This document shows positions 1 through 64,000 of a stretch of 64,000 nt of DNA, one piece after another. The stretch's first letter is position 1, and each line of letters opens with the position of its first letter. The stretch is from Exiguobacterium antarcticum DSM 14480 (GTDB lineage Bacteria > Bacillota > Bacilli > Exiguobacteriales > Exiguobacteriaceae), in assembly GCF_000685865.1 (NCBI RefSeq), contig NZ_JMKS01000003.1, positions 1,679,001 to 1,743,000 of the forward strand, read 5' to 3'. Position numbers and translations under genes: made by a program. A model generated the notes under the pieces. The model was not told where the DNA came from and did no database searches. It worked only from the letters and a program-made list of their open reading frames with translations.

Positions 1-1074
1 GGCTTCGGCAAACGAGCCGGTCGTCCACCACCAAACAGCAAGTGTCACGATGGCGATGGCGACGACGATTGGAACGAAGATACCAGAAATTCGGTCTGCT
101 TGTCTCTGAATCGGTGCCTTTTCCGTTTGCGCCTGTTCGACGACCCGGATGATGTTCGCAAGCATCGTCTCTTGACCGACTTTGGTCGCTGCAATCAGGA
201 GATGACCATTCGTATTTAACGTCCCTCCGATGACAGCGTCATGAACAGTTTTATGAGCAGGAAGCGGTTCACCGGTCAACATCGATTCATCGAGATAGGC
301 GTCTCCAGAGACGATCACGCCATCAACCGGAATTTTTTGTCCGGGTTTAACGACGAGTTGCATCCCGACTTGGACATGCTCCATCGAGACTTTCCGTTCG
401 ATGCCGTCTTCAAGTACGACAGCATCGGTCGCCTGTAAGGAAAGAAGACTTTTGATGGCGCCGGTCGTTTGTTGTTTGGCCCGATCTTCTAACACTTTTC
501 CCAAAAGGACAAGCGTAATCAGGACGGCACTTGTCTCAAAATAGAGATTTGGCATGAGCGGATGGATCAGCATTTCTGCAATCGAGTAGAAATAAGCCGC
601 GGAAGTTCCGAGTACGACCAAAACATCCATGTTGGCGCTGCCGCTGCGGAGACTCTTATAGGCACCGCTGTAGAAGGGGGCACCGATGATGAACTGGACA
701 GGTGTCGCAAGTGCAAATTGAAGCCACGGATTCATCAGGAACGGCAGATGAAGCGGACTGTTCGGAATATGCGACACCATGCTGAGTAACAAGGGTAACG
801 ACAGTAACGCAGCGATGAAAAACCGATAGAGCATCCGACGATTTTGAACCTGTTCGTGGGGCGTCGTCTTGAGTGTCGCACCGTAACCGACTTTTTTGAT
901 TTTATCAAGGATCACCTGTTCTTCCATCTCGTCCGGTACCGCAATCCGTGCCGTCTCAAGAGGTAAGTTGACGGTCGCTTCGACACCGTCCATCCGGTTC
1001 AAGACTTTTTCGATCCGTGCGGAACAGGCAGCACAGGTCATGCCTTCGATATTCAGTTCAATCGTTTTCGACAT
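1..1074 (-). CDS. copA: Copper-exporting P1B-type ATPase CopA (partial)
   Basis: N-terminal 358 codons of a copper-translocating P-type ATPase; the rest lies beyond the left edge. It would pump Cu(I) out across the cytoplasmic membrane. One heavy-metal-associated domain is seen, with motif GMTCAACS and metal-binding Cys14 and Cys17. Several hydrophobic segments follow, then the actuator-domain loop with LTGEPLP. The phosphorylation motif DKTGT and the CPC membrane motif should lie in the missing part. Bacillus CopA usually has two N-terminal metal domains, so the single one here is a shorter form. Start ATG at 1074-1072 has a good ribosome site (AGGAGGG). It lies 12 bases after csoR, so the two are probably cotranscribed and copper-induced. 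No copZ chaperone gene is present between them. Confidence 0.93.
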
Positions 1075-1086
1075 CAGATTCCCTCC

Positions 1087-1383
1087 TTACTTTTTAAGAC
1101 GAGCGATGACAGCCATCAGTTCGTCGACGTAAACATCGGTCTCTTGTTGCCCGGTTGCCGCGTCATGGAGACACATCTTGACATGACGTTCGATGATTTG
1201 CAGTTCGACCTGGCGTAAAGCCGCTTGAATCGAGGCGGTTTGGGTCAAGATATCGATACAATAGCGATCGTCCGCCACCATATTGGCAATACCACGGACT
1301 TGTCCTTCGATCCGCTTCAAGCGTTTCGTCAAAGCATCCTGCTCTTCAGAGGAGCGGGGGACAAGGGGATGATCATGGTTCAT
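1087..1383 (-). CDS. csoR: Copper-sensing repressor CsoR
   Basis: A 98-residue all-helical repressor of the CsoR/RcnR (DUF156) family, which releases DNA when Cu(I) binds. The ligand set Cys-His-Cys is intact: Cys42 in the RYCIDIL segment, and His67 and Cys71 in ERHVKMCLH. The start was set at the ATG of MNHDHPL because GAGGTG lies at proper spacing; a GTG three codons upstream is also possible. It is the first gene of a csoR-copA operon on the minus strand. The ligand set argues for copper rather than nickel, cobalt, formaldehyde or persulfide sensing, though the last is hard to exclude by eye. Confidence 0.92.
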   Translation of the reverse strand: MNHDHPLVPRSSEEQDALTKRLKRIEGQVRGIANMVADDRYCIDILTQTASIQAALRQVELQIIERHVKMCLHDAATGQQETDVYVDELMAVIARLKK

Positions 1384-1410
1384 GGGGGACACCTCTTTCT
1401 TCTGTAGTAG

Positions 1411-1456
1411 TTGTTATGTGGAGTATATCATATAGGTATAGGGGGTACCAGTATAT
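1411..1456 (-). promoter_or_regulatory. Candidate csoR-copA promoter and CsoR operator
   Basis: Upstream of csoR, the minus strand reads a GC-tract pseudo-palindrome, TACCCCCTATACCTA, directly followed by TATGATATACT, which can serve as a -10 region. CsoR operators in Firmicutes typically combine a G/C run with flanking TA-rich halves that overlap the promoter, so autoregulation by CsoR is inferred. The -35 element is weak. Confidence 0.6.
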
Positions 1457-1466
1457 TGTTTATACC

Positions 1467-1503
1467 TGAAAAACCGCTTCATCCAAAAGGACGAAGCGGA
1501 TCG
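1467..1503 (-). terminator. Intrinsic terminator of the DHA2 exporter gene
   Basis: On the minus strand CCGCTTC pairs with GAAGCGG around a 12-base loop and is followed by TTTTT, 15-20 bases after the stop codon of the exporter. Confidence 0.85.
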
Positions 1504-1517
1504 GATAGACAATCTGC

Positions 1518-3050
1518 TTATTGGTTCGAGACTTGTGGTTTGATGATTTGTTCGTTGAGCGAACGGTTGCTGATGATGTCTTCCGCTTGCGTTGCTCGTT
1601 TGATGAAGAAGGAGAGAAGAAACGCAAGACCGGCGATGAACGTCGAGATGAAGAAAGCGTAGTTGATGCCGTCAAGTGTTGCCTGCATCACGATTTGTTG
1701 TTTCATCGCTGCAGCGGCTTCAGCCGTTGGTTGACTTGTCATATTTTTCGCTGCTTCTTGTGCGAGTTCCGTTCCACGTGTTTTCGCATGAGTCGACATG
1801 ATCGTCACGAGTAGAGCCGTTCCGATTGCACCCGATACTTGTTGCAACGTATTGTTCATCGCAGTACCGTGCGGATAATAACGTGTTGGCAACTGGTTTA
1901 AGCCGTTCGTCGAAACAGGCATCATGACCATCGACATCCCGAACATCCGGAGTGAATAAAGAATGATCAAATGGGTGTAGGTCGTATCCATTTCGAGCTG
2001 ACTGAAGTAATAACTCGTGACGACGGTAATGAATAAACCCGTGATTGCCAGTGGACGTCCACCGATTTTATCAAACAATTTTCCGTTGATCGGCGACATG
2101 ACAGCCATCAAAATCGCACCCGGTAGTAACATCAGACCGGCATCGAGTGGTGAGATACCACGAATCGTCTGGACATAAATCGGGAGCAGCAACATTCCGG
2201 AGAACATCGCGATCGTCACGACCATCGAGATGACGGATGATAAGGCGAACATCGGATACCGGTAAATCTTGAAGTTAAGCATCGGACGTTCCATTTTCAA
2301 TTGACGCGTAATGAAGGTGACGAGTGCGATGACACCGATGACCAGCGCCAGGATGACCTGCAGGCTATCCCAGCCTTTAGAGCCGGCAGAACTAAAGCCG
2401 TACAAAAGACCTCCGAATCCGAACGAAGACAAGACGACGGAAGTAAAGTCGAGTTTCGCATCGGAACGTTCTTTGACGTCCCGGAGTAAAACGACTCCAC
2501 CAACCAGGACAATCAAAGCGATCGGTGTAATGAAGTGGAACAACATCCGCCAATCGTAATGTTCGATGATCCAACCGGAAAGTGTCGGCCCGATAGCTGG
2601 GGCACCCATCATGATAAGACCGAAGAAGCCCATCGCAGTTCCACGTTTTTCAATCGGAAAGCTGACTAACATGACGTTCATCAAAAGCGGCATCATGATC
2701 GCAGATCCTGAAGCCTGGATCATCCGTCCGGCGAGTAGAACCGGGAAAGTATCGGCGAATCCAGCAAGAATCGTCCCGAGCGAGAACAAGGTCATCGCTA
2801 AGATGAACAGACGGCGGACCGAGAATTTTTGAATCAAGAAAGCTGACGTCGGAATTAAAATCCCGTTGACGAGCATGAAACCTGTCGATAACCATTGGAC
2901 CGTCGATGTTTCAATGTTCAGGTCTTTCATGATTGAAGGCAACGCAATGTTAAGTAGTGTGTTATTTAAGAAAGCGATAAAAGCACCGATCATCAGTACG
3001 GCAAGAATGCCGTAAGGGGGACGAGCGGACGTAGATTTTTCGTGTTGCAT
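1518..3050 (-). CDS. DHA2-family multidrug MFS exporter (EmrB/QacA/LmrB type)
   Basis: A 510-residue integral membrane protein of the drug:H+ antiporter-2 family, expected to have 14 membrane segments and export lipophilic or antibiotic compounds. Visible signatures are the N-terminal LNNTLLNIALPSI segment (typical of DHA2 TM1), the TM2-3 loop region, and AGRMIQASGSAIMMPLLMNV with the motif-C-like MMGAPAIGPTLSGWI. The start was set at ATG 3050 (MQHEKSTS) because TAAGGAGGA lies just upstream; an in-frame start 11 codons earlier has no ribosome site. It stands alone between two terminators. No linked regulator is seen. Substrate cannot be read from the sequence. Confidence 0.88.
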   Translation of the reverse strand: MQHEKSTSARPPYGILAVLMIGAFIAFLNNTLLNIALPSIMKDLNIETSTVQWLSTGFMLVNGILIPTSAFLIQKFSVRRLFILAMTLFSLGTILAGFADTFPVLLAGRMIQASGSAIMMPLLMNVMLVSFPIEKRGTAMGFFGLIMMGAPAIGPTLSGWIIEHYDWRMLFHFITPIALIVLVGGVVLLRDVKERSDAKLDFTSVVLSSFGFGGLLYGFSSAGSKGWDSLQVILALVIGVIALVTFITRQLKMERPMLNFKIYRYPMFALSSVISMVVTIAMFSGMLLLPIYVQTIRGISPLDAGLMLLPGAILMAVMSPINGKLFDKIGGRPLAITGLFITVVTSYYFSQLEMDTTYTHLIILYSLRMFGMSMVMMPVSTNGLNQLPTRYYPHGTAMNNTLQQVSGAIGTALLVTIMSTHAKTRGTELAQEAAKNMTSQPTAEAAAAMKQQIVMQATLDGINYAFFISTFIAGLAFLLSFFIKRATQAEDIISNRSLNEQIIKPQVSNQ

Positions 3051-3083
3051 GGTATTCCTCCTTAATGAACTAACAGTACACAA

Positions 3084-3130
3084 TTCTATACGGTCGTTAT
3101 ATCTGTTGTCTATCTTAATCTGATTTAGCT
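3084..3130 (-). promoter_or_regulatory. Candidate promoter of the DHA2 exporter
   Basis: The minus strand shows TAGACA, 16 bases, then TATAGA. The interval carries a near-palindrome built on TATA halves around CGACCG, which could be a TetR- or MarR-type operator. Only spacing and symmetry support this. Confidence 0.35.
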
Positions 3131-3211
3131 TGAATTACAAACATTAATAGCTAAGAAAGGTAATTTTATTTGTTGTGAACAAGATGGAGCTCGATTGAAT
3201 TGGCTCCGATC

Positions 3212-3264
3212 AAAAAAATATCCCTTCTGGCTGTTTGATGACAACAGGCAGAAGGGATTTTTTT
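3212..3264. terminator. Bidirectional terminator downstream of ytxJ
   Basis: A long hairpin: AAATATCCCTTCTG pairs with CAGAAGGGATTTTT, and inner CTGTT pairs with AACAG. It has T runs on both strands. It ends the minus-strand dehydrogenase-ALS-ytxJ operon. Confidence 0.85.
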
Positions 3265-3280
3265 AGAAAACAGAAACGGC

Positions 3281-3607
3281 TTAACCAACATGCGTTTTTA
3301 AAGCGTCCGTCGTAATGTCGTAATGGGACGTCGTCCAAACGGCCCGACCATCCTGAACGAACAAGACTTGTGGCGATTCATGTCGGACGTTGTAGTGTTC
3401 CGCGATATGGTTCGATAACGTCCGTGCTTCTTGGATTAACAAGTAGGCGGTCGGAATCGATGTCGTATCGGCGTATTTCGTATACTCGGAAAAACCAGCC
3501 GAACTGATCGGACATGTCGTACTGTGTTTACAGATGACAAACGTGGTGTGTTCGGAAACGAATTGATCAAAGTCAGAAATCGATTGTAATTTTCGTAGTT
3601 GTGTCAT
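3281..3607 (-). CDS. ytxJ: Bacillithiol-system redox protein YtxJ
   Basis: A 108-residue thioredoxin-fold protein of the YtxJ family, known as a monothiol bacilliredoxin-like protein in bacillithiol-producing Firmicutes. The family motif KHSTTCPIS is present, with one conserved Cys in TCPIS. The start was placed at MTQLRKL (ATG 3607-3605), because GGAGG precedes it at good spacing; an ATG 11 codons upstream lacks one and overlaps the previous gene. It is the last gene of a three-gene operon, starting four bases after the stop of the acetolactate-synthase-like gene. Presence suggests that the organism makes bacillithiol (inference). Confidence 0.85.
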   Translation of the reverse strand: MTQLRKLQSISDFDQFVSEHTTFVICKHSTTCPISSAGFSEYTKYADTTSIPTAYLLIQEARTLSNHIAEHYNVRHESPQVLFVQDGRAVWTTSHYDITTDALKTHVG

Positions 3608-3611
3608 TTTA

Positions 3612-5237
3612 TCATCCTCCATAAGTCCGTAAACGGTCACTTAACTTCAGATTCTCCCTGTAATCGACGGGACAGTCAATCAAAACGGGTCCGTCACTCG
3701 TAAAAGCTTGCTTGAGACAAGCGGCAAGCGTCCCATGTTCGCCGACACGAAGACCAAGGGCGCCAAAGGCGACAGCCAGTTGAACAAGATCGGGATTATC
3801 AAACTCGATGTAGGGTGCCCGACCGTATGCTTGCTGCTGTTTCCATTCAATTAGTCCGTACGTCCCGTCGCGCCAGATGATGACGACGATTGGAAGTTTC
3901 AAGCGAACGGCGGTCTCGAGATCTTGACCGTTCATCAAGAAGGCACCGTCTCCGGAGGCGCACAAGATACGGCGTTCCGGATAAAGTAATTTAGCGGCAA
4001 CCGCACTTGATAATCCGTACCCCATCGAAGAAAACCCGTTAGAGATGAACAGTTGGTTGGGACGTGTCGTCTGGAAATGCCGTCCGAGCCATACTTTATG
4101 TGCACCGACATCGGAAAAAATAATCCCGTCTTCACCGGTCGCCTGTTCGAGTTCCCGGACGATGCTTTGCGGGTGGAGGGGAAGGGCCATCGAATACGTC
4201 GCTTGGATTTCCTGACGCAAGCGATCGCGATCCTGTTGCCATCCGGTCCAAGCACGGTTCGGGACATCTCCGGACAGCAACTGTAACGTGTCCGGTAACG
4301 AACCAATCAGATTAGCGACGACCGGATAAAATTGATCGATTTCATGTTGATTCGTATCGATATGCAGGACCGGTGTCCGGTTCGGATTCCACTTTGAAGG
4401 TGGCAATTCGGTGATGTCATAGCCGATGGCAATGATTAAATCACTTTGGTCAAGAATCCGTTGATTGTAGTCGGCATTCGGTAAACCGATCGTATGGGCT
4501 GCCAGTTGGTGGAACGATGAGATTGTTCCTTTGCCCATCATCGTCTCGACGACTGGAGCCCCTAAACGTTCGACAAAGAGACGGAAAGCGTCCGTCGCAC
4601 CACTTCGGTTGATTCCGAACCCGGCAATCACGACCGGTTTGGTCGCTTGTTCGATCTGACGCAAGACGGCGCTATCCTTGACGGACGTCGGATGGAGGAA
4701 GGTTGGGGCACTATCGCGTAAGACAGGTGTTTTCGCGTCGACATCGGACTTCGCGATATCTTCCGGGAAGGACAGATGTGTCGCGCCCGGTTTTTCAGAA
4801 GCAGCCTGAGCAAATGCTTGCCGGACGACTTCTGAAATGATTTCACCGGAAGCAATCGACGTACTCGATTTTGTGATGGGGCGATACATCTCAACTAAAT
4901 CAAACATCTGGTGGGAGGCCTTATGTTGGCGCCATGTCGCCCCTTGGCCGGTAATCGCGACGACAGGGGAATGATCCATCGTTGCACTGGCGATTCCCGT
5001 CATCATGTTCGTTGCGCCAGGACCGAGTGTCGACAAACAAACGCCGGGGCGTCCGCTTAACCGTCCGAACATCGAGGCCATGAAGGCCGCATTGGTTTCG
5101 TGACGTGTCGTGATGAATGTGATGTCTGACTTACTGATTGCTTCGAGTAACGTGATGTTTTCTTCACCAGGAACACCAAAGATATGCGTGACCCCTTCAG
5201 CTTCTAGACACTGGACAAATCGTTCGGCGGCGTTCAT
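3612..5237 (-). CDS. Acetolactate-synthase-like ThDP enzyme
   Basis: A 541-residue thiamine-diphosphate enzyme of the acetolactate synthase large-subunit type, which condenses two pyruvates to acetolactate. The N-terminal pyrimidine-binding domain carries HIFGVPGEEN with the catalytic Glu in PGEE (residue 25 or 26). A central domain has VIAGFGINRSGA. The C-terminal diphosphate-binding domain has the GDGAFLMNGQDLETA motif. Length fits catabolic AlsS-type enzymes. The start overlaps the stop of the upstream dehydrogenase by four bases (ATGA), showing translational coupling. No alsD decarboxylase, ilvN or ilvC is nearby, so the role in acetoin or branched-chain synthesis is unproven. A different 2-oxoacid substrate is possible given the aldehyde dehydrogenase partner. 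Confidence 0.78.
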   Translation of the reverse strand: MNAAERFVQCLEAEGVTHIFGVPGEENITLLEAISKSDITFITTRHETNAAFMASMFGRLSGRPGVCLSTLGPGATNMMTGIASATMDHSPVVAITGQGATWRQHKASHQMFDLVEMYRPITKSSTSIASGEIISEVVRQAFAQAASEKPGATHLSFPEDIAKSDVDAKTPVLRDSAPTFLHPTSVKDSAVLRQIEQATKPVVIAGFGINRSGATDAFRLFVERLGAPVVETMMGKGTISSFHQLAAHTIGLPNADYNQRILDQSDLIIAIGYDITELPPSKWNPNRTPVLHIDTNQHEIDQFYPVVANLIGSLPDTLQLLSGDVPNRAWTGWQQDRDRLRQEIQATYSMALPLHPQSIVRELEQATGEDGIIFSDVGAHKVWLGRHFQTTRPNQLFISNGFSSMGYGLSSAVAAKLLYPERRILCASGDGAFLMNGQDLETAVRLKLPIVVIIWRDGTYGLIEWKQQQAYGRAPYIEFDNPDLVQLAVAFGALGLRVGEHGTLAACLKQAFTSDGPVLIDCPVDYRENLKLSDRLRTYGG

Positions 5238-6673
5238 TGGTCAAGACCGCCGATTGAGACATACTTCGTTTCAAGATAAGCCTCGAGCCCTTCGGATCCA
5301 CCTTCGCGACCGACCCCTGACTGTTTCATCCCTCCGAATGGTGCTTGAGCGGCGGACGGCACACCGTCATTCCAACCGACGATGCCGTAGTCGAGATGTT
5401 CAATCGCCCGGAATGCCCGTGCGTAGTTGTTCGTGAAGACATAAGAAGCAAGACCAAACGGTGTTTGGTTGGCATAGTGGACGGCTTCTTCGTCCGAACT
5501 GACACGTTGGACAGGTGCGACCGGACCAAACGTCTCTTCGTTCATGATCAACATCTGTGGTGTGACGTCAGCGAGGACGGTTGCTTCATAATAATAGACG
5601 TCTTGTTCCTCGTCTGCGTGTCCCGCTCCACCGGTGACGATACGGGCTCCGGCAGACGTTGCGTCATCCACATGTTTTTTGACTTTTTCGTAACCGGCCT
5701 TGTTGATCATCGGACCGATTTTCGTTTCACGATCGAGCCCGTTTCCGGTTTTGAGTTTCGCCGTTTCCTGTCCTAACTTCTCGACGAAGGCGTCATAAAT
5801 CGAATCCGAGACATAAATCCGGTTTCCGCAGACACATGTTTGACCACCATTACGGAACTTTGATTTGATCGTTTCCGCGACGGCAAGATCGAGGTCACAA
5901 TCATCAAAGACGAGAATCGGGGCATGTCCACCGAGTTCAAGTGACATCGCTTTGATCGTCTCGGCGCCTTGTGCCATCAACGTCCGACCGACTTCCGTCG
6001 AACCGGTGAACGTAATCTTATCCACGTGTGGATGCGTGGCGAGTGATTCCCCTAAATCCTTCCCACTGCCGGTCACGGCATTGACGACCCCGTCCGGAAT
6101 CCCAACTTCCTGACAGAGTTCAAGTAGCCGCAGTGCCGTCAGTGGAGTCGCTGTCGGTGGCTTCAGGACAAACGTACAGCCGGCGACGAGTGCCGGTGCT
6201 AACTTCCGCGTAATCATCGCAGCCGGGAAATTCCAGGGGGTAATCGCAGCAACGACACCGATTGGTTGCTGGATGACATGGAGCCGTTTGTTTGTATCGT
6301 GCGTTGGAATGATCCGACCGTAAGCCCGTTTTCCTTCTTCTGCAAACCATTTGACGAAGTTTGCCGCATATTCGACTTCGCCTTCCGACTCAGCGAGCGG
6401 TTTCCCCATCTCGAGTGTCATCAAGCGGGCCAATTCATCCTTTTTCTCAAGCATTTTTGCATACAACTTCTCAAGGAGAGCAGCCCGGTCATAGACAGTT
6501 CGTTTGGACCAAGCGGGAAAGGCAGCATGCGCCGCCTCGACCGCGTCGTTGACATCTGAACTCGTCCCATTTGGTACGCTACCAACGATTTCCCCGGTCG
6601 CTGGATTTTTTACATCCGTTCGTTCCCGTTGATGATCGAGCCATTGTCCATTAATTAAAAACTGTCCGTCCAT
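5234..6673 (-). CDS. gabD: NAD(P)-dependent succinate-semialdehyde dehydrogenase (GabD type)
   Basis: A 479-residue aldehyde dehydrogenase of the succinate-semialdehyde group, which oxidises an aldehyde to the acid. The oxyanion Asn sits in TPWNFPAAM, the general base in LELGGHAP, and the catalytic Cys in GGQTCVCGNR. The cofactor loop FTGSTEVGRT is present. Full length, ending with FGGMKQSGVGREGG and the tail YLETKYVSIGG. ATG 6673 has AAGGGGGA upstream. It is first in an operon with the acetolactate-synthase-like gene (four-base overlap) and ytxJ. No gabT transaminase is adjacent, so the physiological aldehyde is not certain. Confidence 0.85.
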   Translation of the reverse strand: MDGQFLINGQWLDHQRERTDVKNPATGEIVGSVPNGTSSDVNDAVEAAHAAFPAWSKRTVYDRAALLEKLYAKMLEKKDELARLMTLEMGKPLAESEGEVEYAANFVKWFAEEGKRAYGRIIPTHDTNKRLHVIQQPIGVVAAITPWNFPAAMITRKLAPALVAGCTFVLKPPTATPLTALRLLELCQEVGIPDGVVNAVTGSGKDLGESLATHPHVDKITFTGSTEVGRTLMAQGAETIKAMSLELGGHAPILVFDDCDLDLAVAETIKSKFRNGGQTCVCGNRIYVSDSIYDAFVEKLGQETAKLKTGNGLDRETKIGPMINKAGYEKVKKHVDDATSAGARIVTGGAGHADEEQDVYYYEATVLADVTPQMLIMNEETFGPVAPVQRVSSDEEAVHYANQTPFGLASYVFTNNYARAFRAIEHLDYGIVGWNDGVPSAAQAPFGGMKQSGVGREGGSEGLEAYLETKYVSIGGLDQ

Positions 6674-6881
6674 CTTACAAAATCCCCCTTTTTTATTCGC
6701 ATTGTTAAGGATATACCCGAAGTTTGAAAAAAAGATTCGCTTTTCTGAAAAAGGTTGTGCAAAAGGCTAGAAATTGTCCGATAAACAGTGTAGGATAATT
6801 CAGTAAATGTAATGTATTTTCTATTGAATAATTTGATGACAAACGAATGAGTTAAACGGATGTAAAGTAACGGAATGTATG
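6674..6881. other. Intergenic region, AT-rich, between divergent genes
   Basis: About 200 bases upstream of the GabD-type gene, before the alpha-glucosidase promoter. It should contain the minus-strand promoter of the gabD operon, but no convincing -35/-10 pair or operator could be assigned by eye. No small gene is evident. Confidence 0.4.
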
Positions 6882-6949
6882 TGGAAACGTTGACATTCCA
6901 ACTCGGTTTGATAAGATGAATATAGGGTAATTGCGCAATCGGTTGCGCT
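6882..6949 (+). promoter_or_regulatory. malL-type promoter with cre site and LacI-family operator
   Basis: TTGACA (6890-6895), 16 bases, TAAGAT (6912-6917) form a sigma-A promoter. TGGAAACGTTGACA at 6882-6895 matches the CcpA cre consensus with one mismatch and covers the -35. Just downstream of the start point, GCGCAA-TCGG-TTGCGC (6933-6948) is a perfect inverted repeat of the LacI/GalR type. Together they predict glucose repression plus induction by a sugar-responsive repressor encoded elsewhere. Confidence 0.7.
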
Positions 6950-7041
6950 TAAACGAAATCAATCGATGATTCATATAAAACATCAAGAAATACTATAAAA
7001 AACGGACAACAAAGACTGAAATACGAGAGGATTTATCCACA

Positions 7042-8742
7042 ATGACACAAATGATACCACGCCATGAAACGGCACAAAAAACACTCACACGAGCTTGGTG
7101 GAAAGAGGCAGTTGCTTACCAAATCTATCCGCGCAGCTTTTATGATGCAAACAATGATGGAATCGGCGATATCCCGGGTATCATTGCCAAGTTGGATTAT
7201 CTAAAAGATCTCGGAGTCGATGTATTATGGATTTGTCCGATGTTCAAATCACCGAATGATGACAATGGATATGACATCAGTGATTATGAAGACATCATGG
7301 ATGAATTCGGAACGATGGCCGATTTTGATTTGTTAATGGAAGAAGCACATAAACGTGACATTAAAGTATTACTCGATTTAGTCGTCAACCACACGTCGGA
7401 TGAACACCCGTGGTTCCTCGAGTCACGTTCGTCAAAAGAGAATGACAAACGGGACTGGTACATCTGGAAGGATGCCGTCAACGGCGGGGAGCCAAACAAC
7501 TGGGAAAGTATCTTTGGTGGGTCGGCTTGGGAATACGATAAAAAAACGGAACAGTATTTCTTACACGTCTTCTCACGTCGCCAGCCGGATTTGAACTGGC
7601 AGAACAAGGACATGCGTCAAGCGGTCTACACGATGATCAATTGGTGGCTCGACAAAGGCGTGGACGGTTTCCGGATCGATGCGATCAGTCACATCAACAA
7701 GGATCAATCTTATGCTGACTTACCGAATCCACTCGGTATGCCCCATGTGCCTTCGTTTGAGATGCACATGAACGTCGAAGGAATTCATGAATACCTCGAA
7801 GAATTGAAAAACGAGACGTTTTCGAAATACGACATCATGACGGTCGGTGAAGCGAACGGTGTGACGCCGGAAGAAGCCGATCTCTGGGTCGGAGAAGAAA
7901 ACGGGAAGATGAACATGGTCTTCCAGTTCGAGCACATGGATTTGTGGCGCGCCGATGCTGAAAAAGGTGTCGACGTCGTCAAGCTGAAACAAGTGTTGAC
8001 GAAATGGCAAAAAGGACTCGAAGAGACGGGCTGGAACGCCTTGTATCTCGAAAACCATGACAAAGTCCGTTCCGTTTCACTCTGGGGCGATGAAGGACAG
8101 TACTGGAAACAAAGTGCGAAGTCACTTGCGATGATGTATTTCTTCATGCAAGGGACACCGTTCATCTACCAAGGGCAGGAAATCGGGATGACGAACGTGC
8201 AGTTCCCGGATATCTCGGATTATGATGACGTCGCGACAAAAAACATGTACAACATGCAACTCGCGTCAGGGAAAACACATCAAGAAATCATGGAAGTCAT
8301 CTGGAATTCGTCGCGTGACAATTCCCGGACTCCGATGCAGTGGACGAATGAGAAAAATGGTGGATTCTCTGAACAATCCCCATGGTTCGGTGTCAATCCG
8401 AACTTTGCCGACATTAATGTCGCGTCACAGCAAACTGACGAAGATTCGATTCTCAACTTCTATAAACGGATGATTCAGATTCGGAAGATGGAAGAAACGT
8501 TGATCTACGGGGAATACGACTTGATTCTTCCGGAAGACACAAAAGTCTACGCGTACACGCGGACACTTGGGAACGAACAGTTCCTGATCGTCACGAACTT
8601 AAAAGATGAAGTGGCGGAAGTCGATACGGACATCATTCTCCATGCGGACAACATCATGTTAGGTAACTACGAGACGACACATCACGAAGGAACAGAACTT
8701 GTTCTTCAGCCGTTTGAAGCACGTCTGTACCGCGTACGATAA
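7042..8742 (+). CDS. malL: Alpha-glucosidase / oligo-1,6-glucosidase, GH13
   Basis: A 566-residue cytoplasmic glycoside hydrolase of family 13, oligo-1,6-glucosidase/alpha-glucosidase subgroup, which releases glucose from short alpha-glucosides. Four conserved regions are visible: DLVVNHTSDEH (112-122), GFRIDAISHI with nucleophile Asp213, TVGEANG with acid Glu270, and YLENHD with Asp340. No signal peptide is seen. The start ATG follows GAGAGGATT. It is monocistronic. A CcpA-type cre and a LacI-type operator in its promoter indicate catabolite control. No transporter or regulator lies next to it, so its sugar is presumably imported by a system elsewhere. Trehalose-6-phosphate hydrolase is a related alternative but less likely. 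Confidence 0.9.
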   Translation: MTQMIPRHETAQKTLTRAWWKEAVAYQIYPRSFYDANNDGIGDIPGIIAKLDYLKDLGVDVLWICPMFKSPNDDNGYDISDYEDIMDEFGTMADFDLLMEEAHKRDIKVLLDLVVNHTSDEHPWFLESRSSKENDKRDWYIWKDAVNGGEPNNWESIFGGSAWEYDKKTEQYFLHVFSRRQPDLNWQNKDMRQAVYTMINWWLDKGVDGFRIDAISHINKDQSYADLPNPLGMPHVPSFEMHMNVEGIHEYLEELKNETFSKYDIMTVGEANGVTPEEADLWVGEENGKMNMVFQFEHMDLWRADAEKGVDVVKLKQVLTKWQKGLEETGWNALYLENHDKVRSVSLWGDEGQYWKQSAKSLAMMYFFMQGTPFIYQGQEIGMTNVQFPDISDYDDVATKNMYNMQLASGKTHQEIMEVIWNSSRDNSRTPMQWTNEKNGGFSEQSPWFGVNPNFADINVASQQTDEDSILNFYKRMIQIRKMEETLIYGEYDLILPEDTKVYAYTRTLGNEQFLIVTNLKDEVAEVDTDIILHADNIMLGNYETTHHEGTELVLQPFEARLYRVR

Positions 8743-8760
8743 AACTAACGGACCAACTCA

Positions 8761-8915
8761 AAAAGGAATCACTCTTTTCTGCACGTACTTTCCTCAGGCG
8801 AGACACAAGCTAGTTTTCCTGCCATCCGGCAGGAAAGCGGGTCTTGTTTGTCTCTGACAGCGCAAGCAGGCTTGCGCTTTCTCCTGTAGGAGTCGTGAAG
8901 GGGGTGATTCCTTTT
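8761..8915 (-). repeat. Dispersed structured repeat, copy 1
   Basis: A 155-bp element bounded by AAAAGGAATCAC and GTGATTCCTTTT. On the minus strand it carries the shared core: CTCCTACAGGA, an arm AGCGCAAG/CTTGCGCT, GTCAGAGACA, an arm TTTCCTGCC/GGCAGGAAA, then CTTGTGTCTCGCCTGAGGAAAG. Same family as copies at 11115, 25124 and 38549. It sits between malL and the next gene and may act as a terminator for malL, which has no other hairpin. Confidence 0.8.
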
Positions 8916-8990
8916 GCTGTGGCGAAAAAAGAAATCAAGAAGATGCAGGACAGAAGAAAATCGTGTACGCTAGACGATGAGGTGATAGAA

Positions 8991-9413
8991 GTGAAACCAG
9001 TACGTTATCCGGTCCGCCTGCGACAAGTGACATCGATTCAGGATGACGCGATGCGGGAGTCCGTTGAATTAGAAGCAGACGGGACCTTGTTTGAAACAAA
9101 AGACGGGTTTGCTCTGAAGTTCATCCAAGAAGATGAACAACCGATTGATACAACCATCAAATGGTCACACGATCAGGTCGCCTTGAACCGGAAAGGTCCG
9201 GTCTCGATGCACCATGTCTTCATTTTAGGTCAGAAGACAAAAAGTGGTTATGAGAGCCAGTTTGGTCAGATGGTGATGGAGACGGACACAGCCACGATTG
9301 AAATGACAGAACAACGTATGCAATTCCAGTACGGTTTGATGATGAATCATCAGCCGGTCGGTCTGTATACGATTGAATTAACTTGGGAACGGAGTGAAAC
9401 AGATGGCATTTGA
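8991..9413 (+). CDS. DUF1934 protein (YwiB-like)
   Basis: A 140-residue protein resembling the DUF1934/YwiB family, a calycin-like beta-barrel of unknown function in Firmicutes. The body reads as alternating beta strands, with the family-like pieces RMQFQYGLMMN and GLYTIELTWE. The start was placed at GTG 8991, preceded by GATGAGGTGAT; longer in-frame versions would run back into the dispersed repeat at 8761-8915 and look unreal. It overlaps the next gene by 11 bases, so the two are cotranscribed. In Bacillus ywiB neighbours argS and rpoE, which are not seen here, so the context is different. No function is assigned. Confidence 0.7.
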   Translation: MKPVRYPVRLRQVTSIQDDAMRESVELEADGTLFETKDGFALKFIQEDEQPIDTTIKWSHDQVALNRKGPVSMHHVFILGQKTKSGYESQFGQMVMETDTATIEMTEQRMQFQYGLMMNHQPVGLYTIELTWERSETDGI

Positions 9414-9822
9414 ACAAACAGTAAAAGAGATGGAACAGATGCTCGAAGAAGATTGGTTCGAGTGGCTCGAGAATGATGAGCCGAAATACAATGAGTGGCG
9501 CGATCAGCTTGAGGCGCTCGCAGAACAGGTCATGACGGAATACAATTCGAAGGTCGATTCCGATGCGATTGATTCGTTATTATTGATCAACGAAGATTTA
9601 CCGGTCTTGTACGGAGAAGATACGGTCATGCTCTACACAGCGTTACTTCATGCACGCAAGGAAGATGATTCGGTCTATGAACGTTACTTGACGATTTTAG
9701 GGGCGTTTTCGGAAGAAAATCATCCGGCTTTACGTGAAGTCGAACAGGCTGTCGCGAAAAAAGACTATAAAACAGCGTATGCGCGTGCCGTTAAATTACC
9801 GCAATCGCTTGGATTAGAATAA
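9403..9822 (+). CDS. Conserved hypothetical acidic protein
   Basis: A 139-residue, strongly acidic, helix-rich soluble protein that I do not recognise. It begins MAFEQTVKEMEQMLEED and has many Glu/Asp and Trp residues in the first 40 positions (DWFEWLENDEPKYNEWRD). There is no signal peptide or membrane segment. The start ATG 9403 lies after GGAGTGAAACAG. Translation is coupled to the DUF1934 gene by an 11-base overlap, and a terminator follows 10 bases after the stop, so the pair form a closed two-gene unit. Confidence 0.7.
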   Translation: MAFEQTVKEMEQMLEEDWFEWLENDEPKYNEWRDQLEALAEQVMTEYNSKVDSDAIDSLLLINEDLPVLYGEDTVMLYTALLHARKEDDSVYERYLTILGAFSEENHPALREVEQAVAKKDYKTAYARAVKLPQSLGLE

Positions 9823-9831
9823 GTATCTGCT

Positions 9832-9877
9832 GCAGCAGTTCCATTCAAAGGATATTTGAAGGGGACTGCTTTTTTTG
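9832..9877 (+). terminator. Intrinsic terminator
   Basis: AGCAGTTCC pairs imperfectly with GGGGACTGCT, with inner CAAA/TTTG pairing, followed by TTTTTTT. Confidence 0.8.
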
Positions 9878-10055
9878 TGATTTTCTACACCAGGAGGCAG
9901 GCGTATGAGAACCTTTGCAGGATCATTTGAATGAGGCATCCAAATCCTATTATCTGACGAAAATATGGTTTGGTGATCAAACATAATCTGGTCTAAGACC
10001 TTTAAAAAGCGGGCAAAGGATAAAGAGAAACTGTTTTAGAGATGGAGGAAATCAT

Positions 10056-11099
10056 ATGAAAGTCGTTCAAGTCAACGGATACGGCGGTGTCGAGCAACTC
10101 GAAGTCGTCGAACGTCCAGTACCGACACCACGCGCTGGGGAAGTCCTGGTCGAAGTCAAAGCATGCGGCATCAACAATACGGAAATCTGGATGCGGGAAG
10201 GGGCCTACGGAACGGATGCCCAATCCGGCTGGAAACCGGAAGGCGTTCAGTTTCCCCGTGTCCCGGGTTCTGACATCAGTGGACGGATCGTACAGATCGG
10301 CAGCGGGGTCGATGAAGCACGCAACGGTCAAGACGTCGTCCTGTTCCCGTTCACGTCAAGTGGACAAGAGGGAACGGAACATATCAGTGAGGACATGTCG
10401 TTCATCGGATCAGAATATGACGGGGGATATGCCGAGTATGTCGTTTGGCCGGCAGAACTTTGTTATGCGATGCCGCTTGCGGATTATACGAAAAGTGCTG
10501 TTTTTTCCGTCAGTGGATTAACGGCGTGGCATATGAACGAACAGGTGCAGCTGCAACCAGGCCAAACGGTTCTTGTGACAGGCGCTAGTGGAGGTGTCGG
10601 GTCACTGAACGTCCAGATTGCGTCCCGTGTCTTCGGAGCAACGGTCATTGCATTGGTCAGAGACTTGAAGACGGAAGAGGCACTCAAACGTCTTGGAGCG
10701 ACACATGTCTTGTCGTACCGCTCGGCACAATTGGCGGACGACATCGTTGCCGTTAACGGCGGACCGATTGACGCCGTTCTTGATGTCGTCGGGGACCCCT
10801 TATTTAAAACCGCACTCACGGTCCTGAAAAATGGCGGGAAGTTCTGTATTTCTGGTTCTGCCGGCGGACAACAGACGAATCTTGATTTTCGGACATTGTA
10901 CTTAAAGCATTTGACATTTTACGGTTCTGTTCTTGGAACGCGTGCTGAATTCGCACGGATGCTTGACGCGATTGCGACCGGCAAACTGGAACCGGTCATT
11001 GATCGGACGTTCCCGCTTGAAGAAGCAGCGGCAGCCCAGTCCTACTTTAAAGAAACAGGCAAGCTCGGGAAAATCGTATTAATACCGAATCAAAATTAG
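10056..11099 (+). CDS. Medium-chain dehydrogenase/reductase, quinone-reductase-like
   Basis: A 347-residue MDR-superfamily oxidoreductase. The N-terminal GroES-like half has PGSDISGRI in place of the zinc-enzyme GHE motif, so it is probably zinc-independent. The Rossmann half carries VTGASGGVGSLNVQIA for NAD(P)H. The C-terminus shows the usual KTALTVLKNGGKFCISGSAGG and GKIVLIP pieces. It would reduce quinones or activated double bonds with NADPH; the substrate is unknown. ATG 10056 follows GGAGGAAATC. It is monocistronic, and its transcript probably ends in the dispersed repeat hairpin at 11115-11265. Confidence 0.82.
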   Translation: MKVVQVNGYGGVEQLEVVERPVPTPRAGEVLVEVKACGINNTEIWMREGAYGTDAQSGWKPEGVQFPRVPGSDISGRIVQIGSGVDEARNGQDVVLFPFTSSGQEGTEHISEDMSFIGSEYDGGYAEYVVWPAELCYAMPLADYTKSAVFSVSGLTAWHMNEQVQLQPGQTVLVTGASGGVGSLNVQIASRVFGATVIALVRDLKTEEALKRLGATHVLSYRSAQLADDIVAVNGGPIDAVLDVVGDPLFKTALTVLKNGGKFCISGSAGGQQTNLDFRTLYLKHLTFYGSVLGTRAEFARMLDAIATGKLEPVIDRTFPLEEAAAAQSYFKETGKLGKIVLIPNQN

Positions 11100-11114
11100 A
11101 AAAATCTTGATTCG

Positions 11115-11265
11115 AAAAACGTGTGTACTCACTCGACTCCTACAGGAAAAAGCACGGTTACCCGTGCTGTCAGAGGCAGGTAAGACGCGACTCCATGTCC
11201 TTTGGACAAAGGAGGCGCGGCTTGCGCCTCGCCTGAGGAAAGCGAGAGAGAACAACACGTTTTTT
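11115..11265 (+). repeat. Dispersed structured repeat, copy 2
   Basis: A 151-bp element bounded by AAAAACGTGT and ACACGTTTTT. Core on the plus strand: CGACTCCTACAGGAAAAAGC, arm AGCACGG/CCGTGCT, GTCAGAGGCA, arms CTCC/GGAG and TGTCC/GGACA, then GGCTTGCGCCTCGCCTGAG. Ends in a T run, so it can end the upstream transcript. Confidence 0.8.
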
Positions 11266-11311
11266 GTATGGCCCCCAATCTAACAGCGTGTCAGAAAAAA
11301 ACATTCAAATA

Positions 11312-11331
11312 ATGAATGAATAGCCATTCAT
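11312..11331 (+). promoter_or_regulatory. FadR-type operator
   Basis: ATGAATGAATAGCCATTCAT is a near-perfect palindrome and matches, with one mismatch, the Bacillus FadR (YsiA) box of form TGAATGA-N4-TCATTCA. It lies 54 bases before the fadF start, where it would block transcription until long-chain acyl-CoA is present. Confidence 0.8.
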
Positions 11332-11384
11332 TATATGCTATACTCATATCAAATAATGGCTTTAGGGGAAAAGGGGTTTGTTTC

Positions 11385-13517
11385 ATGGGGACATTTTTAC
11401 TGATTAACTGGATTGCCTTCCTGCTCGTCGCAGGTTATGCAGGTTATTTGTTTGTGACACTCGTCAAAAGTCGGTACGACGCGATTCGCAGGGGGAAAAA
11501 GGCAGAATGGTCGCTAACGAACAAAGAACGGCTCAACGCCGTTTTAGTAAACGTCTTTGGACAAAAGAAACTGCTCAAGGACAAGAAGAGTGGCACGATT
11601 CATGTCATGATGTTTTACGGCTTTTTACTCGTTCAATTCGGAGCGATTGATTTTATCTGGAAGGGGCTCGCAGTCGGACAACGTTTTCCGCATATTCCGC
11701 TCGGACCACTTTATCCGATCTTTACATTTTTCCAGGAAATCGTCATGCTTGTCATTTTGGTTGCGGTCGTTTGGGGATTCTACCGCCGCTATGTCGAAAA
11801 ATTGGTTCGATTAAAACGAAACTTCATGGCGGGTCTCGCCTTGATTTTCATCGGTGGTCTGATGGTCGCCGTTCTGTTCGGAAACGGATTTTTCCTAGTC
11901 TATGAAAATCATTCGACGTTTGGTGAACCGGTTGCGTCAGCCATTGCCTTTTTATTTAGCTGGGTACCACAGCAAGTGGCGTTTGGATTATTCGTTTTCT
12001 TCTGGTGGGCACACTTACTGTTCTTACTCAGCTTCATGGTCTACATTCCGCAAGGCAAACACGCCCACTTGATTGCCGGAACAGCCAACGTTTGGCTCGG
12101 ACGGACATCAAAGGTCGGACGGATCACACCGATCGATCTGTCCGTCATGGAAGAAGCAGAGGATGACGAAGCGGAATTCAGCTTTGGCGTCAATCGGATT
12201 GAAGACTTTAATCAAAAGCAACTCGTTGATCTGTATGCCTGCGTTGAATGTGGGCGTTGTACGAATATGTGTCCGGCGAGTGGAACAGGGAAGATGTTAT
12301 CACCGATGGACCTGATCGTTAAGCTACGTGATCACCTCAATATGAAGACAGCGGCAATCACACAAAAATCACCGTGGGGACCGGCGTTTGCTTTTGAAGG
12401 GTCGCAGGGGAATCAAATTGCTTCACTTGCTGCAGCAGGACAGATGGATGTCGTACCGGATTCATTGATCGGGAACGTCATCACGGAAGAAGAGATTTGG
12501 GCCTGTACGACATGCCGGAACTGTGAAGATCAATGTCCGGTCATGAACGAACACGTCGATAAAATCATCGATCTTCGTCGTCACCTCGTGATGATGGAAG
12601 GGAAGATGGACCCAGAGATGCAACGGACGATGGCAAACATCGAACGCCAAGGGAATCCATGGGGGATGAACCGGAAAGAACGTGAGAACTGGCGCAAGAC
12701 GCGGGAAGAACTTGTCGTTCCGACAGCGAAGGAAAAGAAAAAAGCCGGCGAAGCGTTTGAGTATCTGTTCTGGGTTGGAGCGATGGGCTCATACGACAGC
12801 CGCAGTCAAAAAATCGCGATGGCATTTGCCCGTATCCTAAATGAAGCCGATATCTCGTTTGCGATTCTCGGAAACGATGAGAAAAACTCAGGCGATACAC
12901 CACGCCGGATCGGAAATGAAGTCTTGTTCCAAGAACTCGCGGAAGCAAACATCAAATCGTTTGAGAAATATGACGTCAAGAAAATCGTCACGATTGATCC
13001 GCATGCCTATAACACGTTCAAAAATGAATACCCGGACTTCGGGCTGAGTCCGGATGTCGAAGTCTATCACCATACGGAACTGCTTGCCCGGTTGATTGAC
13101 GACCAACGGATCAAACCGACGCATGAAGTCAAGGAACGCGTTGTCTATCATGATTCGTGTTACCTCGGTCGTTACAACGACATCTATGACGCACCACGTT
13201 ATATCTTAGAAAAGATTCCAGGCATCACGCTTGTCGAAACGGAACGCAACCGCGAAAAAGGAATGTGTTGTGGAGCGGGTGGCGGTATGATGTGGCAGGA
13301 GGAAAAAGTCGGGGCACGCGTCAATGTCGCCCGGACCGAGCAGTTGTTGACGGTCCAGCCATCCGTCATCGGATCGGCTTGTCCGTACTGTCTGACGATG
13401 CTCAGCGACGGGACGAAGGCGAAAGAGGTCGACGAGCAAGTTGCGACATATGATGTCGTCGAACTGCTCGAACGGTCAATCGTCGGAACACCCGTGAAGG
13501 AAGCGGTAACAAACTGA
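11385..13517 (+). CDS. fadF: FadF-type membrane Fe-S oxidoreductase
   Basis: A 710-residue protein like Bacillus FadF (YwjF), thought to pass electrons from acyl-CoA dehydrogenase or electron-transfer flavoprotein to the membrane during fatty-acid oxidation. The N-terminal third has several membrane segments (NarI/cytochrome-b-like). Two 4Fe-4S ferredoxin motifs follow: CVECGRCTNMCP near residue 286 and CTTCRNCEDQCP near 374. The C-terminal half has two CCG domains, around residues 590 and 626, with CCGAGGGMMW. The start ATG 11385 was chosen because AAGGGG precedes it; an earlier in-frame ATG overlaps the operator. The FadR-type box upstream supports the assignment. No other fad genes are adjacent. 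Confidence 0.87.
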   Translation: MGTFLLINWIAFLLVAGYAGYLFVTLVKSRYDAIRRGKKAEWSLTNKERLNAVLVNVFGQKKLLKDKKSGTIHVMMFYGFLLVQFGAIDFIWKGLAVGQRFPHIPLGPLYPIFTFFQEIVMLVILVAVVWGFYRRYVEKLVRLKRNFMAGLALIFIGGLMVAVLFGNGFFLVYENHSTFGEPVASAIAFLFSWVPQQVAFGLFVFFWWAHLLFLLSFMVYIPQGKHAHLIAGTANVWLGRTSKVGRITPIDLSVMEEAEDDEAEFSFGVNRIEDFNQKQLVDLYACVECGRCTNMCPASGTGKMLSPMDLIVKLRDHLNMKTAAITQKSPWGPAFAFEGSQGNQIASLAAAGQMDVVPDSLIGNVITEEEIWACTTCRNCEDQCPVMNEHVDKIIDLRRHLVMMEGKMDPEMQRTMANIERQGNPWGMNRKERENWRKTREELVVPTAKEKKKAGEAFEYLFWVGAMGSYDSRSQKIAMAFARILNEADISFAILGNDEKNSGDTPRRIGNEVLFQELAEANIKSFEKYDVKKIVTIDPHAYNTFKNEYPDFGLSPDVEVYHHTELLARLIDDQRIKPTHEVKERVVYHDSCYLGRYNDIYDAPRYILEKIPGITLVETERNREKGMCCGAGGGMMWQEEKVGARVNVARTEQLLTVQPSVIGSACPYCLTMLSDGTKAKEVDEQVATYDVVELLERSIVGTPVKEAVTN

Positions 13518-13543
13518 GTTTAGAAAACAGTCGGAAAAAACGG

Positions 13544-13576
13544 AACGTCTCCTCTGATAAAGAGGGGGCGTTTTTT
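13544..13576 (+). terminator. Intrinsic terminator of fadF
   Basis: AACGTCTCCTCT pairs with AGAGGGGGCGTT, followed by a T run. Confidence 0.85.
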
Positions 13577-13676
13577 GAAGGTACCTAATAAGCATAACGT
13601 TGTTCTGTACGGTTTAACCGTGGTATGATAAAAATATTATCTAATGGAGTGGGAGGTGAGGATCCTTGGGAAGGCG

Positions 13677-14054
13677 TTGCTTAAAATCGGTCAGGTCGCG
13701 GAGGCCACCGGCTTATCAAAACGGACGATCGACTACTATACATCGCTCGGTTTATTAACAACAGAGCGGACAGCATCCGGCTATCGTTTGTATACGGAAG
13801 ATGTCATTCAGCATATCCAAAAGATTGAGTATTTAAAAACACAACGGCTGTCCCTGCAAGAGATTCTTACTTTCTTCACCGAGCGTGAAGTCAAAACGGG
13901 TGACGCGATTTATCAGGAAGTACAGCAGCTTCAAGAAACGGTCAATGGACTCGAACAACGTTTGATGGAATCAACAGATTACGAAAAACAAGAGATTCGC
14001 CTGGAATTGTCTCGGCGTCTGACGTTGATCGCTTCCTTGATTGCACAGCTGTAA
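13677..14054 (+). CDS. MerR-family transcriptional regulator
   Basis: About 125 residues. The N-terminal winged helix-turn-helix (LLKIGQVAEATGLSKRTIDYY, GYRLYTEDVI) is typical of MerR. A long dimerisation helix follows (QQLQETVNGLEQRLMES). There are no clustered Cys residues, so it does not look like a metal sensor. The start is uncertain: I prefer TTG 13677, because a perfect GGAGGTGA lies 17 bases upstream and the spacer can fold into CCTT-GGG-AAGG; ATG 13644 is in frame but lies within a few bases of the likely transcription start and has no ribosome site. Promoter -10 TATGAT is at 13624. It is followed closely by a CBS-domain membrane protein that it may control. Confidence 0.75.
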   Translation: MLKIGQVAEATGLSKRTIDYYTSLGLLTTERTASGYRLYTEDVIQHIQKIEYLKTQRLSLQEILTFFTEREVKTGDAIYQEVQQLQETVNGLEQRLMESTDYEKQEIRLELSRRLTLIASLIAQL

Positions 14055-14063
14055 CTAAAAAAT

Positions 14064-14091
14064 GGAGGTGACCCCTGTTTAGGGGATTTTG
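14064..14091 (+). promoter_or_regulatory. Hairpin-spaced ribosome binding site
   Basis: GGAGGTGA (14064-14071) is separated from the TTG start (14089) by 17 bases. That is too far for normal initiation, but the spacer contains CCCC-TGTTTA-GGGG, whose folding would bring the two together. The same arrangement with the same 17-base distance occurs before the MerR gene. Confidence 0.5.
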
Positions 14092-15402
14092 GATACTATA
14101 TTATTTATCAATTTATTTTTAGTGGTGTTACTGATTGTGTTGACTGCGTTTTTCGTCGGATCGGAGTTTGCCGTCGTCAAAGTACGGATGTCGCGCCTCG
14201 ATCAAATGATTCAAGAGGGAAATAAAAGTGCCATCTTAGCAAAAAAGATTGCCGGAGACTTGGACTACTACTTGTCAGCCTGTCAGCTCGGAATTACCGT
14301 GACGGCACTTGGACTCGGGGCACTCGGTGAACCGACCGTCGAAAAAATCCTGCACCCTGTGTTTGATGAGTTCGGGATTTCAGCATCTGTTTCGACACTC
14401 TTGTCGTTTGGGATCGCCTTTATTTCCGTGACGTTCCTACACGTCGTCATCGGGGAACTGGCACCGAAGACACTTGCGATTCAGTATGCGGAAAAAATGA
14501 CGTTGTTATTTGCCCGTCCCTTGTATATTTTCGGGAAAATCATGTATCCGTTCATTTGGTTACTCAACGGTTCCGCTCGATTATTCCTTGGATTATTTGG
14601 AGTCAAACCAGCTGGACACGAACAAGCCCACTCAGAAGATGAGTTGAAAATCATCATGGCACAAAGTTTCCAAAGTGGTGAGATCAATCAAACGGAACTG
14701 GCGCTCATGCAAAACGTGTTTGCGTTTGACGAACATGTCGTCAAAGATTTGATGGTCCCGCGGATGCGGATGGCAACGATTTCCGAACGTTTGTCGAAAG
14801 ATGAATTGATGGAGATTTTCATGGACAATCCGTTTACGCGATACCCGGTCACGGAAGAAAATGATAAAGACCGGATTCTTGGTTACATCAACGTCAAAGA
14901 GATGTTGACAGATTTCGCCAACGGTAACGATCGTCCGGTTACGTATTACGTGAAAGATTTGCCGGTCGTCTCGGAAGTCACATCACTTCAAGATACGTTG
15001 CGGAAGATGAAAAAAACACGGTCACATATCGTACTTGTCGTTGACGAATATGGTGGAACAGCCGGAATCGTCGCAATGGAAGATTTACTTGAAGAAATCG
15101 TCGGTGAGATCCGTGACGAGTTTGATACGGATGAAGTCGAAGAAATCCAAGAGTTGCCGAACAATGAATATTTGGTTGCCGGAACGGTATTGCTCGAAGA
15201 TCTTGAAGCCCGGTTCGGTTTGACGTTTACGAACGATGAAGACGTCGATACGATCGGTGGTTGGATCCAAATGCATAATATCGATCTTCAACCAGGCGAA
15301 CACATTGATACGGAAGCTTTTTCTGTTGAAGTAATGGAAATGGAAAACTATCAAATCAATCAGATCAAATTGTGGTTACATCCGCTCGAACGAGCAGAAT
15401 GA
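14089..15402 (+). CDS. Hemolysin-family CNNM/CorC-type membrane protein
   Basis: A 437-residue protein with an N-terminal CNNM transmembrane domain (DUF21; first segment INLFLVVLLIVLTAFFVGSE), then a CBS-domain pair, with MVPRMRMATI at its start and VVDEYGGTAGIVAMEDLLEE in the second CBS domain. It ends in a CorC_HlyC domain (LVAGTVLLEDLEARFG). Relatives include Bacillus MpfA/YhdP and related proteins linked to magnesium export; the name hemolysin is historical. The start is TTG 14089, with the unusual hairpin-spaced ribosome site. It lies 34 bases after the MerR gene, and a terminator follows directly. Confidence 0.88.
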   Translation: MDTILFINLFLVVLLIVLTAFFVGSEFAVVKVRMSRLDQMIQEGNKSAILAKKIAGDLDYYLSACQLGITVTALGLGALGEPTVEKILHPVFDEFGISASVSTLLSFGIAFISVTFLHVVIGELAPKTLAIQYAEKMTLLFARPLYIFGKIMYPFIWLLNGSARLFLGLFGVKPAGHEQAHSEDELKIIMAQSFQSGEINQTELALMQNVFAFDEHVVKDLMVPRMRMATISERLSKDELMEIFMDNPFTRYPVTEENDKDRILGYINVKEMLTDFANGNDRPVTYYVKDLPVVSEVTSLQDTLRKMKKTRSHIVLVVDEYGGTAGIVAMEDLLEEIVGEIRDEFDTDEVEEIQELPNNEYLVAGTVLLEDLEARFGLTFTNDEDVDTIGGWIQMHNIDLQPGEHIDTEAFSVEVMEMENYQINQIKLWLHPLERAE

Positions 15403-15405
15403 TCA

Positions 15406-15443
15406 AAAACGTCTTTCGTCTTATGCGAAAGGCGTTTTTTTTT
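15406..15443 (+). terminator. Intrinsic terminator
   Basis: AACGTCTTTCG pairs with CGAAAGGCGTT around TCTTATG, followed by nine T bases. Confidence 0.9.
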
Positions 15444-15577
15444 GTATAAAACATCAGTTGAAAACTAAAAAACGATCAGAGTGTGCAAAGAATCAAAACA
15501 GGAGTAGGGAAATGGAAGGGTGAGCGGGAAAGAGTAAAGAGACAAAAGATGTTTTTAGACGAGAAGGGAGAAGTCCA

Positions 15578-17263
15578 GTGCTTGAGCAAATCCCGTTTTT
15601 ACTGAGCCGGTTAGGTATGTTAGCCTTATTGGCCTTTTTATTGTCCCAGTGGCGAACGTCACGCCACCTGTTCCAAACATCTTCACGGCGTGCCCATCGT
15701 CTGATTTTATTGAGTTTGTTTGTCCTATCCGGTATTTTGATGAACTATGCAGGCATCGGCATTTCAGCCGATCAAACGATTGACCCGTTACTCGGCTTAG
15801 CCGTCTCACCGGATCAGTGGATCGTCGATACGCGGTTGACGATCGTCGTCACGAGTGGTCTGCTTGGCGGTCCGGTCATCGGTGGTTTGACGGGACTGCT
15901 TGTTGGGTTTCACCGCTTTTGGCTCGGTTCGTTCGGCGCAGAGTCCGGTTGGATCATCGCCATCGGCACAGGACTGTTAAGTGGATTGTACAGCCGTCAG
16001 TGGCGGGTCAAGGATGGTTATTCCTTGTTGCAACCGATTGGAATCGTCTTGTGTGCCGTCCTGCTTGATATTGGAGTGGCCTTGATACTTGCGACGAATC
16101 AAGCCCTTGTGTTGGAGCTGACGCGTCAAGCGATCTTTCCGATGCTTGTTGCCAATGTGGTCGGAGTCAGTGTCTTCATCGCGATCTTACGGACACAGTT
16201 ACGACTGGAGCAAGAATTATTTATTCGCGAATCGGCCCGTTCCTATCGATTACTAGACGCAATCCGTCCATTGCGTAAAAACGGAATGACGGTTGATGTC
16301 GCCCGGCAGATCGGAGCGACGATTCTGACGGAAACGAAAATCAATCGTGTCGTCTTGCTTGGAGCGGAAGGGATTCTAGCCGATGTCCGGACTGGACAGG
16401 ATACAGCGGATTTATTTCAGCATCAGACCATCCTCGACTGGGTCGAGGATGGACAAATCTATCGGTCAGAAGACAAGTTGACCCATCAAGTCGTATCGTT
16501 TCATCCATTACACATCGAAGGGAAAAAAGCCGGTATCGTCTGCTGGTTTCCGGCCGATTTATTTGACGATACGATGGAGCGGACGATGGAACAGTTGGTT
16601 GACTTACTTGCCCGCGAACTGATCACCTATCAAGAGGAACAATTGGCACAGTTTCCGAGTGCGACGATCAAGCCGATCCTCAGTACGAACTACCTCCTTG
16701 GAATCATCGATGAGATTCATCAGACGGCTGATCCCGGTACACCGGTCAAACATCAACTGGGAGCGCTTCGCCAACTATTGATGACGGCCCGACGCCTCGA
16801 TGCCTATCCCTTACGAGAAGAGCTGCTGACGCTCAAATCGTATCTCTCCTTGGAAGGAATTCGGCGTCATCATCCATTGACACCTGCGGCCGTCACGATT
16901 GATTTGGATATCGAGACGGCCGTCGAGGAACATTTCGTGTTCCCGTTGTTTGTGACGCAACTGGTCGATAATGCGTTACGGCACGCCTTTCCACAAAGTG
17001 GTCCGCATCATCGGATCGATGTCCGGGCCTTTCAACAGGGATTGCATTGGGTGGTAGAAGTCTCGGACAATGGGACCGGGATGCCACTTGAATTTTTGAA
17101 GCGATGGGAGCAGGACAAACGGACGGAAACAAGCAACTTATTTTTGTTGCGGCGGGCACTGCATCGGCGTTATGGAACTGCGGCACGCTGTACGATTCAT
17201 TCACGACCGGGTAACGGGACACGGCTAGAGATATTCCTTCCCGTCACCACCGATTGGTCCTGA
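15578..17263 (+). CDS. LytS-like sensor with degenerate phosphoacceptor site
   Basis: A 561-residue membrane sensor. Residues 1-215 form a 5TM-5TMR_LYT type membrane domain (GGPVIGGLTGLLVGFHRF). A GAF-like section follows, then a LytS-type kinase region. In the family the His lies in NPHFLFN; here the aligned stretch is KPILSTN, with Ile367 in place of His. The helper segment LREELLTLKSYLSLEGIR and the ATP-binding boxes LVDNALRH and VSDNGTGMP are intact. No LytR/LytT response regulator is adjacent, as there usually is. It may therefore bind ATP without autophosphorylating. GTG start at 15578 with GAAGGGAG upstream; monocistronic with its own terminator. Confidence 0.78.
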   Translation: MLEQIPFLLSRLGMLALLAFLLSQWRTSRHLFQTSSRRAHRLILLSLFVLSGILMNYAGIGISADQTIDPLLGLAVSPDQWIVDTRLTIVVTSGLLGGPVIGGLTGLLVGFHRFWLGSFGAESGWIIAIGTGLLSGLYSRQWRVKDGYSLLQPIGIVLCAVLLDIGVALILATNQALVLELTRQAIFPMLVANVVGVSVFIAILRTQLRLEQELFIRESARSYRLLDAIRPLRKNGMTVDVARQIGATILTETKINRVVLLGAEGILADVRTGQDTADLFQHQTILDWVEDGQIYRSEDKLTHQVVSFHPLHIEGKKAGIVCWFPADLFDDTMERTMEQLVDLLARELITYQEEQLAQFPSATIKPILSTNYLLGIIDEIHQTADPGTPVKHQLGALRQLLMTARRLDAYPLREELLTLKSYLSLEGIRRHHPLTPAAVTIDLDIETAVEEHFVFPLFVTQLVDNALRHAFPQSGPHHRIDVRAFQQGLHWVVEVSDNGTGMPLEFLKRWEQDKRTETSNLFLLRRALHRRYGTAARCTIHSRPGNGTRLEIFLPVTTDWS

Positions 17264-17309
17264 CAATCATTTGATTCTGCCCGGTAGAATCGAATGATTG
17301 TTTTTTTTT
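17263..17309 (+). terminator. Intrinsic terminator
   Basis: ACAATCATTTGATTCT pairs with AGAATCGAATGATTGT and is followed by nine T bases. Confidence 0.9.
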
Positions 17310-17366
17310 AGCCGATCCTGGGTAAAAATGAAAGCAAGAGTAGATTGACACAGGAGGATAAAACGC

Positions 17367-18395
17367 ATGATTACAACAAAAGAAGTCGGTTTTTCCGGCG
17401 AGCAACCGATCATCGCGTTTACATTGATGAATCGTAGCGGACACAGCGTAGAGTTACTCAATTTAGGCGGTAAAATCACGGCAATTCGCGTTCCGGATCA
17501 ACAGGGAACAATCGAAAATGTCGTATTGGCCTTTGATGATATTGAAGAATATTTAGAAGATCCGCATCACTTAGGAGCAACTATCGGTCGGGTCGGTGGT
17601 CGGATCGCCAACGGCGCGTTTGCTCTTGAGGGCATGAACTACCTGTTGGAACAAAACGAAGGGGACCATCACCTGCATGGGGGGAGCGTCAACTGGTCGA
17701 ACCGTTTTTTTGATTATGAAATCGACGGCGAGACATTACATCTGTTGTTGACGAGTCCAGACGGCGAAAACGGGTACCCGGGACAACTGGATGTCCGGTT
17801 GACCATCGACTGGACCGATGACGATGCGTTGATCTTGACGTATCATGCGAACACGACGGCTTCGACTCCGTTTAGTCCGACGAACCATACGTATTTTAAT
17901 TTGACGGGAAATGCAAAAACGACGATTGAACAACACCGTCTACGGATGGATGCGCCGTTTTATATTCCGTTAGACGACGAATCCGTTCCGACGGGTGAGA
18001 TTCTGTCCGTCAATGAGACGGTTTTTGATTTTCGGACAGCTCGGTCGTTGTACGAAGTGACACATGCAAGTGACGAAGCGTTACGACAAGCGGGCAGTGG
18101 TGTCGATCATCCCTTTTTATTAAAAGAAGGCGGAGAAATCGTGTTAGAAGAACCGGTCAGTGGTCGAACATTGCGTGTCGAGACTGATCAACCGGGTGTT
18201 GTCGTCTATACCGGCAATCATTTAGCCGGTGACTTTACGATTGCCGGGCGTCGTGCGACACCGTATCTTGGGATTTGTCTTGAGACCCAAGGGTTACCGG
18301 ATGCCATCAATCAACCGGACTTTCCGTCTGTCGTCTTACGGGCAGGCGAAGTCTATGAAAAACGGACGACCTTCCAATTTAGTCGAATGCAGTAA
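17367..18395 (+). CDS. galM: Aldose 1-epimerase (galactose mutarotase)
   Basis: A 342-residue mutarotase that interconverts alpha and beta anomers of aldohexoses in the cytoplasm. The catalytic His residues are visible in GDHHLHGG and SPTNHTYFNLTG, the substrate Asp in GVDHPF, and the general-base Glu in CLETQGLPDAIN. IGRVGGRIANG near residue 75 is also typical. Full length for the family. ATG 17367 follows AGGAGGATAAAACGC. It is not linked to gal genes here; it stands alone between a terminator and a degV-like gene that could share its transcript (72-base gap). Confidence 0.92.
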   Translation: MITTKEVGFSGEQPIIAFTLMNRSGHSVELLNLGGKITAIRVPDQQGTIENVVLAFDDIEEYLEDPHHLGATIGRVGGRIANGAFALEGMNYLLEQNEGDHHLHGGSVNWSNRFFDYEIDGETLHLLLTSPDGENGYPGQLDVRLTIDWTDDDALILTYHANTTASTPFSPTNHTYFNLTGNAKTTIEQHRLRMDAPFYIPLDDESVPTGEILSVNETVFDFRTARSLYEVTHASDEALRQAGSGVDHPFLLKEGGEIVLEEPVSGRTLRVETDQPGVVVYTGNHLAGDFTIAGRRATPYLGICLETQGLPDAINQPDFPSVVLRAGEVYEKRTTFQFSRMQ

Positions 18396-18467
18396 CGTTT
18401 TTTTTGCTAACAACCTAAGCGAATGTGGTAGGATAAAGCGAGAAGAATCTAACGGAGGCATAGGAAA

Positions 18468-19322
18468 ATGACTAAAATAGCATGGGTGACCGATAGTATG
18501 GCCTATTTCAAAAAGGAAGAGGCAGAAGCAATCGGCGTCAATGTCGTACCGATTCAAATCCTGCTCGGTGAGACAGCCTATAGTGAGGATACGATTACCG
18601 TCGAACGGTTATTCCGAGCGCTTGAGGCAGATAAAAAGCTAGTCGCCAAGACCTCACAACCGATTTTCGGAGAATTCGTCGGAACGTATGAACGCTTAAA
18701 AGAAGAAGGATACGACTGTGCGATTGCGGTTCACTGTACGAATGGACTGTCGAGTACGGTTCAAAGTTCGGCATCGGCAGCAGAAGCGGCAAGCTTCCCG
18801 GTCCACATCATCGATTCGCATACGGCGTTTGAAAACCAACAGGAATTCATTCGTTACGGGATGGCGCTTGAAGCAGAAGGGAAGTCAGTCGAAGAGATTA
18901 CGGCGGCTTTACATGAGTTGGCGAAAAAAACGCACTTTTATATGATCGTCGGGAACATGGAGACGATGCGCCGGGGTGGACGTGTCTCGTCCGGAGATTT
19001 GTTCCTCGCGAACTTGCTCAGCATCAAACCGATCATCACGACGGATGAATCAGGGAAAATCGTCCCGTTCAAAAAGGCACGATCACTGAAAAAAGCCTAC
19101 ATCGAAATCATCAAACAGGTGGAAGAAGCTATGCGTCAGCAGACCTTCTACAAAAACCGGATTTATGTCGCAACGACGATGGCACCAGAGATGGCTGCTG
19201 ACTTACGCAAACAAGTGGCAGCGAAGTTTCCGGAACTGACCGTCCTTGACGGAACGTTTGGTCCAGCAATTGGCACACATGCCGGAGCGGAAACGGTTGG
19301 CTTGTTCTGGCTGAATGACTAA
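18468..19322 (+). CDS. DegV-family fatty-acid-binding protein
   Basis: A 284-residue DegV/FakB-type protein. Members bind a fatty acid and present it to the kinase FakA for phosphorylation. The family start KIAWVTDSMAYF and the motif KTSQPIFGEF are present, along with the HIIDSHTAF-like segment and GGRVSSGD. The C-terminal domain ends with GPAIGTHAGAETVGLFW, where GTHxG is the usual tail motif. ATG 18468 has GGAGGCATAGGAAA upstream. A strong bidirectional terminator separates it from crcB. Confidence 0.9.
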   Translation: MTKIAWVTDSMAYFKKEEAEAIGVNVVPIQILLGETAYSEDTITVERLFRALEADKKLVAKTSQPIFGEFVGTYERLKEEGYDCAIAVHCTNGLSSTVQSSASAAEAASFPVHIIDSHTAFENQQEFIRYGMALEAEGKSVEEITAALHELAKKTHFYMIVGNMETMRRGGRVSSGDLFLANLLSIKPIITTDESGKIVPFKKARSLKKAYIEIIKQVEEAMRQQTFYKNRIYVATTMAPEMAADLRKQVAAKFPELTVLDGTFGPAIGTHAGAETVGLFWLND

Positions 19323-19338
19323 AAAATAAGAACGAACA

Positions 19339-19386
19339 AGAACCAGGATTTGTTCCCGTGTGTCGGGGCAAGTCCTGGTTCTTTTT
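19339..19386. terminator. Bidirectional terminator between degV-like gene and crcB
   Basis: AAGAACCAGGA pairs with TCCTGGTTCTT; T run on the plus strand, A run on the other side. Serves both converging units. Confidence 0.85.
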
Positions 19387-19741
19387 AGATGTTGAATGAA
19401 ACAATGATTCCTAAAAATGCGGCACTGATACCAAGAAGATAGCTGAGTCCAAGGTAAAGGGCCAACGTTTTTCTGTTTTGATTCTGAACGAGTTGCAGTG
19501 TCTCGAGTTTAAACGTCGAAAACGTCGTAAAGGAGCCGAGAAAACCCGTTCCGAGCAATAACGTCCATGTCGAATCAAGATGCGAACCGATGACGAGACC
19601 GAGTAAAAAAGAACCGAGGGTGTTGATGACGAATGTCGCCAGCGGAAAATCTTTTTTCCAAATCGTTTTGGTCCACTGGCTGATGGCAAATCGGCTGATA
19701 GCGCCAAAAAAGGCACCGGTCGCAAGAGCAACAAGGTTCAT
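19385..19741 (-). CDS. crcB: Fluoride exporter CrcB (second subunit)
   Basis: A 118-residue four-helix membrane protein of the CrcB/Fluc family, which forms dual-topology fluoride channels. The hallmarks are the Asn-containing GxxxR..INTLGSFLLG segment and GFLGSFTTFSTF, with its conserved Phe-box. Its start overlaps the stop of the other crcB gene by four bases, so the two are translated together. They probably form a heterodimer with opposite orientation, as is usual when two crcB genes are paired. ATG 19741 has AAGGAGGA upstream. Confidence 0.93.
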   Translation of the reverse strand: MNLVALATGAFFGAISRFAISQWTKTIWKKDFPLATFVINTLGSFLLGLVIGSHLDSTWTLLLGTGFLGSFTTFSTFKLETLQLVQNQNRKTLALYLGLSYLLGISAAFLGIIVSFNI

Positions 19742-20139
19742 GAGGCGTCCTCCTTCTGAAACAGACGTAACCGTCTTGTCCCAAGGGCGTAGCCGAGATA
19801 AGACATCAACAATCCACCGAACAAACTGATGACGATATACACAAAGGCGTAACCGTAAAAACCGGCCCGTAACAGTTCAACGGACTCGACGCTGAACGTC
19901 GAAAACGTCGTGAAGGAACCAACAAAACCGGTTCCGAGTGCCGTCATTGCGTATTGATGAATCAACGTCGTTTTAAATAAAAAATGAGTTGCATATCCTA
20001 AGACGAAACAGCCGATCAGGTTAATGCTTAACGTCGCCCATGGAAACGAACCGACTGTGAAGTGACCAATCAGCAGACTAAGACCATAGCGGGCAGAGGC
20101 ACCCAAAATACCTGCGATCCCGACTAATACATACAGCAT
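19738..20139 (-). CDS. crcB: Fluoride exporter CrcB (first subunit)
   Basis: A 133-residue member of the CrcB/Fluc fluoride channel family, first of two overlapping crcB genes. It shows GASARYGLSLL near the start, SINLIGCFVLGY, and GTGFVGSFTTFSTFSVE, the family signature. The C-terminal tail LGTRRLRLFQKEDAS is basic. ATG 20139 has AAAGGTGG upstream. I looked for a fluoride riboswitch (GGNGATGG...CTGATG pattern) between 20140 and 20264 on the minus strand and found none. Confidence 0.93.
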   Translation of the reverse strand: MLYVLVGIAGILGASARYGLSLLIGHFTVGSFPWATLSINLIGCFVLGYATHFLFKTTLIHQYAMTALGTGFVGSFTTFSTFSVESVELLRAGFYGYAFVYIVISLFGGLLMSYLGYALGTRRLRLFQKEDAS

Positions 20140-20284
20140 AGGGAGCCACCTTTCAATCGTTTTATTTCACCATACGCTTTTCAGAAATCAAGCGTCAAGT
20201 CATGAAAAATCGGTTGAAGACTAAACGTCAGATCCTTTTTTACCGATAAAAGACTGTACGAATATGACAGAAGGAGTTTTGCAT

Positions 20285-21757
20285 ATGGTGTCGCCCCTTG
20301 AACGATTGAGTACGAAGATACTCTCTCGTCTGATTCCTGTATTGATCACAATTGCCCATCCACTTATTTTTATTTTTGCGCAGATTGATTTTGTCTCGAT
20401 GAGTGTATTTTATCAATTTTTAATCGGTGGTCTGCTGTTGACCGTGGCGCTACTTGCCGGAAATCATTTTTTCGGAGATCGACCGAGTGGGAAATACGTT
20501 CAAATCGTTTTAAGCTATCTTGTTCTTGCGCTTGTGCTTGTGACGTTACCGTCTCAAAGTATTTTTACGATTGCGTATCTGTACTTAACCATTTCCGTCA
20601 TTTATTTGATGCCGCGTGTAGTCGTTCTTGCAGGTGTGCTCGGGTTATTCGAATTAATTTTCTTTACGGTAACAGGAACCCTTGTTTTTACGAGCACTTT
20701 TGATTTAATCGTTGCTTTGATCATCTACTTGATGGTATTTTCAGCAGCCACGTTTGTCGCCGTATTCGGACGAAATGTCATGCGCGAAGTCAGACACCAA
20801 CAAGAAAAGGCGGAGCACTATGCGGCAACTTCTCAATTGACACTCAGTCAATCGGCAGCAACCGCGACCGATGTCACGACGTTCACAGAAGAGATGAGTG
20901 AAACCGTCGATATGGCGAAAGGATCTTTTGAAAAAATCGACGAGGCGATGCAGATGCTCGCAACGAATTCATCGAAAAATGCACGATCTGTCCGACAAAT
21001 TAAACAAATGAACACAGATAATGTGGAGTTGATTGCAGCCGTCGCGACAGCCGTCGATCGAGCCTTGACGCTCAGTTCGTCTTCGAAGGTGACGGCAGAA
21101 CAAAGTCGAGAGACGATCAGTGAAGCGAGTGAATCACTGCAACACTTAACACGAAGTATGGACGAATCCGTTGCTGCCTTTGGACAACTTGCAGGACGTT
21201 TCAAAGAAATCGTCACGATCACGTCAAGCATCAATGCGATTGCGACACAAACGAACTTACTGAGTCTTAATGCATCCATCGAGGCAGCTCGTGCAGGAGA
21301 ATTTGGTAAAGGATTTACTGTTGTTGCGCAGGAAATTCGAAATTTGTCAGCACAGACGGCAGCAGCCTCAACTGAAATCAATCAGATCATCGAACGGGTG
21401 GATCATGATGTCATGAATACCGGAAGTTCAATCGACGCCAGTACAACGTTACTTCGAGAGCAAGAAGCACGGATGCAACGAAGTCATGTTGCATTGCAGA
21501 CGATTGCAACGGATTCAAACGATTCCGTTCAAGCGATCAGCGGAGCGCGGCAACAATTCGTGACGATTACAGACAGTTTGACGAACATCACTCAGGCCAC
21601 GGAACAACTGGATGCCTTCATGGATCTTTTACTGACGAGCAGTGATCAATTATCAGGACTGACACGCTCGCAAGTGGAACAAATCAGTGATCTGCAGCAA
21701 GCCATTCATACGTTAAATGCCACGGCATTAACACTTCAACAAACCGCTCATGCCTGA
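20285..21757 (+). CDS. Methyl-accepting chemotaxis protein without periplasmic sensor
   Basis: A 490-residue chemoreceptor. The first 180 residues form about six membrane segments with short loops and no extracellular ligand domain, so it may sense membrane or cytoplasmic state. A long coiled-coil signalling region follows. The hairpin tip reads [20 protein letters not shown], then [20 protein letters not shown], the MCP signal domain. No HAMP domain is obvious. ATG 20285 was chosen (AGAAGGAG upstream) over an ATG seven codons earlier. Monocistronic, with its own terminator. Confidence 0.88.
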
Positions 21758-21763
21758 CACACG

Positions 21764-21796
21764 TGTACCGATTCTGACGAGTCGGTACATTTTTTT
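21764..21796 (+). terminator. Intrinsic terminator
   Basis: TGTACCGA pairs with TCGGTACA and is followed by a T run. Confidence 0.88.
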
Positions 21797-21858
21797 CGTT
21801 TGTCACAAGTCTTGAAGGGGAACAACTAAGAGGTACAACAATCAGAGGAGGAAATGAC

Positions 21859-22788
21859 ATGAAAGCAGCTTATATTGAACAGTATGGTGGATCAGAGCAA
21901 TTTAAGGTTGGTGAGCTAGAGCGTCCGACGATTGGGCCGAAAGATGTTTTGATTGAGGTTCATGCGGCAAGCGTCAATCCCGTTGATTGGAAGCTGCGTG
22001 AAGGATACTTAAAGGAAATGCTCAGCTATGATATGCCACTGATTATCGGTTGGGATGTCTCCGGTATTATCGAAGAAGTAGGGGCGAACGTGACGGATTT
22101 AAAAGTCGGCGATGAAGTATTCAGTCGTCCGGATATTGCCCGTCAAGGGACTTATGCGGAGTATGTAGCGGTGGATGCTCATCTTGTCGTCAAGAAACCG
22201 GAAGCGCTGACGTTTGAAGAAGCAGCATCCTTACCACTCGTCGCTCATACAGCATGGCAAGTCATGTTTGAAGTGATGGATGCGAAAGCCGGAGATAAAA
22301 TCTTTATCGGTGCCGGTTCAGGTGGTGTCGGAACCGTTGCGATCCAACTCGCGAAAGCTCACGGGTTGCACGTCATTACCTCGACAAGTACAAAAAACGT
22401 CGACTGGGTGAAGGAACTCGGCGCAGACGAAGTCATCGATTACACACAAGAGGACCCGGCGGACCGTGTCCGTGATCTTGATTTTGTATTTGATACGATG
22501 GGAGGCGACGGACAAGCGAAACTGTATCAGATGCTCAAGGCAAACGGAATGCTTGTCTCGATCTCGACACCACCGGATGAGGAACAGGCGAAAGAAGCAC
22601 AGGCACGTGTCGCCTATGTCTTCATGCAACCGACAGGCGAACGTCTGCAACATATCGCGCAAGCCGTCGAACGCGGAGAGCTGAAACCCGTCGTCGACCG
22701 GATTTTTGATTTGGATCAGATCAAAGAAGCGCACGATTACGGCGAAGAAGGTCATGCGAAAGGCAAGATTGTGATTAAGGTAAAGTAA
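21859..22788 (+). CDS. NADP-dependent MDR oxidoreductase (quinone reductase type)
   Basis: A 309-residue zinc-independent MDR oxidoreductase. The N-terminal half carries HAASVNPVDWKLREG and the PLIIGWDVSGIIEEVG segment. The Rossmann fold has GAGSGGVGTVAIQLAKA. It ends HAKGKIVIKVK. Full length for the zeta-crystallin/quinone oxidoreductase group. It would reduce quinones or enones using NADPH; the substrate is unknown. It is not closely alike to the MDR protein at 10056 beyond the shared fold. ATG 21859 follows AGAGGAGGAAATGAC. Confidence 0.85.
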   Translation: MKAAYIEQYGGSEQFKVGELERPTIGPKDVLIEVHAASVNPVDWKLREGYLKEMLSYDMPLIIGWDVSGIIEEVGANVTDLKVGDEVFSRPDIARQGTYAEYVAVDAHLVVKKPEALTFEEAASLPLVAHTAWQVMFEVMDAKAGDKIFIGAGSGGVGTVAIQLAKAHGLHVITSTSTKNVDWVKELGADEVIDYTQEDPADRVRDLDFVFDTMGGDGQAKLYQMLKANGMLVSISTPPDEEQAKEAQARVAYVFMQPTGERLQHIAQAVERGELKPVVDRIFDLDQIKEAHDYGEEGHAKGKIVIKVK

Positions 22789-22793
22789 GACAT

Positions 22794-22830
22794 AAAAAAA
22801 GCCGGTTCCTTTAAAAGGAAACCGGTTTTT
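22794..22830. terminator. Bidirectional terminator
   Basis: AAAGCCGGTTCCTTT pairs with AAAGGAAACCGGTTT, with A and T runs on both sides, between converging genes. Confidence 0.9.
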
Positions 22831-22839
22831 GTGTGACGT

Positions 22840-23610
22840 CTAACAGACCTGTTCGGATTCGAGCAAACGGTCGAGTAACTGTAATGTCTCCGGCTGATCA
22901 GCCAGCATCAGTTGGAGATGTGACCGTTCTGCCTGCAGAAACTCCCGGTAGAGACGGGCCGCCTCCACATGTGTAGCCGGAACGAGAACCGCATAAATGG
23001 CTTCAAGACGTAGACGTGGACCTTCGGGTAAATAATCAGCAATCGTTTTTAAACCGAGTTGCGCCCGGTGAGGAACATACCGGTGCAACAGGACTTTGGC
23101 AAATTTGATCAGAGCGCTCCGCAACATCTCGACTGCCCATAACGCATTCCCGCGACCGGCTGCTTTTTGATACTGGAACAAAAACCAGACAGAATCAATC
23201 GCTTCATCTGCAGCTTCTTGTGTCCCGAGTGCCAAAGAAGAGGTCTCGACGTACGCATCGAGTTGTCTTTTCGGATCATACAAGACACGAATCGTATCGG
23301 AATGGTTTAACGATTCGCGTGTTACCGTAAACAGATCGACATGCAGAAGATCGTCGTATACGACAATCAATTGCGGTGCAACGATAAAGATGTCGTCTTT
23401 CCAGATGATCGGGCGATAGACGGACAGGTGCGTCAGTCGACGGGTTAAAAACTTATCCATCCGTTCTTCCGACACGAGGCAGTAGAGGTCGATATCCGAA
23501 TAAACATCTTCTTCACCACGTCCAAATGAACCTTTCAAAAAAATGGCTTCGACAGCCGGATCTTGTTTGAAGCGTGCCACTAACTGTTCAATCGCATGAA
23601 GTTGATGCAT
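22840..23610 (-). CDS. Nucleotidyltransferase-domain protein
   Basis: A 256-residue protein with an N-terminal pol-beta-type nucleotidyltransferase domain: FLKGSFGRGEEDVYSDIDLY gives the GS...DxD active-site motif, and HVDLFTV supplies a possible third acidic residue. The C-terminal part is helical (LFQYQKAAGRGNALWAVEMLR). The arrangement resembles aminoglycoside adenylyltransferase-like proteins, but no resistance family can be named with confidence. ATG 23610 has AAGGGAGCG upstream. It is monocistronic, converging on the MDR gene across a shared terminator. Confidence 0.75.
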   Translation of the reverse strand: MHQLHAIEQLVARFKQDPAVEAIFLKGSFGRGEEDVYSDIDLYCLVSEERMDKFLTRRLTHLSVYRPIIWKDDIFIVAPQLIVVYDDLLHVDLFTVTRESLNHSDTIRVLYDPKRQLDAYVETSSLALGTQEAADEAIDSVWFLFQYQKAAGRGNALWAVEMLRSALIKFAKVLLHRYVPHRAQLGLKTIADYLPEGPRLRLEAIYAVLVPATHVEAARLYREFLQAERSHLQLMLADQPETLQLLDRLLESEQVC

Positions 23611-23673
23611 GGGTTTCGCTCCCTTATATAGTTTATTCCGTCAGTATACGCGAAATAAGGGAGATTATCCCAT

Positions 23674-23706
23674 AAAAAAGAGCGATTCACTTAAAATGAA
23701 TCGCTG
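23674..23706 (-). terminator. Intrinsic terminator of the HxlR regulator
   Basis: On the minus strand AGCGATTCA pairs with TGAATCGCT, followed by CTTTTTT. The hairpin overlaps the last codons of the regulator. Confidence 0.82.
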
Positions 23707-24062
23707 GTACTAGAACTAGTAGCATCTTGAAGCCTGTCTTTCTGCGCCAAATGCTCGACATGTTTTTCGCCCCAGGCATTAATGGCATTTAAAACAGGAA
23801 TGAGTGTTTTTCCATAATCCGTCAGCGAGTATTCGACACGCGGCGGAACGACCTGATAAATCTCCCGGTGGACGATATCGTTCAACTCCAGTTCCCGGAG
23901 CTGGGCCGTCAGCATTTTTTGCGTAATGTTCGGGAGATTTCGTTTCAGTTCGCTGAAACGGAGCGTGTCATGTGTGATCAGTTCGAGCAAAATCGATGGT
24001 TTCCATTTCCCGGTCAGGATTTCGAGTGCCGTCTCGACGCGGCAACTTGGGGTCTCTTCCAT
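23691..24062 (-). CDS. HxlR/DUF24 regulator, CatR/YodB-like
   Basis: A 123-residue winged-helix regulator of the HxlR (DUF24/MarR) group. ILTGKWKPSILLEL and RFSELKRNLPNITQKML are the signature helices. A conserved N-terminal Cys is present at position 7 (ETPSCRVE), the redox-active Cys by which CatR and YodB of Bacillus sense quinones and diamide. It is divergent from a CatE-like dioxygenase gene 120 bases away, exactly the target class of CatR/YodB. Therefore a quinone-responsive repressor of catE is the best reading; the exact ortholog (catR or yodB) is not decided. Confidence 0.8.
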   Translation of the reverse strand: MEETPSCRVETALEILTGKWKPSILLELITHDTLRFSELKRNLPNITQKMLTAQLRELELNDIVHREIYQVVPPRVEYSLTDYGKTLIPVLNAINAWGEKHVEHLAQKDRLQDATSSSTSDSF

Positions 24063-24078
24063 CGGTAGTCCTCCTTCA

Positions 24079-24103
24079 TGGTATCGTTTAGGATACTATA
24101 CCA
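24079..24103. promoter_or_regulatory. Inverted-repeat operator between regulator and catE
   Basis: GTATC-GTTTAG-GATAC (24081-24096) sits inside a wider TGGTAT...ATACCA inverted repeat (24079-24103), between the divergent HxlR and dioxygenase genes. It also carries TACTATA, usable as a -10. It is probably the binding site of the HxlR protein. Confidence 0.6.
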
Positions 24104-24182
24104 CTTCTTTGTGCCTACTTCCGTTCTCTTCACTTCTGACTGATAATGGAGATACGAAGCGAACTTATAAGGAGGAAGCAAG

Positions 24183-25037
24183 ATGAACATCAATCCAAAC
24201 ATTACACTCGGACCCGTCAGCTTACGGATTACCAATCTAGAACAATCGATTGCGTTTTACCGGGATGCACTGGGGCTAAACGTTTTAACACAAGACGAGA
24301 AAACGGCAACACTCGGTGCAAAGACAACACCACTCGTCATTTTGGAGCAACACAGCACGGCAAAACAACTGCCCAAAAATTCGGTGGCGGGACTGTATCA
24401 TTTCGCGATTTTATTGCCGAACCGAAAAGAGCTCGGATTCGTCATCCGCAACTTAATCGCCCAAGATATTGAACTCGGGCAGGGGGATCATCTCGTCAGC
24501 GAAGCGTTTTATTTATCGGATCCGGACGGGAACGGAATTGAAATTTATGCCGATCGTCCACGTGACACGTGGACGTATGAAGCGAACGGCGACGTCAAGA
24601 TGACGACAGACCCGGTCGACTGGCAAAGTATGCTCGTCGAAGCAGGTGAAGAAGACTGGTACGGCATGCCGGCAGATACCGTCATGGGACACGTCCATTT
24701 CCACGTCAAATCGCTGGAAGCGGCGCGGAAGTTTTATGTCGAGACGCTCGGCTTTGATGTGGCGGCGGATACTTCAAGAATGCGGGCATTGTTCCTCGCT
24801 GCCGGCGGCTACCACCACCATATCGGAACAAATGTCTGGGCGGGGGTCGATGCACCGAAAACACCGGCTGATGCGGTGGGTCTGACCTACTGGACACTGA
24901 TTTATCCGGATGCTGCTTCGCTTGAAACAGCGGTGGCAACACTTGAACAATCTCCCTACGAAGTCAACCGGCAAGAGGATGCAGTTTACGTCACGGATGA
25001 CGCCGGCATTACTGCACGTTTACTCTCTAAAGAATGA
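24183..25037 (+). CDS. catE: Catechol-2,3-dioxygenase-like VOC protein CatE
   Basis: A 284-residue two-module vicinal-oxygen-chelate protein like Bacillus CatE, a ring-cleaving extradiol dioxygenase that removes catechol. Module 1 starts at LGPVSLRITNLEQSIAFYRD. Module 2 begins MGHVHFHVKSLEAARKFYVE, and supplies the metal His (HVHFHV). The metal Glu of module 1 is in NGIEIYADRP; YHHHIGTNVW is a further conserved piece. ATG 24183 follows AAGGAGGAAGCAAG. The divergent HxlR regulator points to control by quinones. A long perfect hairpin follows the gene. Confidence 0.83.
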   Translation: MNINPNITLGPVSLRITNLEQSIAFYRDALGLNVLTQDEKTATLGAKTTPLVILEQHSTAKQLPKNSVAGLYHFAILLPNRKELGFVIRNLIAQDIELGQGDHLVSEAFYLSDPDGNGIEIYADRPRDTWTYEANGDVKMTTDPVDWQSMLVEAGEEDWYGMPADTVMGHVHFHVKSLEAARKFYVETLGFDVAADTSRMRALFLAAGGYHHHIGTNVWAGVDAPKTPADAVGLTYWTLIYPDAASLETAVATLEQSPYEVNRQEDAVYVTDDAGITARLLSKE

Positions 25038-25081
25038 TCAACCTATAGAAAAAAGGATGGCCTCAAAAATCATTCTCTACA

Positions 25082-25120
25082 AAGATAAGGGTGGCAGAAT
25101 AATGATCTGCCACCCTTATC
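25082..25120. repeat. Perfect 16-bp inverted repeat
   Basis: AGATAAGGGTGGCAGA (25082-25097) pairs perfectly with TCTGCCACCCTTATCT (25105-25120) over a seven-base loop. No T run follows on the plus strand, so it is not a textbook terminator for catE; it may still stop transcription or protect the 3' end. Confidence 0.7.
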
Positions 25121-25123
25121 TCG

Positions 25124-25281
25124 TAAAAAAAGAATCACTCGCTTCACGCAACTTCTGCAGGAAAAAGCGCATTTTGCGCTGTCAGAGACAAACAAGACCC
25201 GGTTCCCTGCCTGAATGAGGCGGGAAACCTGGCTTGTGTCTCGCCTGAGAAAAGGGCGCGAAAAGTCGAGTGATTCTTTTT
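25124..25281 (+). repeat. Dispersed structured repeat, copy 3
   Basis: A 158-bp element bounded by AAAAAGAATCACTCG and CGAGTGATTCTTTTT. Core: TTCTGCAGGAAAAAGC, arm AGCGCA/TGCGCT, GTCAGAGACA, arm TTCCCTGCCT/GAGGCGGGAA, then GGCTTGTGTCTCGCCTGAG. Closest in sequence to copy 1 but in the opposite orientation. Its T run could end catE transcription. Confidence 0.8.
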
Positions 25282-25305
25282 TGCATCAGTCCATTTTAAT
25301 ATCTA

Positions 25306-26100
25306 TTAATTGTGACCGGACAAAGCTGACGGTGCATTGCCATCGTAACGACTGACCAGTTCATAAGGACGGACTTTATAAAGGGCATGTGGAAAGTAAT
25401 GCGGATCCATCGCATCAAGCGTCCGCAACTGGAAATGTTCCCGTTTGATATACGTTTCGATGTTCTCCCGGTTCAAGTCGAAGAAACCGACTTCTGCCGT
25501 TTCGCCTTCTTGCGGACGGAGTTCGCCGGCTGTATACGTACCGCGGAATGCAACACAGAGAACGTGACTCGAGATGTTTTGATAAATCCCTGTGATACCG
25601 TCAATCGTTACGTCAGCACCGGTCTCTTCTTTGACTTCGCGTTTGACGGCGTCAAGAATCGATTCATGATTTTCGACCTGGCCGCCCGGCATCTCGTACG
25701 TGTCGCCCCGATGGAGATTGCGGACGAGCAGGACTTGCCCGGCTTCATTCGTAATATAGGCGGTGACGCTGACGATGGCACGCGGCGGGGCATAGACACC
25801 TGTCGCGGTCAAAAAGTCTTCCGTTGATTTAATATAAAGGTTTTTTCCGAGACGAGCGCGTTTTTTCATCGCTTCGCGGCGCAGTGTACTGCCACGGACG
25901 TCCCGGTCGACTTGTTCGTAATGTTCACGATCACGATATTCCCAGATCGCAATGACTTCATCTTCTGCTTCGTTCACCCAGCGACCGACAAGACGGGCAC
26001 CGTGGCTGATTTGTAAAGGGTAGAGATACGTGTGAAAGAACTCGGTAAATTCCTGCAGTCGTTCCGGGCGAATCGTATAGGTCTTCCGGCGATGTAACAT
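25306..26100 (-). CDS. NIPSNAP-Nudix fusion hydrolase
   Basis: A 264-residue two-domain protein. Residues 1-100 resemble a NIPSNAP/dimeric alpha-beta barrel (KTYTIRPERLQEFTEFFHTY, AIWEYRDREHYEQVD). Residues 105-240 are a Nudix hydrolase with a complete Nudix box: GGQVENHESILDAVKREV followed by KEETGADV. Nudix enzymes cleave nucleoside-diphosphate-linked compounds; the substrate is unknown. ATG 26100 has GGAGGAATTTCC upstream. It is monocistronic. Confidence 0.82.
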   Translation of the reverse strand: MLHRRKTYTIRPERLQEFTEFFHTYLYPLQISHGARLVGRWVNEAEDEVIAIWEYRDREHYEQVDRDVRGSTLRREAMKKRARLGKNLYIKSTEDFLTATGVYAPPRAIVSVTAYITNEAGQVLLVRNLHRGDTYEMPGGQVENHESILDAVKREVKEETGADVTIDGITGIYQNISSHVLCVAFRGTYTAGELRPQEGETAEVGFFDLNRENIETYIKREHFQLRTLDAMDPHYFPHALYKVRPYELVSRYDGNAPSALSGHN

Positions 26101-26470
26101 GGAAATTCCTCCTCTATCGTTTCAGCAGTTATGTTCTTAGACTACCTTCTCGTACTCCAAACGAAATTCCTTCTTTTCCCCTGAATCCGTTCACGAAAAA
26201 ACGACTCCGCTTAGAGCAAAGTTGTTTGAGAAGATGCCGTTGGACGTCACGAAAGAACAGACGATCCAATCGAAGTGTTCGGTGACGAGACTACCTACTA
26301 TAATTCCAATTAGTACAGCCGTTTCTGAGCCTGATGGTACATAAAAATCGAAAGCACTTTTTGGGCGGATGACCAAAAGATAAGAACTAGTTAAGAAAAG
26401 AAAAGGGCTCAACTACAGAAAAATCGGGCATACTTTAGTATAGAGAGAAAAAGAGGGAAGTGAGAAGGTA
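26101..26470. other. Intergenic region without supported genes
   Basis: About 370 bases between divergent genes. A short hydrophobic reading frame exists on the minus strand (26191-26412), but it starts with TTG, has no ribosome site and resembles no family I know. No hairpin with a T run and no riboswitch was recognised. It may be decayed sequence plus the promoters of the two flanking genes. Confidence 0.4.
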
Positions 26471-27058
26471 ATGGATGTTATGGCGTTGATTCGGTTGGCG
26501 GGCGGAATTATGTTTACCCCTTTATCGGATGATGTGTTGATGATGGGGCATGTCGCATTACGAATACGAGAAGGCATTCATCCGATTTTGATTTGGTTGA
26601 CAGCATGGCCGGTCTTTTTCATTGCCTTTGCCTGGTTTTATCTGCTGGCCCGTTTTTTCCGTGAGATTCCGATCGTGAAACGTTTGATGAAATCAAAATT
26701 TTTAGAGCAGGCAGAGTCGATTTTGGAGCGCCGTGGTTTATGGGCGATTGGGTTATCGTTCTTTTTACCGGGTGTCCGTCATCCGATTCATTACGTCGCA
26801 GGATTACTGGGTTATCCGTTACCCCGTTATTTAGCGATGACATTCGCTGCGGCAGGTCTCTATACCGGTTTATGGACCTTTTTGATTGTTCGGATCGGAG
26901 AAGCCGTCACATGGTCGGAACTAGGGATATGGTTAAGTGAAAATCCAAGTATGGTACTTGTTATTATGGCGGCTTTATTGGCGATCATCATTTCAGGTGT
27001 CGTGCACGCAAAACGTCGCAATCGCCTTAAAAAAGAAGAGGACTACATCACGGAATAA
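26471..27058 (+). CDS. DedA/SNARE-associated family membrane protein
   Basis: A 195-residue membrane protein of the DedA group, whose members act in membrane-lipid (undecaprenyl phosphate or phospholipid) translocation. The family-like motif FFLPGVRHPIHYVAGLLG is present, with the Arg and Gly-Pro features typical of DedA. The N-terminal re-entrant region and a C-terminal membrane helix followed by a basic tail (KRRNRLKKEED) fit too. ATG 26471 follows GAGGGAAGTGAGAAGGTA. It stands alone before a bidirectional terminator. Substrate unknown. Confidence 0.75.
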   Translation: MDVMALIRLAGGIMFTPLSDDVLMMGHVALRIREGIHPILIWLTAWPVFFIAFAWFYLLARFFREIPIVKRLMKSKFLEQAESILERRGLWAIGLSFFLPGVRHPIHYVAGLLGYPLPRYLAMTFAAAGLYTGLWTFLIVRIGEAVTWSELGIWLSENPSMVLVIMAALLAIIISGVVHAKRRNRLKKEEDYITE

Positions 27059-27108
27059 CTTTATCGGACCCTGGAAAAACACCGTATTCGATCGAGTTAT
27101 TCTATACA

Positions 27109-27152
27109 TAAAAATATCCCTCTCAGAAATGATTTCTGAGGGGGATATTTTT
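27109..27152. terminator. Bidirectional terminator
   Basis: AAAAATATCCC and CTCAGAAA pair with TTTCTGAG and GGGATATTTTT. Shared by the DedA gene and the converging surface-protein gene. Confidence 0.9.
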
Positions 27153-27164
27153 GATAATCCATTC

Positions 27165-28544
27165 TTATGCGTTTTGACGTTTACGTGCAAGCACGATTCC
27201 AGCTGCTCCAAGAGCAAGACCGAAGAGTGCGATTGCGCCTGTAGTCGCTGCACTTGAGTTCGTGTCGCTCATGCCGCCGTTACCTGTGTTCGGCATTGAT
27301 TCTGGTGTACCGTCCATGAACTTCTCTGGTGATTGTTTGACGATTGCTTCACCAAGGTTCGCCCCGACGCCGTACATGTAAGCGTATGACTCACGGAACG
27401 TGTCGACAGATCCCTTGTAGTCGCCTTCGGCATACTGCATGAACGTATCTTGGACGTACGTCTCATGACCAGAAACCGCTTCTTGTGCTGCTTTTGTCGG
27501 AAGGTTTTCTTCCGTCGCTGCACCGAGGAACGCGCCGAAGTCATTTGAGAACATTTTGAGCATCTCTTGTGCGTCACCCATCAATTTTTTGTCATCGTTG
27601 ATCGCTGCTGTGACGAGGTTCGCTTGTGCTTCGATGTGGTTTTTCGTCCAGACTTGCTCGAACTGATCGGCACCCGCTTGACCGTAGACCGATTTCATAG
27701 CTGCTTTGAAGTCTGCTGTGTGCATGTCTTCAGCCCAGTTTGCAGCATCGTAGTCTTTCGCTTGATCGACGCCAGCTGTCATGCTGATGTTCGCAAGAGC
27801 GACGTGCTCCGCTGCGAGACTGTTAAGTGTTGACCGGAGGTCAGCTGCTTTTGTATCGGCTTTCGTGTTGTCGAACTTCTCAGGCATCTGTGTTGTGATC
27901 GCGACTGATAGGGCTTTTGAGATGTCATACATGCGGCTGTAACCTTCACGGAACGTGTTGTACGATCCTTCGTAGTCACCGGCTGCATATTGTTGGAATG
28001 TTTTGTAGACGTCTGCTTCATGGGTACGGAGGACTTCTTCCGCTGCTGCCTTCGGCAACTTACCTTCTGTTGCTGTATCTAAGAAACTTGAAAGATCTTG
28101 GACGAACTCTTCCGTCTCTGCTTTTGATGCGTTGATGCCGTCTTGGTCGTCTGCTTTGACCGCCTTGACGAGATCCGTCGTGTATTTGTTATGGTCGACG
28201 AAGATTTTCTCGAACTGTTTCGCGCCTTCTTCACCGTAGACCGATGCGATCGCAGGTGTCATGTCGAGGGCGTTCTGTTTGAGTGCTGCTTCATAATACT
28301 TAGCATCTTTTGATCCGTCATATTGTTTTTTCATGTCCATGACGGCGAGCACGAAGTGCTCAGAAAGTAACTGATCAAGTGTTGCACGCAGGTCAGCGGC
28401 TTTCGTGTTGACCGTGACGTTTTTCGCGTTGTCCTCATGCATCATCTTGTCATCTGACGAACCGCCGGAAGCGAATGCTGCCGTTCCTGGTAATACGAGT
28501 GCTGCTGCCATGGCTGTTGCTGCGAATTTTTTAGTATGTTTCAT
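27165..28544 (-). CDS. Sortase-type surface protein with two His-bearing four-helix repeats (A)
   Basis: A 459-residue secreted protein: signal peptide (residues 1-26, ending AAFA), two repeats of about 190 residues each, and a C-terminal MPNTG motif, hydrophobic helix and RKRQNA tail typical of cell-wall sorting. Each repeat is helical, starts near AADLR(A/S)TL, and carries single His residues at matching places: SEHFVLAV, VDHNKYTT and RTHEADVY in repeat 1; AEHVALAN, KNHIEAQ and SGHETYVQ in repeat 2. The fourth position, His-Met-Tyr in the paralog at 30890, is Arg-Met-Tyr and Tyr-Met-Tyr here. Similar proteins are sometimes labelled copper amine oxidase, but no oxidase domain is visible. A metal-binding surface role is inferred from the His pattern and the neighbouring copper genes. 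Confidence 0.7.
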   Translation of the reverse strand: MKHTKKFAATAMAAALVLPGTAAFASGGSSDDKMMHEDNAKNVTVNTKAADLRATLDQLLSEHFVLAVMDMKKQYDGSKDAKYYEAALKQNALDMTPAIASVYGEEGAKQFEKIFVDHNKYTTDLVKAVKADDQDGINASKAETEEFVQDLSSFLDTATEGKLPKAAAEEVLRTHEADVYKTFQQYAAGDYEGSYNTFREGYSRMYDISKALSVAITTQMPEKFDNTKADTKAADLRSTLNSLAAEHVALANISMTAGVDQAKDYDAANWAEDMHTADFKAAMKSVYGQAGADQFEQVWTKNHIEAQANLVTAAINDDKKLMGDAQEMLKMFSNDFGAFLGAATEENLPTKAAQEAVSGHETYVQDTFMQYAEGDYKGSVDTFRESYAYMYGVGANLGEAIVKQSPEKFMDGTPESMPNTGNGGMSDTNSSAATTGAIALFGLALGAAGIVLARKRQNA

Positions 28545-28900
28545 CTTGATATCATCCTCTCAAATTTGGGTGCATCTAACATGTATTTGGTAGTTGTTGT
28601 CTGTATCGTTCTGAACAGCATACGCCCCCGGATTCTAATTGGATTTAAAAAAGCTTAAAAAATATGAAATAATTCCAAAATCATTGAGGCGACTTGTAGG
28701 GGAAATAAGTATTTTCCTATATAAGAGTGAAAAAACGATGTGGATTTTACTGGTGAAGTTACTTAATTAATACGTAGACATATCACCGGATTGGCAAAAA
28801 ATCGCCACAGTACGAAGAATTTACAGATCTTGAAACCGCTTATACTTAATTGGTGTTCACGAGGCGGACATATTTTTGGGGGACAAAAAGGGGGGATACG
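28545..28900. other. Divergent regulatory region of the copper-type cluster
   Basis: About 355 bases, AT-rich, between divergent surface protein A and PepSY genes. TTTACA and TATACT (15-base spacing, near 28820-28850) could be the PepSY promoter. GGGGAAATA pairs with TATTTTCC near 28700, a possible operator or hairpin; TATTTTCC also occurs upstream of surface protein B. No riboswitch class was recognised. Confidence 0.35.
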
Positions 28901-30274
28901 ATGACAGAACGGAATCAAACTTCGAAAAAACAACGGAGTTGGTACCAGTCGATGTGGCGGTGGCATTTCTATGCAGGCATTATTTTTGCACCCATTTTTA
29001 TCATACTTGCCGTCACGGGATCGATTTACTTATTTAAACCGCAAATTGAAGACAGATTGTACAGTGAGATGGTCTTTACCGAAGAGTCCGGAGAACGGGT
29101 TTCTTTAGAAAAACAAGTTCAGGCAGTCAACAAGAAGTATCCGGAAGCGACGGTCTCATCCATCGGACAATTCGAAGAAGCCGATCGAACGACGCGGATG
29201 GGCGCGATGTTCGGAGAAGAAGCCGGATTTGTTTATGTCGACCCGTATACGGCAGAAGTGACAGGACAACGGCTCGGTGAGGGTCCGCTTGGATTCATCA
29301 AGACAATCCATGGGGAATTATTTGCCGGTAAAGTCGGGAACCTGCTCGTCGAACTTGCGGCAAGCTGGGCGATCATTCTATTGATTACCGGGTCCTATCT
29401 CTTTTGGCCGCGTGGTGAACGGGGAAGTTTCAAACGGGTATTGTTCCCGTCCTTTCAAAAGAAAGACGGGGCACGGAACTTTTGGAAAGGACTCCATGGT
29501 TCAGTCGCGATCTGGTCGACGCTTGGACTTGTTCTGATCATTGCTTCCGGACTTGCGTGGTCCGGTGTCGCAGGAGAGTGGATCAATACAATCGCGACGA
29601 AAACGAATTCCAACTTCCCGCAATACGCGTATGGACTGGATGAGACATTGACGTCGCAAGTGGTCACGAAAGACATCGCGGCGGATATTCCGTGGGCGAC
29701 ACAAAATGATGTCGTTCCAACTTCCGGTCCGGCGAAACCGATTCCGATGACCGTGTCAGAAGTGGACCGGGCAGCGACACAACGCGGCATCGTCAAGCCC
29801 TATCAAATCACACTCCCGCAAGGCGAACGGGGTGTCTACACGATCTCCTCCTTACATAGTAATCCGGTGCAGGAGAAGACGATGCATTTTGATCAATATT
29901 CGGGTACGATTCTCTCGAGCGTGGCGTTTTCCGATTATGGATTGCTCGCGAAGATGATTTCGATGGGGATTGGTTTTCACGAAGGAAAACTGTTTGGCTT
30001 GTTGAATCAACTCGTTGGACTGGCGCTTTGTCTCGGTTTGATTTTCATCGTCATCAGCTCAAGTGTCTTATGGTGGAAACGCCGTAACGGAGCTGGAAAA
30101 TTAACCGCACCGAAACGGGCCGTCGACCGACGTGTTCAAAAAATCGTTGCCGGTTTGATTTTATGGATTAGTCTGACGATGCCGCTGGCCGCTCTATCGG
30201 TCGTCACTATCATCGTGCTCGACTTCTTAATTTTTAATCGACGCCGTCATGACAAGGAGGAGCTTGCAGCATGA
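28901..30274 (+). CDS. PepSY-associated TM (iron/copper reductase-like) protein
   Basis: A 457-residue membrane protein of the PepSY-TM family. The pattern is WYQSMWRWHFYAGIIFAPIF at the first helix, PepSY-like extracellular sections, IKTIHGELFAGKVGNLLVEL before the second helix, and GLHGSVAIWSTLGLVLIIASG before the third, with His residues in membrane helices that could bind heme. Family members include FhuF/PiuB-like proteins tied to iron and copper uptake. ATG 28901 was chosen because AAGGGGGG precedes it. It overlaps the next lipoprotein gene by four bases. The neighbours CopC/CopD suggest copper handling. Confidence 0.78.
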   Translation: MTERNQTSKKQRSWYQSMWRWHFYAGIIFAPIFIILAVTGSIYLFKPQIEDRLYSEMVFTEESGERVSLEKQVQAVNKKYPEATVSSIGQFEEADRTTRMGAMFGEEAGFVYVDPYTAEVTGQRLGEGPLGFIKTIHGELFAGKVGNLLVELAASWAIILLITGSYLFWPRGERGSFKRVLFPSFQKKDGARNFWKGLHGSVAIWSTLGLVLIIASGLAWSGVAGEWINTIATKTNSNFPQYAYGLDETLTSQVVTKDIAADIPWATQNDVVPTSGPAKPIPMTVSEVDRAATQRGIVKPYQITLPQGERGVYTISSLHSNPVQEKTMHFDQYSGTILSSVAFSDYGLLAKMISMGIGFHEGKLFGLLNQLVGLALCLGLIFIVISSSVLWWKRRNGAGKLTAPKRAVDRRVQKIVAGLILWISLTMPLAALSVVTIIVLDFLIFNRRRHDKEELAA

Positions 30275-30717
30275 AACGACTGTTTATGACGAGTATAGTA
30301 GTAAGTAGCGTTGTTTTACTTGCCGGTTGCCAGTTTGAAACAAAAGCAGCACCGCCGATGATGAAGGTCGGACTTTATGCGCCAGAGAAAATTGCAGCCG
30401 ATACGCGCACGACGGTCGCTGTTGAAATTGAAAATCCGCAGGACATTGAGATCGTCCACGTGCAAGTCACACCAATTGGAAGTGACGATACGGAGACGTT
30501 CGAAGCAGAAAACAAAGACGGTCATTATGTAAGTAGTATTCCGTTCAAAAAAGCAGGCGTGTATGTCGTCAACGGGATGGTCCATGTCGGTGATCAGCTG
30601 TATACACCCAAATCACTGATTCAAGTCGGTGACGTCTCAGAAGCAGAACTGGAACAAGCACAAGCGACCTATCACTCACAAGCACCAGCCACATCTAGCG
30701 GTCAGCATCATCATTGA
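30271..30717 (+). CDS. FixH/YtkA-like lipoprotein
   Basis: A 148-residue lipoprotein: signal peptide with lipobox LLAGC (Cys20), then a single beta-sandwich domain resembling YtkA/FixH (RTTVAVEIENPQDIEIVHV, KKAGVYVVNGMVHVGDQLYT), ending in GQHHH. The Met-Met-Lys start and terminal His cluster could bind copper. It is translationally coupled to the PepSY protein gene (four-base overlap) and followed by a terminator. Role as an extracytoplasmic copper partner of the PepSY protein is inferred. Confidence 0.72.
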   Translation: MKRLFMTSIVVSSVVLLAGCQFETKAAPPMMKVGLYAPEKIAADTRTTVAVEIENPQDIEIVHVQVTPIGSDDTETFEAENKDGHYVSSIPFKKAGVYVVNGMVHVGDQLYTPKSLIQVGDVSEAELEQAQATYHSQAPATSSGQHHH

Positions 30718-30721
30718 TCTC

Positions 30722-30762
30722 AAAACGCCTCTTCCTGACATTCGTCGGCAAGAGGCGTTTTT
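30722..30762 (+). terminator. Intrinsic terminator
   Basis: AAAACGCCTCTT pairs with AAGAGGCGTTTT, followed by further T bases. Confidence 0.9.
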
Positions 30763-30777
30763 GGGAAGGATTGAAAG

Positions 30778-30800
30778 AATATTTTCCTTGGAAAAATATT
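30778..30800. promoter_or_regulatory. Palindrome upstream of surface protein B
   Basis: AATATTTTCC-TT-GGAAAAATATT is an almost perfect inverted repeat about 90 bases before the gene. It may be an operator; its half-site TATTTTCC also appears near 28700. Confidence 0.45.
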
Positions 30801-30889
30801 TATGAGAAAAAATGTGAAAAAGTAAAACTATTTGTGAACTGCTTACGTTATCTCTGTGTAGTCCAAAAAAACAAAGGGGTGTTTACAAG

Positions 30890-32263
30890 ATGAAGATGAA
30901 AAAGTCGTATCTCGCCGTTCCACTCAGTGCCGCATTATTGATTCCAGCAGCAGGTGTCAGTGCCCATGGTCATGAAGATCATAGTAAGATGTCCCACAGT
31001 TCGGGTAAGGTCTCCCTCGATGTTTCGTCACCCGCGTCGGATTTGCGAGCGACGCTTGATCAGCTTTTATCTGAACACGCGTATTTAGCAGTCGTCACGA
31101 TGCAAAAAGGAATTGACGGAAAAGAAGACTTCGAACAAGCAGCGGGTGCCTTGAATCAGAATACGGATGAACTGTCGGCCGCTGTCGGATCTGTCTACGG
31201 AGATGAGGCAGGCGAAGCGTTCAAGGAAATCTGGTCGAGCCACATCGGTTACTTCGTCGATTATGTCAAAGCGACGGGTGCCAAAGATGAAGAAGCGAAA
31301 CAAAAAGCCTTAAAAGAACTTGACGAATACCGCGTCGAACAAGCGGCGTTCCTCGACAAGGCGACAGAAGGTCGTCTGAAGGCAGCGGACTTAGAAGGTG
31401 GATTGAAAGTCCATATCACACAACTGCTGACATCGTTTGACAGCTATGTCGCGGGCGACTATGACGCCACGTACAGCAATCTGCGTATCGCCATCGAGCA
31501 TATGTATATGGTGGGTGAAGGGTTGTCCGGTGCCATCGTCGATCAATACCCGGATAAATTCAAAAATACGAAAGTCGATACACCGGCAGCTGATCTTCGT
31601 GCCGGATTAAACCGAAACTTCTCGGAACACGCAGCGCTTGCGATTCTGACGATGCAAAAAGGGATTGACGGAGCAAAAGACTTCGACGCAGCAGCAGGAG
31701 CACTTGGTGAGAACACAGATGACCTGACAGCATCGATCGGCTCTGTCTACGGCAGCGAAGCGGCACAAGAGTTCAAGAAAATTTGGTCGAGCCACATCGG
31801 TTACTTCGTCGATTATGTCAAAGCGACTGGCGCGAAAGACGAAGAAGCTCGTGACATGGCCGTTCAAGAACTGGATGAATACCGCGTCGAACAAGCCGCC
31901 TTCCTCGATGCTGCAACGGAAGGTCGCATGAAGTCGAAAGACTTGGAAGAAGGACTCAAGGTCCACGTCGATCAACTGTTACTGGCCTTCAATAGCTACA
32001 ATGAAAAAGACTACGATAAAACGTACCCGGCGATCCGTGAAGCTTACGGTCACATGTACGGAGTCGGAGAAGGGACAGCGACAGCCATCGTCGATCAGTT
32101 CCCGGATAAATTCAAAGGCAGCCCGGCCGGAATGCCGAACACAGGTCTTGGTGGAGCAGCTGAAGCACAATCGTCAGCGGGTATCCTCTGGTCACTACTC
32201 GGAATCGCAGCCGCTTCGATCCTTGGATTCTTCGGACTTCGCGGTCGTCGCTCACAACACTAA
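30890..32263 (+). CDS. Sortase-type surface protein with two His-bearing four-helix repeats (B)
   Basis: A 457-residue paralog of the protein at 27165. Signal peptide (residues 1-25), then HGHEDHSKMSH, a His/Met-rich metal-binding-type start. Two tandem repeats follow, each with four helices and one His per helix: SEHAYLAV, SSHIGYFVDY, KVHITQLL and EHMYMVGEG in repeat 1; SEHAALAI, SSHIGYFVDY, KVHVDQLL and GHMYGVGEG in repeat 2. The C-terminus has GMPNTG, a hydrophobic helix and RGRRSQH, a cell-wall sorting signal. The full His set suggests a metal site inside each bundle. The flanking PepSY, CopC and CopD genes point to copper. ATG 30890 follows AAAGGGGTG. Confidence 0.72.
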   Translation: MKMKKSYLAVPLSAALLIPAAGVSAHGHEDHSKMSHSSGKVSLDVSSPASDLRATLDQLLSEHAYLAVVTMQKGIDGKEDFEQAAGALNQNTDELSAAVGSVYGDEAGEAFKEIWSSHIGYFVDYVKATGAKDEEAKQKALKELDEYRVEQAAFLDKATEGRLKAADLEGGLKVHITQLLTSFDSYVAGDYDATYSNLRIAIEHMYMVGEGLSGAIVDQYPDKFKNTKVDTPAADLRAGLNRNFSEHAALAILTMQKGIDGAKDFDAAAGALGENTDDLTASIGSVYGSEAAQEFKKIWSSHIGYFVDYVKATGAKDEEARDMAVQELDEYRVEQAAFLDAATEGRMKSKDLEEGLKVHVDQLLLAFNSYNEKDYDKTYPAIREAYGHMYGVGEGTATAIVDQFPDKFKGSPAGMPNTGLGGAAEAQSSAGILWSLLGIAAASILGFFGLRGRRSQH

Positions 32264-32275
32264 TCGGACAACCGA

Positions 32276-32301
32276 ACCCGCTGGAAACAGCGGGTCTTTT
32301 T
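32276..32301 (+). terminator. Intrinsic terminator
   Basis: ACCCGCTG pairs with CAGCGGGT over GAAA, followed by CTTTTT. Confidence 0.85.
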
Positions 32302-32335
32302 CTACACATTTTTCTGAAATCAGGAGGAGTTTACG

Positions 32336-32893
32336 ATGAAGATAAAATGGTTTGTGCTGTTTATTCTGGTCTTATTCGTCTTTCAGCCGTTTTCGGTCTC
32401 GGCTCACACAAGTCTAAAGAATTCAAATCCCGAAGAGGGTGCCGTCTTAAAAGAAAACCTGGAACGGATCCGCCTGACGTTTGATACGCCGATCGAAAAA
32501 ACAAGTACGTTGGAGCTGAAGACGGCTCAAGGTCAGACGGTTGAGCTCGAAAAGCCGTTGATCATCGGCAACGAATTGAGTGCTGTGTTGAAACAGGAAC
32601 TAGAAACTGGCACATATCGGATTGGCTGGAAATTGATTTCAGAAGACGGTCACCCGGTCGAAGGGACGATTCGTTTTGAAACAAGGTTAGATGAAGCCGT
32701 GGCAAGCTCAGTTGAACCAACCGAACAACAAACGGCGACGATGGAAGCAGAACAAGCGAGTGTCGTCCCGACAGAATCGACGGAACCCGTTCAAACCGGT
32801 CTTGTCCCGACCGTCTTACCGTGGATGGTCGCAGTCCTCGTCTTAGGAATCATCGTGATCGGTCTGTTGCTCCGCCGTCAAAAACGGTCATGA
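32336..32893 (+). CDS. copC: Copper-binding protein CopC
   Basis: A 185-residue extracytoplasmic copper-binding protein. After the signal peptide (cleavage after VSA) the mature chain would start with His (HTSLKNSNPEEG), the N-terminal Cu(II) ligand of CopC proteins. The other ligands are in ISEDGHPVEGTIRF. A Thr/Glu-rich linker and one C-terminal membrane helix with a basic tail anchor it. ATG 32336 follows CAGGAGGAG. It overlaps copD by four bases, so CopC likely hands copper to CopD for import, as in Bacillus YcnJ where both are fused. Confidence 0.88.
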   Translation: MKIKWFVLFILVLFVFQPFSVSAHTSLKNSNPEEGAVLKENLERIRLTFDTPIEKTSTLELKTAQGQTVELEKPLIIGNELSAVLKQELETGTYRIGWKLISEDGHPVEGTIRFETRLDEAVASSVEPTEQQTATMEAEQASVVPTESTEPVQTGLVPTVLPWMVAVLVLGIIVIGLLLRRQKRS

Positions 32894-33909
32894 GTGGGCT
32901 CGTCAGTGAACTGCTCATCTATTTAGGCGGGGCACTTTGGGCGGGACGGTTGGTACTCCTGTTTGTGACAGACGATAAAAAACCAACACTCGGTGTGTTG
33001 GACGGTGTGGCGTGTGTAGCACTGATCAGCATCGTGACAGGAGCCGGCTTCCCGCTGTGGCGTGTCTTTTCCTATTTTCATCATGAACTGGAGCTGTCGA
33101 TCCGTGAAGCGATACGGGCGAGTCTATTTGAGGTAAGGATCGGTCAGTATTTTTTGATGGTGTATTTTTCAGCACTGATGGCAATCATCATCGTGTTCAT
33201 GAAACGAATCTTGCTCATCAAACGGTGGTTACTGCTTGGTGTGACAGTCCCGCTGTTTCTTGGAATTTCCGGAACCAGTCACGCCGCGGCGAAGCATGGC
33301 TTGTTGGGGCTTATATTACAGACCAGCCATTTTAGCCTGATGGCGTTTTGGGTTGGCATCGTGTTCGTCATCGGTTGGTGTGCACGGGATGCCAATCGCT
33401 GGTCGTCGTTTTTACGGTGGTTCAGTCCGTTCGCCCAACTGACGTTTTTAGGTGTCATCGTGACCGGATTTTTCCTGATGCGTCAAAGTGTTCCGTTAAG
33501 CGAGTATCGCAATGCGTGGAACGTCCCGTATGGGCAGGCATTATTATGGAAACACTTATTACTGATTCCCGTGCTTGGTTATGCGTTCATCAACGGGACA
33601 CTCGTCAAACGGCGGTTGCAGAAGGAACCGGACTTTGATCCGCGGCGCGGTCTACGTTTTGAGAGTCTGATCCTCTGTTGTGTGTTTCTTGCGACAGCAG
33701 CACTCAGTAATCTGGAGCCACCGGATTTACAAACCCTTGGAGAGGTCACGCCGATTCTTTGGTCGAACATCGTCCTCCTCTTAACAGGTGGTGGCAGTAT
33801 CGGATTGTTGCTGTTGACCTATCAAAAGCGCCTGCCGTTCCTGCTCAGCAGTCTGTTCTGTCTGCTTGGTGTCAGTTTGCTATATATCGGACTCGTCTAT
33901 ACGCTCTAA
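32890..33909 (+). CDS. copD: Copper transport protein CopD
   Basis: A 339-residue membrane protein of the CopD family with about eight to nine helices. Conserved His-bearing stretches are ISGTSHAAAKHG, LQTSHFSLMAFWVG and YGQALLWKHLLLIPVLG. The start ATG 32890 overlaps the copC stop (ATGA); an in-frame start further upstream lies inside copC and has no ribosome site. Together with CopC it probably imports copper. It is the last gene of the cluster and converges on the acyltransferase gene. Confidence 0.87.
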   Translation: MSGLVSELLIYLGGALWAGRLVLLFVTDDKKPTLGVLDGVACVALISIVTGAGFPLWRVFSYFHHELELSIREAIRASLFEVRIGQYFLMVYFSALMAIIIVFMKRILLIKRWLLLGVTVPLFLGISGTSHAAAKHGLLGLILQTSHFSLMAFWVGIVFVIGWCARDANRWSSFLRWFSPFAQLTFLGVIVTGFFLMRQSVPLSEYRNAWNVPYGQALLWKHLLLIPVLGYAFINGTLVKRRLQKEPDFDPRRGLRFESLILCCVFLATAALSNLEPPDLQTLGEVTPILWSNIVLLLTGGGSIGLLLLTYQKRLPFLLSSLFCLLGVSLLYIGLVYTL

Positions 33910-33947
33910 AACAGCCACCTTCTCGACAAACGGAGAATGGTGGCTGT
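33906..33947 (-). terminator. Terminator of the acyltransferase gene
   Basis: ACAGCCACC pairs with GGTGGCTGT, with inner TTCTC/GAGAA. A TTTT tract follows on the minus strand only, so it suits the minus-strand gene best, though it may also stop copD transcription. Confidence 0.75.
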
Positions 33948-33953
33948 GCTGCG

Positions 33954-35744
33954 TTATTTAGTAGTAGCGTTACACCCGGTCGCTTTGGCGAGCAGCTTCG
34001 AATAAGCCCGGGCACCTTTGATGTTCAAGTGGACACCGTCCTGTTCGAAGTACGACGGATGTTTGACGGCGACCGCATGCCAATCAATGAGCGAGACCCG
34101 TTTGCGTTCGGCCGCTTGTTTGAGCATCGTGTTGACCTCCTGCTCCCACGGACGCGGGACCCGTATCGTCACGAGGAAGACGTGATCGGCGTTTGCGAAC
34201 CGGTCGAGCAGTTCATCTAATTGATCAGGACGGAAACTGCCGTTTGTTCCAAGATGGAGAACAACTTGATGTCCGGTTTGGTTGTACGCCGCATATTTCG
34301 TGCTGAGCGGAAGAGCTTCCCGGAGCTGGCGTCCAAGTTTCGCATCGATCGTCACTTGTTGGAGCGTACTGCCGAGATAATCCTCGACCCCGAGCAGAAC
34401 CGAGTCGCCGATCGCAAGCGTCGGGCGGCACATCAATCGTGTTCGTTTCTCAGGCACCGGGTTCGTTGGCTTTTTGACGAGTGCCGGTTTCGCGTGCGGC
34501 GCGGCGACTTTCGGAATCGTTTGGTGAGCCGGTTCGTCCGACACGGCGAGAATCGATAAATTCCCGACAAAGCTGAGCAGGAGCAGGCTCACAAGTGACA
34601 CCGAAACCCACTTCGTCCGGGAAAACTGCCGGAAGGTCCGGGGGTGAATCTGGAATTGTCGGATGTATCCGAAAAGACCAAGCCGGCGAATCGGTCGCTC
34701 GACGAAATGATAGGAGAGTTCGGTCATGATGAGTAAAACCGTTAGAATTCCGAGACTCCGTCCGAACGAAAAGCTGCCGATCTGTTCGACGGGCGTCATC
34801 AAGGTGATAAGCGGGAAGTGCCACAAGTACAGACCGTACGACCGTTTACCAATCGCAATCAGCCACTTCGCTGCGAATAAACGGCTCCAGAAAGACGCCG
34901 GATGAGCGACGACGGCAATGAGTAAAGCAGCAAGAATAGCGACAAACACAAACCCGCCATAATACAGAAAACGACCGGACTCACTGGTGACGATCATGAA
35001 GAAAAGGAGGAACGGGATAGTCACGGCACCGGTAGCGTTCAATAAGCGGAAACCCCGTAACGGAATCTCCCGCTTAAATCGTTCCGGTCGCCAGGCGAAG
35101 GCGAGAAGACTGCCGATCAATAACGTAAACAACCGGGTATCTGTCCCGTAATAGACACGGCTCGGATCCGCATTTGGTGTAAACAGGAACACCATCAAGA
35201 CTGCCGACAGGACGGCAGTCAGTCCGATCCCCCACAGCAAGATCCGTTTGGAGGCAAGCCCGAAGCTGAGCACGACCGGAAAGACGAGATAAAATTGTTC
35301 TTCGATCGCCAGCGACCAGAGGTTTTGGACGGGAGACGGTTTTCCGAATGATTCGAAATAGGAGACGTCATGGACGATATACCACCAGTTCGTCAGGTAG
35401 ACGAGCGAAGCGGCGATGTCCTGGCGAAGCGTATGTAATAAGTCCCGCTCAAACAGCGTCACATAACTGAGGACGAGGACAAGCAGGACGAAAAGCGGGG
35501 GGAACAACCGGCGGAAGCGGTGCACCCAAAACCGTTTTAAATCAATCCGTCTGGTCTGTTGCCACTCACTGAGCAACAGGCCGGTAATCAAATAACCGGA
35601 CAGGACAAAAAACAGGTCGACGCCGAGGAATCCTCCAGGCAGCATCGGGACCGAAAGATGGTACAAAATGACAGCGATGACAGCAAAGGCGCGCAGTCCA
35701 TCGAGTCCGGGCATATATGTGGTCGAACGGTTCGATGATTTCAT
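33954..35744 (-). CDS. OatA-like acyltransferase-3/SGNH protein
   Basis: A 596-residue protein with an N-terminal acyltransferase-3 membrane domain (YMPGLDGLRAFAVIAVILYH, GVDLFFVLSGYLITGLL, WSLAIEEQFYLVFP) and a C-terminal extracellular SGNH hydrolase-fold domain. The latter has the catalytic Ser in AIGDSVLLG, the Asn in LGTNGS, and Asp-His in DGVHLN. This is the architecture of peptidoglycan O-acetyltransferase OatA, which acetylates muramic acid and gives lysozyme resistance. ATG 35744 follows GAAGGAG. Other cell-surface polymers remain possible targets. Monocistronic. Confidence 0.87.
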   Translation of the reverse strand: MKSSNRSTTYMPGLDGLRAFAVIAVILYHLSVPMLPGGFLGVDLFFVLSGYLITGLLLSEWQQTRRIDLKRFWVHRFRRLFPPLFVLLVLVLSYVTLFERDLLHTLRQDIAASLVYLTNWWYIVHDVSYFESFGKPSPVQNLWSLAIEEQFYLVFPVVLSFGLASKRILLWGIGLTAVLSAVLMVFLFTPNADPSRVYYGTDTRLFTLLIGSLLAFAWRPERFKREIPLRGFRLLNATGAVTIPFLLFFMIVTSESGRFLYYGGFVFVAILAALLIAVVAHPASFWSRLFAAKWLIAIGKRSYGLYLWHFPLITLMTPVEQIGSFSFGRSLGILTVLLIMTELSYHFVERPIRRLGLFGYIRQFQIHPRTFRQFSRTKWVSVSLVSLLLLSFVGNLSILAVSDEPAHQTIPKVAAPHAKPALVKKPTNPVPEKRTRLMCRPTLAIGDSVLLGVEDYLGSTLQQVTIDAKLGRQLREALPLSTKYAAYNQTGHQVVLHLGTNGSFRPDQLDELLDRFANADHVFLVTIRVPRPWEQEVNTMLKQAAERKRVSLIDWHAVAVKHPSYFEQDGVHLNIKGARAYSKLLAKATGCNATTK

Positions 35745-35841
35745 AAGTAAAAAACTCCTTCAAAGCTGTGCCTAAAGAATGACATTCTCTAGTGTATCGA
35801 ATTCCAATTCAGAAGGAGTGTCGAACCAGTAACAACAAACT

Positions 35842-35870
35842 AAAAAAACAATCCCGTTAAAGGATTGTTT
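35842..35870 (-). terminator. Terminator left behind a kinase remnant
   Basis: On the minus strand ACAATCC pairs with GGATTGT, followed by seven T bases, right after the stop of the histidine-kinase fragment. Confidence 0.8.
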
Positions 35871-36025
35871 CAGGCAACGGGTAACCGAATCGAGACGATG
35901 AACCGAGTTTTTGCGGACGTCAACTCCAATGTTCCTGTATGGAGTGTGACGATTTGCTCGATGATCGACAGACCGATGCCGGATCCACCGTTGGAAGAAA
36001 CCTTGTACCTTAAGAAAACATCCAT
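35870..36025 (-). pseudogene. Remnant of a histidine kinase (C-terminal end)
   Basis: About 50 codons reading FLRYKVSSNGGSGIGLSII and ending SIRLPVA. This is the G2 box and terminal strand of a HATPase_c domain (GGSGIGLSI...HTG...). No upstream kinase sequence survives: the frame runs into unrelated sequence and the ada promoter. The terminator is retained. It is the relic of a deleted two-component sensor. An extension to 36130 in the same frame lacks similarity to kinases. Confidence 0.75.
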
Positions 36026-36093
36026 GCCTGATTTTCGGCGACATGCCGGACGATAAACTCGGTATACTGAAGAAAAGAAGGGGAGGGCCTGAT

Positions 36094-37146
36094 ATGAATA
36101 CTTTACCGGAAACGGATTATTATGCGGCACTCGTCCGCCGTGATGCCTCCTACGAGGGGAGCTTTTTTGTCGGCGTCAAGACGACAGGAATTTTTTGCCG
36201 GCCGACGTGTCCGGCGCGGAAACCGAAGCCGGAGAACTGCGAATTTTTTGAGACGGCGAAAGAGGCGTTGCTTGCGTCGTACCGTCCGTGTTTACGCTGT
36301 AAACCACTGGCCTATCCTGGTGACAGTGACGTCATCAGCCGCTTGGTTGCCGCTGTCGAAGCAAGTCCCGAGAAACGGTTCAAAGACGCCGACTTCCGTG
36401 AATTGGGACTCGATGCCTCGACCGCCCGGCGTCAGTTCAAAAAACGGTTCGGGATGACATTCGTCGAATACGCCCGGTCCCGGCGGATGGGACTGGCGAT
36501 GAAAGAAATCCGCAACGGGCAACCGGTCATCGAGGCGCAACTGGCGAGCGGTTATGAATCGAGCAGCGGTTTCCGCGATGCCTTTGCCCGCATCATGGGC
36601 GAGACACCCAAACGATGGGACGGAACATACCTTCAGGCGAAGTGGCTCGATACGCCGCTCGGACCGATGCTGGCGATTGCCGATGAACAAGGACTCCACT
36701 TACTGGAATTCGTGGACCGCCGGGGGCTGGAACGGGAAGTGGAACGGTTGCGGCTCGCAGCCCGCGCCGTCATCATTCCCGGCGAAACACCGGTTTTTGA
36801 GCAAGTGACAGTTCAACTGGAAGCGTACTTTGCCGGAAGATGTGACCGCTTTGATCTTCCGCTCGTCCTCTACGGGACGCCGTTTCAGAGACAGGTCTGG
36901 GAACAGTTGCAACAGATTCCTGCAGGTGAGACGATTTCCTATCAGGAACTCGCAGTGCGCGTCGGTAATCCGGCAGCGGTCCGTGCCGTCGCCCGGGCAA
37001 ATGGCGCCAATCAACTCGCACTGATCATTCCGTGTCATCGGGTCATCCGCTTGACGGGTGATCTCGGAGGTTACGCCGGCGGCTTGGCGCGAAAAGCCGC
37101 CTTATTAAAATTGGAGCGGACGAAGAGGGGATTGAATCATGTATGA
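36094..37146 (+). CDS. ada: Adaptive-response protein Ada (AraC regulator plus O6-alkylguanine transferase)
   Basis: A 350-residue three-part protein. An N-terminal Zn domain with Cys35, Cys39, Cys66 and Cys69 accepts methyl groups from phosphotriesters. An AraC-type helix-turn-helix follows (FRELGLDASTARRQFKKRFG, ASGYESSSGF). The C-terminal O6-methylguanine methyltransferase has IIPCHRVI with acceptor Cys314. It repairs alkylated DNA and, once methylated, activates the operon. The ATG at 36094 (GGGAGGG upstream) was chosen over an in-frame ATG 17 codons earlier. It overlaps the next gene by four bases (ATGA). In Bacillus AdaA and AdaB are separate; here they are fused as in E. coli. Confidence 0.92.
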   Translation: MNTLPETDYYAALVRRDASYEGSFFVGVKTTGIFCRPTCPARKPKPENCEFFETAKEALLASYRPCLRCKPLAYPGDSDVISRLVAAVEASPEKRFKDADFRELGLDASTARRQFKKRFGMTFVEYARSRRMGLAMKEIRNGQPVIEAQLASGYESSSGFRDAFARIMGETPKRWDGTYLQAKWLDTPLGPMLAIADEQGLHLLEFVDRRGLEREVERLRLAARAVIIPGETPVFEQVTVQLEAYFAGRCDRFDLPLVLYGTPFQRQVWEQLQQIPAGETISYQELAVRVGNPAAVRAVARANGANQLALIIPCHRVIRLTGDLGGYAGGLARKAALLKLERTKRGLNHV

Positions 37147-38195
37147 GTTTGATTAAAGATGTGTTTACACCAGACTGGTTGAACCGGTTGGGGAAAGCGG
37201 TGCAGGCACCGGACTTTAAAGACGTCGTGCAACAAGGTGACTGGGAGGAGCTGGCGTTTAAGCAGCGGGTCCGCCGAATTGCAACCGAGCTCGAGCGATA
37301 TTTGCCGGCTGACTTTGAGCAAGCGGCGACACACCTCGAAACAATCGCCCCGGAGTTTCCGGGACTGCCGGGCATCGTTTTTCCGGATTATATTGAAGTT
37401 TATGCGCCGAATGATGCCTGGGACCGGGCAATGGTAGCACTGGAACGGTTGACCCGTCACTCGACGTCGGAGTTTGCCGTCCGACGGTTCCTGCTCGAAG
37501 ATCAAGAGCGGTTTTTAGAAATCGCGGTCCGGTGGAGTCAGTCGAGTGACGAGCACGTCCGGCGCTTGGCATCAGAAGGAACCCGGCCGCGCCTACCGTG
37601 GGGACAACGGATTCCAGCGTTGATTGCCGATCCGCGTCCGGTTCTGCCGATTTTAGATGACTTGCTGCAGGACGAGGCGCTGTACGTCCGCAAGAGTGTC
37701 GCTAATCATCTCAACGATATCGCAAAGACCCATCCGGAACTCGTCATCGAACGGTTGGAACAGCTCGGGACCCATCCGCATACGGACTGGATTTTACGGC
37801 ATGCGTCACGGATGCTCCTGAAACAAGGACATCCGGACGTCTTAAAGGCGTTTGGTCTCGTTACGCGGGGGACGGTGACGATCGACGAACTGACGGTGAC
37901 ACCGACGCTTGCGATTGGCGGAGAATTGACCTTTTCCTTTGAAGTGACGACAACAGAACCACAAGTTCTGCGCATCGAATATGCAATCGACTATGTCAAA
38001 AAACGGGGGACGAGTCAAAAGGTCTTTCGGATCAGTGAACGGCAGGTGACGGGACGGGAAACGTTTGCGAAACGGCAGTCGTTCCGGAATTTGACGACGC
38101 GGGTCCATTATCCGGGTACACACCAGCTAACAATCCTGATTAACGGTGAAGCGTATGCGACTGCAGCTTTTGACGTAGAGGAGGAAACAGAATGA
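37143..38195 (+). CDS. alkC: AlkC/AlkD-type DNA alkylation repair glycosylase
   Basis: A 350-residue HEAT-repeat-like DNA glycosylase of the AlkC type, which removes N3-methyl adducts. The hallmark stretch SSDEHVRRLASEGTRPRLPW is present, followed by helical repeats (VRKSVANHLNDIAKTHPELV). The C-terminal 90 residues form a beta-rich domain (YAIDYVKKRGTSQKVFR), also common in AlkC. It is coupled to ada by a four-base overlap and to a third gene likewise, so it belongs to the adaptive response operon. Confidence 0.85.
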   Translation: MSLIKDVFTPDWLNRLGKAVQAPDFKDVVQQGDWEELAFKQRVRRIATELERYLPADFEQAATHLETIAPEFPGLPGIVFPDYIEVYAPNDAWDRAMVALERLTRHSTSEFAVRRFLLEDQERFLEIAVRWSQSSDEHVRRLASEGTRPRLPWGQRIPALIADPRPVLPILDDLLQDEALYVRKSVANHLNDIAKTHPELVIERLEQLGTHPHTDWILRHASRMLLKQGHPDVLKAFGLVTRGTVTIDELTVTPTLAIGGELTFSFEVTTTEPQVLRIEYAIDYVKKRGTSQKVFRISERQVTGRETFAKRQSFRNLTTRVHYPGTHQLTILINGEAYATAAFDVEEETE

Positions 38196-38518
38196 ACGGT
38201 CGGCATCCGGACTTTACGACGTCCCGTTTACACATTGAAGCAGCAGATACGACGGACGGTTGTGTCTGGACACTGCAGACACGGGATAGACAACAGATTG
38301 CAACGATTCAGTTCAGCGGTCAGCAACTCAGCTATGACGCACTTGATCCGACTGACCGAGCGGGGTACATCGAAGAAGCATTGACGGTCATCGTCGCGTA
38401 TCTGGCCCGAACGTTGTTATTACCGTTCGTGATGGGACGGGACGGAGAAGCAGCGGTTTGGCTCGGGAATGGCTTTCATGCGGACGGACCGGTCTTTCGA
38501 CGTGACTTGATGCATTGA
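38192..38518 (+). CDS. Hypothetical protein in the ada-alkC operon
   Basis: A 108-residue protein of unknown function, third in the operon and coupled to alkC by a four-base overlap. Sequence is mixed alpha/beta with RQQIATIQFSG and a hydrophobic helix VIVAYLARTLLLPFVMG, possibly buried rather than transmembrane. No motif known to me is seen. The position suggests a role in alkylation repair, but this is inference. Confidence 0.65.
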   Translation: MNGRHPDFTTSRLHIEAADTTDGCVWTLQTRDRQQIATIQFSGQQLSYDALDPTDRAGYIEEALTVIVAYLARTLLLPFVMGRDGEAAVWLGNGFHADGPVFRRDLMH

Positions 38519-38548
38519 AGTGGGGAAAATCATTAAACAAAGTGAGCC

Positions 38549-38686
38549 AAGAATCGTCTTTCCTCCGCTCGCTTTTCTCAGGCGGAACGCAAGCCGCGGT
38601 CGTCCCCCTGACGACCGGGTTTCGCCTGTTCCTGACGGAAGCACGCTTCCTTTTCCTGTAGAAGTCGAGTGGAGTCGACGATTCTT
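38549..38686 (-). repeat. Dispersed structured repeat, copy 4
   Basis: A 138-bp element bounded by AAGAATCGTC and GACGATTCTT. On the minus strand: CGACTTCTACAGGAAAAGG, arm GGAAGC/GCTTCC, GTCAGGAACA, arm GGTCGTC/GACGACC, then GGCTTGCGTTCCGCCTGAG. It is the most divergent copy but keeps every stem. Confidence 0.78.
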
Positions 38687-38703
38687 TTGAATAAACAAAA
38701 ATA

Positions 38704-38746
38704 AAACCGTCTCTTCAGAAAACGTGCTTCTGAAGAGACGGTTTTT
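38704..38746. terminator. Bidirectional terminator
   Basis: AACCGTCTCTTCAGAA pairs perfectly with TTCTGAAGAGACGGTT, with T tracts on both strands, between the ada operon and the small membrane protein gene. Confidence 0.92.
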
Positions 38747-38756
38747 CGTGTCCGGA

Positions 38757-39053
38757 TTACGGTTCTGAGATGCCGTTTGCGAGTAACAGCAAAAAGGTGA
38801 TGACGGATAACGATAGTAAAAAGGCAATGTTCGCCAAGATGCTAAACCATTTGACGTAGCTGTTCTCCGATCGAAGCCCAAGCACCAGCGAAACGATATA
38901 CCCGATTCCGACCAAGATGTTGAGACCGATCGGCACCCACAGGCTGAGATTCGGGAAAAACCGTCCGCTCAGTAAATAGGACGTCAACATATTAAACAGC
39001 AGCAAACCGAGCGTCAAGAAGACCGGAAAATACGTCTGCTTGGATTGATTCAT
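38757..39053 (-). CDS. Small membrane protein, three helices
   Basis: A 98-residue hydrophobic protein, with three predicted membrane helices (YFPVFLTLGLLLFNMLTSYL, LWVPIGLNILVGIGYIVSLV, FLLSLSVITFLLLLANG). It is not recognised. Its start overlaps the stop of the P-loop kinase gene by four bases, so the two are translated together. It ends just before a bidirectional terminator. Function unknown. Confidence 0.65.
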   Translation of the reverse strand: MNQSKQTYFPVFLTLGLLLFNMLTSYLLSGRFFPNLSLWVPIGLNILVGIGYIVSLVLGLRSENSYVKWFSILANIAFLLSLSVITFLLLLANGISEP

Positions 39054-39634
39054 CGTTCGACCAGATTCGTCGACCAGTTAAAGTGTCGGCAAATCGTCTC
39101 GGCACTTTCGCCGGCCGAACGCCCCTCGGTATCAAGGCGGAGATAGTTGGGATACGGCAGTTCCCCTGGAAGCGAATGCGTCCGGTACTGTTCGGCGGTT
39201 TCAAGCAAGTTGGCTTCCGACGCGGCGATGTCCCGTTTCGTGAACTTATGGAGTAAACGGTTCTCAGTCTGGTTCCGGGCCAGACGGGTGGACATTTCAG
39301 CTTCCAGTTCAACGATGAAGACTTCGGCACCGGCCTCTTCAAACAGTTGAACGGTCTCTTCGATGAATTCGATGCCGCCGTCTTCGACGCCAAACAAGCA
39401 TAAAAACGTAAAAATGACGCCTTCGAGATCACTGACCGCCATTTCCTTGAACATTTCCCGCCGGATCAAGTCCTTCAGCTTATGATGCGCCGGTTTCGTG
39501 AAATCAAAATACGGATGCAACAAGTCGATCGTCTGATGGTTATGGAATAATTTCATGCCCGTTTTTTGTTCGAGTTCCTGACCAATCGTCATTTTGCCGA
39601 CCGCTTGCGGACCGAGTAACATAACAAACTTCAT
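39050..39634 (-). CDS. P-loop AAA-family/nucleotide kinase-like protein
   Basis: A 194-residue P-loop protein with Walker A GPQAVGKMT near the N-terminus (residues 8-16). A DxxxHPYF-type segment follows (NHQTIDLLHPYFDF), as in small-molecule kinases. An Arg-rich lid (RLARNQTENRLLHKFTKRD) lies in the second half. It is likely a small-molecule kinase of unknown substrate, like proteins annotated as AAA family ATPase in Bacillales. ATG 39634 was chosen because AGGAAGAGGTG precedes it, rather than 12 codons earlier. It forms an operon with the small membrane protein. Confidence 0.72.
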   Translation of the reverse strand: MKFVMLLGPQAVGKMTIGQELEQKTGMKLFHNHQTIDLLHPYFDFTKPAHHKLKDLIRREMFKEMAVSDLEGVIFTFLCLFGVEDGGIEFIEETVQLFEEAGAEVFIVELEAEMSTRLARNQTENRLLHKFTKRDIAASEANLLETAEQYRTHSLPGELPYPNYLRLDTEGRSAGESAETICRHFNWSTNLVER

Positions 39635-39692
39635 CCTGACACCTCTTCCTTTTTTTGTTAATACTAGCACAGAAAAACGGAGTGTTCACATT

Positions 39693-39720
39693 AGAACGTT
39701 TGTTCGCAAAATGGTATAAT
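39693..39720 (+). promoter_or_regulatory. Extended -10 promoter with LexA-like (SOS) box
   Basis: TGGTATAAT (39712-39720) is an extended -10. AGAACGTTTGTTCG (39693-39706) contains the Gram-positive SOS core GAAC-N4-GTTC over the -35 area. It differs from CGAACRNRYGTTYC at three less conserved places. It lies between the divergent kinase and NUMOD4 genes. Confidence 0.55.
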
Positions 39721-39770
39721 GACAGTAGGAAGTGTTGTCGTTTTAGGACCGAATGGAGGTCATTGATTAT

Positions 39771-40295
39771 ATGGAACATTGGAAGGCAGTACAGGGCTAT
39801 GCAGGCATGTATCAAGTCTCAACATCAGGGAACGTCCGGTCGCTCGACCGGACCATCGAGACGAGTCGTGGTGTCAAACAACGGCGGCAAGGTGTTGTGT
39901 TGCGCCCACGGATCAATCAAGAAGGTTACCGGAAAGTGACGTTGTACAAACAAGGACGCGGGGAACGGTTTTATGTCGCCGAGCTTGTCGCCAAAGCGTT
40001 TCTCGATTCCGAGGCCACGCACGACCGGATTATCCGGGCGGACGGTGATCGTGTAAACGATCAGATCGATAATCTGACCGTCAAACCGTCGACGACTCAA
40101 GCGTATGCATCGCTCCTCGACGAGTTCGACCTGTTATTGACGCAACACATCGAATTGTCGCCGCGGCAGATCCGGGACATTCGGCGTCGCTATCAAACCG
40201 GGCTTTCGATTCGCCGGTTGGCGTTGACCTATCAGGTGACGGAAAATCGGATTCGCAACATCATCGATAAGAAGGAAGCCCAGTATATTAGTTAA
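39771..40295 (+). CDS. NUMOD4-HTH protein with degenerate HNH
   Basis: A 174-residue protein. It begins with a NUMOD4 motif (EHWKAVQGYAGMYQVSTSGN, then VRSLDR), a DNA-binding element of phage and homing endonucleases. The middle looks like an HNH region (RINQEGYRKVTLYKQ, YVAELVAKAFLD, then DGDRVNDQIDNL), but the usual His of NHIDG is absent (IIRADG), so nuclease activity is doubtful. The C-terminus is a helix-turn-helix (RRYQTGLSIRRLALTYQ, VTENRIRNII). The start at ATG 39771 follows GGAGGTCATTGATTAT. No phage or intron genes surround it. It may be a domesticated DNA-binding protein. Confidence 0.75.
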   Translation: MEHWKAVQGYAGMYQVSTSGNVRSLDRTIETSRGVKQRRQGVVLRPRINQEGYRKVTLYKQGRGERFYVAELVAKAFLDSEATHDRIIRADGDRVNDQIDNLTVKPSTTQAYASLLDEFDLLLTQHIELSPRQIRDIRRRYQTGLSIRRLALTYQVTENRIRNIIDKKEAQYIS

Positions 40296-40297
40296 AC

Positions 40298-40337
40298 AAC
40301 AAACAGACCCTGTGCTGAGGCACGGGGTCTGTTTGTC
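40298..40337. terminator. Bidirectional terminator
   Basis: ACAAACAGACCC pairs with GGGTCTGTTTGT, inner GTG with CAC; between converging NUMOD4 and chemoreceptor genes. Confidence 0.85.
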
Positions 40338-40338
40338 T

Positions 40339-41994
40339 TTAATGGGACGGACCAACAATCGTCCGGTTGAGGGACTCGATTTGTTCCCCGATGATGTGAC
40401 CATGTGACTTTAGTTCACGTTGTCGTTCGCTGTTCGCTTGAATATTGGTTTCAAGAGCCTGACTGTAGGTAGTCAATTCCAGCAAAATCGTCTGAATCAG
40501 CTGGAAATGTTCCCGGATTCGCGGTTGCAACGAATGGACCAGTGTCCGGTCCGTCTCGACCTGAACGAGTGAGGCTTCAATCAGTTGGGCATTATGCAGA
40601 ACGGAAACCATCTGTCGAGTGCTTTGTTCAAGCTGTTTGTGGGTCGTCTCGATTTGTGTCGTCATCTGCAAGACATCTTGTTCGATCTGCCCGATGCTGG
40701 CCGTCAAATCGCGATTGGCTTGATTGATCTGATCGATGCTCCGTTTGATATCGAGCGCAAGCGACTCGACTTCTTTGGCGACGATGACGAAACCGCGGCC
40801 TTCTTCGCCGGCGCGGGTTGCTTCGATCAAGGCGTTGAGCGATAAGCGTCGTGTCGCTTCCGCTACTTGTTGGATGTAACGGATCGATGCGTTCATTTGC
40901 TGATTGCGTACCGTTGCGTCTTCAAGCGAGTGTGACGTCTTCGACGACAAAGTTTGCAGCAACGTCGTATCTTGTTGCAACGACTCAAGGATTTGATGAC
41001 TGGACGTTGCTGCGTCATTAAAGGTGATGACCCGTTGGTGACTGGTCTGAATCGATTGATCCATCGTCGCGAGTGCATCGATCGAGGTCGTAAGGGATCG
41101 GCTCGATTCTTCGACAATCTGCTCCATCTGAGTCGACTGGTCCGTCAAAGACGTCGCCACCTGATGAACGGCAAGGACGGATGCATCAATCGAGTCGAGC
41201 TGTGCGGAAAAACCGGGTTGCGTCGCTTCGAGTCGTTCGCTCGCAATCGCGATTTCTTGCGTTAAGGTTCCGACTTGCTGCATCAGTTGATTGTATTGAT
41301 GGGTCAGTTGCTGTAATTCAAAGGTCGTCGAGTGGATCTGGATCGGTTGATAGGTTCGTCTCGCATAGGCCTCCTCGATTTTTAACGAGAGGACGGACAA
41401 GGGCGCCAGTTGTTTTTTGATACGGGCGCGGATCAACAGGCTGACGAAACACAGGACGATGATTCCGAGCACACCGAGTTTCAAGGCGAGTGCTTTAGCA
41501 GGCGCGACCAATCGTGCTTGATCGACCGATAAAAACAACACATCATTGACTTCTGGAATCGACATGGCGAGAACGAATCGATCGTTACTCGTAAACGTCA
41601 TCACGCGTGTTTTCTTCAATTGTTGCGTGACGTCTTTTTTCTGTTTCGTCGTCAACGCTAACGGCTGGATGGCTACGTTTTTTGTCGCTAACGACTGGAT
41701 GGCCGCATCATAGTCGTCGCGTGCCATATCTGCGAGTTGCTGATTCTTCAAACGTTTGATGGCGCGTGTCCGCTCCTGTTCGTCTTCCGGATAGGCTAAG
41801 TAGATCGAACGGATATTGGCATCAAGCATCGTCATCTCCCGTTCGAGCCGTTCACTGACGGACTTCGTCGAGGTCCGGTATAACTCTTCGACGCTTAGTG
41901 CGCTGATCACTAAGAGTCCCGCCGCGACGATCGGGATCAACCAGTTATTCAATTGCTGGGCGAGCAGTCTTTTTTTCTCTGTAGGTTGCTTCAT
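40339..41994 (-). CDS. Methyl-accepting chemotaxis protein with extracellular sensor
   Basis: A 551-residue chemoreceptor. The N-terminal helix (LNNWLIPIVAAGLLVISALS) is followed by an extracellular region of about 140 residues, a second membrane helix (LALKLGVLGIIVLCFVSLLI), a HAMP-like linker and the coiled-coil signalling domain. The MCP tip region is RRLSLNALIEATRAGEEGRG, then FVIVAKEVESLA. The ligand domain is not assigned. The start was set at MKQPTEKKR (ATG 41994; GGAGGAGATG upstream). It is the second chemoreceptor in the window; it is monocistronic. Confidence 0.85.
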   Translation of the reverse strand: MKQPTEKKRLLAQQLNNWLIPIVAAGLLVISALSVEELYRTSTKSVSERLEREMTMLDANIRSIYLAYPEDEQERTRAIKRLKNQQLADMARDDYDAAIQSLATKNVAIQPLALTTKQKKDVTQQLKKTRVMTFTSNDRFVLAMSIPEVNDVLFLSVDQARLVAPAKALALKLGVLGIIVLCFVSLLIRARIKKQLAPLSVLSLKIEEAYARRTYQPIQIHSTTFELQQLTHQYNQLMQQVGTLTQEIAIASERLEATQPGFSAQLDSIDASVLAVHQVATSLTDQSTQMEQIVEESSRSLTTSIDALATMDQSIQTSHQRVITFNDAATSSHQILESLQQDTTLLQTLSSKTSHSLEDATVRNQQMNASIRYIQQVAEATRRLSLNALIEATRAGEEGRGFVIVAKEVESLALDIKRSIDQINQANRDLTASIGQIEQDVLQMTTQIETTHKQLEQSTRQMVSVLHNAQLIEASLVQVETDRTLVHSLQPRIREHFQLIQTILLELTTYSQALETNIQANSERQRELKSHGHIIGEQIESLNRTIVGPSH

Positions 41995-42083
41995 CAGTCT
42001 CATCTCCTCCATTCTTCCTATCGGAAAGTGAAGGGGTAGATTGTATGAAGAAACCGTAGTGTTCTTGTAAAGGTTTGCTACAC

Positions 42084-42107
42084 AAAAAAAGACATCCGAG
42101 GATGTCT
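42084..42107 (-). terminator. Intrinsic terminator
   Basis: GACATCC pairs with GGATGTC and a run of seven T follows on the minus strand, after the small membrane protein gene. Confidence 0.85.
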
Positions 42108-42111
42108 GGTG

Positions 42112-42300
42112 TCAGCTTGCATGTGGTAAGTACGACGAGACGAAACTTGTTGTCATCATCTGTAACACCTGCCGGGCTTCTTCTTTTGGCTCGGACGTGA
42201 CATAGATGATCAAAGCGGCAACGACGATGACAAAAACTACAATGGCGAGAATGATAAAGAACGGCATCTTACTCTTACGTTTTTCTTCTTTCATGTCCAT
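42112..42300 (-). CDS. Small single-helix membrane protein
   Basis: A 62-residue protein with a basic N-terminus (MDMKEEKRKSKM), one membrane helix (PFFIILAIVVFVIVVAALII) and a short outer tail. ATG 42300 has AAGGGGG upstream and a good terminator follows, so it is a real gene. No family is recognised and function is unknown. It is divergent from the diguanylate cyclase gene. Confidence 0.65.
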   Translation of the reverse strand: MDMKEEKRKSKMPFFIILAIVVFVIVVAALIIYVTSEPKEEARQVLQMMTTSFVSSYLPHAS

Positions 42301-42460
42301 TATAATAATCCCCCTTATCCAAAATAGGCAAAGCCTGTATGGAATGTTTCCCTCATCAAAAAAATGGAAACCTCTGGCATGGTCAAAACAGGAAGTAAAC
42401 GATCCGATAAAGAACTATACAGAGTAGGGAGTTTGTCAGACGAAGGGATGTCCGTATATC

Positions 42461-43546
42461 ATGTTGAGTCAGTTTAATCAGTTTCTGTTGAATTTTTCAT
42501 TGTTGATTACATCACTCTTGTTTGCCTTTTTACCGCTCCGGCACATCAAACGGATTTCACCGACGTCTCCGATTCGGATTCGGCTGATTGTTGGGGTGAT
42601 TGCCGGTTTGATCAGTATATTACTTGTCCTGAACAGCGTCACCTATGACGGGGCAAAAGTTGATTTACGACTCGTCGCCCTCGTGACCGCCTTTTATTAC
42701 GGAGGGTGGGTCAGTGGTGGTATCACGATGGTCGCAATCATTGGGGCACGTTTCATCATCACACCACCGGGCGCCTATGAAGGGTTGATTTTAACGGCTC
42801 TGATTTGTAGTGCTTTACTCGTCACGGCGAGCGTTTACCGTCGCTTTGCGTCCCATACGCTCAAAGACTATTTGATTTTGATTGTGATTGGGATCGGTTA
42901 TAGCCTACCGGCACTCTATTTATTAACAGAAACATTCACTCGGTTTCTCGAAATTTCACTCGTCTATATCATCTTCATTCTCCTTGGAGGCTATGTCACG
43001 TATCGTTTCCTACAGGAGCTACGGAAACATTTCCAGTTCGTTCAGATGCAACAGGAGCTTGCCTTGACGGACGGTCTGACGAATCTTGCGAACCGGCGTA
43101 AACTCGACGAGACCCTTGCGTCTTATGACAAAGATGGTTTTGCCTTTTCCGTCTTGATCGTCGACATCGACTTTTTTAAGTCGGTCAATGATACATATGG
43201 CCATGACGGGGGTGACGTCGTCTTACGTCAATTGAGTCATCTGCTCGAACACTGTTGTCCGGATCAGGCGATGGTCGGTCGTTACGGTGGGGAAGAGTTT
43301 GTCTTGTTATTGCCGGATATTACGCTCAAAGAAGCCGTCCGGCTCGGTGAAACGATTCGCTCGGCGTGTGCGGATCAACATTTCGTCTTTAGCACGTATC
43401 CGGCATTCCATGTCACGTTATCAATCGGGGCGGCCTCGTCGGATCAAGGCGAGACATCGTTTGAAGTCGTCCAAAAGGCAGATCAGTCCCTTTATCAAGC
43501 GAAACAGACGGGACGGAACAAGGTCGTCGGCTACAGCGAAGAATAA
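42461..43546 (+). CDS. Membrane diguanylate cyclase (5TM-LYT sensor plus GGDEF)
   Basis: A 361-residue protein with a six-helix N-terminal membrane sensor of 5TMR_LYT type (FYYGGWVSGGITMVAIIGAR) and a GGDEF domain from about residue 200. The active site GRYGGEEF is intact, as is VDIDFFKSVNDTYGHDGGD, so it should make cyclic di-GMP from two GTP. The inhibitory site five residues upstream reads CCPD rather than RxxD, so feedback inhibition is doubtful. Its start (ATG 42461) follows GAAGGGATG. It shares its membrane domain type with the LytS-like protein at 15578. Confidence 0.85.
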   Translation: MLSQFNQFLLNFSLLITSLLFAFLPLRHIKRISPTSPIRIRLIVGVIAGLISILLVLNSVTYDGAKVDLRLVALVTAFYYGGWVSGGITMVAIIGARFIITPPGAYEGLILTALICSALLVTASVYRRFASHTLKDYLILIVIGIGYSLPALYLLTETFTRFLEISLVYIIFILLGGYVTYRFLQELRKHFQFVQMQQELALTDGLTNLANRRKLDETLASYDKDGFAFSVLIVDIDFFKSVNDTYGHDGGDVVLRQLSHLLEHCCPDQAMVGRYGGEEFVLLLPDITLKEAVRLGETIRSACADQHFVFSTYPAFHVTLSIGAASSDQGETSFEVVQKADQSLYQAKQTGRNKVVGYSEE

Positions 43547-43554
43547 CCCAACAC

Positions 43555-43588
43555 AAACAGGCGGGCTCCGAGGAGTCCGCCTGTTTCA
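43555..43588. terminator. Bidirectional terminator
   Basis: AAACAGGCGG pairs with CCGCCTGTTT, inner CTC with GAG; between converging cyclase and nuclease genes. Confidence 0.85.
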
Positions 43589-43603
43589 TGTTGCACGTAA
43601 AAA

Positions 43604-44575
43604 TTATTCGCCGACCATCCCGTCCTGGTCATTGTCCCGCATGTGAGAGTACAGCCAATGATCATCCGTAATCGGCATGCGGAAACCGGCATCTTTCGCT
43701 TCTTGGATCGTGACTTGTCCGTTGCCGTCGGTATCGACAGTTGAGACATCACCCGTGTCCGGAGCAGGTGCCGTTTCAACAGCAGCTTCTGCTGTCTTAT
43801 CCTCGTTTTCTGTCAACCCGAGTGCGGCATTGACTTCATCCGGATTCACATTGTCGAAATCATCGACGATGACATTGCCCTTTAACGTATACGTGTACTG
43901 ATAATGAGACGGAATTTGCGTCTTGGTATCGGGGTAGGTGATGATCGCCTCAAAATCCGTCACGTCACCGGCTTGGCGGATGCTGTTCTCCATATAGGCT
44001 TGATCGCCGTAGCGGTTGAGTGTGCTGTCTTGCGGCGTGATGTTGTAGGCGTTCGAGACACCACCGAGTGAATCGGCAATGATGTGTCCCTCGTCTAATT
44101 GAGCATCTTCGACACCTGGGACTTTTGCTTCGTCCGAATAGTAACGGCCGGATGACGTCATCTCCTCTGAATCATGTTGTAAGGTGATTTCTTTGGCGAC
44201 GACTTTGACGAGTTGGGCGTGTTCGTTCGTAAACGCCCAGTACTTGCGGTCGCCGAAACCGATATCAACGACGACGTTTGGCTCCCGGTTTCCCGACAGA
44301 TCACCGCCGTCGACATTGATCTGTTTGTAACCGGAGAACAAGGCTTTATTCGAAGCGGGGACTGTTGGTTCTGCGGATTTTGTGTCAGCCTTCTTTGAGG
44401 GAGCGGAGTCTTCCGGCTCCGTTTCTTTTTGAACAGGTTCAGCCTTTTCGGGTGCTTCCTTCTGGACAGTCTGTTGCTCGACTTTCGGCTCTTGCGAAGC
44501 CGGTTCTTCCGTCGCGCATCCGGTTAACAGAAGAGCGGCCAGTGGCAAAGTGAAATATGTAAGTGTGTGTTTCAT
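43604..44575 (-). CDS. Lipoprotein DNA/RNA non-specific endonuclease with EF-hand-like tail
   Basis: A 323-residue lipoprotein: lipobox LLLTGC (Cys20), a Lys/Glu/Pro-rich linker, then a DNA/RNA non-specific endonuclease domain. The catalytic segment is DEGHIIADSLGGVSNAYNIT, followed by PQDSTLNRYGDQAYMENSIR; the Gly-His and later Asn are the nuclease hallmarks. The C-terminus has an EF-hand-like loop DTDGNGQVTIQEA and a second DNDQDGMVGE at the very end, so calcium may bind. It would act at the outer face of the membrane, perhaps in DNA uptake or nutrition. ATG 44575 follows AAAAGGAGTCGAACC. Confidence 0.82.
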   Translation of the reverse strand: MKHTLTYFTLPLAALLLTGCATEEPASQEPKVEQQTVQKEAPEKAEPVQKETEPEDSAPSKKADTKSAEPTVPASNKALFSGYKQINVDGGDLSGNREPNVVVDIGFGDRKYWAFTNEHAQLVKVVAKEITLQHDSEEMTSSGRYYSDEAKVPGVEDAQLDEGHIIADSLGGVSNAYNITPQDSTLNRYGDQAYMENSIRQAGDVTDFEAIITYPDTKTQIPSHYQYTYTLKGNVIVDDFDNVNPDEVNAALGLTENEDKTAEAAVETAPAPDTGDVSTVDTDGNGQVTIQEAKDAGFRMPITDDHWLYSHMRDNDQDGMVGE

Positions 44576-44739
44576 GGTTCGACTCCTTTTCCGTGACGTA
44601 CTCGTTCATTCTAGGAATCTTTACGTTCGAATACAAGGTGATTTTAAATAATTAACCAAATTAAATATATGATGGGAGCCATTTCAACAAAAATAACGAC
44701 TTTTTAAAATACAGCGGTAAAAGAAATGGAGTGTACACC

Positions 44740-44770
44740 AAAAAAAACACGCCACTAAAAGTGACGTGTC
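44740..44770 (-). terminator. Intrinsic terminator of the Nudix gene
   Basis: On the minus strand ACACGTCAC pairs with GTGGCGTGT, followed by TTTTTTTT. Very similar to the terminator at 48458-48487. Confidence 0.85.
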
Positions 44771-44817
44771 CGAATAGATGTCGTCCGGTGTTGGATTCAT
44801 ATAAGGCAGACATGTCT

Positions 44818-45228
44818 TTAAGATGAAACCAGTTGCGGGAAAATCTGATGCCGTTCAAAATCAGCGAGGATATTCGGTGCAATCTGTTGGCGGAATGTCG
44901 ATTCATCTGCCCACAGATAATCGTCGTGCTCGTCGGATAGTTCGACAGCACCGCTTGTTGCCGTGCAGAAATAGACGAGCAGGATGACTTGCCTGTCAGG
45001 ATGCGTCATCAGACTCGAAGCATACGCAATGCGGTCGACGGTGACCGTCAATCCGGTCTCTTCGCAGATTTCCCGGATCAGACTGTCTTCCGGCAACTCA
45101 CCGAAATCGATTTTTCCGCCCGGGCATTCCCACGTTCCGCCCCCGGAGTCGGCAGCAGCACGCTGAACGATTAAGATTCGGTTGTCGTATTGCACGATGC
45201 CTTTGACGGCTGTTACGATCGTTGTCAT
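44818..45228 (-). CDS. Nudix hydrolase
   Basis: A 136-residue single-domain Nudix hydrolase, with the box GGKIDFGELPEDSLIREI followed by CEETGLTV intact, including the metal-binding Glu residues. It hydrolyses a nucleoside diphosphate derivative; ADP-ribose or oxidised nucleotide substrates are typical but not readable here. The start at MTTIVTAVKG (ATG 45228; AGGAGGAAATCAT upstream) is clear, an extended reading further upstream has no support. It is 11 bases after the S51 peptidase gene and probably cotranscribed. Confidence 0.85.
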   Translation of the reverse strand: MTTIVTAVKGIVQYDNRILIVQRAAADSGGGTWECPGGKIDFGELPEDSLIREICEETGLTVTVDRIAYASSLMTHPDRQVILLVYFCTATSGAVELSDEHDDYLWADESTFRQQIAPNILADFERHQIFPQLVSS

Positions 45229-45239
45229 ATGATTTCCTC

Positions 45240-45884
45240 CTATTGGTTGAGAAGGACAGCTTCTCGTCCTTCCTGTTGCATCAGCCGACCATTCTTCAGA
45301 TAAATGCCGCTTCGTTCCGGTAAACCGTAGCCGGATGTACTGCTTGTTGAAAGGAACGCTTGCCGTAAGTTCGTTTCTTCCTGCCACGTATCGTAATGGA
45401 CGGAAATTACAGCGTCCGCTAACAGTCCGAGACCCTTCAGAACTAAGGCTTGACCGTTCCGTTGGTCAATCGCGGGAATCCTACACTCGTCCGGCATCAA
45501 TAAGGCACCGGCTGAAAATCCGGCGACGGGAACACCGTGCTGAAACCGTTCTTGAATGATGGTGCCGATCGGTGTGCCGACGATGAACTGTTGATACCGT
45601 TCCGTTTCCCCGCCCGAGATGATGATCCCGGAACTTCCGGCTAACTGTTCGAGTTGTTCAGGTGTCGGACGCGCAGACAACGGAAAGTGGAAGAAATCTG
45701 TCGCACCATTTGCCGTTAATACATCCGTATAGGTCGGGGCATAAGCGTCCCAGTTTGAGCCGGGACGCGGTACATACAGTAAGGCAACCGGTCCCGATTG
45801 GTCGAGACAAGAGACGAATTGTTGGAAAAGCATTGGAGTGAACGGCGGACCGCCGCCAAAGAGAAACAGTTGTTGATCTCTCAT
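45240..45884 (-). CDS. Peptidase S51 family protein (dipeptidase E-like)
   Basis: A 214-residue protein of the peptidase S51 (PepE/cyanophycinase) family. The nucleophile is in GFSAGALLM, and the upstream GIIISGGETERYQ is the second signature. The start LFLFGGGPPFTPM is also typical. Such enzymes cleave Asp-X dipeptides or related compounds; substrate uncertain. ATG 45884 has AGAGGAGGTTTTTTC upstream. It precedes a Nudix gene in an apparent two-gene operon. Confidence 0.8.
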   Translation of the reverse strand: MRDQQLFLFGGGPPFTPMLFQQFVSCLDQSGPVALLYVPRPGSNWDAYAPTYTDVLTANGATDFFHFPLSARPTPEQLEQLAGSSGIIISGGETERYQQFIVGTPIGTIIQERFQHGVPVAGFSAGALLMPDECRIPAIDQRNGQALVLKGLGLLADAVISVHYDTWQEETNLRQAFLSTSSTSGYGLPERSGIYLKNGRLMQQEGREAVLLNQ

Positions 45885-45901
45885 GAAAAAACCTCCTCTG
45901 T

Positions 45902-46411
45902 TTAAAATGATTTCATCTGCAAAGCGGTCTGATACCGTTCAAAAAGTTGGGCCGTCATGAAAAAGAACAGCAGACCGAATCCGATGTGAAGCGCGGTATA
46001 GACAAGACCAAACGAAGAGATTTCATACAGCAGGACCGGCAACTTGACCGTCGTAAACGCTCCGAGGAAAAAGACGACATACCGGACGCTGGCCCCTTTT
46101 TCAAGCAGAAGGACAGCGACGGGAAAAGCGACATAGAGCGGACCGGCTGCGATGGCAGCCAGTAATAAGACATACAAATACCCTTGAGCCCCTGCATCTG
46201 GTCCCATGTATTTTAGCAAGGTGTCTTTTTTGATCCATTGATCAAGTAGACCGACCAGTACCAAAATCGGTGGCAACAGAAGCAGCATATCGAGCAGACT
46301 GTTAAAACTGAGCCGGGCGGCATGCTGACCGCGTACCGGATCAACGAGCAGAAGTCCGAGCAGGAGGACGGACATCGTGAGGAAGAAGCCGTATGTTTTG
46401 ATGTGTTTCAT
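45902..46411 (-). CDS. Half-size permease (DUF318/YraQ-like), second half
   Basis: A 169-residue membrane protein with five or six helices. GPLYVAFPVAVLLLEKGAS and FFLGAFTTVKLPVLLYEI resemble one repeat of the YraQ/ArsP-like permease family (DUF318). The upstream gene encodes a similar half (FPLGATLLENGAG). The start was set at MKHIKTYGFF (ATG 46411), overlapping the stop of the upstream half by four bases. Together they probably form a heterodimeric transporter; cargo unknown. The linked PadR regulator suggests induced expression. Confidence 0.7.
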   Translation of the reverse strand: MKHIKTYGFFLTMSVLLLGLLLVDPVRGQHAARLSFNSLLDMLLLLPPILVLVGLLDQWIKKDTLLKYMGPDAGAQGYLYVLLLAAIAAGPLYVAFPVAVLLLEKGASVRYVVFFLGAFTTVKLPVLLYEISSFGLVYTALHIGFGLLFFFMTAQLFERYQTALQMKSF

Positions 46412-46890
46412 CCAAGCACCTCCATGACAAGTAACGAAAAGAACAGACACATTAAAAGGGCGGACAGGTTGCGCACGTAAGCAAACCGTTTGCCAAACAG
46501 GCGGCTCTCTAACGGGATCGTCATGATTCCGACGGCCATCAGTGAAGCCATTAAAGCCGAGACTTGTGCCAGTCCGGCACCGTTCTCAAGCAAGGTCGCT
46601 CCGAGCGGGAAGACGACAAAGCTCGGAATCAGAGCAATCGCCCCGATGACGAGTGACAGTGCGATACCAAGAAATCCGGCATCCTGTCCGAGTAAGACTG
46701 AAATTTGGGAAGGCGACAGAATCGATAACGACAAACCGACGAACAACAGAATGGCCAGAAGATCCGGCAACAGGTTCGTAAAGATTTTCCAGGCTTTCGC
46801 AAACGCCGCCTGTGTCTTTTGTTTGTCTTTGTAGAAGGAAAAACTGGATAGAAGAAGCACCAGTCCATACAGCACGATGCTGTTACCCAT
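46408..46890 (-). CDS. Half-size permease (DUF318/YraQ-like), first half
   Basis: A 160-residue membrane protein with about five helices. LLPDLLAILLFVGLSLSIL, SFVVFPLGATLLENGAG and SLMAVGIMTIPLES resemble the first repeat of a YraQ-like permease. It is coupled to the second half by a four-base overlap and to the PadR gene by an eight-base overlap. In many bacteria the two halves are fused in one chain of 300-350 residues; here they are separate. Transport substrate is not readable. Confidence 0.7.
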   Translation of the reverse strand: MGNSIVLYGLVLLLSSFSFYKDKQKTQAAFAKAWKIFTNLLPDLLAILLFVGLSLSILSPSQISVLLGQDAGFLGIALSLVIGAIALIPSFVVFPLGATLLENGAGLAQVSALMASLMAVGIMTIPLESRLFGKRFAYVRNLSALLMCLFFSLLVMEVLG

Positions 46891-47221
46891 CGGATTTCAC
46901 CTGTTTTGCATAATGCGTCTGGAAATACAGCAGATTTTGCAGTTTTTGTTCGATGTCCTCATGAAAGCGGTCGAGCTGTGCCCGACCGGACGATGTTATC
47001 TGATACATTTTCACCATCTTGTTTTGAGGAGACGTCGTGACGATGGAGGTGACAAAACCTTCTTCTTCAAGCTTTTTGAGTGTCCGGTAGAGAATCGCAC
47101 TATCAATCGGATTAAACGGCAATTCCTGCTCGCAGCGTTGGAGCAGATCCCCGCCATAGGTGGGACCTTTCGCAAGGAATAAGAGTAAAAAAGCGCCTGT
47201 ATGGCGACCGGTATGTTTCAA
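46883..47221 (-). CDS. PadR-family transcriptional regulator
   Basis: A 112-residue winged-helix regulator of the PadR family. FLLLFLAKGPTYGGDLLQRC is helix 2-3, AILYRTLKKLEEEGFV is the recognition segment and YQITSSGRAQLDRFHEDIE is the wing and C-terminal helix. The start was placed at TTG 47221 because AGGAGGG sits at proper spacing; an ATG pair eight codons earlier has none. It is first in an operon with two half-permeases and is preceded by two direct repeats that are probably its own operator. Confidence 0.82.
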   Translation of the reverse strand: MKHTGRHTGAFLLLFLAKGPTYGGDLLQRCEQELPFNPIDSAILYRTLKKLEEEGFVTSIVTTSPQNKMVKMYQITSSGRAQLDRFHEDIEQKLQNLLYFQTHYAKQVKSDG

Positions 47222-47253
47222 CGTAAATCCCTCCTGATCCATCATGATTTATG

Positions 47254-47285
47254 ACTGTTATTAACACTTAACTGTTATTAACAGT
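47254..47285. promoter_or_regulatory. Tandem operator of the PadR regulator
   Basis: ACTGTTATTAACA occurs twice (47254-47266 and 47271-47283), 17 bases apart. Each copy contains the palindrome TGTTA-T-TAACA. This is a likely autoregulatory site for the PadR protein. Confidence 0.6.
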
Positions 47286-47420
47286 ATAGAATCAGAAAGA
47301 TGAAAAAGCAACTGCCGATTGGAAATAAGTGCATCATCAGAACCTAATCATTTTTTGAGATAGGTAGAAAACGGAAAATGAATTATACTGGAAATAACAG
47401 GAGTGAACGAGGAAGGGCAG

Positions 47421-47798
47421 ATGAAAATGAGCGACACTCCAATCCATCAATTCCGCTACCGGGAATCCGGTATGGGAGAAGAACAAGTATTTACGTGGAC
47501 GGCGGCGACCGAGGAATTACGACTGGAAGAGGGGGCAGGAGAAGAAACGATCGTTCTCTTGTCCCGACGGCAACAGCAGGAGCTGACACGACGTTTAGAG
47601 AAAGCCGGTGTCATCGACTGGCAAGCGCAATACACGACGGAATGGCTGATTCTCGACGGGACATATTGGGAAATCAGCTGGACCGGATTAGAGAGAAAAG
47701 GAGCGTCTCAGGGCAGTAACGCCTATCCGGATGGCTGGGAATTGCTTCGGGATTGGCTGTACCGTCAGTTCGAAAGGGACGTGGGGGAGTTTGGATGA
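47421..47798 (+). CDS. Hypothetical protein
   Basis: A 125-residue soluble protein, not recognised. It has several beta-type stretches (EEQVFTWTAATEELRLEEG) and Trp-rich segments (TTEWLILDGTYWEISWTGLE, WELLRDWLYRQFE). No signal peptide or membrane helix. The start is at ATG 47421 after GAGGAAGG; ATG 47427 is equally possible. It overlaps the next gene by four bases and heads a three-gene unit. Confidence 0.65.
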   Translation: MKMSDTPIHQFRYRESGMGEEQVFTWTAATEELRLEEGAGEETIVLLSRRQQQELTRRLEKAGVIDWQAQYTTEWLILDGTYWEISWTGLERKGASQGSNAYPDGWELLRDWLYRQFERDVGEFG

Positions 47799-48178
47799 AG
47801 AAGTGGTGGATCGGGTTAGCTGTCTTAGCAGGCTATTGTATTCCATTCGTCTACCTGGCGTTACTCGAAGACTTCAAGACAGGGACATTACTTGGTTATG
47901 TGCTGTTACTCGCCGGATTCACGGTTCTCGCTTTCACCGGTCAACGATGGGTTCATCTGCTGTTTGTGATGACCGGTAATGTTCTGTCTTACTTCGTCTC
48001 CATTTATTTTGCAGGTCAAACAGATGCCTATGGCTTTGACGGCTATTTCAAACCGTTGACGGCGGAACAACTGATTTTGTTCGTCAGTCTCTTGATGCTG
48101 ATTCCACAATTGATTGCGATAGTGGTGGCGATGTCACTGGAAGCGAAACAGCGGACGAAGGAACACATGACGGAATGA
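47795..48178 (+). CDS. Small membrane protein, four helices
   Basis: A 127-residue hydrophobic protein with about four membrane helices (WWIGLAVLAGYCIPFVYLAL, TLLGYVLLLAGFTVLAF, LLFVMTGNVLSYFVSIYF, LILFVSLLMLIPQLIAIVV) and a charged tail. ATG 47795 has GGGGGAG upstream and overlaps the preceding stop (ATGA). Unknown family. It is coupled to the small genes on each side; role unknown. Confidence 0.65.
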   Translation: MKKWWIGLAVLAGYCIPFVYLALLEDFKTGTLLGYVLLLAGFTVLAFTGQRWVHLLFVMTGNVLSYFVSIYFAGQTDAYGFDGYFKPLTAEQLILFVSLLMLIPQLIAIVVAMSLEAKQRTKEHMTE

Positions 48179-48192
48179 AGGGAGGTAGCCGA

Positions 48193-48459
48193 ATGAATGA
48201 AAGCAGTAAAGCACTTTTAGAAGCCATCATCGACATCTTAGGGACAGGACGACAACTGGATTTGACGGAGCTTTACCAGCGTGTACGAGAGCGGAGTGAT
48301 TTGGATCTTTCACGTTTTTCGACGGAAGCGGGATTAGAAGCACGAATTCGAAAATTGATTTATCTCCATGCGAGTGAGTGTGAACTATATGAAGGGACGC
48401 AGGATTTATTCTACAGTGAGACCGGCAAAGGGACAGGACATTGGGGATTACGCAGATAA
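48193..48459 (+). CDS. Hypothetical small protein
   Basis: An 88-residue soluble protein, helix-rich at the N-terminus (SKALLEAIIDILGTGRQLDL) with a winged-helix-like sequence of TELYQRVRERSDLDLSRFST. Not recognised. The start was set at ATG 48193, with GGGAGGTAG upstream; an ATG six codons earlier overlaps the previous gene. It is the last gene of a three-gene unit. Function unknown. Confidence 0.6.
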   Translation: MNESSKALLEAIIDILGTGRQLDLTELYQRVRERSDLDLSRFSTEAGLEARIRKLIYLHASECELYEGTQDLFYSETGKGTGHWGLRR

Positions 48460-48487
48460 AAAACACGCCACCAAACGTGACGTGTTC
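48458..48487 (-). terminator. Intrinsic terminator of ridA
   Basis: On the minus strand ACACGTCAC pairs with GTGGCGTGT, followed by TTTTTT. Nearly the same hairpin as at 44740. Confidence 0.85.
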
Positions 48488-48494
48488 CAAGTCA

Positions 48495-48881
48495 TTAGAC
48501 TAACCCTAAAATCTCAACCTCGACCAAAGCACCTTTCGGCAACTCTTTGACGGCGATACAGGATCGGGCCGGGAAATGGTTGTGCGGAGCAAAGTAGTCC
48601 GAGTAGATGTCATTAAATGCAGCAAAATGATCCATGCTCGTTAAGTAACACGTCGTTTTGACGACACGGTCCGGTGTCAGACCGGTTTCTTTTAAGATGG
48701 CATCAACATTTTTCATAACCTGCTCCGTCTGCTCCGTAATGCCACCAGCGACCATTTCACCCGTCGCGGGATTGATCGGAATTTGACCCGATGCGTATAA
48801 CGTACCGTTAGCGATAAAGCCTTGTGAATAAGGACCAATCGCAGCAGGTGCGTTGGTTGTTTCGATTTTGAGAAAATTCAT
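48495..48881 (-). CDS. ridA: RidA-family enamine/imine deaminase
   Basis: A 128-residue YjgF/YER057c/UK114 protein, which hydrolyses reactive 2-aminoacrylate and related enamines. Typical segments: NAPAAIGPYSQGFIANGTLY, ASGQIPINPATGEMV, and HFPARSCIAVKELPKGALVE, with the catalytic Arg in PARS. The start was set at MNFLKIETTN (ATG 48881), with TGGAGGG upstream. It is the last ordinary-composition gene before the AT-rich island. Confidence 0.9.
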   Translation of the reverse strand: MNFLKIETTNAPAAIGPYSQGFIANGTLYASGQIPINPATGEMVAGGITEQTEQVMKNVDAILKETGLTPDRVVKTTCYLTSMDHFAAFNDIYSDYFAPHNHFPARSCIAVKELPKGALVEVEILGLV

Positions 48882-48973
48882 AAAAAGACCCTCCATATAA
48901 ATTTTATTAATATAAATCAATATTACTATAATTACAAAAAAATAATCTCACAATATGAATAAAAACCCATAAA

Positions 48974-48982
48974 TGATATAAT
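48974..48982 (+). promoter_or_regulatory. Extended -10 promoter of the sspF-like gene
   Basis: TGATATAAT is an extended -10 element 52 bases before the start codon; the -35 (TATGAA, 48954-48959) is weak. A TTGACA at 49004 lies too near the start codon to serve that gene. The surroundings are very AT-rich. Confidence 0.5.
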
Positions 48983-49033
48983 TTATAAGGTAGGTTATTA
49001 CAATTGACATCAATAGTTTAAGGAGACTTTATA

Positions 49034-50770
49034 ATGCAAAACCAAATCAATCCTTTTGTTTCTTTTATGCATCAATATGATCTTACAACAGCAGACTATT
49101 CAAAGATATTTGATGAACATACAAAAAAAATTGAGTACAGTATCGATACTAATATTAACAAAAAAATTATCGAAGAACTTTCAACACAGCCACGCTCTAT
49201 TATCATAACAGGAAACGCAGGAGATGGAAAAACTAGGATTTGCAGGAACGTATACGATCAATTAGTAGAAGATGAATTTCAAGGATGGCCTGAATCTGGT
49301 ATTAAAGAAATTGTATATAACAACTACAGAATTCGAATAATAAAAGATTTATCAGAATTGAGAAATGAAGTAATTGTTGAGGAATTAAAAAAATTACAAG
49401 ATACACTCGAAAATAATTTTTCCAATGTATATTTCCTTATTGCGGCTAACGAAGGGAAATTAACGCATACTCTTGTAAAATATCCTGAATTAAATAAATT
49501 AAAAAGTATCGTTATTCCTCAATTTATATCAAACAATAAGGAATTAGAAGCTACGAAAGAAATAAAAGTTTATAACTTGTTGTACGCCTCATCGTCGATT
49601 TATGCTGAAAAAATAGTAGAAGGATGGAATGAAGAACAGAACTGGAGTATTTGTAGTGACTGTTCTAGTAGAAATAAATGCATCATAAATAGCAATCATT
49701 TAGCTTTGAGTGATAAAACAACGAAAAATCGAATGATGCGCATGTATAAATCTTTGGATATGAATGGTAAGCATATGACAATGCGAGAGCTACTCATTCA
49801 CTTAGCCTACACACAAACAGGTGGAATGTCTTGTAAAGATATACATGAAGCTTCTAATAGTGAATCAATTCAAGCACTAGCAAAAAAATCGTACTATGAG
49901 AATTTTTTCGGTAATAATCTAAGACCAGAAGTTTTTGAGGAAATTGGTGGTATTCAAGAATTTAAATCGTTAGATCCTGGATATATTTCAGACTCTTTAA
50001 TTGATGACTTTTTACTTAATGGTGACTTAAGTAGTAATGAACAAATAAAAGACACACATCACACTTTGTTTGGTAAGGATATTGATGTTGAGAACGGCGC
50101 TTATTACGAAGATGTAAAGATGTATCGTTCAAATATACATGGTGATAATGTGAACGGTATTGAACTAATGAATAAGTGGTTTCCAAGGTTAAGAAGAAAA
50201 TATTACTTTGAATCTCAAGACAATAAAAAGGTTGAAAAACTAATCCCCTATCGGCATCGATATGATTTCATAAGCATTCTTCATAGAGGAAGAATTGAAC
50301 ATATTATAAAGATTAAGCTTGTCGATGGATTAAATACATTCTTCGCAAAAAGAATGGTATATTCTCCCTCTCATCAGCTGTATGTATCTTCGGATAGTTT
50401 ATTAGTTCATCAAATTATTGGACTAGATCAAGTTGAATTTCATATTCAAGGTAAAAATGAAACAATAGATCAAACAGGTACAACGTTAACTTTGAAAGTA
50501 CAAGGCATAGAATTAGCTATTAATTTAGTAACGTTTGAGTATTTAATGCGCTTGAGTAACGGAGGCATGTTAAACGTTCTAAGAGAACACGTAGAGATAT
50601 TACTTAATAGTTTTCGAAATAGATTGATTTCGCTAAAAAAACAGGACGAGAATATTTTACAAATTTTAAAGTTCGATCGTATTCAAGGAGCATTCGTATT
50701 AGAGACAATTGAAATTTGTGATGGTAGGGACTCTGTTGTAGATATTGAACCTGAAGATGATGATTTTTAA
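49034..50770 (+). CDS. sspF: SspF/DptF-like ATPase of a phosphorothioate restriction system
   Basis: A 578-residue P-loop protein. Walker A is GNAGDGKT (residues 60-67), preceded by SIIIT. YFLIAANEG near 134-141 may be the Walker B or sensor strand. A Cys cluster lies at 207-216 (CSDCSSRNKC), CxxCx5C, possibly a zinc site. The C-terminus is acidic (DIEPEDDDF). Position in front of a mid-size protein and a 1731-residue FtsK/HerA-like protein matches DptF-DptG-DptH and SspF-SspG-SspH restriction modules. Codon use is AT-rich, unlike the flanks. ATG 49034 follows AAGGAGAC. Function as a nucleotide-driven restriction subunit is inferred from order and motifs; the exact family is not proven. Confidence 0.65.
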   Translation: MQNQINPFVSFMHQYDLTTADYSKIFDEHTKKIEYSIDTNINKKIIEELSTQPRSIIITGNAGDGKTRICRNVYDQLVEDEFQGWPESGIKEIVYNNYRIRIIKDLSELRNEVIVEELKKLQDTLENNFSNVYFLIAANEGKLTHTLVKYPELNKLKSIVIPQFISNNKELEATKEIKVYNLLYASSSIYAEKIVEGWNEEQNWSICSDCSSRNKCIINSNHLALSDKTTKNRMMRMYKSLDMNGKHMTMRELLIHLAYTQTGGMSCKDIHEASNSESIQALAKKSYYENFFGNNLRPEVFEEIGGIQEFKSLDPGYISDSLIDDFLLNGDLSSNEQIKDTHHTLFGKDIDVENGAYYEDVKMYRSNIHGDNVNGIELMNKWFPRLRRKYYFESQDNKKVEKLIPYRHRYDFISILHRGRIEHIIKIKLVDGLNTFFAKRMVYSPSHQLYVSSDSLLVHQIIGLDQVEFHIQGKNETIDQTGTTLTLKVQGIELAINLVTFEYLMRLSNGGMLNVLREHVEILLNSFRNRLISLKKQDENILQILKFDRIQGAFVLETIEICDGRDSVVDIEPEDDDF

Positions 50771-50803
50771 ATCTAAGCAAAAGTAATTGAAAGGGTGTTA
50801 TAT

Positions 50804-52423
50804 ATGCAAGAAGAAAGTGCAAAATTTTCTAGCAAGATTGGTGCTGAAATATGGGGACATCGGTTTAAAGATGGTCAGCGTGGACCAGAGTATACTTTAG
50901 AGTTTTTAAATGTGTTTGCTGGAACAGGTTTTAGTTTAGAAAAGAAGTATTATGATCGAAGAAAAATGATTGAATTTCGTCAGTTTGTTTATGAAGGAGA
51001 GAAAGAAGGCGCGAAAGGTCATATTGCAATTTTCGAAGAAAAGAAAAAAGATGTAATTCGAAAGAAACTTGGAGTAAGCGAAAAACAATTAGAGGATTTA
51101 CAGGTGTTCTTTAAAAATTTAACTATACCTCTAATGACACCGATGGGAAAACCAGTTGATCGCTCTTGGTACGCTCAAACGATGTATCCTCTCCACGAAT
51201 CTTTGCTTTTTTCTGAAGTTCGTGTAAATAGAGATAAAGGTAATTTGAAAAATTTAACAATTAATTATGAGCGTAATTTTTTTGCTCGTGGTGGAGAACT
51301 GTACTTTTTAATGTTGCATTACGGAACATTAAATAATCCTGAATTAAGAATTAATATCGAGAAAAACATGAAAACTCTATTATCTAGTTCTAGTGGAGTA
51401 ATTGCTGTCATTAATCAAATTAACGAAGCATTTAGTGAGTATAGTACTGGAGATCAGCCTGCACCACTAATCAAAGATGAAGAGTTATCAACTGTCATTA
51501 CTAGTTGGGAAAGTAGTGAATACCCAACATTACCAAATACAGATTTAGCATTGTATAAAGAATTTGCAGAAGAACTTAATGCACTGCTCATGCTAAATAT
51601 TGATATTTATGAAATGTTTGATATTTTAACTTCGCTCATAACATTCCAACTTCATCGTTATATGATTTTTCAATCAGAACAAATTATTGGTGAAACGAGC
51701 AATTATTTCATTGATTGCTTAGAAGGTCAAAATAAATCAATTAAATTTTTAGCACAAGATTCTTATCGGATTCACGAAACTATAGTAAGAGAAGCCTATA
51801 AAACTTTTGTAGAAGACCGAGTAGAAGAAATATTCTCTGAAGTCAAAGCGGAAGAAAAAATTTATTCGTGGAGAAATAGCCTTGATAGCTCCGAAAAAGA
51901 TAAAGTGAAGGGCTATTCTGGATTTTTTAACGAATTAAATTTTACTAGTCTTCAAGCAGCCAAAAAGAAAAAACTTATAGAGGCATTAGAGACTGAAGAT
52001 ATTAATAACGCTAAAAAGTTACTTAGATTACGTATCGTAGAACTTTATATGGAGGATTTATCGAAAACACAAGTTCCTATTATGAAAACTTTAGCTCGTG
52101 ATGGTCAGTTCATCGTTTCTGGAAAAGGATCTAAAGCCCGATATGTACTACATGATAATGTCTTAAGTGCTTTAGTGTATGCAACACTTAATGGTCAGAA
52201 TAATTTACCGTATGATGATTTTTTGAATGAATTATTCCAAAAATATCGCATTATTATTGGAGAAAATGCTGCCAAAAATTCTGGGTTATATTCAAAAGAA
52301 GGAATCAATCTAACTCATTTTAGAAGTAATGAGAAGAAAATGAGACAAAAATTAAAACAAAATGGGCTTCTCCAAGAATACTCAGATGCAACAGCACTAG
52401 TTACAAACCCTTATTTTAATTAA
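50804..52423 (+). CDS. sspG: SspG/DptG-like restriction subunit
   Basis: A 539-residue protein without a recognisable catalytic motif. It is mostly helical and charged, beginning MQEESAKFSSKIGAEIWGHR. No P-loop, membrane segment or nuclease signature is visible to me. Its place between the ATPase and the giant FtsK/HerA-like protein is that of DptG/SspG, an obligate partner of unknown biochemical role. ATG 50804 has AAAGGGTG upstream, 33 bases after the previous stop; an in-frame start three codons earlier is less well placed. It is AT-rich like its neighbours. Confidence 0.6.
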   Translation: MQEESAKFSSKIGAEIWGHRFKDGQRGPEYTLEFLNVFAGTGFSLEKKYYDRRKMIEFRQFVYEGEKEGAKGHIAIFEEKKKDVIRKKLGVSEKQLEDLQVFFKNLTIPLMTPMGKPVDRSWYAQTMYPLHESLLFSEVRVNRDKGNLKNLTINYERNFFARGGELYFLMLHYGTLNNPELRINIEKNMKTLLSSSSGVIAVINQINEAFSEYSTGDQPAPLIKDEELSTVITSWESSEYPTLPNTDLALYKEFAEELNALLMLNIDIYEMFDILTSLITFQLHRYMIFQSEQIIGETSNYFIDCLEGQNKSIKFLAQDSYRIHETIVREAYKTFVEDRVEEIFSEVKAEEKIYSWRNSLDSSEKDKVKGYSGFFNELNFTSLQAAKKKKLIEALETEDINNAKKLLRLRIVELYMEDLSKTQVPIMKTLARDGQFIVSGKGSKARYVLHDNVLSALVYATLNGQNNLPYDDFLNELFQKYRIIIGENAAKNSGLYSKEGINLTHFRSNEKKMRQKLKQNGLLQEYSDATALVTNPYFN

Positions 52424-52452
52424 TTCAAAGTACTGGGAGGGAGCATTAAGAA

Positions 52453-55400
52453 ATGATTGCAAGAATTACTCAAAAAGAAAAAATAATAGGCAGCTGGATT
52501 GCACAACACTTACTTAATTATCTTAAAGATCATAAAAATAAAAATGCTGAAAAAGTATTAGTAAAAATAGAAGGAATTAATGAAGAATACTTTCCAGCCA
52601 TTTTGAACGCTCTATTAGAAAATCAAGCTCAACTCAAAAGCTTTTATGAACCATTGATACGAACTATAAAACAAATTGATGGTTATGATTCCTTTGTTTT
52701 AAATGAAAATGAAAATGGAGTATGGTTGCGAAATAATGTAAAAACGAATGAAGCATTAATTTTATTAATGAATGAACGAACACCAGAAGCTCAAAGCTTA
52801 AAAGATATTGTTTCTATTGATGAAACACAGCTACTATCATCAGATGGTTTTTTCAGTTTAGATCAATCTCTTCAAGAAAGAGGATATTTAGAACCACATC
52901 AGATAAAAGATTTACTCAAACTAATTGGAGCATATCAACATAGAGGAGAACTAGATTTACAACTTTCGATGCTTATTGCATATATTGAAAGTGTGTTACA
53001 AGAGAAAGAAACATCTAATGATACATTTAAAGTGATTTTAGGGAAATCTTTACCTCATTTTCGATTATTTAAAGACGAGCATTTAAAGTTTGAGTCGTTA
53101 GAGGGACTTCGTAATCAGCTTAGAAAAAACTTTTTATTAAGTCACCTAAGAAAAACTTTAGTAAATTATTTAGATCCAGAAAAATTGATTAAAAATGTGG
53201 ATAATTTCATTGGTAATGAAGAAAAAAATAATTTTTCAAGTGAAGTTTGGAAAAACTTTAATAACGATAAAATATTATTTTTAGAAAAAACAATGGAGTT
53301 TGTTGAAAGACGAAATAATGATCTTTTAAGTCTAGTTTCTTACAATGATGCAGAACGAATTTTTGGTTTTAAAGTGTCTAATTCTTTAAAAGATAAATTG
53401 AATAATACAAGAGATATAATTCTAGACAATTTTGCAGAAAAAATTAGAGAAGCAAATAATATTGAAGAAGAGAACCAGTTAAAACAAGAAAAAATGGAAG
53501 CAGAAAGTCGCTTTGATCGCGGTGTTGAAGCCGTAAATAGTAAAAATGATATTGAGGCGATTCGAGAATTTCGAGAAGAATATGAACAAGAACTTGAAAA
53601 AGAAAATATATTAAAAAAAATTATCAATCTTGAAAATAAGCTTGAAAATCCATCTGAGTATATTGATATTTTTGAAGCGATTTTATCTGAAAGCTTAGTG
53701 ATGTTAGAGGAAATAGAACATGAAGAATTCAATGGTAATCTTTCCTTTGAAATTTCAATTGATCAAAACATAGAAGTTTCTGAAGAACAAGCTAGATTCT
53801 TTAATTTCCATCTGAAATCTTTATCAATGCTATCTTCAAACGTAATTGTTCTTTCTGAATTGAAAAGTTCCAATGAAGCATCAAAAGAGATTGATGTAAT
53901 TCCTGTTAAATTAAGACTCTTAAAAAATGAAAATTCGATATCGAAATCTATCGTTAAAGTCGATGCTAGTAGAACGTTAATTGAGACGAGTTTCTCAAAG
54001 TTTATTAATCAAATTCAAAACGGATTTTTACAGTCTATTGTTACGAAAAAGGGTACGCCAGTTGAAGAAGATTTTAATGAGTATTTGAATGAACAACAAA
54101 ATTATACTTTGATGTCTGATAAAAGATTGTTAGAACCCATCGAGCAATTTAAAAAATACAATACAGAATACACTAGTATTCTTAAATCTATTATCGACGA
54201 AAATAGAGGAATAACTACTGAAGATTTAAATCGAGTAGCTGCCCTTAGCGAATCATTTTTAAAGTGTTCTGATCATGATGTAGATAGTGTTAGGAAAATA
54301 TACTCACTTCTGAATGAAATTGGAACAATAAAGATTTTTGAAACTAAAAATGTTAAACAAGCAGAAGTTGAACGGAAAATAGTATCTGTGTTCAATCCTA
54401 TTAGATTTATTGCTTATGGATTTAAACTTATTCATTTTGGAAATTTACTCTCTAATATTTCTGATACATCGGAACAACGTAATAAAATCCAAGATGTAGA
54501 AGATTTAAAGCAGTACAAAGAGTATCTAAGAGGATCGTTTACTAACTTAGCACCATCTTATTACGTATCTAGGGATGGTAATCATCTATTTGCACAAGAT
54601 GAACTATACGGTCAGGGAACGTATATCGAGGGTGGAGAAGTTGAGAGTGTTTCCTCCCAAGCAACTTCCTTTGCGAAAGAAATTGAAAAAGTTACAAACG
54701 ATTATGTTCGAGTTTATCCATATGCTGCGGATTGTTTAGATATTTTATTCTTATATGTTACAAATTTAGAGTTTGTAAAAAAGAGTGTGGAACAAATTTT
54801 GAAAAATGATAGTTTAAAAAAGCTGAATATAACAATTCACAGTCCTGCGAGAGCTGCAATGCTTTATGATGAGATAAATCGATGGATTCAATCGCAAGAA
54901 GAGTACATTAACGCTGTGGATTCGTTTGGTGAATTTCCTAGATTAGAAATCAATGTATTACCATTTAGCGATCCTAAAACACTTGAGGAAAAGCTAGATA
55001 CATCCATGCTAGACTTTGATTTAGCAGTGTTTATTGATTATTTCGGTCAAAGTGACAACTTAAAAATTCCACATCAATTTTACTCGGAAAGCTACAAAGA
55101 ATGTGAGCTTACAGATAAAAATTGGGTCTTTTATGAGAATCGTGAATTTAAAGCTGTCAAAGAAGGTACTCGATTAATCAACTATGTTTCACCTAACCAA
55201 CCAAAGTTGATGCAACAATTTTATAATATGCAAGCGATTTTAAAAGACGGATTAGTCATCGAACCTAACAAGATTGGTCTATTAAAAGGTAGATTATCTG
55301 TAACGCGTACAGAAACAAATACACTATACAAACTTGCACATGAAAAGTTTAATTGGGTTGTCACTTACGATAGATTTATGGATCCTTTATTAATGAAACA

Positions 55401-57648
55401 AGTAGCCGAAGGGTCGAATATTATTCGTTATCATGTAAATCGATTAGGAAAAGAAGAAATTAAAGTTCTTGTTTCTTCTTCAGACTCAATTAGAAGATCT
55501 TCAAAAGTGGATATGGAAGTCAATTATTATCGTGATCGTCTCCATAGTAGATTAAAAGATCAGTTGAAAGTTAGTAGTATAGATATACAACAGGTTGATA
55601 AAGCTCTTAAAGTTGTAAAAGAATTATCCGGTGGTCTAGTGCTAAGAGCATTAGGACCCGGGAAATTTGTTAACGAGTTTTTATCAGTATATTTAACTGT
55701 TTTACAGGATAGAAAGTCTGATAATACTGTAGTTTTATGGGATATGTGTGATGAATTAGAGTGGTTTAGAACCCGGCAAAAACGTCCGGATTTATTAAAA
55801 ACAACTATTCAATATTCTCCGGAATCAGAAACGTATAATGTTAAATTTGATTTAATAGAATTAAAGCTTATACAGGAAGAAAGTTATGTTAGTGAAGTAA
55901 CTGACGCTAAAGTTCAATTAATATCCGGTGAGAAAACGTTGAAAAAATTCTTTAGAAGATTTGATTCGACACTCGAAAGAAATCTATATTTAAATTCATT
56001 TTTGCTTCATTTAGAAGATAAGCGTGCATATGAAGAATTTGAATTAGCGATACTACATGAATTAAGAAATAACGAAAACATTCAAATCAATTTTGAATTC
56101 ACAAAGTCAATTTATGCTTATATTCATAATAAAAATATTGAATTTGAAGGTCGTTCGGAACTTTCACCTGGACATTATTACGAAAGAGAAGACGAAAATG
56201 AAATAGCAGTAAATACTTTTACTAGATCATACATTTTATCTGAAATGAATGTTCCTGATCATGAAGTAAATAATGAACTGCAGGACGAAGAAGTATTATT
56301 AGAACAGGTTGCTATAACTGATGATAGTGAATACTTTAATCACTATACACAAATAGATAATAGTAATTTTATTTTGACTGAAATACCGAAGGACAAAGTT
56401 ATAGAGGAAAGCGACTTACAGAATCAAAGTGAATCGAATATAAAAAATGAAATACGAGATATCGAAGTAGTTAAAGATATTGAGGAATCTCAATACCCAG
56501 AAGATCACGCATTAAAGAACGTTCAAGCTCCACAAACAGAATCATTTGATGAAGCACTGAAAAAACAAGGGGATAGTTACGCAGACACTCTACAGACTAA
56601 ACTTAGAATAAACAATGTTCAGTTTACAGTAGAACGAACTATCGTAGGTGCTAGTGTCATTCGTATTATTGGTAGAATTCCGTCGGATCAAAGTATTACA
56701 GCAGTTGAAAAGAAGGCTAAAGATATGCCTTTATGGCTGCATATCGATTCGCCACCAACTATTTTTAGTGATCGAAATGGTATCAATATAGACATTAATC
56801 GTAATGATCCTGATACAATTTTCTTTTCACAGTTTATGAAGTACGTTCGAAGAGATATCACAGAAACAGAACTGAAAAATGGTTTTCTTGTTCCTATTGG
56901 ACTAAATCCTTTAAATGAAGTGATGTCAGTTGATTTTAACGGTACAGAACCTCATATGTTAGTCGCTGGATCAACAGGAAGTGGAAAAAGCGTAAGTTTG
57001 AATTCCATTGTCATGTCTATGATGTGTCTATACACACCCGAAGAATTGAAGTTCGTATTTATAGATCCAAAACAAGTTGAATTCTCTATGTTTGAAGATG
57101 TTCAGCATACTGATAAAGTATTATTAGATTTAATGGATTCTGCTGATTATTTAGATGTTATGATTATGGAAATGGAAAATCGATATAGTAAATTTAAAGA
57201 TTCTTATGCAAAAAATCTGAAAGAATATAATGAAGCGCTAATTGAAGAAAATAAATCATCAGAAGTTTTACCTCGTATTGTTATTGTTTTTGATGAATTT
57301 GCTGACTTCATGATGCAGGATAAAGAATTTGCACAACGCATCGAAACTGCAATTAAAAGGATTGGTCAAAAAGGACGAGCTGCGGGAATTCATATGATAG
57401 TTTGTACACAATCACCCAAGGCGGAGATTATTAGTACTACTATTAAAAATAATTTACTAGCACGCTTAGGATTAAAAGTCACAGACGCAGTTGCATCGAA
57501 TGTTGTATTAGATACAAGTGGTGCAGAAAATTTAGCAGGAAAAGGTGATTATCTTTTAAAGAAAGATAGAGAACCAGTTAGAGGGAAAAGTCCTTATTTA
57601 GAGCCACAATCTTTACGAGCTTTAATGAGGTTCTTTAAAAATAACTAA
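52453..57648 (+). CDS. sspH: SspH/DptH-like FtsK/HerA ATPase (1731 aa)
   Basis: A giant 1731-residue protein. The N-terminal two-thirds are helical, with a coiled coil near residues 330-405 (EEENQLKQEKMEAESRF). The C-terminal domain is an FtsK/HerA-type translocase: Walker A GSTGSGKS (1506-1513), Walker B VIVFDE (1610-1615), and QKGRAAGIHMIVCTQSP, the FtsK-like sensor stretch. The size and C-terminal FtsK-like ATPase are characteristic of DptH-type proteins of phosphorothioate-dependent restriction. It is preceded by GGGAGGG and 29 bases after sspG. It would translocate on DNA; which part cleaves is unknown. Alternative: another FtsK-like defence system with similar gene order. Confidence 0.72.
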   Translation: MIARITQKEKIIGSWIAQHLLNYLKDHKNKNAEKVLVKIEGINEEYFPAILNALLENQAQLKSFYEPLIRTIKQIDGYDSFVLNENENGVWLRNNVKTNEALILLMNERTPEAQSLKDIVSIDETQLLSSDGFFSLDQSLQERGYLEPHQIKDLLKLIGAYQHRGELDLQLSMLIAYIESVLQEKETSNDTFKVILGKSLPHFRLFKDEHLKFESLEGLRNQLRKNFLLSHLRKTLVNYLDPEKLIKNVDNFIGNEEKNNFSSEVWKNFNNDKILFLEKTMEFVERRNNDLLSLVSYNDAERIFGFKVSNSLKDKLNNTRDIILDNFAEKIREANNIEEENQLKQEKMEAESRFDRGVEAVNSKNDIEAIREFREEYEQELEKENILKKIINLENKLENPSEYIDIFEAILSESLVMLEEIEHEEFNGNLSFEISIDQNIEVSEEQARFFNFHLKSLSMLSSNVIVLSELKSSNEASKEIDVIPVKLRLLKNENSISKSIVKVDASRTLIETSFSKFINQIQNGFLQSIVTKKGTPVEEDFNEYLNEQQNYTLMSDKRLLEPIEQFKKYNTEYTSILKSIIDENRGITTEDLNRVAALSESFLKCSDHDVDSVRKIYSLLNEIGTIKIFETKNVKQAEVERKIVSVFNPIRFIAYGFKLIHFGNLLSNISDTSEQRNKIQDVEDLKQYKEYLRGSFTNLAPSYYVSRDGNHLFAQDELYGQGTYIEGGEVESVSSQATSFAKEIEKVTNDYVRVYPYAADCLDILFLYVTNLEFVKKSVEQILKNDSLKKLNITIHSPARAAMLYDEINRWIQSQEEYINAVDSFGEFPRLEINVLPFSDPKTLEEKLDTSMLDFDLAVFIDYFGQSDNLKIPHQFYSESYKECELTDKNWVFYENREFKAVKEGTRLINYVSPNQPKLMQQFYNMQAILKDGLVIEPNKIGLLKGRLSVTRTETNTLYKLAHEKFNWVVTYDRFMDPLLMKQVAEGSNIIRYHVNRLGKEEIKVLVSSSDSIRRSSKVDMEVNYYRDRLHSRLKDQLKVSSIDIQQVDKALKVVKELSGGLVLRALGPGKFVNEFLSVYLTVLQDRKSDNTVVLWDMCDELEWFRTRQKRPDLLKTTIQYSPESETYNVKFDLIELKLIQEESYVSEVTDAKVQLISGEKTLKKFFRRFDSTLERNLYLNSFLLHLEDKRAYEEFELAILHELRNNENIQINFEFTKSIYAYIHNKNIEFEGRSELSPGHYYEREDENEIAVNTFTRSYILSEMNVPDHEVNNELQDEEVLLEQVAITDDSEYFNHYTQIDNSNFILTEIPKDKVIEESDLQNQSESNIKNEIRDIEVVKDIEESQYPEDHALKNVQAPQTESFDEALKKQGDSYADTLQTKLRINNVQFTVERTIVGASVIRIIGRIPSDQSITAVEKKAKDMPLWLHIDSPPTIFSDRNGINIDINRNDPDTIFFSQFMKYVRRDITETELKNGFLVPIGLNPLNEVMSVDFNGTEPHMLVAGSTGSGKSVSLNSIVMSMMCLYTPEELKFVFIDPKQVEFSMFEDVQHTDKVLLDLMDSADYLDVMIMEMENRYSKFKDSYAKNLKEYNEALIEENKSSEVLPRIVIVFDEFADFMMQDKEFAQRIETAIKRIGQKGRAAGIHMIVCTQSPKAEIISTTIKNNLLARLGLKVTDAVASNVVLDTSGAENLAGKGDYLLKKDREPVRGKSPYLEPQSLRALMRFFKNN

Positions 57649-57653
57649 ACTTA

Positions 57654-57691
57654 CAAAGTAGCCAAGAGTAATCTGGCTACTTTGCTTTGTT
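57654..57691 (+). terminator. Terminator or attenuator between sspH and sspB
   Basis: CAAAGTAGCCA pairs perfectly with TGGCTACTTTG and is followed by CTTTGTT, a weak T tract. It could partly stop transcription and lower expression of the downstream pair. Confidence 0.6.
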
Positions 57692-57711
57692 AAAATTAAG
57701 GTGGGTTACGA

Positions 57712-58578
57712 ATGGGTTTTGGACAGCATCAAAGTTTTTACTTACGTCCGCAATGGCTGTATAAAGGATTAAATGAAATTAAAAGCGATGCTCGCTTTTT
57801 TTATAATGACACTCATTTTGAACAACTAGGGTTAGGAAAAAATATGGCGAAATCAGCGAAGTACTGGTTGTTCTCAACAGGTCTCATGGAAGAGAAAAGA
57901 CAATCAGGAAAAACAGAACATCACCTTACTTCTTTGGGAGAACTAGTTGATAAACATGATAAATATATTCAACATCCTGTTACAAAAAGTATTCTGCATT
58001 ATACTTTAGCCTCTGATCCAAAAATCGCAACAAGTTGGTATTGGTTTTTTAATGTATTTAGAGAATCGATTTTCGATAAAGCGATACTAATAGAAACGTT
58101 AGAAACTTGGGTCAGTCATACGCTAGAAAAATCAGTGTCTGCTAATTCACTAAAAAGAGATATCGATTGTCTCATTCAGATGTATAGCCCAAATAATCTT
58201 TCATCTACTCCTGAAGACGTTATCAAAAGTCCGTTCGAAGAGTTAGGGTTGATAAGTAATACAGTTAAAGGTACTTATAAAAAAACACCACTGGATACGG
58301 TATTTAAGTTTGAAGTACTTTATATCACTTTTTTGATTTATACAGAAAGAAATGAACTCAATGAAGTGAGTCTTGATGAATTAATAGAGGGTGAGAATCT
58401 ATGGGGGAAAATTTTTAATCTTTCAAGATCTGAAATTGTCAACTGTCTAGAGGAGATGCAAAAAAGATATCCAATAATTTTTACTAGAACGAACCGTCTC
58501 GATGTAGTTAGGGTTACTGATAAAACTAGTTACTTAGATTATATGGAACGATTTTTTGAAAATGAGGTAGTGCTATGA
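57712..58578 (+). CDS. sspB: DUF4007 protein, SspB-like
   Basis: A 288-residue protein of the DUF4007 family. The signature start FGQHQSFYLRPQWLYKGL and GLGKNMAKSAKYWLFSTGL match DUF4007. SspB of single-stranded phosphorothioate systems has this domain and acts as the DNA nickase needed for sulfur insertion. The C-terminal half contains a helical region (SRSEIVNCLEEMQKRYP). ATG 57712 follows AAGGTGGGTTACGA. It overlaps the next gene by four bases (ATGA), so SspB and SspC are coupled. Assignment rests on the domain and neighbours. Confidence 0.78.
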   Translation: MGFGQHQSFYLRPQWLYKGLNEIKSDARFFYNDTHFEQLGLGKNMAKSAKYWLFSTGLMEEKRQSGKTEHHLTSLGELVDKHDKYIQHPVTKSILHYTLASDPKIATSWYWFFNVFRESIFDKAILIETLETWVSHTLEKSVSANSLKRDIDCLIQMYSPNNLSSTPEDVIKSPFEELGLISNTVKGTYKKTPLDTVFKFEVLYITFLIYTERNELNEVSLDELIEGENLWGKIFNLSRSEIVNCLEEMQKRYPIIFTRTNRLDVVRVTDKTSYLDYMERFFENEVVL

Positions 58579-61500
58579 AAAAGTTTCAACCTAGTATTAA
58601 TGTAGTGTACGACACAGGGAAGTCCGAACTGTTTGATATGTTTGTTCCTAACAATGATCAGTTAGAAATTATGGAGAATATAATATCAAGTCTGTCCAAA
58701 AAAAGCTTAGTCAATTCTCATCTTATGATTGGTCCATATGGAGCAGGAAAGTCAATGGTTGGGGCAATTACCGCCTCGTTAATAACGGCAAGAAAAAACA
58801 GTAAAGATGTAAAATCGTTCTTATACAATGTGAGCGGTTTGAACAATGATTTATCGGATAAAATTAAAAATAATTTATATGAGAATAGTATCAAGTGGAT
58901 TCCGATTACAATTACAGGTAAAAATGGACGGATTGACGAAATTATTTTAGAAGCTATTCAGTTGAAATTAAAGTCAGAAGGAATTGTTTTATCTCTTAAA
59001 GGAGATAGTGAGCAAATTCTTCAAATGATTGAACTGTGGAATAATGACTATAAAGATACGTATTTGAAATTAGTAAATTTATGTACATCTTTTGGATGTA
59101 CTATAGAGGAATTGATTCAAGGAATTACTATAAATGATGAAAGATTTATAGTGGAATTTAAAAAAATGTATGGGACTTTGACTTCTGGAGCTACATATAT
59201 TTCAGAATCAAAAGCATCATTTGTTGAAAAAATTCAACACCTAACTAATCAATTATCTATAAAGAAAATGGGGCTTTTTATTATTTATGATGAGTTTGGG
59301 AGGTTTCTTCAAGGTGTAAATCAATCGTTGATTTTTCAAACCATGCAAGATTTACAAGATATCGCTGAATTTGCAAATAGATCTTCGAACTTAGGCTTAC
59401 TCTTTATTACTCATACAGGTCTTCGACAGTATTCAACAGAGAGTAATAACTTATCTAAAGAGGAATTAGAAAGAGTTGAAAAAAGATTTGAATCGCATCG
59501 GCTAGATAGTGATCCTTCTTTATTTTATAGAACAGCATTTAAAATACTTGAGATTGTTAAAGAAGATAATACAGCAAACTTATTTTTGTTAAACGATATA
59601 GAAAGAATAAAAAACGATTTAAAAAAGTATAATCTTTTTCCAGATATGGAAGTATCTGAAGTTGAGAACTTTATTTTAGAGAAGTGCCAGCCTATACATC
59701 CATTAACAATTAGATTATTACCTATTCTTTCGAATATGCTAGGACAAAACGATCGAACATTATATACATTTTTATCTCAATTTGATGAGACTAGTCTAGA
59801 GACTGATTGGTATTATGCGGATCAGTTATTTAATTATTTTTATCCAGATGAATCTTCATTTTATCTAATTGATGATTTAAAGTACTATCGACTATCAATG
59901 AGTTACCAAATATCAAACGAAGCAAAAAGACTGGTAAAGTTAATGACTTTATTGAATATATCTAATAAGCCTTTTAAACTTTCTGTAGATTTTTTATCCT
60001 TTTCACTAGGTAGCAATGAGATGAAAATACGCGAAAGCATAGAAGAACTGAAAAAAATAAAGATTATAAGATACAATCCGCTAGCTTCATCATATGAGTT
60101 ATATAGTGGATCTATACTCTCTTTAGAATTCCTAATAGAAGAATATCGTTCTAAAACAGTTATAAATGATGGAACTAGAATTAAATTTTTAAATGATTTT
60201 TTACCTAACAAATATTTTCTACCTCATGAGTATAATAGCGTTAAAAGTATGACCCGTTTTGTGGAATCCCAATTTGCCTGGGGAAACGTTTTAAATTTAG
60301 ATACCCCTATCGGTGATGGAATGATACTATATATGATCTATAAAAATGATCAAGAATTAAAAAATATCCAGGACTTCGCAATAAATCCTGAAAGAAAAGA
60401 TATCTTAGTTTGCATTACGAAGTTAAACACTAAAGATTTAATTATTAAATTAGATGAATTTATGATCTTAGATCTTCTATTAAATACTTCAGAACTAATG
60501 CAACAAGATGAGAATTTAGAAGCGGAAATTTTGATTCATTTAGAGAATATAAGATTTGAAATCGAAAAACTTTTACGACCAATTAGGCATTTTGAGAAAG
60601 ATAATTTAACTTGGTATATCAATAATGATGTTGTCAAAATCGATTCAAAGAATTCACTCGAAAAGAAAATTTCAAATTGGATGTTCGAGAGATTCCCAGC
60701 AACGCCGGAAATTAGAAATGAAGGGTTCAACAAAAAGAATGTTACATCCATTCAAAAGAAAGCTGCTAAAAGTATCTTGTCTCAATTACTTTCACCTACA
60801 TTTTCAGGTAGTTTTGATATTCAAGGATTTGGTCCGGATTATTTAATTTATGCAACTATGTTTAAAAATACAGGAATTGATACAAATAATCTAAGTCAAA
60901 TAGCTGATGATAATCTGCTGAAATTAAGGTACGATTTACTCTCGTATCTCAAACAGAATAGAAGAGGGAAAATTGTTGGTTTATACGATTTATTGAGACA
61001 TGAACCCTATGGCATTAGAGAACCACTAATACCACTATTACTAATAGCTCTATTAAAAGACGCTTGGCATCAGATGGCGTTTTATTCAAATGATTTTTAT
61101 ATCCATGAATTGAATGCAGATATGCTATATGAAATTTTAGAGTTAAGAGCAGATTTTTATGAATACGAACTATATGAATTATCTTCAGCAAATTTAAATC
61201 TACTCAAAGATTTAAATACTACTTTCTTTGATGGTACTTTATCAGAACAGCCTGTAATCATTTTTACAGAGCTAACCCGATGGTTACGGAACTTGCCAAG
61301 GTATACTCAAGTAACTGACCAATTAACTAATGCTGAAAATCAATTCAAAGAAATTATTCGACATAGTGAAACCGACCCACTAGCATCGATTACTAATCTA
61401 GCAAAAATTATTGAAGATAGTCGTGATTTAAAGATTTTAAAATCAGGATTAGAAAACCATTTAAGTCTTTTGATAGAACAGATTAAAGAAGAAGTTCTTC

Positions 61501-61922
61501 TTAAGATGGAAATCGAATCAAACGAAGACATCTATAAGTGGGCTGATAGCAATAAAGAACTTGTATTAAACAGCTCAATATTAGCTGGATTCGTTTCAGA
61601 GTACGCTCAGAATGAAGATTGGTTAGCGTATTTGATCGAAAAAATTGTCGGAGTTGCATTAAAAGATTGGTCAGATGTCACATATGATTCGTTTTGGATG
61701 AACTTCAAGCAGTTATTGGTGACTAACCAAAATCAAGATGGATTAATAAAAATAGTGACTGACAATCAAACCATTATGGAAATTAAAGAAGTCGAGCTCT
61801 CTGTTAAAGGTAAGACTATCTATAACAATGTAAGCAGAATCGTAAACGCTGGTAGTAGAACGATGTCGGATGATGAAATTCGCTTCGTTGTGTACAAGAT
61901 TTTAAGTGAGTTAGAATCTTGA
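58575..61922 (+). CDS. sspC: SspC-like P-loop ATPase (1115 aa)
   Basis: A 1115-residue P-loop NTPase. Walker A is GPYGAGKS (53-60), Walker B is FIIYDEFGRF (Asp239-Glu240). The following helical region (LGLLFITHTGLRQYS) is consistent with an AAA-like fold. The remaining 800 residues are helical with no other motif seen. In SspBCD systems SspC is the large ATPase paired with SspB. It is coupled to sspB by a four-base overlap and converges on an SspD-like gene across a perfect terminator. AT-rich codons as in the whole island. Confidence 0.72.
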   Translation: MKKFQPSINVVYDTGKSELFDMFVPNNDQLEIMENIISSLSKKSLVNSHLMIGPYGAGKSMVGAITASLITARKNSKDVKSFLYNVSGLNNDLSDKIKNNLYENSIKWIPITITGKNGRIDEIILEAIQLKLKSEGIVLSLKGDSEQILQMIELWNNDYKDTYLKLVNLCTSFGCTIEELIQGITINDERFIVEFKKMYGTLTSGATYISESKASFVEKIQHLTNQLSIKKMGLFIIYDEFGRFLQGVNQSLIFQTMQDLQDIAEFANRSSNLGLLFITHTGLRQYSTESNNLSKEELERVEKRFESHRLDSDPSLFYRTAFKILEIVKEDNTANLFLLNDIERIKNDLKKYNLFPDMEVSEVENFILEKCQPIHPLTIRLLPILSNMLGQNDRTLYTFLSQFDETSLETDWYYADQLFNYFYPDESSFYLIDDLKYYRLSMSYQISNEAKRLVKLMTLLNISNKPFKLSVDFLSFSLGSNEMKIRESIEELKKIKIIRYNPLASSYELYSGSILSLEFLIEEYRSKTVINDGTRIKFLNDFLPNKYFLPHEYNSVKSMTRFVESQFAWGNVLNLDTPIGDGMILYMIYKNDQELKNIQDFAINPERKDILVCITKLNTKDLIIKLDEFMILDLLLNTSELMQQDENLEAEILIHLENIRFEIEKLLRPIRHFEKDNLTWYINNDVVKIDSKNSLEKKISNWMFERFPATPEIRNEGFNKKNVTSIQKKAAKSILSQLLSPTFSGSFDIQGFGPDYLIYATMFKNTGIDTNNLSQIADDNLLKLRYDLLSYLKQNRRGKIVGLYDLLRHEPYGIREPLIPLLLIALLKDAWHQMAFYSNDFYIHELNADMLYEILELRADFYEYELYELSSANLNLLKDLNTTFFDGTLSEQPVIIFTELTRWLRNLPRYTQVTDQLTNAENQFKEIIRHSETDPLASITNLAKIIEDSRDLKILKSGLENHLSLLIEQIKEEVLLKMEIESNEDIYKWADSNKELVLNSSILAGFVSEYAQNEDWLAYLIEKIVGVALKDWSDVTYDSFWMNFKQLLVTNQNQDGLIKIVTDNQTIMEIKEVELSVKGKTIYNNVSRIVNAGSRTMSDDEIRFVVYKILSELES

Positions 61923-61970
61923 TAGATACTATGATCATCTAGGAGCTAAAGTACGTTTATTTATCAAGTT

Positions 61971-62024
61971 AAACTATACAAAAAGGTAGCGGATTTTATC
62001 CACTACCTTTTTGTATAGTTTTTA
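61971..62024. terminator. Long bidirectional terminator between sspC and sspD
   Basis: AAACTATACAAAAAGGTAG (61971-61989) pairs perfectly with CTACCTTTTTGTATAGTTT (62003-62021), 19 base pairs, with a T run on each strand. It serves the two converging genes. Confidence 0.9.
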
Positions 62025-62025
62025 T

Positions 62026-62910
62026 TTATGAGAAAGAACATACACAAGGAATAGTATCGTCTTTTTCACTTAAATATTTTTCAATTCCATCTCTATCCAT
62101 CAGTTCTCTGTATTCACGCAATGTGAATGGTCCACCATTTCTTTTTAAAATAGAAACATCTTTCTCAAACTTACTACGGAAGCGTTCTTCCATAGCTTCT
62201 TGCTCCGCGTATTGCTCGGGCCAGACATTATATAAAAGAGCATAATGACCTAGGCCTCCTCGGACACATCGACCAGCACAGTTTGCGTGAGAAAAACCTA
62301 GACCATACATTCGCGGCAATGCAATTTTCCATTCGTCACGAATAATCTCTTTCGTATCAAAATCACCTTTAAAAGTTTCAATCATAGGAAAACGTGTTTC
62401 GATCGGTTCAATTGGGTTGTGCTCGTAGAAATTTTGAAGGTTGATAGCTCGGTGTTGCTCATGAGGTCCAATACCGAAATAAAGTATTGGTTCAAGATTA
62501 TGCTCATCTCGGAGTTCTTCTAAATAAATCATTGTTTGTCGAACCTTTAATTCCTCTGAGCATTTAGCCATACGTGAATTACCCAAGAATTTAACATCAT
62601 GGAAAACTTCATCGGGCGTTCTTCCATCTATTCGAGTAGTAATTTCCATACCGATATACTCTGCTACTTCATCCATGAATCGATAGTTATCGATATCTTC
62701 CCAAAGTGTATCAGTGAAAAAGAGTACACAGTTCTCTTTTCCATATTTCTGAACGATATGATAAGCAACATATGCTGACGATGCACCGCCACTAAACATT
62801 GCTACGTGCACTGGCTTTCTACCAGATAATGAAGGAGTAGTACCTGCTTTTAATACACCTAGTGCTGATCGATCAGAGGTTTTTTGAGTTTTTACGTTAT
62901 TCATATTCAT
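62026..62910 (-). CDS. sspD: PAPS-reductase-like protein, SspD/DndC-like
   Basis: A 294-residue PP-loop ATP pyrophosphatase of the PAPS reductase/DndC kind. The PP-loop is FSGGASSAY near the N-terminus. Cys residues in SRMAKCSEELKV and ANCAGRCVRGG, and the C-terminal TIPCVCSFS, could hold an Fe-S cluster. In Dnd/Ssp systems this protein activates DNA for sulfur transfer. It lies opposite to the other genes, across a bidirectional terminator, and has its own expression. The start was set at MNMNNVKTQK (ATG 62910; GAGAGGTG upstream). General PAPS-reductase-like alternatives cannot be excluded, but linkage with DUF4007 favours SspD. Confidence 0.72.
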   Translation of the reverse strand: MNMNNVKTQKTSDRSALGVLKAGTTPSLSGRKPVHVAMFSGGASSAYVAYHIVQKYGKENCVLFFTDTLWEDIDNYRFMDEVAEYIGMEITTRIDGRTPDEVFHDVKFLGNSRMAKCSEELKVRQTMIYLEELRDEHNLEPILYFGIGPHEQHRAINLQNFYEHNPIEPIETRFPMIETFKGDFDTKEIIRDEWKIALPRMYGLGFSHANCAGRCVRGGLGHYALLYNVWPEQYAEQEAMEERFRSKFEKDVSILKRNGGPFTLREYRELMDRDGIEKYLSEKDDTIPCVCSFS

Positions 62911-63088
62911 TTTAAAACACCTCTCTCTCGAAAACAAAATATCCATTTATTTTCTAATTATAAGTATAAAGCTCATTTCTAATGACGAATTGTAATATTA
63001 AGTGCAACACCTGACGGAAAACACAAAAAGCCCATAACGGCCTCGTGTAGAATGGAGTTACCACACCACATTCAACGGAGGATTTGTT

Positions 63089-64000
63089 ATGAGCTATATT
63101 CATCTTACCACATCAGAAAGAGTCAAAATAGAAACGTATCTCGATTTAGGTTTATCCGTCCGAAAGATTGCGGGACGCCTGGGGCGTCAACCTTCTACGA
63201 TTTCACGAGAATTAAAACGAAACCCTTACTATGATGCTTCTTGTGCTGACCAGCGTTATGTTGAGCGCAAAAAGAAGTGCGGTGCACGGACGAAGTTCAC
63301 GCTAGAAAAAGGAGTTCGTATCCTCGAAAAGTTACGCGAGACATGGTCGCCTGAACAGATTGCCGGACGTTTATTCCAAGAAGAAGGACTATCCTTCAAG
63401 ACAATTTATCGCTGGATCTATACGGGCCTCGTCGAGACCAATTCTAGTTTTCTTCGCCAAAAGGGAAAGCGTCAGAAACCACGTGAGACGCGTGGACGCT
63501 TCAATGTCGGATTACCAATCAGTAAACGTCCAGCCGACGTCAAAGGGCGCCAAACGTTTGGACATTGGGAGCTGGATACTGTCGTCTCAGCCAGAGGGAA
63601 ATCCAAGGCATGTGTCGCAACGTTCGTCGAGCGAAAGAGCCGTTTCTATCTCGCTGTGCCGATGGAGGATCGGTCCGCTGCCTCGATGGAGTCAGCGATT
63701 AAAGCATTGCATCTCTACTTCCCGTCGGGAACGTTTCAAACCGCGACGACAGATCGTGGAAAAGAGTTTAGCTGTCATGAACGAATTCGTGAAACGTTAG
63801 GCGTACCGATGTATTTTGCGGATCCGTATTCTTCTTGGCAACGTGGAAGTAACGAGAACGCCAATGGTCTTCTCCGTGAATTTTTCCCGAAGGGGACGGA
63901 TTTCGGAAAGGTCAGTCGTTCTGAACTCGCTCAAGCGCTCGCCTGGATCAATGGGAGACCACGGAAATGTCTCAACTGGAAAACTGCATACGAGGTCTTC
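63089..64000 (+). mobile_element. IS30-family transposase (partial)
   Basis: 304 codons, open to the right edge; the end is missing. An N-terminal helix-turn-helix of the IS30 type is present (YIHLTTSERVKIETYLDLGL, VRKIAGRLGRQPSTISRELK). The DDE catalytic core is seen with the Asp in GHWELDTVVS, the Asp in TTDRGKEF, and the Glu in RGSNENANGLLREFF. ATG 63089 follows GGAGGATTTGTT. The left inverted repeat should lie near 62998-63025 but is not certain. Base composition is like the rest of the chromosome rather than the AT-rich island beside it, so it was probably inserted later from a related genome. Confidence 0.88.

What the first reader, a model, noticed from the sequence alone, without database searches (positions are those of the whole stretch)
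49034..62910. Phosphorothioate-type phage defence island: SspFGH-like module joined to SspB-SspC and inverted SspD
Six genes: a P-loop ATPase, a helical partner, a 1731-residue FtsK/HerA-like protein, a DUF4007 protein, a 1115-residue ATPase, and a PAPS-reductase-like protein. Known biology: DUF4007 SspB, ATPase SspC and DndC-like SspD perform single-strand DNA phosphorothioation; SspFGH restricts unmodified DNA. The combination is expected in sspBCD-sspFGH cassettes, but the present order, with sspD opposite and separated by a terminator, is notable in a Bacillales-type genome.
Basis: partly seen in the sequence, partly recalled or inferred. Interest (0 to 1): 0.8.

Follow-up and report, generated by a model that had tools for sequence, protein, structure and literature searches.

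The report
Mosaic phosphorothioate phage-defence island
An Exiguobacterium genome carries a complete six-gene system that probably marks its own DNA with sulfur and attacks unmarked phage DNA; the kind is known, but here the sulfur-inserting enzyme stands apart on the other strand, and the two genes thought to choose the marking site look as if they have been swapped as a unit.

Summary
In detail: 49034-62910 carries six intact genes, sspF-G-H-B-C on + and sspD convergent on -, behind a strong hairpin terminator. PADLOC names all six: an SspBCD-SspFGH DNA-phosphorothioate restriction-modification system, a published kind (PMC8092258). The sspD profile hit is weak (44.5 bits), but 58-67% identical proteins lie inside B-C-D-F-G-H operons of four other Bacilli. 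Inverted sspD recurs: same order in two sister genomes and in another family (G572); in E. chiriqhucha and E. alkaliphilum sspD lies divergently upstream of sspF.

New here is mosaicism. Against E. chiriqhucha, F, G, H are 76-81% identical but B and C only 45-46%, with the step at the start of sspB. Between E. chiriqhucha and E. alkaliphilum, a young recombination tract covers the 3' end of sspH plus B and C. So B-C appears to be exchanged as a cassette; where D belongs historically is unresolved. The island sits in a variable slot between ridA and a lacI/sugar-transport locus. No phosphorothioate or restriction was measured; that the swap changes the target site is inference.

The parts
49034..50770 (+). 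sspF, P-loop ATPase, 578 aa, Walker A GNAGDGKT
   Evidence: PADLOC SspF 7.6e-245; motif; invariant C207, C210, C216 over 9 aligned SspF
50795..52423 (+). sspG, 542 aa, GTG start
   Evidence: PADLOC SspG 1e-144; weak MAD7 similarity 1.7e-4, far under its cut-off
52453..57648 (+). sspH, 1731 aa, C-terminal FtsK/SpoIIIE-type motor
   Evidence: PADLOC SspH 8.3e-94; Pfam FtsK_SpoIIIE 1.8e-43 at residues 1482-1655
57653..57685 (.). stem-loop in the sspH-sspB gap, leaky terminator or processing site (inferred)
   Evidence: stem-loop in 6 of 6 loci examined, three distinct versions; listed as terminator-like on the - strand only
57712..58578 (+). sspB, DUF4007, 288 aa, DNA-nicking subunit by homology
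   Evidence: PADLOC SspB 1.5e-55; DUF4007 8.7e-70; solved SspB 6juf/6lb9 by sequence 3.2e-15 and by low-confidence model, top three Foldseek hits
58575..61922 (+). sspC, P-loop ATPase, 1115 aa, overlaps sspB by 4 nt
   Evidence: PADLOC SspC 4.8e-95; Walker A GPYGAGKS; no Pfam match at 0.05
61974..62018 (.). hairpin terminator between the convergent sspC and sspD
   Evidence: comparable hairpins at this place in G003, G002 and G572
62026..62910 (-). sspD, PAPS-reductase-like, 294 aa from the conserved start (306 aa from 62946)
   Evidence: PADLOC SspD 3.9e-12; PAPS_reduct 3.2e-5; orthologues in other ssp loci; five invariant cysteines in 10 of 10 ssp rows

Best explanation
A complete SspBCD-SspFGH phosphorothioate restriction-modification system. 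A host cysteine desulfurase passes sulfur to SspD, which activates it; SspB nicks one DNA strand at its target with the ATPase SspC, and sulfur enters the backbone, marking self DNA. SspF (ATPase), SspG and SspH (FtsK-like motor) form the restriction arm that damages DNA without the mark. The locus has three blocks: F-G-H; B-C after a conserved stem-loop; and sspD alone on the other strand behind a terminator. B-C has been exchanged by recombination as a unit, separately from F-G-H. Shown here: gene identities, motifs, layout and its recurrence, the mosaic. Inferred from characterised relatives: sulfur transfer, nicking, marking, restriction. Inferred with less support: that B-C sets the target site and that a host IscS-type enzyme supplies the sulfur.
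For: Profiles for all six. SspD orthologues in B-C-D-F-G-H operons of G448, G617, G524, G564 (58-67% by blastp) and beside F-G-H-B-C in G002, G003, L032, L033, G572 (80-99%) (these loci were fetched around SspF or SspH, so they are not an independent sample). Mosaic: window-L032 identity F81 G78 H76 against B46 C45, dN 0.14-0.17 against 0.50-0.52, largest step at SspB codon 14, chi2 430; inside the window group B and C (94, 92) diverge like F, G, H (94, 95, 95). L032-L033 same-codon use at identical residues 51-70% in F, G, H to about codon 1100 and D, 77-99% in the end of H, B and C. Two core proteins give a host yardstick: SufS 80-81% and the IscS-type protein 62-63% between the window genome and G423/G419, so F-G-H divergence is within host range and B-C is below both.
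Against: No phosphorothioate, nicking or phage assay exists for this locus. No linked SspA, and in V. cyclitrophicus sspA could not be replaced by the resident iscS (PMC7188994, passages), although V. anguillarum FF-93 uses IscS (PMC8092258). SspD scores only 44.5 bits. D does not clearly share the F-G-H history: it is slow everywhere (78% to G572, where F, G, H are 36-43%), and its tree puts the window with G572 rather than L032 (59/67 and 86/83). In the B-C tree the window and L032 groups still pair, weakly (73/65, 58/25), so a donor of the swapped B-C was not found. The right end of the L032-L033 tract is not sharp.
Confidence: 0.82

Rival explanations
1. The PAPS-reductase-like gene is a phage- or plasmid-type passenger, and F-G-H-B-C works without phosphorothioate, as a standalone capture/restriction complex like those proposed for DndFGH alone.
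For: Weak SspD profile score. Relatives of the gene are common on phage contigs (38 loci) and plasmids (30 records), with no SspB, SspC or F-G-H detected in the fetched flanks of those 38. SspG and SspH show distant similarity to MADS proteins.
Against: 10 of 10 Bacilli ssp loci with this SspD type have it in or beside the ssp genes. Ssp rows keep SGG at the nucleotide loop in 10 of 10, the viral rows have T or S for the first G in 35 of 37, so the window gene belongs to the ssp kind.
Confidence: 0.08
2. B and C are not exchanged; they simply diverge faster between the two Exiguobacterium groups (diversifying selection on target recognition).
For: B and C are the less conserved genes in several other pairs (for example G524-G564: B38 C35 against F59 G62 H62). 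The window and L032 B-C still pair weakly in the tree.
Against: Inside the window group B and C diverge like F, G and H. L032-L033 show the opposite contrast, B and C being the youngest part at synonymous sites (fourfold identity 84 and 82% against 46, 46 and 45% in F, G and D), which selection on protein sequence does not explain.
Confidence: 0.12
3. The piece that moved is F-G-H: it was shared recently between the two host lineages, while B, C and D keep an older split.
For: The window-L032 to window-G572 distance ratio is close to 1 for B, C and D and low for F, G, H (from identities). The D tree puts the window with G572.
Against: F-G-H divergence (76-81%) lies within the range of two core proteins, 62-63% and 80-81%, so no recent sharing is needed; between L032 and L033 it is B-C that is young, and F, G and D are old.
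Confidence: 0.2
4. A decayed or rearranged remnant of a once ordinary operon, no longer working as a unit.
For: Gene order differs from the B-C-D operon; an IS30 copy has inserted near the sspD start; G002 has broken frames in sspF and sspC.
Against: All six window frames are open, motifs intact, and the order is kept in G003 and in G572 of another family.
Confidence: 0.06

Closest known systems
SspBCD-SspFGH of Vibrio anguillarum FF-93 (PMC8092258, parts 1-3 of 5 read)
   Same: Same six protein families by profile; no linked cysteine desulfurase needed there (IscS was used); no SspE.
   Different: Published sspBCD is typically a three-gene operon; here sspD is convergent and separate, and B-C comes after F-G-H. 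Mark and restriction not measured here.
SspABCD-SspE
   Same: SspB, SspC and SspD families.
   Different: No SspE among the seven proteins scanned; the rest of the genome was not searched for it. SspE needs the mark to act; SspFGH attacks unmarked DNA (PMC8092258).
DndABCDE-DndFGH
   Same: Sulfur chemistry; FtsK/HerA-type motor and ATPase in the restriction arm.
   Different: F, G and H match Ssp and not Dnd models in PADLOC; no DndD or DndE seen among the six genes.
Type-4 BREX (PMC12839542, passages read)
   Same: DUF4007, PAPS-reductase and BrxC-like ATPase are shared; SspB and SspC give weaker BrxP and BrxC hits.
   Different: No PglZ or BrxL among the seven proteins scanned; BrxP-type fusion absent.
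MADS
   Same: Distant similarity of SspG to MAD7 (1.7e-4) and of SspH to mad8 (1.9e-21).
   Different: MAD7 far below cut-off (20.8 of 410 bits); other MADS genes not seen.

Membership tests
SspBCD-SspFGH system | SspF, SspG and SspH adjacent in one direction | tested here: met
SspBCD-SspFGH system | SspB (DUF4007) and SspC next to F-G-H | tested here: met
SspBCD-SspFGH system | SspD, PAPS-reductase-like ATP pyrophosphatase, linked | tested here: met
   weak profile, supported by orthologues in B-C-D-F-G-H operons and invariant cysteines
SspBCD-SspFGH system | sspBCD as a three-gene operon (stated as typical, not required) | tested here: not met
   sspD is convergent and separate
SspBCD-SspFGH system | cysteine desulfurase, linked SspA or a host IscS | tested here: inconclusive
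   none of the 12 class-V aminotransferase matches lies in the window; SufS and two IscS-type proteins elsewhere; which one serves is unknown
SspBCD-SspFGH system | single-strand phosphorothioate in DNA | not testable with these tools
   needs LC-MS/MS
SspBCD-SspFGH system | F-G-H toxic without the mark; phage resistance | not testable with these tools
   needs bench assays
SspABCD-SspE | SspE adjacent | tested here: not met
   no SspE hit among the seven proteins 49034-63997; whole genome not searched
DndFGH (DptFGH) | F, G, H match Dnd models | tested here: not met
   no Dnd model at E 0.001 for the six proteins

The most novel reading that the evidence does not exclude
B-C is a swappable target-choice cassette: closely related F-G-H restriction complexes work with B-C pairs of different specificity, much as specificity subunits are exchanged in type I restriction systems. 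With sspD placed outside, homologous recombination, using the conserved 3' end of sspH as one arm, can replace B-C without touching the sulfur chemistry. It would follow that SspFGH reads the phosphorothioate itself, or its density, more than one fixed sequence.
Probability: 0.33. Interest if true: 0.68.

Novelty: new variant of a known kind. Interest (0 to 1): 0.46.

Why it matters
What SspFGH takes as self is open: in published work a CCA single-strand mark protected and a GAAC/GTTC double-strand mark did not (PMC8092258). Related SspFGH sets (76-81% identical) that nature has paired with very different SspB-SspC make this testable: measure the marks of the two Exiguobacterium groups and cross-pair their F-G-H and B-C. 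It would also show how a phosphorothioate system can change its mark without attacking its own genome.

Tried and rejected
AlphaFold of SspG (3 rows) gave pLDDT 44.6 and was not used. SspB gave 54.5; only its match to solved SspB is used. No solved relative of SspC or SspF by sequence at E 0.1; SspG and SspH were not searched there. The idea that SspD was replaced by a phage-type enzyme was dropped once orthologues were seen in B-C-D-F-G-H operons. I first took the ORF after sspD in G002 and G003 for an IS30 copy; one search shows a P-loop protein without a match to the IS30 transposase, and the IS30 copy is absent there. Viral scans: no SspB relative by the patterns used; one distant, fused SspF; one contig with F-G-H-like genes. 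The shuffle count of the breakpoint scan was 0 of 200 in all six comparisons, controls included, so I rely on the size of chi2: 426 and 430 against 23, 25 and 43 in the three control comparisons; a further value, 177, marks the divergent SspF N-terminus of L032/L033. dS between window and L032 is saturated for F, G, H, C (reported as -1) and D was not computed. AU tests were run on clades named after the trees were seen, with mixture=False.

Papers: PMC8092258 parts 1-3 of 5; PMC12839542, PMC10853773 and PMC7188994 passages only; others as search listings with the start of the abstract. In searches (openly licensed papers only, listings capped) I saw no description of B-C exchange or of an Ssp system in Exiguobacterium; this is not proof of absence. 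A comparison of B-C exchange with type I specificity subunits is recalled, from no call.

Full report
WHAT IS THERE. Six uninterrupted genes fill 49034-62910: F 578 aa, G 542, H 1731, B 288, C 1115 on the + strand, and D on the - strand, its stop at 62026. PADLOC names each: SspF 7.6e-245, SspG 1e-144, SspH 8.3e-94, SspB 1.5e-55, SspC 4.8e-95, SspD 3.9e-12. Pfam supports DUF4007 (8.7e-70), FtsK_SpoIIIE (1.8e-43) and PAPS_reduct (3.2e-5, just over its cut-off). Walker A motifs are intact in F, C and H. sspB and sspC overlap by 4 nt. A hairpin at 61974-62018 separates the convergent C and D (z -6.10).

THE HOST. The two named relatives found for SspH are E. chiriqhucha and E. alkaliphilum (best segments 75-76%), and G423, whose SspC is 100% identical to that of E. 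chiriqhucha, is placed in the window's family; I infer Exiguobacterium.

IS D REALLY SspD? The weak score made this doubtful. In one search the window protein finds 58-67% identical proteins inside B-C-D-F-G-H operons of four other Bacilli (G448, G617, G524, G564) and 80-99% identical ones beside F-G-H-B-C in G002, G003, L032, L033 and G572. That is 10 of 10 loci with this SspD type, the window included, but the loci were fetched around SspF or SspH, so the sample is not independent. S52, G53, G54, A55, S57 and five cysteines are the same in 10 of 10 ssp rows. G074 instead has a 575-aa BrxP-like protein with SGGKDS and a linked SspA, so SspFGH loci use at least two kinds of SspD; G388 has a distant set with a 24% SspD match.

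LAYOUT. F-G-H-B-C> <D occurs in the window, G002, G003 (3 of 19 genomes of the genus have the full-length SspH; the other 16 match only in the motor) and G572. <D F-G-H-B-C> occurs in L032 and L033. B-C-D-F-G-H in one direction occurs in the four other Bacilli, with extra genes between D and F in G448. So sspD is its own transcription unit in both Exiguobacterium layouts (inference from order and terminator). A stem-loop lies in the sspH-sspB gap in 6 of 6 loci examined, in three distinct versions; it lacks a clear T-run on the + strand, so I read it as a leaky terminator or processing site (inference).

MOSAIC. Window against L032: F81 G78 H76 D83, B46 C45 % identity; dN 0.14-0.17 for F, G, H and 0.50-0.52 for B, C; synonymous sites saturated. 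A scan of amino-acid differences over F-G-H-B-C puts the largest step at SspB codon 14 (23% to 55%, chi2 430); the same scan gives 25 for window-G003 and 23 for window-G572 (all beat their 200 shuffles, so size is what counts). Inside the window group B and C (94, 92) behave like F, G, H (94, 95, 95). Two core proteins differ by 19-20% (SufS) and 37-38% (IscS-type) between the window genome and G423/G419: F-G-H is in that range, B-C is below it. L032 against L033: identical residues use the same codon in 51-70% of cases in F, G, H to about codon 1100, and D, and in 77-99% in the last part of H, B and C; fourfold sites agree at 46, 46, 67, 84, 82, 45% in F, G, H, B, C, D; step chi2 426 at SspH codon 1072. 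The tract's right end is not sharp: DNA to the right is 84-93% identical.

D AND THE TREES. D is 83% identical between window and L032, but also 78% to G572, where F, G, H are 36-43%, and its tree puts the window with G572 (59/67; 86/83). So D's own history is unresolved. In the B-C tree the window and L032 groups pair weakly (73/65; 58/25), and no closer B-C relative of either was found in 398 class genomes. Other Bacilli show conflicting trees: F-G-H joins G524 with G564 (100/99), B-C and D join G524 with G448+G617 (100/100 each); AU p 0.003 for F-G-H against the B-C clade, 3e-5 (B-C) and 5e-5 (D) against the F-G-H clade. G564's B-C and D are closest to those of G237 (100/100; 99/97), whose B-C-D stands beside PbeA- and PbeC-like genes and which has no SspF match. 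The published sspBCD tree already did not cluster by partner (PMC8092258). The new point is that in Exiguobacterium, where D stands apart, B-C without D is the piece that changes.

DISTRIBUTION. SspF profile: 13 of 398 phylum, 6 of 38 order and 13 of 398 class genomes (sets overlap, weak and fused matches included). SspC: 14 of 398 class genomes. Of these 14, 10 also have an SspF match: 8 were laid out with F-G-H beside B-C; G423 and G419 have F and C about 8 kb apart on one contig and are read as L032 and L033 or close kin from 100% and 96% SspC identity. Of the other 4, G237, G543 and G673 have PbeA- and PbeC-like genes beside B-C-D, and in G636 other genes, transposase-like by eye, lie between B and C.

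THE SLOT. The sugar-binding-protein gene right of the island is found in 18 of 19 genus genomes. Besides the window, 17 of them were laid out, 14 with 20 kb fetched. A ridA-like gene was within reach in 9 of 17 (G014, G009, G001, G016, G008, G017, G015, G003, G002); in the other 8 it was not seen. Of the 9, G002 and G003 carry ssp there, as the window does; the other 7 carry 6.6-17.4 kb of other genes between ridA and the VOC/lacI side. A PLD-helicase gene (Pfam on the G014 copy) lies in this stretch in those 7 and in G010, with a partial match in G011; no match in the window, G002 or G003. G015 adds DruA and another SspF/SspH-like set. In the 25 kb of L032 and L033, of the window's flanking genes only one small ORF matched, so those islands seem to lie elsewhere.

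MECHANISM. Shown: genes, motifs, layout, mosaic. From the literature on relatives: SspD binds SspA and probably takes its sulfur (PMC7188994, passages), SspB nicks, SspBCD marks one strand, SspFGH harms unmarked DNA and is toxic without the mark (PMC8092258). Inferred: the same here; B-C sets the site. That SspB is the DNA-recognising part rests on the solved relative and on PMC10853773 (triple winged helix, passages).

VERDICT. Real, complete and of a known kind; the layout variant and the B-C mosaic make it worth a targeted experiment.

Noticed in passing
L124-L160: Solitary SspD-like proteins on phage contigs (38 loci, up to 50% identical). Of 37 aligned (L161 truncated, left out), 32 have T and 3 have S where all 10 ssp rows have the first G of the SGG loop, while the five cysteines are kept in 36-37. 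No SspB, SspC or F-G-H in the fetched flanks of those loci. Possibly a phage sulfur-modification or counter-defence enzyme.
   Followed up: partly
L065 10499-12711 and L066 8976-12982: Plasmid relatives of SspD near DNA cytosine methyltransferase genes in a Streptomyces and a Rossellomorea plasmid (2 of 3 records looked at, of 30 found).
   Followed up: partly
L165 2205-6599, L166 13562-17938, L167 848-5196: SspB-C-D beside PbeA- and PbeC-like genes in three Bacilli, a candidate restriction partner for SspBCD sets without SspFGH or SspE.
   Followed up: partly
62997-64000 (runs off the window; right end near L010 3023): IS30-family copy inserted about 87 bp before the sspD start codon, in the upstream region of sspD; absent at this place in G002 and G003. 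12 matches in the genome, 8 of them at 100% by rounding.
   Followed up: partly
L032 5896-6561 and L033 5917-6567: SspF of E. chiriqhucha and E. alkaliphilum has an N-terminal extension of about 220 aa absent in the window; no Pfam family over cut-off.
   Followed up: partly
L036 near 5130 and 13765: G002 has broken reading frames in sspF and sspC although the island is otherwise 94-99% identical; sequencing error or decay not decided.
   Followed up: no
L038 8541-19951: G015, same genus and same slot: an SspF/SspH-like set with DruA and a PLD-helicase gene instead of ssp.
   Followed up: partly
L010 3067-5003: Right of the IS30 copy: a MazG-like gene and a Schlafen-group-3-helicase gene with a sub-threshold GIY-YIG match, also near the slot in G013, G008, G001 and G010; possibly another defence pair.
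   Followed up: no
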